From positions 1-20,481 of IMG/VR virus record IMGVR_UViG_3300020213_001056: a DNA stretch of 20,481 nt; one strand, written 5' to 3'. The notes below the pieces were generated by a model, which ran no database searches, was not told where the DNA came from, and worked only from the letters and a program-made list of their open reading frames with translations. The stretch's first letter is position 1; each line of letters opens with the position of its first letter. Made by a program: the position numbers and the translations under genes. The stretch comes from a virus. Shown here piece by piece: positions 1 to 20,481 of this stretch.

Positions 1-1364
1 ATGCTTCCCGAGCCGCTGCCCGACGAGGAACCAGAGGACGAGAACGACGACGACCCGCTCGACTTGCTGCCAGATGAGCCGCTGCCTGATCCCGACCCCG
101 AACCAGAGCCGGAGCCGGAGCCCGATCCGCTCCCGGAACCTGACCCCGAACCGGAGCTGCTGCCTGAGCCAGAGCCGGTGTGCGCGGTCGCGGGCATGTC
201 GTTGTGGACCCACACGCCCTCGGCGAGGAGTGTGTTTGTACCGGGGATGTGGATGGCGACGGTGCGGGTCGGCGCGTCGATGCGAACGGTGGACTCGACC
301 TCCTCCTCGTTCATGTGCTCATCGATCAGGAAGTCGCCGGGCTGGATGAACTCGGCGGACACGAAGCCCCACTCGTCGCCGCGGCGGATCATGAACGGGT
401 GCTCGGGCGTCGCCTTCAGGCGGCGGTTGATGACCATGAAGCCGTGGTGCTCGCCGAGGCGGATGCTCGCCACGCGCGCCGCGACAGGCGTGGCACCGTG
501 CAGGCCGTGGTGCGAGAGCCAGTTGTACTGGGCGCGGTACGGCACATCGACCTCGAGGCCCGGCACCTGGATGGAGGCCACCCGGTCGCCGGGCTTGAGG
601 TTCTCGATCGGCGTGAGGCGGCCGTCCTCGAGGCGGACGAGCGTGCCGAAGAGGAGACAGTTGCTGCCCGGGCCAGACCCGCCCGGCCCGCTGCCGCCCG
701 GACCCGACCCGCCGGGGCCGGAACCACCGGGGCCTGAGCCGCCCGGACCGCTACCGCCTCCCGAGGAACCGCCACCACCGGACGACCCGCCGCCGGAGGA
801 TCCACCTCCGGACGATCCGCCCGACGACGCGCCCGACGAAGCACCGGACGAAGCGCCGGACGAAGCGCCCGATGATGCGCCGGAGCTCATGTCTGAACTC
901 GCGCCCGAGCTCATTCCCGATGAACTACCGCCAGAGCTGCCGCTCGTGCTCATGCTCGACGACATACTTCCGCTCGACGAACCCGACATGCTGCTCGAAC
1001 CCGCGCCCGAACTGCTCGACGCGGATGGCGAACCGCTCTCCGTGCTGCTCGACGGCATCGAGTCCGTCGTGTGGCTGCTGTCGCTCGACGGCGTGTGCGT
1101 CGTACCCGGTGTGTTGCTCGTGAAGGCGCCGGTGGTGTAAAACGTCAGCGTCGGCGTGCCGCCCGGCCCGGTCGTGTAGATCACGTCGCCCGTGGTCGAG
1201 TAGCTCGCGGGCATGCTCGGCGTTTCCGTCGGCGTGGAGTACGAACTATCCGGAGTGTCCGTGCCCGATGGTGTCGAGTAGTTGCTCGACCCGCCGCCCG
1301 TGGGCGGCCGGCCCGTCGCCCAGACGGGGATGTATAAGTAGTATCGGGTCGGGCCGTCGCTCAT
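1..1364 (-). CDS. Hint (intein-like) domain protein with Ser/Thr/Gly-rich arms, C-terminus beyond the window
   Basis: The minus frame is open from ATG at 1364 to the left edge (454 codons, no stop), so the gene is cut off at its 3' end. The start overlaps the stop of the previous gene (ATGA), with GGAGG 7 nt upstream. Residues 1-235 are a low-complexity arm. It is Ser/Thr/Pro-rich at first, then SSGA repeats, then GPGGS repeats. Residues 236-388 form a Hint domain: Cys236 opens block A (CLLFGTLVRLEDGRLTPIE, then GDRV), TPEH at 319-322 is block B, and GTNTLLAEGVWVHN ends at Asn388. Asp389 follows, so the +1 Ser/Thr/Cys nucleophile is absent, as in bacterial intein-like domains. The second arm is (GS)n and continues out of the window. 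Its position after the tail genes suggests a fibre or surface appendage (inference). An unrelated secreted Hint protein is the alternative. Domain call sure; biological role unknown. Confidence 0.85.
   Translation of the reverse strand, partial: MSDGPTRYYLYIPVWATGRPPTGGGSSNYSTPSGTDTPDSSYSTPTETPSMPASYSTTGDVIYTTGPGGTPTLTFYTTGAFTSNTPGTTHTPSSDSSHTTDSMPSSSTESGSPSASSSSGAGSSSMSGSSSGSMSSSMSTSGSSGGSSSGMSSGASSDMSSGASSGASSGASSGASSGASSGGSSGGGSSGGGSSGGGGSSGGGSGPGGSGPGGSGPGGSGPGGSGPGGSGPGSNCLLFGTLVRLEDGRLTPIENLKPGDRVASIQVPGLEVDVPYRAQYNWLSHHGLHGATPVAARVASIRLGEHHGFMVINRRLKATPEHPFMIRRGDEWGFVSAEFIQPGDFLIDEHMNEEEVESTVRIDAPTRTVAIHIPGTNTLLAEGVWVHNDMPATAHTGSGSGSSSGSGSGSGSGSGSGSGSGSGSGSGSGSSGSKSSGSSSFSSSGSSSGSGSGS
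75..152 (-). repeat. (Gly-Ser)13 coding repeat
   Basis: Thirteen consecutive Gly-Ser dipeptides lie in the arm after the Hint domain. The 6-base units vary mainly at third positions (gagccg-like on the plus strand), which suggests selection on the peptide as well as simple slippage. Confidence 0.85.
201..659 (-). other. Hint domain (153 residues, Cys236 to Asn388)
   Basis: The catalytic elements of the Hint fold are all visible: the N-terminal Cys codon at 657-659, the block B Thr and His codons at 408-410 and 399-401, and the terminal His-Asn codons at 201-206. The length fits a mini-intein without an endonuclease. The residue after Asn is Asp, so self-cleavage is more likely than canonical splicing. 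Motifs are seen directly; activity is inferred. Confidence 0.85.
663..749 (-). repeat. GPGGS pentapeptide tandem repeat
   Basis: Five GPGGS units plus a final shortened GPGS, encoded by a 15-base unit, end two codons before the Hint-domain Cys. GPGGX is also the motif of elastic flagelliform silk; here it is more probably a flexible linker (inference). Confidence 0.88.
828..887 (-). repeat. SSGA 12-base tandem repeat
   Basis: Five SSGA tetrapeptides in a row are encoded by a 12-base unit, then grade into SSGG and SSGGG before the GPGGS block. This is typical of a slippage-grown low-complexity arm. Confidence 0.85.
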
Positions 1365-2278
1365 CGGGCGGCCTCCTGTGGCGCGGGGGAAGGTTTTTGG
1401 GCGGGCGGGTTTGGTTCGTACCACCCCTGCGTGCTGACGGGCTTGCCGCACTCGCCGGACGCGGCCTTCAGCGCCGCCGCGAAGTCCATGCGTTCGAACA
1501 CTTGGAGCTCGCTGCCCGGCGAGCAGTTCACCACGCGGAAGCGGTGCTTGTCGAAGTGCGGACGCAGCGCCTCGAAGCGGCGGGCCAGCGAGTCGTACAG
1601 GACATTGTTGTGTCGGATGGCGTTGGGTGCGCGGTGCTCGTCGAAGGCGTACTTGCGATCCGTGCCCATCTTGAAGTCGCACCCGAGGAGATACACCGTG
1701 CCGAAGCCCAGATGATGCAGCAGCCGCAGTGCCACGAGCATCACGCTCCGCTTCCCGGTGATGCCGATGGAATCGGCGTGCTTTCCGTCATTCCCCCACG
1801 GCACGGAGTCGCCGGTCAGGAACCGCTCATGGTCAAAGTGGTCGGCGCGGCGGAAGAACAGCATGCTGGGCATCTGGTGAACCCTGAACGCGCTGTTCCG
1901 CATCGTGCCGTCCGGATTCTGGATGCGAAGCCGCTTGTCCCACGCGCACGTCGGTACGAACTTCAGAATGCCCGGGTCCTTCCAGCCGGTGTCGATGAAG
2001 CGGCCGGGGTCATCCACGCACGTCCAGAGTGTGGGTCGATGCACCGACCAGGAGTTGTTCACACCCATCGTGACGATGCCCCGTCGGTTGAGCTGCGACA
2101 GGTCCACCTGCGTGAGCGACGGGCCAGACAGGATGAGGAACGCCGAGCGACCGCGATAGAACCCGGCCAGCGACACCGAATCGAAGTCGGCGGTGTAGAG
2201 GCGCAGGCCATCCCGCGCGGGCTTGCGCGCCTTCAGCCCCGCCTGGAGCGCGGTGATGTCGGACTGGTTCTCACGCAC
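1361..2278 (-). CDS. DUF115/MptE-like Rossmann protein (possible glycosyltransferase-related enzyme)
   Basis: Protein of 305 aa with the pattern of DUF115 (6-hydroxymethylpterin pyrophosphokinase MptE-like) proteins, a family that includes flagellin-glycosylation (Maf) factors and resembles sialyltransferase-type folds. Visible motifs are a glycine loop SGPSL at 51-55, GVNNS at 72-76, CVDDP at 87-91, YLLGCDF at 196-202 and NCSPGSEL at 251-258. The C-terminal 25 residues are Pro/Ala-rich. The GTG start at 2278 overlaps the methyltransferase stop by 8 bases and follows a GGAGG. Its own stop overlaps the start of the Hint gene. The coupling suggests a shared function, perhaps sugar modification of the Ser/Thr-rich arms (inference). 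Substrate unknown; the family call is from motif memory only. Confidence 0.7.
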   Translation of the reverse strand: MRENQSDITALQAGLKARKPARDGLRLYTADFDSVSLAGFYRGRSAFLILSGPSLTQVDLSQLNRRGIVTMGVNNSWSVHRPTLWTCVDDPGRFIDTGWKDPGILKFVPTCAWDKRLRIQNPDGTMRNSAFRVHQMPSMLFFRRADHFDHERFLTGDSVPWGNDGKHADSIGITGKRSVMLVALRLLHHLGFGTVYLLGCDFKMGTDRKYAFDEHRAPNAIRHNNVLYDSLARRFEALRPHFDKHRFRVVNCSPGSELQVFERMDFAAALKAASGECGKPVSTQGWYEPNPPAQKPSPAPQEAAR

Positions 2279-2870
2279 AGCCGCACCCCTCCTTCGCCGC
2301 GAACCGCCCGACGATGTACCGACCTTCGGCTTTCGGTGCAGTCACCGTGCCGACACGTCCGATGCGCTCCAGCCACCAGGCGAGCGGCTGCACGGTGGGA
2401 TGGAGCCCCTCGCCGGCAACGGTTGTACGGCTCGGGCGCGTGCAGATCGAGAACACGAAGTGTGCTCGACGGCGACCGACGCGCTGCATCTCCGCGAGCA
2501 CCGCATCCACATCCTCCGGCAGCAGATGCTCCAGGGCGTCGAAACTGGTCACCACGTCGGCAACGCCGTCCAAGAGGCCGGTCTTGTGCATGGCCCGAGG
2601 CACGTCGGCCTCTGGGAACGCGAAGTCGACACCCAGACCGTCGAGGCCAATCCGGCGCAGGTGCTGGATGAAGAGGTTCCGTCCGCAGCCAAAGTCCACC
2701 ACCAAGCGCGGCTTGTACTTCTGCACGAGCGGGATTGCCGCCGCGCCGTGGTTGGTCGCTCCGTAGCCGATTCCCGGCGCAGCCGGCCGCGCGGCGAGCG
2801 CGATGTACTTCTTCCGCTCATGCTCCCGGCGGGCCTCGATGTTCGGCTTGGCGGGGGCGGTCGTCGTCAT
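2271..2870 (-). CDS. Class I SAM-dependent methyltransferase
   Basis: A 199-aa protein with a Rossmann methyltransferase core: motif I VVDFGCG at 57-63, the acidic residue ending the next strand at Asp82 (GLGVDF), and DALEHL at 111-116, as in small-molecule or sugar methyltransferases. It lacks the (D/N/S)PP(Y/F) motif of DNA amino-methyltransferases and the PCQ motif of cytosine-C5 enzymes, so DNA is an unlikely target. The C-terminal part has a HPTVQPLAWWLERI segment. The start is the ATG at 2870 because it overlaps the previous stop as ATGA; upstream codons in this frame are antisense of the neighbouring gene. It sits directly before a DUF115-like gene and the Hint gene, so methylation of a glycan or virion protein is plausible (inference). 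Confidence 0.78.
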   Translation of the reverse strand: MTTTAPAKPNIEARREHERKKYIALAARPAAPGIGYGATNHGAAAIPLVQKYKPRLVVDFGCGRNLFIQHLRRIGLDGLGVDFAFPEADVPRAMHKTGLLDGVADVVTSFDALEHLLPEDVDAVLAEMQRVGRRRAHFVFSICTRPSRTTVAGEGLHPTVQPLAWWLERIGRVGTVTAPKAEGRYIVGRFAAKEGCGCA

Positions 2871-3895
2871 GATGCCCCCTCGATGTAGATGTTGAACTTC
2901 CGGTCCTCGTCGGCGGGATCGGCGATCTCGATCAGGCTCATCGCCTCGAAGACCCACACCGGCTTGCCCTTGCTGTTGCGCTCGCAGGTGAGCTGCACGC
3001 ACACGCCCTCGGGAATGGGTACGAGCTTGGGCTTGAGTGACCGCGCGGGCGGGCACTTGGGGAGGACGCCCGGCAACTCGCACACCGGCCCGAGTCCCAG
3101 CAGTCCGCCGAAGCCGGAGCCGGGGTCGAAGTCGTTCATGTGGTGGGCCTCGAAGCGGTTGATCGCCAGCCGCGTCGGGTCCTCGCCGCCGGCCGCCAAC
3201 TGCGACGACAGGCCCTCGGGCACCGGGACATATCGCAGATAGGTGTCGCTGCCGGGATCGCCATCGATCCGGGCTTCCACCCACGGGTAGCGCCAGCGGT
3301 TGTTCTCGGTGGGGATGGGCTGCGCTGCCCCGAGTATGGCCGTGACGCGGCTGGGTGAAGGCTGGCCCATCTCGATCACGGCCCACTTCTCGCCGACTCC
3401 CTCCTCCTTCCACAGGATCGGGATACCGCCCATCGGCGTGCTGGCCAGCACCGTTTCCTCGGGAGCCAGCTCGCAGGTCATGTCCGTCTCGTTGGTGATG
3501 AACACCCGCGCGGGCGTTACGCCCGTGAGCACGCAGCGCCCGATCTGGCCCGACTTGATCGGCTGGAGCGCCAGCACGAACGAGAGCGATGGCGATTCCT
3601 CGGTGGCGATCTCGCCGGTCAGGGGTGTGCGGCTATGGAATGTACGCTCCTGGTCCTCGCTGTCGGGCTCGACCAGCACGCCTGTGATCGCCAGCGCGTG
3701 GTACGGCTCGATGTCATCATCGGCATCGTTCCGCACGAGCACAATGCCCCGCTGCGCCGCTTCGGTGAGCGGGCCGGCGAGGTTGTTCCGCTCGCGCCGG
3801 CGCAGATCGACCGCCGCATCGACGAAAGCGTTGTACGCCGCCGCGGGGATGCGGAGCGGTTGGCCCGACCGGACTTTGCGGAACATGTCTCCCAT
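2867..3895 (-). CDS. Uncharacterised virion-module protein (342 aa)
   Basis: No family is identified with certainty. The N-terminus (FRKVRSGQPLRIPAAAYNAF, residues 5-24) is the most family-like segment. It is followed by beta-rich sequence with several short motifs such as GPVCELPGVLPKCPP near 275. There is no signal peptide or membrane segment. The ATG at 3895 was chosen because GAGGAG lies just upstream and it clears the previous stop at 3912; a longer frame to 3961 would overlap that gene. It lies between the tail proteins and the modification/Hint trio, so a role in the tail tip or adsorption structure is likely. This placement is inference. Confidence 0.72.
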   Translation of the reverse strand: MGDMFRKVRSGQPLRIPAAAYNAFVDAAVDLRRRERNNLAGPLTEAAQRGIVLVRNDADDDIEPYHALAITGVLVEPDSEDQERTFHSRTPLTGEIATEESPSLSFVLALQPIKSGQIGRCVLTGVTPARVFITNETDMTCELAPEETVLASTPMGGIPILWKEEGVGEKWAVIEMGQPSPSRVTAILGAAQPIPTENNRWRYPWVEARIDGDPGSDTYLRYVPVPEGLSSQLAAGGEDPTRLAINRFEAHHMNDFDPGSGFGGLLGLGPVCELPGVLPKCPPARSLKPKLVPIPEGVCVQLTCERNSKGKPVWVFEAMSLIEIADPADEDRKFNIYIEGAS

Positions 3896-3911
3896 CGTCT
3901 CCTCGTGGGGG

Positions 3912-4718
3912 TCAGATCCCCAGCCCCGTGAAGTTGCCCTCGTCGTACACCCGCTCGACATACGCCGCGACAGGCCGCTTCACGATCGCGTGCGAGCCTG
4001 TGTCCTCCTGGTCGGCGTACCGCACCCACAGGTACTCCCACCCCTTCTTGCTGATGCCGTTGATAGAGCCGACGGAGATGCCGCTCGCGTTCGGACTGGC
4101 CGCGAACCGGAACGAGATCTCCCAGTCGTCGTCGGGATCGGTGCCGCGCCGCGACCCGGATGCACCGAGGAACAGGACCTCGCCCGCCTGGAACCCCTTG
4201 AACGCGCCGGCGTTCACCTTGCCGGTGAGCGAGAAGAGCGTGCCCTTGTACGCGGCCGTTACCTGGTCATTGGTGAAGTAATGCGTCTCGGAGAACTGGT
4301 AGACCGGAACGGTGATGTCCACGCCCTCGACGCCGTCGGCGGTGACACCAATCGCGCCCTGGAAGTCCGGTGCCGTGGTGCCCGAGGCCGCGTGCGATGA
4401 GACGGTGTCCTTGCTCTGCGTGATGTGCTGCGTGCCGCCGCCGGTGTCGAAGGCGAAGATGCTCTCGGCGGGGGTCGGCAGTGAACTCTGGCTACGCCCG
4501 TAGCGGACGACCGCCTCCCACAGTTCGTCGCCGACGGGTTCGACCGACACCGATTGGCGCGGAAGCGTGTCATACGTTGCCGGGCTTGTCGTCTCGGCCT
4601 GGGCGCGGGCGGCAAGGTCGTCGTTGGTGCCGCGCACGGTGTAGACCAGTTCCGCCGAGGGGTTGTCGCCCTTGGTGGACTTGCGGCTCTCGAACTTCTC
4701 CGTCACAACAATCGGCAC
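3912..4718 (-). CDS. Uncharacterised tail-module structural protein (268 aa)
   Basis: First gene after the tape measure, where siphoviruses keep distal-tail and tip proteins, but it does not look like a standard Dit or Tal protein. The sequence is beta-rich and soluble, with LPRQSVSVEP near residue 53 and a repeated pattern of Gly/Thr/Asp-rich turns (FDTGGGTQ; GASGSRRGTDPDDDWEI). The start is GTG at 4718 behind AAGGAG with 8-nt spacing, 29 bases after the tape measure stop. No catalytic motif seen. Best called a virion protein of unknown function, possibly distal tail. Confidence 0.72.
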   Translation of the reverse strand: MPIVVTEKFESRKSTKGDNPSAELVYTVRGTNDDLAARAQAETTSPATYDTLPRQSVSVEPVGDELWEAVVRYGRSQSSLPTPAESIFAFDTGGGTQHITQSKDTVSSHAASGTTAPDFQGAIGVTADGVEGVDITVPVYQFSETHYFTNDQVTAAYKGTLFSLTGKVNAGAFKGFQAGEVLFLGASGSRRGTDPDDDWEISFRFAASPNASGISVGSINGISKKGWEYLWVRYADQEDTGSHAIVKRPVAAYVERVYDEGNFTGLGI

Positions 4719-4747
4719 GAACGGATCTCCTTAGGCGAACGACTGCG

Positions 4748-6739
4748 TCAGGCGAAAGTCAGTCCGCCGCTCTGCGCGGCATCGGCCAGCCGCTTGGTGT
4801 GCTTGGCGGTCTGCTCGGTGGCCTTGGCCGTGCGCTCGGCGGCCCCTCCATCGGACTCCAGTCCCTGCACACCCCGGGCGTTGAACGTGCCGCGCACGCT
4901 GATCCCCTTACCGATGACCTCGCCAAGCCCGGCGAGCCGGTCCTCGAACTCGGCCATCAGGTTGCGCGACGAAGCCGGACCGCGCTCGGCATCGGCCGCC
5001 TCGCGCTTCTGGCGGGCCTGTTCGATGGCGTCGGCGAGTTTCTGCTTGGCGGCGTCGAGCGCCGCCTGCGATTCCGCGAGCCCCGCCTCCGTGTTCGCCT
5101 TGAGTGCGGCCTGGGCCTCTTCAAAGTCCTGACCGATTCCGGCGAGCGTGGCCTCGTGCAGAGCAGCGGCCTGCTCGCGCTCCGCGGCACGCTCGCCCTC
5201 CCGTGCGGCCACCTGCCGTTGCGCTGCGCTCTCCAGTTCCGCCAGACGGGATTCGAGTTGATCATCGACAGTCCTCTTCGCGGCGTCCACGTCGAGCCCG
5301 GAGTCGAACAGCCCCTGGATCTCCAGTATCCGTTTGGCGACCCACGACGATGCCGACTCCCACACCTGCTGGAAGCCGGCGGTGAAGTTGCTCCAGGTCT
5401 TCGAAAGGAACGCGGTCGTCTCGATCCACGCAACTTCGAGCGCGTGGAAGACGATCTCCGCGGCGGCGAGCGCGCCGTACCACATGCCATAGGCGGTCGA
5501 GACGAAGAACTCCTTGGCATCGAGCCAGACCTTGTTGAGTGCCGCGACGCCCTGCTGCCAGATCACCTTGAGTGACAGCCACAGGATCTCGGCGGCCAGC
5601 GCGATGTCTCCCGCCGCGAGAGCGTCGGAGATGCCCCCGACGACCTTGGTGACCCACTCCCGCAGGCGTGTGAACTGCTCGCCGAGCCAGGCGAGGGCCT
5701 CGCCCCCTGCGCCCGTCGTGACGATGAGCACGCCGCCAAGCGCCACGATCGCCGCGATCGCCAGGCCGACGGGTGACAGGATGGCCCCGATGGCGGCACC
5801 GATCAGGCCAAAGGCCGTGCCGATGCCGCCGATGACCCCGGCGACGATGCCAAGAGTTGCCGCGATGCCGGAGACGATGTATCCGAGCGCGATGATGGCG
5901 ATGCCCGCCACGGCGACGGCGGCGGCGACCTTGAGCGCCCACACGACCGTCTCCCGGTTCGCCTTGATCCAGGTGGTGGCGCTGACGACGATCCGGGTGA
6001 TTCGCTCCGCCAGGTCCTTCAGCGTGGGCGCGAGCGCCCCGCCGATGGTGAACACGCCCTGCTTGAGCACCTTCCAGAGCGTGCCGAGGGCATCGTTGAG
6101 TTGCGCGGCGTCGCGGGCGGTTTCGGTGCTGACGGTGAGGCCGAAGCGCCGGGCTTCCTCCTGCATCGCTTCGATGCCCGCCGCCCCCTCGGCCATCAGC
6201 GGCAGGAGCTTGGTCCCCGCCTTGCCGAAAACGTCCATCGCGATGGCGGCCCGAAGTGTCGGGTCGGCCACCTTGGAGATCCGCTCCGCCAGAACCTTGA
6301 ACTGCTGTTCGGGCGAGAGCCCAGCCAGCTCCGCCGCGCTCAGGCCGAGTCGGTCGAGTGCATCCACTGCGGTGCTCGATCCCTGGGCGGCTTCACTCAG
6401 CGTCCGCTGCATGATCCGCACGCCGGACTCGAGGGTTTCGAGGTCCGCACCGGAGAGTTCGGCCGCATAGCCGAGTTCCGACAAGGCCTCAACACTCACG
6501 CCGGTTCGGATGCTCATCTTGTCGAGCACATCCCCCATGTCGGAGAACACCTTGGCGGTACCGAGGAGTCCGGTGATCGCTGCCGCCCCGATCCCGGCCA
6601 GTCGTGTGCCGATCGACCGCAACCCCGCGCCGAAGGCTTCGAGCTGCTTCTGGGCGCGGCGAAGCCCGGCGGTGAGCTTGTCGCTCACGCCTAGTTCGAC
6701 GAACGCCCGTCCAGCCCGGATGCCGCGCGTGTCAGCCAC
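4748..6739 (-). CDS. Tail tape measure protein
   Basis: A 663-aa tape measure of the TP901 type, which sets tail length and is thought to pass through the membrane at infection. Residues 60-220 carry the conserved helical region (FSDMGDVLDKMSIRTGVSVE; VFGKAGTKLLPLM). A long hydrophobic Ala/Gly/Ile stretch at 265-345 contains several potential membrane segments. A strong charged coiled coil spans about 490-590, and the C-terminus ends with the usual GTFNARG and heptad-like KATEQTAKHTKRLAD. The GTG start at 6739 has AAGGGAGG 7 nt upstream and is only 3 bases after the preceding stop. At about 1.5 angstrom per residue, a tail near 100 nm is expected, which fits a siphovirus. Confidence 0.93.
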   Translation of the reverse strand: MADTRGIRAGRAFVELGVSDKLTAGLRRAQKQLEAFGAGLRSIGTRLAGIGAAAITGLLGTAKVFSDMGDVLDKMSIRTGVSVEALSELGYAAELSGADLETLESGVRIMQRTLSEAAQGSSTAVDALDRLGLSAAELAGLSPEQQFKVLAERISKVADPTLRAAIAMDVFGKAGTKLLPLMAEGAAGIEAMQEEARRFGLTVSTETARDAAQLNDALGTLWKVLKQGVFTIGGALAPTLKDLAERITRIVVSATTWIKANRETVVWALKVAAAVAVAGIAIIALGYIVSGIAATLGIVAGVIGGIGTAFGLIGAAIGAILSPVGLAIAAIVALGGVLIVTTGAGGEALAWLGEQFTRLREWVTKVVGGISDALAAGDIALAAEILWLSLKVIWQQGVAALNKVWLDAKEFFVSTAYGMWYGALAAAEIVFHALEVAWIETTAFLSKTWSNFTAGFQQVWESASSWVAKRILEIQGLFDSGLDVDAAKRTVDDQLESRLAELESAAQRQVAAREGERAAEREQAAALHEATLAGIGQDFEEAQAALKANTEAGLAESQAALDAAKQKLADAIEQARQKREAADAERGPASSRNLMAEFEDRLAGLGEVIGKGISVRGTFNARGVQGLESDGGAAERTAKATEQTAKHTKRLADAAQSGGLTFA

Positions 6740-6742
6740 CGA

Positions 6743-7174
6743 TCAGCCTCCCTTCCGAATGGAGTTCCGCCACAGCAGCGGCAGCTTCGGCCGTTCCTGC
6801 TCGAGCGCCGGGGCCATGTACGGCCGCGCGGCGATCTTGACCTTGTGCGATGTGAGACGGCCGCCCTTGCGCCGAAGCACGACGGTGTCGCCGCCGTGCT
6901 CCAGCACGTTCGGCGCGACGCTCTTCTTGAAGCCAACCGGACCCACGACCACGGAGTCCGCCGCCTTGTCGTACCCGAACAGGATCAGCCGGCGCAGGCT
7001 CCCCTCGTGCGAGTGGGGAGGCTTGCCCGCGGGAGCCGAGCCCTTGCGCTTGCGCATGCCGGTCTTGGCCGCCGTGCGGATGAACGCGCCGGCTTTGCTG
7101 AGCACCTTCCGCTTGGCACCATCGACGGCGCGGACGACGGCCGAACGGTCGAAGAACATGTCCTTGATCCGCAT
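6743..7174 (-). CDS. HK97 gp10 / lambda gpZ-like minor tail protein
   Basis: A basic 143-aa protein with an N-terminal helix (AVVRAVDGAKRKVLSKAGAF), a Lys/Arg-rich segment (MRKRKGSAPAGKPPHSHEG) and a C-terminal RPYMAPALEQERPKLPLLW element. Together these resemble HK97 gp10-type neck/tail-joining proteins, where PYMxPAL near the end is typical. ATG at 7174 is taken as the start; a GTG at 7183 overlapping the lipoprotein stop (GTGA) would add three residues and is equally possible. A longer frame to 7438 is antisense. The location next to the tape measure is unusual, because this family normally sits before the tail tube gene. Confidence 0.68.
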   Translation of the reverse strand: MRIKDMFFDRSAVVRAVDGAKRKVLSKAGAFIRTAAKTGMRKRKGSAPAGKPPHSHEGSLRRLILFGYDKAADSVVVGPVGFKKSVAPNVLEHGGDTVVLRRKGGRLTSHKVKIAARPYMAPALEQERPKLPLLWRNSIRKGG

Positions 7175-7179
7175 GGTGA

Positions 7180-7668
7180 TCACGCGGTGCCCCCGCCCGT
7201 GCCACCGGTGCCGGTCAAGTCGCTGCCCTTCTCCAGGCCCTTGTTGAACGAGGCTTCCTTCTCCTTGCGGAGACGGCCCGAACCGATGAACAGGCCCGCG
7301 AGGCCGGTCAGCGCGGGGAGGGCGGGACCGAGCACGGGCAGGCCAGCAACGGTCGGACCGACCGTGTCGAGGGCCGAGAGCGTGAGTTGGCCGAGCAAGC
7401 CGCGGATCTCGCCCGCCCGCTCGATATTGCCCTTCCACTGCGCGCCGGTGGTCTGCGTCCCGTTGAACCAGTTCTGGTACTCGACCTCCGCCTCGTTGAG
7501 GCTGAGCGTCGAGGGGAGTCCGGTCGTCTGCTGGATCGTGTTGGGCGTCTTGACCTTGACGATGTCGCCCAAGTCAAAGCCCGCGCACGATGCCAGCACG
7601 AGCGCCATGAGCAGCAGGCCGACGATGTAGACGTAGTGGCGGGTGGAAAGCGAGCTGAGGAACTTCAT
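7180..7668 (-). CDS. Phage-encoded lipoprotein
   Basis: The 162-aa product begins with a lipoprotein signal: basic N-terminus, hydrophobic YIVGLLLMALV and a lipobox LASC with the acylated Cys at 28. The mature part contains acidic and aromatic residues (EVEYQNWFNG), a second hydrophobic region at about 94-128 (VGPTVAGLPVLGPALPALTG) and a charged RLRKEKEASFNKGLEKG before a Gly/Thr tail. Its ATG overlaps the chaperone stop (ATGA). It lies between tail chaperone and tape measure. It could act in superinfection exclusion, tail-membrane interaction or lysis; the sequence does not decide. Confidence 0.78.
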   Translation of the reverse strand: MKFLSSLSTRHYVYIVGLLLMALVLASCAGFDLGDIVKVKTPNTIQQTTGLPSTLSLNEAEVEYQNWFNGTQTTGAQWKGNIERAGEIRGLLGQLTLSALDTVGPTVAGLPVLGPALPALTGLAGLFIGSGRLRKEKEASFNKGLEKGSDLTGTGGTGGGTA

Positions 7669-7883
7669 CCGCGAGCCTCCTTGGGAACTTTGCCGTCGAT
7701 GAATACGTCCTTGAGGACCGACACACCGACCGGGATGGGCCGGTTGCGCTTGGCGAAGGGGTCAAAGTCGCTGGGGTTCAGTCGGCGGGATCGCTTGGGA
7801 TCGCGGTTGATGTTGGCGACGAGCGCCATGACGGCGGACGCGATTGACCAGTCGTGGCGCTGCTTGCCGTCGAGCATCGCCAC
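7665..7883 (-). CDS. Tail assembly chaperone, frameshift (T-like) domain
   Basis: From GTG at 7883 this frame gives 72 aa (MAMLDGKQRHDW at the start, NPSDFDPFAKRNRP in the middle). The same frame is open and protein-like well upstream to about 7964 (SDCWKLVHQCAGILGIDPGP), with no ATG, GTG or TTG there, so translation starting at 7883 would enter mid-domain. It is best read as the C-terminal part of a -1 frameshift product of the upstream chaperone gene, giving about 247 aa in total. This parallels lambda G/GT, where the fusion binds tail tube protein and tape measure. Independent initiation at 7883 or the ATG at 7877 is the alternative. Confidence 0.75.
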   Translation of the reverse strand: MAMLDGKQRHDWSIASAVMALVANINRDPKRSRRLNPSDFDPFAKRNRPIPVGVSVLKDVFIDGKVPKEARG

Positions 7884-7897
7884 GAGATCGCGGAGCG

Positions 7898-8407
7898 TCA
7901 GGGGGCCGGGGTCGATGCCGAGGATGCCGGCGCACTGGTGGACGAGCTTCCAGCAGTCGCTTCCCCCAATCCCTCGGACAGCAGGCGGTCCGCCAGCCGA
8001 TCCAGCTCGCCGCTGTCCAGTTTCTTCTCTACCAGGTCGCGTGCTCGATCCATGACCTTCTTCGTGGCCTGGAGCACCCGCCCGAGGTTGGCCCGGTCCC
8101 TCGGGCTCGGGGAGAAACCCACGAGTTCCTCCAGCAGGGCCGTGGTCGCGTGCTCGATCGCATCGCCCGCCATCGCCCGCCCGAAGTCCTCATCGGAGAC
8201 GGGTGGGTTGCGCGTGTCTGCTTCGGGCTTGCAGATCGCGTAGACCAGGTCGCACAGCAGCACCGGATCGCGGATGAGCTTCTCGATCAGCGTCCCCTCG
8301 ATGACCTGCATCAGGTCCGTGCCGGTGAGCCCGCGCACACGCTTGATCGCGGCGACGTTGATGTCCACCGACCACTGCCGACCCTCGTTGTCCTTGAATG
8401 ACCGCAT
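7898..8407 (-). CDS. Tail assembly chaperone (G-like)
   Basis: A 169-aa protein between tail tube and tape measure, the fixed position of tail chaperones. The N-terminus is a compact domain (FKDNEGRQWSVDINVAAIKR), followed by helices and a charged LVEKKLDSGELDRLADRLL segment. The last 20 or so residues degrade into Ser/Ala/Pro-rich sequence (SSSTSAPASSASTPAP), which looks like out-of-frame translation of the T-like reading frame. ATG at 8407 is the start because of a GGAGG 5 nt upstream; the longer frame to 8659 is antisense-like Arg/Gly sequence over the tail tube gene. Confidence 0.78.
   Translation of the reverse strand: MRSFKDNEGRQWSVDINVAAIKRVRGLTGTDLMQVIEGTLIEKLIRDPVLLCDLVYAICKPEADTRNPPVSDEDFGRAMAGDAIEHATTALLEELVGFSPSPRDRANLGRVLQATKKVMDRARDLVEKKLDSGELDRLADRLLSEGLGEATAGSSSTSAPASSASTPAP
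7959..7970 (-). promoter_or_regulatory. Candidate -1 ribosomal frameshift site
   Basis: The minus strand reads ATTGGGGGAAGC with zero-frame codons TTG GGG GAA. A one-base slip back re-pairs GGG on GGG exactly, and GAA on GGA with only a middle G-U pair. It resembles the GGGAAAG site of lambda but is not a perfect slippery heptamer. Confidence 0.5.
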
Positions 8408-8436
8408 GCGTGCCTCCGCCAAGGTGGGAACCTGAT

Positions 8437-8865
8437 TCAGCCGCCGATCCATGAAGGCGCCGTCGCCGAGTAGGTCACCTTCGCGGTGACCGACACCGTG
8501 ATCGCCTCCTCCAACGCCTCGTTCCGCGAGAAGTTGGTGATCGAGAAGTCCGCCTGGAGCCCCTGCCCGGCCGTCTCGTCGAGGATCTGAAGGCCGATCG
8601 GGTCGTTGCCGAAGAACGCGTTCTTGATGGCGGTGAACCCGGCGTCTGCCGTGTCCCACACCATCTCGAACTCGACGCTGGCCTCCTTCAGCGTGGCGAC
8701 GGTGGCCCGCCAGCCGCTGTTGGCGCGCGTCGTCACGTCCGCCTCGCCCGCCTCCAGGTTGAGCGTCACATCACGCGTATTGCCCAGCGCTGTCCACGCC
8801 CCGCCGCCTGCTTGGCCGCCGGTCTTGTAGAGCAGCTTGGCTTCCATGCCGAGTTTGATCGCCAT
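8437..8865 (-). CDS. Major tail tube protein
   Basis: The 142-aa product has the pattern of TP901-1/lambda-type tail tube proteins. It has an N-terminal strand region with ALGNTRDVTLNLEAGEADVTTRANSGWRA (given as consecutive short motifs, residues 26-54), then EASVEFEMVWDTAD, and a C-terminal beta half ending AITVSVTAKVTYS. The TTR...GW segment after GEADV is characteristic of the tube fold. The ATG at 8865 follows an AAAGGAA SD. It lies upstream of the chaperones and tape measure, as in siphoviruses. It would polymerise around the tape measure to form the tube. Confidence 0.85.
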   Translation of the reverse strand: MAIKLGMEAKLLYKTGGQAGGGAWTALGNTRDVTLNLEAGEADVTTRANSGWRATVATLKEASVEFEMVWDTADAGFTAIKNAFFGNDPIGLQILDETAGQGLQADFSITNFSRNEALEEAITVSVTAKVTYSATAPSWIGG

Positions 8866-8878
8866 TGCCTGTTTCCTT

Positions 8879-9136
8879 TCACTCGGCGCTGTGGCCGACC
8901 ACGAAGACCACCTCGCCCGCCTTGCTCCGCACGAAGATGTCCGCCAGGTTGACCCGCTCGAACGGGAGCTGCACGCCCGCCGGGACCGGGATCTCGACGC
9001 CCTTGCCGTCGGTCAGCGTCATGGCCTGCGAGTTTGTGTGCGCCGTCATGAGCGTGAATGTCGCCACGAGCGGCACCCCCGACAACGGCTTGTCGCTGTC
9101 ATCGAGCTCAATCTTGATGAACACAATGTTCCGCAC
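8879..9136 (-). CDS. Small beta-rich virion-module protein (85 aa)
   Basis: The frame opens at 9241, but the GTG at 9136 is much better: GGAGG lies 6 nt upstream and overlaps the previous stop, and the upstream codons are antisense-like. The product is beta-rich and neutral (VFIKIELDDSDKPLSGVPL at the start, GKGVEIPVPAGV in the middle), ending with NLADIFVRSKAGEVVFVVGH. No membrane segment or catalytic motif. Its position just before the tail tube suggests a minor capsid or tail accessory protein; the family is not recognised. Confidence 0.68.
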   Translation of the reverse strand: MRNIVFIKIELDDSDKPLSGVPLVATFTLMTAHTNSQAMTLTDGKGVEIPVPAGVQLPFERVNLADIFVRSKAGEVVFVVGHSAE

Positions 9137-9138
9137 GC

Positions 9139-9570
9139 CTACCTCCGGACCCGGTACGTGATGCTCAGGACGCTGGTGAACACACGGTGCTGCTCCAGCG
9201 ATTCGCTCGACACCACGGGCTCGTGGGCGATCCCCGCCCACGCCGCTTCAGGAGCATCAGGCAATCGCTTCAGCCGCAGGTGGTCGGTGAGTTCCTCGAC
9301 GAGGTCAAGCATCCCATCAATCGCGGCCTGCTCATCCTCCGCGGGCAACTTCTTCTGCACGCCGACATCCACCACACACTCGAACGTGCTGCTGTCGCGG
9401 CTCGCGGCCGCGATGCTCACCGTGCGGGGCACGACAGAGATATGCAGGTCCGCCAGGTCCGCCAGCGTGAACGCGGGCTGGTACATCCGCATCGCGTTGA
9501 CCGGCTGGGAGAACGTCCCCGCGTTGATGTGCGCGGCGACGGCGTCAGCGATGGCGGTGATTGTGCTCAT
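9139..9570 (-). CDS. Tail terminator / tail completion protein candidate
   Basis: A 143-aa soluble alpha/beta protein. The N-terminal helix (ITAIADAVAAHINAGTFSQP) is followed by strands including LADLHISVVPRTVSIAAASR and a conserved-looking DVGVQKKLPAEDEQAAIDGM, a helix LDLVEELTDHLRL, and a terminal strand SITYRV. This layout and size fit gpU/Z-type tail terminator proteins that cap the tube and join it to the head; I recognise the pattern, not a specific family. It starts with ATG overlapping the previous stop (ATGA). Confidence 0.6.
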   Translation of the reverse strand: MSTITAIADAVAAHINAGTFSQPVNAMRMYQPAFTLADLADLHISVVPRTVSIAAASRDSSTFECVVDVGVQKKLPAEDEQAAIDGMLDLVEELTDHLRLKRLPDAPEAAWAGIAHEPVVSSESLEQHRVFTSVLSITYRVRR

Positions 9571-9836
9571 GGGCGGCCCTCCGCCATTGCGTTCAGCCCC
9601 GCCACCTTGCCCTCGAGGTACGACACCCGCCGCTCCATCGCCTGGTAGTCAGCGCGGATCGAGCGGGCCTCGCCGATGAACTCGTCCAGCCGTTTCTCGA
9701 CCTGCTGGAGCTTGGTAGTCACCACGCCCCATTGGATCGTCATCGCGCCGGCAGCGAAAATGATCGTGACGAGCACACCCGCCCACCGGGCTCCACCATT
9801 GAGCGTCGTTCCGTTCTGTCCGTTCCCGCTCGTCAT
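9567..9836 (-). CDS. Membrane-anchored coiled-coil protein (89 aa)
   Basis: A Gly/Asn-rich N-terminus of 17 residues is followed by one hydrophobic helix at about 18-40 (WAGVLVTIIFAAGAMTIQWG) and a heptad-patterned C-terminal coiled coil at 41-83 (LQQVEKRLDEFIGEARSIRA; MERRVSYLEGKV). There is no lipobox. The layout resembles XhlA-like haemolysin/holin accessory or i-spanin proteins, but it lies inside the neck-gene cluster and is coupled by ATGA overlaps on both sides. Function unknown; a lysis-associated or structural membrane protein is possible. Confidence 0.72.
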   Translation of the reverse strand: MTSGNGQNGTTLNGGARWAGVLVTIIFAAGAMTIQWGVVTTKLQQVEKRLDEFIGEARSIRADYQAMERRVSYLEGKVAGLNAMAEGRP

Positions 9837-10216
9837 GCCGACTCCGTTGCGATGTGCTTGGTGTGAACCCGAAGGACCCTGCGGTATGGATCGCTGTATC
9901 GCCAGGGAGGTTGTCCGCCAGGGGCATTGACCTCGTACACGAACACTTGTGTCCCGGTGATCTCTCGCACCCGATCACCGGCCCGCGGGAGCGTCACACC
10001 GGAACCGATGTCGAGGTCCGCTGTGCGGATGAGGAAGTCCCGCGACTCCGTCCGGTGAATCAGCCCTGACTCGTCCGCCTGCTCGAACTCGGTCTTCCCG
10101 ATGGTCGCCTGGACCTCCTTGGCCTCGACCCCGCGCTGGTAGACCACGGTGCGACTCATGTGCGCGTGCCGCTGGGCATCAAGGAACGCCGCGCCTCGGT
10201 CGAGCATGTCCGCCAC
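9833..10216 (-). CDS. Head closure / head-tail connector candidate
   Basis: A 127-aa protein located between the capsid cement and tail-terminator genes, where neck proteins reside. The sequence has an N-terminal helix, TVVYQRGVEAKEVQATIGKT, then FLIRTADLDIGSGVTLPRAGDRVRE, which suggests the beta-barrel typical of gpFII/gp16-like stoppers, and ends with PPWRYSDPYRRVLRVHTK. Start is GTG at 10216 after AGGAG (5-nt spacing); an in-frame ATG at 10207 is the alternative. The exact family is not certain. Confidence 0.6.
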   Translation of the reverse strand: MADMLDRGAAFLDAQRHAHMSRTVVYQRGVEAKEVQATIGKTEFEQADESGLIHRTESRDFLIRTADLDIGSGVTLPRAGDRVREITGTQVFVYEVNAPGGQPPWRYSDPYRRVLRVHTKHIATESA

Positions 10217-10225
10217 GACCGCTCC

Positions 10226-10660
10226 TTACTGCGACATGCGGATGCGCATGACCGTGTCTGCATCGGCGGCGGCTTTGACGACCTTGCCGATGAGCTTGTT
10301 GCCCGCGGAGGTCTTGGTGGCCACCTTGTTGGTGTTGTCCCAGTACGCCAGGCCGCCGGCGGGATTCCCGGTGCCGACGCCGGTCGCCTTGGGGAAGTCG
10401 AATACGCCCTGCACGGCGAGCGAGCCGAGTTGGCCCGCCTTGAGGGGCACGCTCGTGACGCCCACCAGATCGGTCTGCAAGACCACCGTTCCCGCCGGGG
10501 TGTCCGCCACCGGCGTGTAATCGATCGCCGCGCCCTCGTGAACAAACGTTGTCGCCATCGTTGATCCTCCTGGGCCGGGTCCCGGCCCGCCTGGTTCGAC
10601 TGGTCCGCCCGGTTCGAGCTCGCCGTCCTTCCCGTCTCCGATCGGGACTTCGTCCGCCAT
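10226..10660 (-). CDS. Capsid cement/decoration protein, DUF2190-like, with Gly/Pro N-terminal extension
   Basis: Residues 35-144 match the DUF2190 capsid cement pattern: ATTFVHEGAAIDYTPVAD, AGTVVLQTDLVGVTSVPLKA, GVFDFPKATG and AYWDNTNK...AGNKLIGKVVKAA. These proteins stabilise capsids from outside. Two starts are credible. The ATG at 10660 overlaps the capsid stop (TGATG), and an ATG at 10558 has AGGAGG at 7-nt spacing and yields the usual 110-aa length. The extra 34 residues (EPGGPVEPGGPGPGPGG) are Gly/Pro-rich. Both forms may be made. The core is confident, the extension less so. Confidence 0.85.
   Translation of the reverse strand: MADEVPIGDGKDGELEPGGPVEPGGPGPGPGGSTMATTFVHEGAAIDYTPVADTPAGTVVLQTDLVGVTSVPLKAGQLGSLAVQGVFDFPKATGVGTGNPAGGLAYWDNTNKVATKTSAGNKLIGKVVKAAADADTVMRIRMSQ
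10556..10571 (-). promoter_or_regulatory. Internal ribosome binding site and start in the cement gene
   Basis: AGGAGG (10571-10566) lies 7 nt before ATG at 10558, in frame with the longer ORF and exactly at the beginning of the DUF2190-like core. Confidence 0.6.
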
Positions 10661-12603
10661 CAGACCTCACCCTTGCTCTTGATGCCGCCGCGGGTGTCCT
10701 GCAGGGCGACGCCGAAGTCGTGGTATCCGCGCATCCGCACGCCGAGCTGGCTGAAGTCGGCGTCGGAGGTCTCGATGGTCGGGGCTTCCTGCCCGTTGAG
10801 GAACGCCATCTCGACAACCGGCAGATCGCTGGGGTCGGCAAGGAGATACCACGCCTTCGCCGAGTTGCCCGTGTAGAGCGCGTTGGAGAGGTAGCGGCTG
10901 ACCTCGATGCGGAACTTGCCCTGGTGGGGGTTGGCGACGGGGAACTTCGTGTTCGCCGTGGTATCGCGCATCTCCACGCTCTTGTAGAGCTGCGTGCCCA
11001 CCGCCGAGAGCGCCGTCGGAACCAGCATGATCGCTGGCATCACGCCCGTGGGCTTGCCGTCGGCATCCACGAGGTCCATGAACGTAACCTCGCCCTTGGT
11101 GAGGCCGTCGATGCCCAGCGCGGTGTCGGCGCCCGAGACGAAGTTCTTGTTGCCGACGCTGAAGAAGGCGGCGTTGTTCATGAACGCCGTCCAGAACACG
11201 TCGTTGATCTTCAGGCCCGAGCCACGACCGAGTTTGCGGGGCACGGTGGTGATGGCCCCGAGGTCGTCGTTGATGATGTCGCGGCGGTCGATCGCCAGCA
11301 TCAGGCCGTAGGTGTCGGCCTTGTTGCTGTAGGTCTCCTCCCCGAGCGTGCCGTGCTTGAGTTCACCGCCGGGGGCGACCTGCTCGTACTGGTCCTTGCC
11401 GATCAGGCGGTAGCTCGTGACGGTCTTGAAGTCAGAGACGTTGCGGACGGCGCAGATGCTCCGCCAGACACGCTCGACGCTGAAGAAACCTTCGAGCAGG
11501 AACTTGTTGGCGACGTTGGAGAGGATGCCGCCCACGTCGATGGTGGACATGCCCGCTTCGATGCCTCGGCCGAATGCGGCTTCGAGCACGCGGCGGCTGT
11601 CACGGAACGTGCGGCCGGTGTATCCGTTGGCGATCGCGGCCTCGAAGAGGAGTTCCTGCAGGCCCAGCCCGCCCTGGAATCGCTTGGCGGCGATCTCTAG
11701 CGCCTGGGCTGAGCAGACCTTCTCGACGCCTTCAAGCTTGGCGCTCTGGAAGCACGCAGCCTCCAGCACCTCGCTGGTCACGCTGGTGTCCGGGGCGTGG
11801 ATGGCCGGAGCTTTCGGGCGGCTGGCGCGGAGGACCTCGAGCTCGGTGCGCGTGGTGTCCCAGTTGTCACGGATCGCCTGGGCCTCGATCTCGCTGTGTT
11901 TGCCGGCGCAGACCTTGCGGACGGCGGCGATGCGGCTCGTTTCGGCGAGCGCTGCGGCGCGGATCTGCTCGGGGGTCTGCTCGGCGGCGGTGATGAGGGC
12001 GGGCGTGGGGCTGGAGGCGTTGGGATCGTCGGCCATGACGCTGGGCTCCTTGTTCTGAAGCGCGGCGATGCTCGCGCTGGTGCGGCCGTCTGCGCCGAGA
12101 TCCACGAAACTGATCTCGCCGAGCGTGGCCTTGCGGACGACGTTGACCGGGCCGGTGAGTTCCTGGCCGTTGACCGTCGCCTTCTGGTTGTCCTTGATGA
12201 ACTCGAACTCCTCGACGCTCGCGCCGACCGACGCCTGCCAGGGAAAGCCGTTCCGTGACGACGCGACGACCTCCTTGGCGGCCTGGGTGTCGCGGGAGAT
12301 CACGCCCGTGGCGACGAGTTGCCCGGCTTCGACGCGGATCGCATCCGTGTGACCGACACCCGAGAGCGGATCGTGCCCGAAGCGGATTGGGCGAGCCTGC
12401 GAAGGAACCGCAAGGCCGGCGAGATCGATCACGACCGGGTGACGCCAGCCCGCGACGCGCATCGCGCCGCCGGTGTACGCGACCATCTTGAAGCGCGGGA
12501 GGGGCGCGGCCTGACCATCCGCCGCAGCGGCGATGGTGATGTCGGCGATCGCGGTGAGCGTGAGCGCGGGAATGGTCTTCGTGGGGTCAGCGGTGGCTGG
12601 CAC
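10660..12603 (-). CDS. Fused prohead protease-major capsid protein
   Basis: A 647-aa polyprotein from the GTG at 12603, which has GAGGAG upstream and overlaps the portal by 17 bases; an ATG at 12657 would overlap by 71. The N-terminal part (about 20-185) has the HK97-type prohead protease pattern: a His in RFGHDP (His77), a Ser in GFPWQASVGAS (Ser125) and the following LGEISFVDLGAD (about 162-172). The C-terminal part (about 190-647) looks like a gpT/HK97-type capsid subunit (NKFLLEGFFSVERVW, NDDLGAITTVPRKLGRGSGL, RIEVSRYLSNALYTGNSAKA). The protease cleaves the capsid shell during maturation. It lies between portal and cement genes, as expected. A nested start may also make capsid protein alone. 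Confidence 0.88.
   Translation of the reverse strand: MPATADPTKTIPALTLTAIADITIAAAADGQAAPLPRFKMVAYTGGAMRVAGWRHPVVIDLAGLAVPSQARPIRFGHDPLSGVGHTDAIRVEAGQLVATGVISRDTQAAKEVVASSRNGFPWQASVGASVEEFEFIKDNQKATVNGQELTGPVNVVRKATLGEISFVDLGADGRTSASIAALQNKEPSVMADDPNASSPTPALITAAEQTPEQIRAAALAETSRIAAVRKVCAGKHSEIEAQAIRDNWDTTRTELEVLRASRPKAPAIHAPDTSVTSEVLEAACFQSAKLEGVEKVCSAQALEIAAKRFQGGLGLQELLFEAAIANGYTGRTFRDSRRVLEAAFGRGIEAGMSTIDVGGILSNVANKFLLEGFFSVERVWRSICAVRNVSDFKTVTSYRLIGKDQYEQVAPGGELKHGTLGEETYSNKADTYGLMLAIDRRDIINDDLGAITTVPRKLGRGSGLKINDVFWTAFMNNAAFFSVGNKNFVSGADTALGIDGLTKGEVTFMDLVDADGKPTGVMPAIMLVPTALSAVGTQLYKSVEMRDTTANTKFPVANPHQGKFRIEVSRYLSNALYTGNSAKAWYLLADPSDLPVVEMAFLNGQEAPTIETSDADFSQLGVRMRGYHDFGVALQDTRGGIKSKGEV
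12034..12051 (-). promoter_or_regulatory. Internal ribosome binding site and start for free capsid protein
   Basis: AAGGAG (12051-12046) sits 9 nt before an in-frame ATG at 12036, at the boundary between protease and capsid parts (after LQNKEPSV). It would yield a 458-aa capsid protein without protease. Confidence 0.55.
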
Positions 12604-14134
12604 TGGCGGTCTCCTCGTCGAGTACTTCAGCGGGGTCGGGGTCTTCGGCGGGCGCATCCGCGGCCGGCGCGGCAGTCTGCGCCGTTGCAGATGCGAGGCC
12701 GAGTTCGTTCATGAGCGTGAGTTCTTTGGCCCGCTGACGGAGCTCCTGCTCCCAGTCGCGTCCCTGCCGGGCGAACTCCGCGGCGAGCGTGGTCGTGTGA
12801 TTGGCCAGACGGGTCGCCTGCGCGTTGGCTTCCTTGGCAGGATCGACGTGCTCGACGCCATCCCAGAACCACGCGTGCTCCGGGAGCGTTGCCGCCCCTC
12901 CGGAGAGCGTCCGCATGGACTGCGGAAGCAATCCCTCGACGAGCACCGCCTCGTTGAGCCAAGCCTTGAGGATCCGATCGAGAACGGCAAGCTGCAGGTG
13001 GTGCTGCTCGACGCGGATGCTCTTGTAGTACACCTGATGGTCGAGGCGACCGCTGGCGTAGTTGTACCCCGATGAGTTCCCCGCCGCGACGTTGAACGGC
13101 ATGTTCAGGCAGCGGGCGATCTCATTGAGAACCTCGCGCTTGAACTCACCGAATGTCGTCGTCGGCTGTTCGGCGTGGACTTGCCCGAGCTTCCAGCCGC
13201 CGGGGAGAACCGTGGCGATCCGCTGCTCGAGTTCGACCTCGTCCATCGGCTCCAGCGGATCGGCCTCGCCGTTGGGCGGGCTGTCGGTGTAGATGACGGC
13301 GGCAAAGTTGGCGGCGGTCTCGGCGGCGGCAATGGTCGCCAGCGTGTATCGGCGGAGCTGCGCAAACAACGGGAGCGCCGGCGTGATGTCGGGAATGCCG
13401 CGGAGTTGGCCGGGGCGGTCGGCGCGAAAGTAATGCACGACCGAAGCAGCCGCGAACGTGTCGTAGGCCGTGAGGTCATCAATGGGCGTGCGGAACACAC
13501 CGCTATCGCCGGGGTGCCGCTTCAGCACGCGGTAGGCCGAAGGGTTGCCCCACGGGTCCAGTGTGATGCCGTCGATCTCATCGTTGCGCCCGCGACGCAG
13601 CAGCGGCGTGCAGACCTGATCGGCCTCGATGAGTTTGAGGTCGAGCGAGACGCGCGAGCCGATGCCCGGATTGCTGACCAGCAGGGCGAACGCCTCGCCG
13701 CTCTCGGCGCGGGCCAGCCGCATGGTGCGGAGCTTGCCGGGGAGATCAATCGCACGCGACCACTGCTCGAACGCATCCTCAATGCGGGCATTGGCTTCGG
13801 TGTCGCCCGTCAGCATCTGCAGCCGGGGACCGGTGCCGATGGTGTCGTTGGCGAGCGTGAGGACGATGCCCTTGGCGTAGGAGTTGTTGGCGACCTCGTA
13901 GCGGGCGCGGTTGCGGAGGACGCGCCGCACCTCGGGGTTGATCGCTGCATTCGGTGACAGCCCGTCGGCGTTCGCCCAGTGCTTGCGGTTCTCCGGTGTG
14001 GTCTTGGCCGAGTCGAACTTGGCAACCACAAGACGGCGGGGGAGGCCGTCGCTGCGCGGAGCGTCCGTGCTCCGCTCAGCGGGGGAGGGGGGACGGCCGG
14101 TCCGACTCAGAAGATTGGCGATGGCCTTGAGCAT
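12587..14134 (-). CDS. Phage portal protein, lambda gpB family
   Basis: The 515-aa product is the dodecameric vertex portal through which DNA is packaged. It has the family's N-terminal NPEVRRVLRNRARYEVANNS, an IGTGPRL segment, IEADQVCTP, and the diagnostic FNVAAGNSSGYNYASGRLDH of lambda-type portals at about 365-385. The C-terminal 40 residues are Ala/Pro/Asp-rich. The start is ATG at 14134, nine bases after the upstream stop, with no strong SD. It follows terminase and a gpW-like gene and precedes the protease-capsid gene, the lambda order. Confidence 0.93.
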   Translation of the reverse strand: MLKAIANLLSRTGRPPSPAERSTDAPRSDGLPRRLVVAKFDSAKTTPENRKHWANADGLSPNAAINPEVRRVLRNRARYEVANNSYAKGIVLTLANDTIGTGPRLQMLTGDTEANARIEDAFEQWSRAIDLPGKLRTMRLARAESGEAFALLVSNPGIGSRVSLDLKLIEADQVCTPLLRRGRNDEIDGITLDPWGNPSAYRVLKRHPGDSGVFRTPIDDLTAYDTFAAASVVHYFRADRPGQLRGIPDITPALPLFAQLRRYTLATIAAAETAANFAAVIYTDSPPNGEADPLEPMDEVELEQRIATVLPGGWKLGQVHAEQPTTTFGEFKREVLNEIARCLNMPFNVAAGNSSGYNYASGRLDHQVYYKSIRVEQHHLQLAVLDRILKAWLNEAVLVEGLLPQSMRTLSGGAATLPEHAWFWDGVEHVDPAKEANAQATRLANHTTTLAAEFARQGRDWEQELRQRAKELTLMNELGLASATAQTAAPAADAPAEDPDPAEVLDEETASASHR

Positions 14135-14143
14135 GGGGTGTGG

Positions 14144-14350
14144 TCAGGCTGAACCGGGCGGGACGATCTTGGCGAACTTGATGCCGAGGCCGGGCTTCCT
14201 CGCGGCGGCCTTGGACGCGAGGTAGCGGTCGGCCTCGATCTGGTCCTTCAGCGGGTGCTGCTCGACGGACTGGCCGTCCACCGCCGCCTTTGCGGGCTGC
14301 GCCGCGTTGTCGCGGATCGCCTGCTCAATATCAGGGGTGGGGTCGGACAC
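14144..14350 (-). CDS. gpW-like head-tail joining protein candidate
   Basis: A 68-aa protein immediately before the portal, the usual place of gpW. It has a short acidic helix (DIEQAIRDNA), a turn around VDGQSVEQHPLKDQIEADRY with the DG-x-SV pattern seen in this group, and a basic tail ending IVPPGSA. GTG start at 14350 with CTGGAG at 7-nt spacing. gpW completes the head after packaging. Assignment is by size, position and pattern only. Confidence 0.6.
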   Translation of the reverse strand: MSDPTPDIEQAIRDNAAQPAKAAVDGQSVEQHPLKDQIEADRYLASKAAARKPGLGIKFAKIVPPGSA

Positions 14351-14462
14351 GGAAGGCTCCAGGACTCGACAACGCGAGCCGTCTCCCGGCTACCTACGCC
14401 AACGACACGCAGGCTGTCCGCGACAATGGCTGCCGCCCAGGTTTGTTCGATAGATCGAACGA
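14351..14462. other. 112-base intergenic region with an operator-like palindrome
   Basis: The only sizeable non-coding gap inside the minus-strand structural block. It holds the 16-base palindrome at 14445-14460, a weak hairpin (AGCCG/CGGCT, 14377-14391) and the ribosome binding site of the gpW-like gene. I see no convincing -35/-10 pair. Confidence 0.5.
14445..14460. promoter_or_regulatory. 16-base inverted repeat (possible operator or weak hairpin)
   Basis: GTTCGAT-AG-ATCGAAC is a perfect 7-base inverted repeat with a 2-base centre, AT-rich compared with its surroundings, two bases past the zinc-ribbon stop. There is no following T-run, so it is not a terminator. A dimeric regulator could bind it (inference). 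Confidence 0.45.
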
Positions 14463-14645
14463 CTACGCCTGGGTTTCTCGGGTCGTAACACGGCGTCCGC
14501 AATGGCGACACTCCCGCCGGCGCAAGACCGCTCCCGCCAGCCGCTTCAGGTACACCACGCGAAAGTGCTGGCAACCGCAGACGCGACACACCAGCCCGAG
14601 CGGCGGGCCACCGTCCTTCGGTTCAGTTTGCCTGAGTCGCGGCAT
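14463..14645 (-). CDS. NrdR-like zinc-ribbon protein (60 aa)
   Basis: Four cysteines in two CxxC pairs (Cys20/Cys23 and Cys46/Cys49) form a zinc ribbon. The spacing and the RRRECRHCGRRVTTRE end closely resemble the N-terminal ribbon of the ribonucleotide reductase regulator NrdR (CxxC...RRRECxxCxxRFTTxE), but the ATP-cone domain is missing. Phage Ogr-type activators are another small zinc-protein possibility. The start ATG overlaps the terminase stop (TGATG). Likely nucleic-acid binding; its target is unknown. Confidence 0.75.
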   Translation of the reverse strand: MPRLRQTEPKDGGPPLGLVCRVCGCQHFRVVYLKRLAGAVLRRRECRHCGRRVTTRETQA

Positions 14646-16942
14646 CAGCGTCGCTCACCTTTCATTGCAGAAAGGCGAATCCGAGGTCGGACTGTCACCT
14701 TGGCGTCCGTTCCGAAGAGCAAGGCGCCGTGCATCGACGCGGCCACCGCGCAGCCGACTACGCAGTCGAGCCAGTGGTTGTCGAGCCCTTCGACGCGGAG
14801 TTTCCACTCGTCCACTGTCCGGCCGCGTCCCTCGGTCTTGATGCGATACTCGCTGGTGAGGTGCTCGGACAGCAATCGGTGCGGTTCGGGCTTACTCCCG
14901 AAGAGCGAGAGGCAGCCCGGATCGCCCATCGGCACGGCGAGGCGCGCGTGCGCAAACGACTTCCAGTAGTTCGTGTCGAACACCACGTGTCGCACGGACC
15001 GCTTGCCGGTGATTACCGGAATGCGCCAGTTGAGCCCGACGCGATCACCGCGCTTGCGCTTGTAGTCGGAAAAGGGGATGCTCGATGCGCCGACGTACCG
15101 CCCGTGGCTGGGCATGAGCACGCCCGCGTGCGGGCTCTGGCGGCAGAACTGGTACACGACGTCGGTAGACGCGCCCCAGTTGGCGTCGATGAGGCAGCGG
15201 TCGATCCGGACCATCGCACCATCATCGCGCCGCCACTCGCGGGCCAGATACGCTTCTGCCAGCCGCTCGAGTCCTGCGTAGATCGCACCTTCGACGCCGG
15301 CGTGGGGCGCAGCGGCCCCGAGCGTGCGTCGCATGTCCCGCAGTGTGAAGTAACCCCCCGCCAGTTTCTGATCGGGCTCCGTGCCGTAGTCGATGACGTA
15401 CCCGGTGAAGTCGTCTTCCCATGCCGCGACCAGGAAGAACAACGCCTTGCCCTGCACGTCAACGAACATCGTCAGCCGCGTGCATCCGATGGGGATCTCG
15501 GCTCGGGCCTGCCCGTTGACCTTCGCCGCGATCTGTTCGGCGCTCAACAAATCGTCGAGGGCCTGAATCTCCGGCAGCGGTTCGTTCTGGTACTCCGCGA
15601 AGAACGCCGCTTCGTCCTGAAGCCTCAGGTTCATCGCGTGCTGGACGGCCGACAGCTCATCGTGGTTGAAACGCTCCGGCCAGGCGATCCGTGCGCCTTC
15701 GTCCATCGCCGTGCGGTGTTGGGCGTAGAACGCGGTGGCGTCCGCCAGGCCTCGTTCCTGCCGAAGCCCATCGGCACGCAGCTCCGCGTATCGCTGCCAG
15801 AGTGCCTCCCGCGCGGGAAAGGCGTACATCATCTTCGTCCGCTCGCCCTGCCATTGCGGGTGTTTGTCACGGTCGAGGATGCGGTCGGCGAGATCGTCGG
15901 GGCGGACAACGGTCAGAGTCATCAACCCAGCGATCTTCTTCCCCGGCCCGGCGAGCCCCAGGATCGCGCCGGCGAGGATGCGCTCGCGGTTGGCGCACTG
16001 CGATGGCGACCTGGCGCTCTCGTCGGTCTGGGGATCGTCGATGAGGACCAGCGACGGACGCGAGGAGGTGCCGTCGGCCCGCTTGTGTTTCATGCCGCGG
16101 ATGCGGCCGGTGATCCCGGCGACACGGATGATGGCGCCCGCAGCGGCCGAGCCCGGGATGGTCGGCAGAACGATTTCCCGCGCGGTCCACCCGATGTGCG
16201 TCTGCTTGCCCTGGTAGAGCTGACCCGATGCCCGCTGGTGGATGCCCTCCAGCGAACGGATCGGGTGGCAGACCTCCGGGAAGTCACCAGCAAGGAGTTC
16301 GCTGTTCTCCAGCTCCGCCTTGATCGATTCGAGCATGCCAGCCGCGTGCTCCTCGTCCGAGCCGATGAGGGCGACAAAGTCGCGGTGCCCGTAGAGCATG
16401 GCCCAGAGACACGCCACCTCGCAGAGTGACGTCTTGCCCGAGCCGCGCGGCATCGCCATCGCAAACAGCCCGCCTTCGAGCACCGCCTGCTCGATCTTGG
16501 CGATGACCTTGAGGTGGTCGTCCGACCACTTGAGGTGGAACGTCTGCAAGAAGTACACCTCGCAGAAGTATCGGAAGTCCCGTGCCGCGTGCTCCCGCCG
16601 CGCTGGATCGGCCACCGCCGGGAGGTCGCCAATGTCGCGCCCCGACAGCGAGAGCACGGCGTTTCGCTGCCGAGCCCTCTCCTTCATCGCCTCGTAACCG
16701 GTCAACCCCTCCGGCTGCCGCGCTGCTTCCGCGAGCGCCTCGTGCCGCGTGGCGACCAGCCATGCGACGTACCGGAAGAGATCGACCTTGCCAGCATCGC
16801 CATCGGCCGCGACGCGGAACCCTGCGCGCGTGCGGTGGCGGTGGAGCTGACGCTCGGTGATGGCCTCGCCCAGCGGCGTGCTGTTCAGCAGCCGCGCGAG
16901 TTCGCCGGGCTTGAGTTTGCGCGGGTCAATCGCCACCGCCAC
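14645..16942 (-). CDS. Terminase large subunit (gpA-like) with N-terminal DNA-binding-like domain
   Basis: A 765-aa packaging motor. The ATPase has Walker A PRGSGKT at 165-171 and Walker B SLVLIDD at 297-303. The C-terminal nuclease has Asp residues in FVDVQ (495), IDRCLIDANWG (581/586) and HWLDCVVG (726), as in gpA-type terminases. Residues 1-75 form an extra domain (KPGELARLLN...LFRYVAWLV) that resembles the small protein encoded just upstream. The GTG start at 16942 overlaps that gene by 17 bases; another GTG lies two codons later. The length is greater than typical (about 550-650 aa), because of this extra domain and a linker. Confidence 0.93.
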   Translation of the reverse strand: MAVAIDPRKLKPGELARLLNSTPLGEAITERQLHRHRTRAGFRVAADGDAGKVDLFRYVAWLVATRHEALAEAARQPEGLTGYEAMKERARQRNAVLSLSGRDIGDLPAVADPARREHAARDFRYFCEVYFLQTFHLKWSDDHLKVIAKIEQAVLEGGLFAMAMPRGSGKTSLCEVACLWAMLYGHRDFVALIGSDEEHAAGMLESIKAELENSELLAGDFPEVCHPIRSLEGIHQRASGQLYQGKQTHIGWTAREIVLPTIPGSAAAGAIIRVAGITGRIRGMKHKRADGTSSRPSLVLIDDPQTDESARSPSQCANRERILAGAILGLAGPGKKIAGLMTLTVVRPDDLADRILDRDKHPQWQGERTKMMYAFPAREALWQRYAELRADGLRQERGLADATAFYAQHRTAMDEGARIAWPERFNHDELSAVQHAMNLRLQDEAAFFAEYQNEPLPEIQALDDLLSAEQIAAKVNGQARAEIPIGCTRLTMFVDVQGKALFFLVAAWEDDFTGYVIDYGTEPDQKLAGGYFTLRDMRRTLGAAAPHAGVEGAIYAGLERLAEAYLAREWRRDDGAMVRIDRCLIDANWGASTDVVYQFCRQSPHAGVLMPSHGRYVGASSIPFSDYKRKRGDRVGLNWRIPVITGKRSVRHVVFDTNYWKSFAHARLAVPMGDPGCLSLFGSKPEPHRLLSEHLTSEYRIKTEGRGRTVDEWKLRVEGLDNHWLDCVVGCAVAASMHGALLFGTDAKVTVRPRIRLSAMKGERR

Positions 16943-17183
16943 CCCCCGCGGCCATCTCCTTCACGAGCCACGCGGCGTAGTGAACGAGATTGAGTGTGCC
17001 GTCGGCGTTCGTCGGCGCGCCCGCATCGATGTCTGCGTGCAGCATCGATTCCGAGACCGGCTTCCCGCCCAGCCGCGTCAACACGCGGGCGGCGTCCGCC
17101 ACAGGGAGCGCGGCGGGATTCAGCCCGGACTTTCCCTGTCCCCCTGATGCCGGCCCGGAACTAGGCGCGTGTTCGGGAGTCAT
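16926..17183 (-). CDS. Small DNA-packaging/DNA-binding protein (candidate small terminase)
   Basis: An 85-aa protein from ATG at 17183, chosen for the GGGAGG eight bases upstream; an earlier ATG at 17213 has no such signal. After a Gly/Ser-rich leader of about 20 residues, a helix-turn-helix-like region (LNPAALPVADAARVLTRLGG), then ADGTLNLVHYAAWLV at 60-74, parallels the first 65 residues of the large terminase. Ends in a Gly tail. Small terminases recognise the packaging site, so this role fits position and overlap with the large subunit. No direct proof. Confidence 0.65.
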   Translation of the reverse strand: MTPEHAPSSGPASGGQGKSGLNPAALPVADAARVLTRLGGKPVSESMLHADIDAGAPTNADGTLNLVHYAAWLVKEMAAGGGGGD

Positions 17184-17320
17184 TGCGAACCTCCCATGCG
17201 AACTTGCCCACATGTCGCGGAATGACGGCGAAACCGCTCCGAATCGCCTTGCCTGTTCCCGGATGTCATGGCTTCATGTGTCACAACGCGGGTCGGAAAC
17301 CCGCGACGGAGAACACGAAC
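17184..17320. promoter_or_regulatory. Divergent intergenic region
   Basis: A 137-base gap separates the minus-strand packaging genes from the plus-strand small-gene island, so promoters in both directions are expected here. A weak plus-strand candidate is TTGCCT (17249-17254) with CTTCAT 17 bases later. I could not identify a convincing sigma-70 promoter. Confidence 0.35.
17287..17305 (+). promoter_or_regulatory. 5' leader hairpin before the small-gene island
   Basis: CGCGGGT and ACCCGCG pair perfectly (7 bp) around loop CGGAA, and the SD (GGAGA, about 17308-17312) begins three bases after the stem. It could modulate translation or stabilise the transcript. There is no T-run, so it is not a terminator. 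Confidence 0.5.
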
Positions 17321-17614
17321 ATGAACGCGACGACGAAGAACATGATCGAGATCGCCACCGCCCTGGGACGCCGCGGGTTCGCGGTCGCCTGCCTCGAAGT
17401 CCGCACGCCCGACGGCCGGACCTGGTCGGTCGACGCCGCCAGCGCGGGCGGGTTCTGCCTCTTCGAGGTCGACCCGGACGGCCGCCGCGGGCCCGACGAG
17501 CACGACGCGGTCGACGGCGATACCTGGTACGCCAGCGACCTGGTGGACTACCTCGACGCGGTGGGGCGGCCCAAGACGCCTCCGCACAACCGCACAACCC
17601 GTCCGACGACCTGA
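17321..17614 (+). CDS. Hypothetical small acidic protein (97 aa)
   Basis: Start at ATG 17321, preceded by GGAGA; the longer frame to 17183 lacks a site and overlaps the divergent region. The N-terminus (MIEIATALGRRGFAVACLEV) predicts a helix and strand, followed by an acidic beta-rich part (SVDAASAGGFCLFEVDPDG; DEHDAVDGDTWYASDLVDYL). Family not recognised. It is closed by a strong terminator that overlaps its stop, so it may be a separate transcript from the four genes downstream. Confidence 0.7.
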   Translation: MNATTKNMIEIATALGRRGFAVACLEVRTPDGRTWSVDAASAGGFCLFEVDPDGRRGPDEHDAVDGDTWYASDLVDYLDAVGRPKTPPHNRTTRPTT

Positions 17615-17642
17615 AGCCCGCGAAATGCGGGCTTCTTTGTTT
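17613..17642 (+). terminator. Rho-independent terminator
   Basis: GAAGCCCGC and GCGGGCTTC form a perfect 9-bp stem with loop GAAAT, followed by TTTGTTT. It overlaps the last two bases of the preceding stop codon. Confidence 0.85.
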
Positions 17643-17692
17643 ACCGGCAACACCACGCACCACGAGCACCCCCAACGACGAGAGGTACCAGT

Positions 17693-17959
17693 ATGAAGAA
17701 CCGCACGAACAAGAACGCCAAGCCCGCCCCCGCGCAACCCACCGCCGCCGAGATGTACGCCGCGCGGAGGAACGACATCGCCCGCCTCCTCGACGTGCTG
17801 CAGATGGAACTCGACAAGCATGACGAGCAGGCCAAGGCCGATCCGACCAACTGGGGCATCACCGGCAACCTCGGCAAGGTCCGCGGCGACCTGATCGATG
17901 TGGTCGGCTTCCTCAGCATCATGGACCGCGAGGACGTCGAGCGCTTCCTGGCCGAGTGA
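17693..17959 (+). CDS. Hypothetical helical protein (88 aa)
   Basis: ATG follows a GAGAGG site at 7-nt spacing. A Lys/Asn/Pro-rich leader of about 18 residues precedes a predicted long helix (MYAARRNDIARLLDVLQMEL) and a second helical part ending VGFLSIMDREDVERFLAE. No catalytic or metal motif. Family not recognised. It begins 51 bases after the terminator, so it needs its own promoter or readthrough. Confidence 0.7.
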   Translation: MKNRTNKNAKPAPAQPTAAEMYAARRNDIARLLDVLQMELDKHDEQAKADPTNWGITGNLGKVRGDLIDVVGFLSIMDREDVERFLAE

Positions 17960-17998
17960 CCGCACCGCACCCACGCATCCCACCGAAGGAGCACGCCC

Positions 17999-18283
17999 AT
18001 GAACATCAAGACGATCGTGATCGCGGGAGTTGAACAGGACGTCAAGATCAGCCGCACGGACCGCGGCGCTGAGGTGACCATCGAGCAGTTCACCCGCCGC
18101 GCCGGCAGGCAGGACATCTGCATCGCCCACATCGCCCGCGATGAGGACCGCGACGCCCGGTACGCCAAGGCCGTCGAAGTCGCCAAGGTGGTCTACGGGA
18201 CCGACCGCCGCGGCCGCGCCGCCGCCACCAACTCGATGGTGCATGACGTGCTCAACGAGATGGAGCGCATCGCCGGTTGCTAG
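17999..18283 (+). CDS. Hypothetical protein (94 aa)
   Basis: ATG has AAGGAG at 7-nt spacing, 39 bases after the preceding stop. The product begins with a strand-rich segment (IKTIVIAGVEQDVKISRTDR), then basic helices (RYAKAVEVAKVVYGTDRRGR; SMVHDVLNEMERIAG). Two cysteines only. No recognised family. Probably a small accessory gene of the island. Confidence 0.68.
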   Translation: MNIKTIVIAGVEQDVKISRTDRGAEVTIEQFTRRAGRQDICIAHIARDEDRDARYAKAVEVAKVVYGTDRRGRAAATNSMVHDVLNEMERIAGC

Positions 18284-18291
18284 CCGCGAGG

Positions 18292-18311
18292 CGGCGCGGG
18301 GAACCGCGCCG
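18292..18311 (+). other. GGAA-loop hairpin after the 94-aa gene
   Basis: CGGCGCGG and CCGCGCCG pair over 8 bp with loop GGAA. No T-run follows, so it is an RNA-stability or processing element at most. It lies in the 87-base gap before the HARE-HTH gene. Confidence 0.45.
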
Positions 18312-18370
18312 GCCCCGATTCCCCGCCGCAGCGTGCGTCGGGATTCCGCACCCCTGATTCGGAGATTCGC

Positions 18371-18838
18371 ATGAGCACGAAGACCAAGAAGCCACGCACC
18401 CCCCGCGCCTCCAAGATGTCCAAGAGCGCCGCCCGCGCTGAGGGAGCGGCGAAGACCGAGCGCGCCCGCAAGGCCGCGCTCGCGGAGATCAAAGAGCGGC
18501 TCGACGGCAAGCCCGCCGAGCCCGCGAAGGCGAAGGGCGGAAAGGCCACCAAGACCCCGAAGGCCGCGAAGCCCGCGAAGGAGAAGAAGCCCACCCCCCC
18601 GAAGCGCGTCAGCGCGCTCGACGCCGCGGCGCAGGTTCTCGCCGCGAGCGGCGAACCGCTGCGGGCCAAGCAGATGATCGCGGCGATGGAGGCCAAGGGC
18701 CTGTGGAAGAGCCCCGGCGGCAAGACGCCCGAGGCCACGCTCTACGCCGCCATCATCCGTGAGATCGCCGCCCGGGGCGACAAGGCCCGCTTCAAGAAGC
18801 ACGACAAGGGCGTCTTTGTGGCCGGAAAGGGGGCCTGA
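18371..18838 (+). CDS. Histone-like Lys/Ala-rich protein with HARE-HTH (HB1/ASXL) domain
   Basis: The 155-aa product has a very basic N-terminal 78 residues with histone-H1-like KATKTPKAAKPAKEKKP runs. Residues 79-151 then form a HB1/ASXL/restriction-endonuclease winged helix (SALDAAAQVLAASGEPLRAK, the GLWKSPGGKTPEATLYAAI core, and KGVFV at the end). The domain is found in restriction enzymes, RNA polymerase delta and ASXL proteins and is proposed to recognise DNA. Stand-alone forms with basic tails are frequent in planctomycetes. The ATG follows GGAG with 7-nt spacing; the next gene starts 3 bases after its stop. Nucleoid-type DNA binding is likely (inference). Confidence 0.85.
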   Translation: MSTKTKKPRTPRASKMSKSAARAEGAAKTERARKAALAEIKERLDGKPAEPAKAKGGKATKTPKAAKPAKEKKPTPPKRVSALDAAAQVLAASGEPLRAKQMIAAMEAKGLWKSPGGKTPEATLYAAIIREIAARGDKARFKKHDKGVFVAGKGA

Positions 18839-18841
18839 TCC

Positions 18842-19096
18842 ATGTCCGCAACGCCCCCCAGCGAAGCGCAGCTCGAGGCCGTCCTCCAGGCCGCCGTGTA
18901 CCTGCTCGGTGCGCGGCAGGACCAGATGCTCACCATTGAGGAATGGACCGGCCTCGCGCGGGCGGTTGCTACCTGCCAAGGCCGCAAGACGGCGGAGTAC
19001 CTGACCGACCGCGACCTCGACGATATCGCCGAGCGCTACGCCCTTGAGTGGGACGAGGCGACCGACGGTCCCCTTCCAGCGCTCGACGAGGAGTGA
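18842..19096 (+). CDS. Hypothetical acidic helical protein (84 aa)
   Basis: The ATG is 3 bases after the HARE-HTH stop and uses the purine run in AAAGGGGG as ribosome site, so the two are probably co-translated. The acidic, helical product (SEAQLEAVLQAAVYLLGARQ; LTDRDLDDIAERYALEWDEA) has no recognised motif. Its stop is 8 bases from the convergent stop of the methyltransferase on the other strand. It could be a partner of the basic upstream protein (inference). Confidence 0.68.
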   Translation: MSATPPSEAQLEAVLQAAVYLLGARQDQMLTIEEWTGLARAVATCQGRKTAEYLTDRDLDDIAERYALEWDEATDGPLPALDEE

Positions 19097-19104
19097 GGCG
19101 TCCA

Positions 19105-20481
19105 TCAGGCCTTGCCCCCAGCCGCGACCTTCTTCGGGGGCGCGGCTTTCTCTTCGGCCACGCCCTTTGCGGGGAGCCGCTCCGCCTTCCGCCCTGTGAA
19201 CTTCTCCCAGCGCTGCACGATGACATCGCAGTAGAGCGTGTCGAGCTCCATGAGGAACGCCCGCCGCCCGGTCATCTCCGCGCCGATGAGCGTGCTCCCG
19301 CTGCCGCCGAAGAGGTCGAGCACGTTCTCTCCGGGCCGCGATGAGAACTCGATCGCCCGCCGCGCCAGTTCAACCGGCTTCTCTGTGAGGTGGACCATGC
19401 TCTGCGGGTTCACTTTCTTGATCGACCACACGTCCGGCACATTGGCTGGGCCGAAGAAGCGGTGCGCTGCCCCCTCATGCCAGCCGTAGAAACACCATTC
19501 GTGGTTGCCCATGAAGTCCTTGCGCGTGAGCACCGGATGTTCCTTCACCCAGATGACCGCCTGCGCGAAGTAGAGCTCGTGCCGCTTGAGCACGGGCGGG
19601 TAGTTGCCGCAGTTGGCGTAGCCGCCCCAGATGTAAAACGTGCCGCCAGGGATCAGGACGCGGGCGATGTTGCCGAACCACGCTTCGAGCATCTTGTCAA
19701 ACGCCTCGTCGGTGACAAAGTCGTTCATGAGCGGGCGGTCCTTGGCGCGGAGCTTCTTGTGCGTCGCGCGGCTCTTCTCGGGGTAGCGGTTGAGGTCGGC
19801 GCTCTGCTGGTCATGGTGGTCGGCCTTGCCCGGCAGCGCGAACGAACTCAGGCCGGCGACGATCGCGTTGTTCGAGCGGGGCTCGACCTTCACGTTGTAC
19901 GGCGGGTCGGTGTTGACCAGATGGATCTGCTGCCGGTCAAGGAGCCGGTCTAGATCCGCGGGTTTGCTGCTGTCGCCGCACATCAGCCGGTGGTTGCCGA
20001 GCACCCAGATGTCGCCGGGCACCGTCGTCGCTGCGTCCGGTGCGCCCGGCACGTCGTCTGGGTCGGTCAGGCCCTCGTTGCCCACCGGAGCCATGATCGC
20101 GCTGAGGTCCTCGACGCTGAAGCCCAGGAGCGCGAGGTCGAAGTCCACACCCTTGAGGTCAGCGAGTTCCAGCGGCAGGAGTTCCATGTCCCACGTCGTG
20201 AGCGATGCGACCTTGTTGTCAGCGATGCGGAGCGCCTTGACCTGATCGGGCGTCAGATCCGTGGCGCGGATGACTGGCACCTCCTTGAGGCCGAGCTTCC
20301 GGGCGGCGCGGAGCCGCGTGTGCCCGGCGATGATGACACCGTCGGCGTCGATCAAGATCGGCACCTTGAAGCCGAAGGTCTGGATCGACTTGGCCACCGC
20401 ATCGATGGCGGCGTCGTTGATGGTGCGGGGGTTACGGTCGTATTCGTGGACCGCGTCGATGGGAAGCGTTTCGATGTTCAT
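19105..20481 (-). CDS. ParB-like / DNA methyltransferase fusion
   Basis: The 458-aa product has a ParB/sulfiredoxin-like N-terminal domain (about 5-95, with GVIIAGHTRLRAARKLG around 48-64), then a beta-class DNA amino-methyltransferase: catalytic NTDPPYN at 190-196, HLTEKP at 364-369, and SAM-binding FGGSGST at 391-397, in the order IV-X-I expected of the group. It would methylate adenine-N6 or cytosine-N4 in a sequence-specific way, commonly to protect phage DNA or control packaging. The C-terminus is Lys/Ala-rich. The ATG at 20481 coincides with the window edge, so a longer start outside cannot be excluded. It is convergent with the island genes. Confidence 0.9.
   Translation of the reverse strand: MNIETLPIDAVHEYDRNPRTINDAAIDAVAKSIQTFGFKVPILIDADGVIIAGHTRLRAARKLGLKEVPVIRATDLTPDQVKALRIADNKVASLTTWDMELLPLELADLKGVDFDLALLGFSVEDLSAIMAPVGNEGLTDPDDVPGAPDAATTVPGDIWVLGNHRLMCGDSSKPADLDRLLDRQQIHLVNTDPPYNVKVEPRSNNAIVAGLSSFALPGKADHHDQQSADLNRYPEKSRATHKKLRAKDRPLMNDFVTDEAFDKMLEAWFGNIARVLIPGGTFYIWGGYANCGNYPPVLKRHELYFAQAVIWVKEHPVLTRKDFMGNHEWCFYGWHEGAAHRFFGPANVPDVWSIKKVNPQSMVHLTEKPVELARRAIEFSSRPGENVLDLFGGSGSTLIGAEMTGRRAFLMELDTLYCDVIVQRWEKFTGRKAERLPAKGVAEEKAAPPKKVAAGGKA

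Follow-up and report, generated by a model that had tools for sequence, protein, structure and literature searches.

Two open reading frames run in opposite directions across the left end of this phage contig, and the locus raises the question of which of them is the gene and what a Hint domain might do in the last gene of a tail block. The window analyzed here is an entire IMG/VR record of 20,481 bases, which precludes extension of the contig to the left. The initial annotation reported a plus-strand ORF of 379 codons and, beneath it, a hidden minus-strand gene open over 454 codons that would encode a Hint domain, and both frames were confirmed.

Two opposing frames at the contig end

The plus-strand ORF spans positions 1-1140 and would encode 379 amino acids. 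The Hint-bearing tail-end gene (1..1364, minus strand) starts with an ATG at 1362-1364, overlaps the stop codon of the upstream gene (1361-1363) as ATGA, and continues for 454 codons with zero stops up to the contig end, where its 3' end is cut. Because the third positions of the two frames coincide, codon-position counts do not discriminate between the strands, and pN/pS per frame and the occurrence of stop codons were used instead. Between the window and 13 relatives, the pN/pS of the minus frame was 0.048-0.199 and fell below that of the plus frame in every one of the 13 comparisons. Of the 24 sequences compared over the Hint segment, none has a stop in the minus frame and 21 have stops in the frame of the plus ORF. 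The reading that the 379-codon ORF is the real gene, with a minus frame that is open by chance, can draw on the ORF being open in the window and on its frame being stop-free over the Hint segment in the other 3 of the 24 sequences. Against the stops, the pN/pS ratios and the Hint profile and fold matches of the minus-strand product, its probability is negligible, and this reading was ruled out. By these measures, the Hint segment is under purifying selection at the protein level, the minus-strand gene is genuine, with the plus ORF as its shadow.

Complete homologues of the gene do have a stop codon. As 9 of the 42 relatives found through the N-terminus of the gene also terminate inside this low-complexity gene, its missing stop in the window is best read as an assembly break.

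Identification of the Hint domain

The Hint domain (201..659, minus) comprises residues 236-388, from Cys1 to Asn. The Hint blocks that had been assigned to this span are present there, with Cys236, TPEH at residues 319-322 and WVHN ending at residue 388, followed by Asp. Searched with the domain alone, Pfam gave PT-HINT (PF07591) as the top single-sequence match (E 5.6e-6, 27.1 bits against a cut-off of 27.7) and Hint_2 next to it (E 4.2e-5, 24.4 bits against a cut-off of 28.4), and Hint_2 was matched at E 0.01 or better by 25 of 29 aligned relatives. A profile built from 29 relatives matched the solved BIL domain 2LWY from Clostridium thermocellum (E 4.5e-6) as well as several inteins. In the PHROG search, the Hint protein gave matches at chance level.

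The domain was modeled with a pLDDT of 87.6 and a pTM of 0.80. Searched with this predicted model, Foldseek ranked 2LWY first (1.6e-8), followed by Tetrahymena BIL2 (2.3e-7) and by inteins from 1.1e-6. With a second model that includes the C-terminal arm, VIA gave Z scores of 20.2 for BIL2, 19.4 for 2LWY, 19.0 for the Ssp DnaB intein and 17.5 for Hedgehog, a scale on which BIL2 and the DnaB intein differ by little more than 1 and 2LWY and the DnaB intein are tied. Judged by its predicted fold and by blocks A, B and G, the domain is a member of the Hint superfamily.

Relatives and their architecture

Relatives were collected by searching viral contigs with the Hint domain, the neighboring glycosyltransferase-like (GT) gene and the N-terminus of the gene, and genomes with the Hint domain; family counts rest on tblastn matches at E <1e-10. 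The Hint searches of viral contigs and genomes, the GT search and the window together yielded 131 non-redundant Hint ORFs, 82 on genome contigs, 48 on viral contigs and one in the window. As the genome set consists of the best 80 of 89 relatives, the family is larger than counted and all family figures are lower bounds; the counts are of sequences, not of independent events. The arrangement had been thought unusual; by these counts, and with the Hint domains that end tail proteins of other phages, it is not isolated. The titles of 71 of the 80 genome loci name Phycisphaer- or other Planctomycet- taxa, some of them MAG titles that may be wrong, and the remaining nine read Dehalococcoidia, Cyanobacteria, Leptolyngbya, Rhizobiaceae, Nevskiales or simply 'bacterium'. 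The virus probably infects planctomycete bacteria. Some genomes carry several copies, as in the three of chromosome CP054186.1, and decayed copies exist (L121, L165 and L180).

Distant matches (L027-L032, L033, L034, L035, L094-L097 and L098-L102) were omitted from the set. Of these, L033 and L035 resemble chance matches to coiled-coil-rich proteins, and in L034 the Hint domain lies within a terminase-like protein. Inteins of other proteins seem to account for L098, L099 and L102, and L027-L032 have three tandem Hint-like domains in one protein, with the start cut in L027.

The general layout is an N-terminal anchor or a fusion to an upstream tail-region protein, a Ser/Gly linker, the Hint domain and a Ser/Gly tail with K-x-S-G-S-S. 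By this layout, the 131 ORFs divide into 101 anchored ORFs, 15 ORFs on 11 contigs that are fused to a protein of the type of p364, a tail-region protein of the window, and 15 that are cut or decayed. In the fused class, the Ser/Gly linker joins the p364-type protein to the Hint domain; in L090, L169, L175 and L181, two neighboring genes share the p364-type protein between them, and a separate linker, Hint domain and tail belongs to each. The domain and its lysine-bearing tail behave as a module on two different N-termini, not the plain insertion that had been proposed.

In the window, the anchor motif MSDGPTRYYLYIPVWATG (residues 1-18; 1311..1364, minus) is of the YxLYIPVW type. This anchor precedes the Hint domain in the 101 anchored ORFs and is also present in homologues that lack the domain. 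As the initial annotation held, low-complexity arms surround the Hint domain, namely a Ser/Thr/Gly-rich N-arm without Cys (residues 19-235; 660..1310, minus) and a Ser/Gly-rich C-arm that is cut by the contig end (residues 389-454; 3..200, minus). The arms are free of Cys in all 98 of the 101 anchored ORFs in which they could be delimited. Among 125 tabulated relatives, the tail after the Hint domain runs for 16-145 Ser/Gly-rich residues to the stop codon; 118 of the 125 sequences have a lysine-free N-arm, and the C-arm has one lysine in 73 and two to four in 51. In the window, the lysine motif is KSSGSS, with Lys434 (residues 434-439; 48..65, minus). The pattern K-x-S-[GS]-S was found by script in 127 ORFs and by inspection in the window, that is in 128 of 131, the exceptions being L063, which has KSSGAG, and two decayed copies, L121 and L180. 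An alignment of 43 rows, selected among sequences with His-Asn, has Lys201, Ser203, Gly204, Ser205 and Ser206 conserved at 90% or more. No contact between the lysine motif and the Hint domain is present in the model, in which the window's truncated tail is predicted to be disordered (block-mean pLDDT 43-51, residues 161-221).

Conservation of the catalytic residues

Cys1 (residue 236; 657..659, minus) is preceded by Asn235. It is Cys in 129 of 129 sequences, and residue -1 is Asn in 125 and Ser in 4; both counts omit L179, which is cut, and L180, which is non-homologous before query residue 50. Block B (T-P-E-H, residues 319-322; 399..410, minus) keeps Thr and His in 131 of 131 ORFs. In block G (His387-Asn388; 201..206, minus), His is kept in all 131 and Asn in 129, the two losses being L146 with His and L149 with Asp, both of which retain Cys1. 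This invariance of blocks B and G is partly built in, since the search patterns contained T[PF]EHP or, in one of the Hint searches of viral contigs, TPEHPFMI and GVWVHNDM; Cys1, the -1 Asn and the lysine motif are absent from all search patterns. The +1 residue (Asp389; 198..200, minus) is Asp in 120 ORFs, Thr in 4, Ala in 2, Gln in 2, and Asn, Tyr and Ser in one each. Catalytic positions are retained in sequences down to ~50% identity.

Block F departs from the intein pattern. The section on intein motifs in PMC4031507 gives Asp at position F:4, which by our own reading of the alignment is replaced by Ala, Ser or Arg in 131 of 131 ORFs, and the His that is usual in intein block F according to the corresponding part of PMC7765530 is apparently replaced by an invariant Asn. 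With both residues replaced, the rates or steps of the chemistry may differ. By the same differences, the Hint family with altered block F looks like a subfamily of its own.

Homologues without the Hint domain

The 32 loci found with the GT gene include 17 with a Hint domain, 7 cut too early, 3 with other genes, in which the GT is 37-44% identical, and 5 in which an anchored Ser/Gly protein lacks the Hint domain (L051, L052, L054, L055 and L057). The search with the N-terminus, which is independent of the GT, recovered the Hint domain at 29 loci, found 8 loci that were cut too early and led again to these five Hint-less contigs. At E 0.01, no Hint domain was found in these five virus records, which are fragments, and it was found in three control records. 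Another segment of ~60 residues takes the place of the Hint domain and lysine motif in the Hint-less proteins, so that the motif occurs in 0 of 5 of them versus 128 of 131 Hint ORFs. A C-terminal GGxEGVPxxxW tail is present in the Hint-less proteins and in 27 of the 131 Hint proteins. A quick GT tree, which included only L051 and L055 of the five, placed these two as one clade beside Hint-bearing phages. As the five homologues look like one clade, the joint absence of Hint domain and motif counts as about one event, and the loss in this clade was probably a single replacement. Because the motif accompanies the Hint domain and both are missing from the Hint-less homologues, the two seem to be one module.

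Some identities hint at swapping of Hint domains between phages (L021 with 57% for Hint and 87% for GT; L017 with 78% and 72%). In quick trees, the GT data reject the Hint-tree grouping (p 0.0005), and the Hint data are compatible with the GT-tree groupings (p-AU 0.386 and 0.329). Swapping is not claimed, since unequal rates are also possible.

Gene neighborhood and modification enzymes

Upstream of the Hint gene, all on the minus strand, lie the GT gene (1361..2278), a class I SAM methyltransferase (MT) gene (2271..2840; Pfam PF13489 6.9e-9, PF08241 2e-8), the gene for the tail-region protein p364 (2867..3961; RKVRSGxPLxIPAaayNAFVDAA), the gene p268 that follows the tape measure gene and has no family match (3912..4718), the tail tape measure protein (TMP) gene (4748..6739; PHROG 8462, E 2.4e-51) and the tail tube protein gene (8437..8865; Pfam PF06199 1.4e-11). 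The window also encodes terminase, portal and protease/capsid genes. The GT resembles CST-I sialyltransferase and MptE-like proteins (PHROG 4603, E 1.5e-11), with Pfam values of 0.041 for CST-I and 0.024 for MptE-like that are both below the cut-offs. A homologue of the N-terminal part of p364 is the partner fused to the Hint module in other phages. The order TMP-p268-p364-MT-GT-Hint recurs across relatives and bears out the placement of the gene at the end of the tail gene block; the Hint gene closes the tail run, and the genes downstream of it vary among the eight loci listed.

A coupling of the Hint domain to modification enzymes had also been proposed. In a survey of homologues of the window's own GT and MT, a GT homologue was found upstream of 90 of the 90 anchored Hint genes with more than 5.2 kb upstream, the window included, and the MT was also present in 85 of these. 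Upstream of the p364-fused Hint genes, the GT was found in 0 of 14. GT and MT are both retained next to the five complete Hint-less homologues, and this holds as well when those are found through the N-terminus. Five of the 15 ORFs classed as unclear have enough upstream sequence, with a GT in two and none in the other three, the decayed L121, L165 and L180. The enzymes adjoin the anchored protein, as proposed, but are not tied to the Hint domain: since the Hint-less homologues keep both enzymes and the fused Hint genes lack the GT, GT and MT go, on this distribution, with the anchored Ser/Thr-rich protein. Given the sialyltransferase-like match of the GT, our guess is that the two enzymes modify the Ser/Thr-rich arm.

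Possible functions of the Hint domain

The protein would be a flexible tail-region tether in which an anchor is followed by a Ser/Thr/Gly linker of ~200 residues, a type-A-BIL-like Hint domain and a Ser/Gly tail with the lysine motif. As type-A BILs are treated in parts of PMC4031507, PMC7664689 and PMC7765530, they have a C-terminal His-Asn, lack a +1 nucleophile and give chiefly cleavage products. The family keeps His-Asn, and the +1 nucleophile is absent from the window (Asp389), Thr or Ser occurring in 5 of the 131 ORFs. Because each type-A BIL sequence feature that was tested is present in the window's domain, we consider it most likely, at moderate confidence, that the domain is self-processing and BIL-like, with an essential acyl shift at the N-terminal junction and a second, less stringent step in which the tail is released through the Asn. 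By analogy with type-A BIL chemistry, Cys236 would attack the Asn235-Cys236 bond in an N-to-S acyl shift aided by Thr319 and His322, the C-terminus of the N-arm would become a thioester, and Asn388 would cyclize and cut before Asp389. As Asp at +1 is not a nucleophile, the main products would be cleaved, the N-arm being hydrolyzed or handed to an amine and not cleanly spliced. That the reaction at the N-terminal junction is the essential one is weakly indicated by the invariant Cys1 and the near-constant -1 Asn, set against the variable +1 residue and the two losses of Asn388, a preference that rests on few sequences since the conservation of block G comes close to that of block A. The likely role of the reaction would be maturation of the tether tip, or its cued release or activation, after assembly or at contact with the cell. 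Maturation or release by self-cleavage appears to be the likeliest class of mechanism.

Were the Hint domain excised and the N-arm joined to the C-arm, as by a degenerate intein, the result would be a continuous Ser/Gly tether. According to the relevant part of PMC4031507, type-A BILs can splice even without a +1 nucleophile, and a few ORFs have Thr (4 of 131) or Ser (1 of 131) there; moreover, in the Hint-less homologues a single chain combines the same N-arm with the same GGxEGVPxxxW tail at the C-terminus, as a ligated product would. We nevertheless regard splicing as fairly unlikely: the +1 residue is Asp in 120 of 131, which also makes canonical splicing unlikely, the Hint-less proteins offer a different segment of ~60 residues in lieu of a clean empty site, and the site lies in low-complexity sequence, unlike those of intein hosts. 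As the C-tails vary in length (16-145 residues) and in their ends and then stop, there is also no obvious need to rejoin the arms. A purely structural role is likewise unlikely. In that case a chemically silent beta domain of the Hint fold would form the tip or receptor-binding head of a flexible tail fiber, which would suit the C-terminal position of Hint domains on tail proteins of several phages, the natural loss of Asn in L146 and L149 and the Asp at +1, but would leave unexplained why catalytic positions, including Cys1 and the -1 Asn that no search pattern contained, are kept down to ~50% identity. It is very improbable that the domain acts like PT-HINT in polymorphic toxins and frees a toxin at the C-terminus. 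PT-HINT is the top single-sequence Pfam match (27.1 bits against the 27.7-bit cut-off), and HINT stands directly before toxin domains in the polymorphic toxins covered by a section of PMC3482391; what follows the Hint domain in the 125 tabulated relatives is 16-145 Ser/Gly-rich residues, nearly always with the lysine motif, and the window's truncated tail, the one tail that was modeled, is predicted to be disordered.

The thioester could also have a partner. In this distinctly unlikely proposal, the Hint domain would act as a covalent coupler that passes the tether thioester to the lysine of KxSGSS, on the same or a neighboring tether, or to a host-surface amine, and the outcome would be isopeptide-closed loops or nets at the tail tip or a covalent fixing of the phage to the cell. 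Descriptions of type-A BILs disagree on ligation: the freed amine can attack the N-terminal thioester, so that ligation is possible, in PMC4031507, and type-A BILs cannot ligate in PMC7765530. The co-occurrence of Hint and lysine, the Cys-free arms, the nearly lysine-free N-arms and the lysine-rich short tails in other phages are compatible with coupling. The lysine may be part of a recognition or docking peptide or may be the acyl acceptor, and we find this the most interesting point of the system. If acyl transfer to an amine were true, the module would offer a naturally occurring tool for protein ligation and represent a new means by which a phage holds on to a cell.

Implications and previous descriptions

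The Hint module with its lysine motif occurs on two N-termini, is replaced in a sister clade and is echoed on tail proteins of other phages. This distribution suggests that Hint chemistry serves phages in the maturation or coupling of their tail proteins. The family is large, coherent and BIL-like, and its natural flanks are tethers of prophage tail regions, which offers a testable setting for the role of BIL domains in nature.

The Hint/BIL domain type is already known. Among the matches listed from openly licensed full texts, neither a description of this phage Hint family with its lysine tail nor a paper discussing Hint on phage tail proteins was found. In the passages on phage Hint domains in PMC3556154, PMC5259590 and PMC5526547, these are inteins or insertions in terminase or ribonucleotide-reductase-like proteins, and tail tethers do not figure there; the corresponding part of PMC7412058 concerns terminase inteins in the NCTB/AD1 group, and inteins are only mentioned in the passages concerned of PMC13282480 and PMC6892783. 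The whole words hint and intein do not occur in PMC7824862 and PMC5512222.

Comparison with known systems

The closest counterpart is the type-A BIL of C. thermocellum (2LWY), which shares the Hint fold, Cys1, TxxH, the C-terminal His-Asn and the lack of a +1 nucleophile. Type-A BIL domains also sit in variable parts of proteins that are not conserved, which here corresponds to Ser/Gly arms of varying length. The window's domain, known here from its sequence, differs in its place on a prophage tail-region tether and in the conserved lysine motif behind it. BIL2 from the Tetrahymena BUBL1 locus (6Y75, 6TMM) has the Hint fold and the top VIA Z score. It originates from a ciliate locus and has different flanking domains. 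Class 1 inteins (Mtu RecA, Pho RadA, Ssp DnaB) are alike in fold and in blocks A, B and G, whereas the window has Asp389 in place of Cys, Ser or Thr at +1, its site is of low complexity and outside any conserved protein, and clean intein-less alleles are lacking. A homing endonuclease, which is optional in inteins, is also absent, since the domain of 153 residues has no room for one. PT-HINT is the best Pfam match, near the cut-off, but complete relatives of the window's gene have Ser/Gly tails and no toxin-like domain after Hint. The Hedgehog Hog domain (1AT0) shares the fold, Cys1 and the thioester step; in contrast, only a Ser/Gly tail follows the Hint domain of the window's family, with no sterol-recognition region visible behind it.

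Other phages provide the parallel on tail proteins themselves. A C-terminal Hint domain is found on the collagen-like tail proteins Alexandravirus gp112 and SBV38305 of phage NCTB, on that of Alcaligenes phage Afa-NA1 and on two further NCTB proteins, and their annotations name them as virion structural proteins, tail proteins or 'intein domain' proteins. Shared with the window are the place of the Hint domain at the end of a low-complexity tail protein, in gp112, SBV38305 and Afa-NA1, and Cys1, the block B His and His-Asn, with the block B His seemingly missing from NCTB SBV38304. They differ in being 27-32% identical to the window's Hint domain, in tails of 3-12 residues and in a +1 residue that varies (Thr, Ala, Lys, Met). 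In this small, hand-picked set, the tails after His-Asn contain Lys (AVMVAKK, KVD, APVDQKH, TDIVAKAEKT and MDDSGYETKRKY, with LKM in L095/L096). Judging from these proteins and from the family described here, Hint domains on phage tail proteins are recurrent and are in part already annotated in databases.

Architecture of the Hint proteins and their homologues

The C-terminal peptide GGxEGVPxxxW is common to 27 of the 131 non-redundant Hint proteins (encoded, for example, at 5299-6822 of the related locus L021) and to all five Hint-less homologues, and it looks like a docking peptide. In these five homologues (L051, positions 7885-8862; L052, L054, L055, and L057), the position of the Hint domain is occupied by a Ser/Thr-rich, repeat-like segment of approximately 60 amino acids with the sequence TLTLGSxGTI...TTLTIGTSSDSFTG. 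Natural loss of the C-terminal Asn of the Hint domain, with retention of Cys1, was found in L146:10001 (WVHHD) and L149:10001 (WVHDN).

The p364-type tail protein, to which the Hint module is fused in some phages, is split between two adjoining genes in L169 (8341-10600), L175, L181, and L090, and each half has its own Ser/Gly linker, Hint domain, and lysine tail. A phage protein of approximately 775 amino acids (L028:2200-4530, with a like protein in L027 and L029-L032) contains three tandem Hint-like domains, two of which end in VHN; this arrangement possibly allows repeated self-processing within a single protein.

Genomic distribution and neighboring genes

Two Phycisphaeraceae genomes each contain several copies of the Hint gene, namely L106, L164, and L165 in CP054186.1 and L121, L124, and L125 in JAHBXF010000002.1. 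Some of these copies show decay, and poly-lysogeny is the probable origin of the multiple copies within single genomes. Viral contigs frequently break off within the Hint gene, as at position 1 of the window and in 9 of the 42 loci retrieved with its N-terminus, presumably because the Ser/Gly repeats break assemblies, and viromes may under-count such genes.

At its right end, the window carries an N6/N4 DNA methylase gene with a fused ParB-like N-terminus (19105-20481, minus strand; ATG at the contig end). A single minus-strand ORF (10660-12657) has hits to families of head maturation proteases as well as of major head proteins (PHROG 4523 and 133), and apparently encodes a fusion of the two. 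In Alexandravirus, phages with a C-terminal Hint domain on a collagen-like tail protein, a second collagen-like protein is encoded directly after the Hint protein gene (L036:6462-7094).
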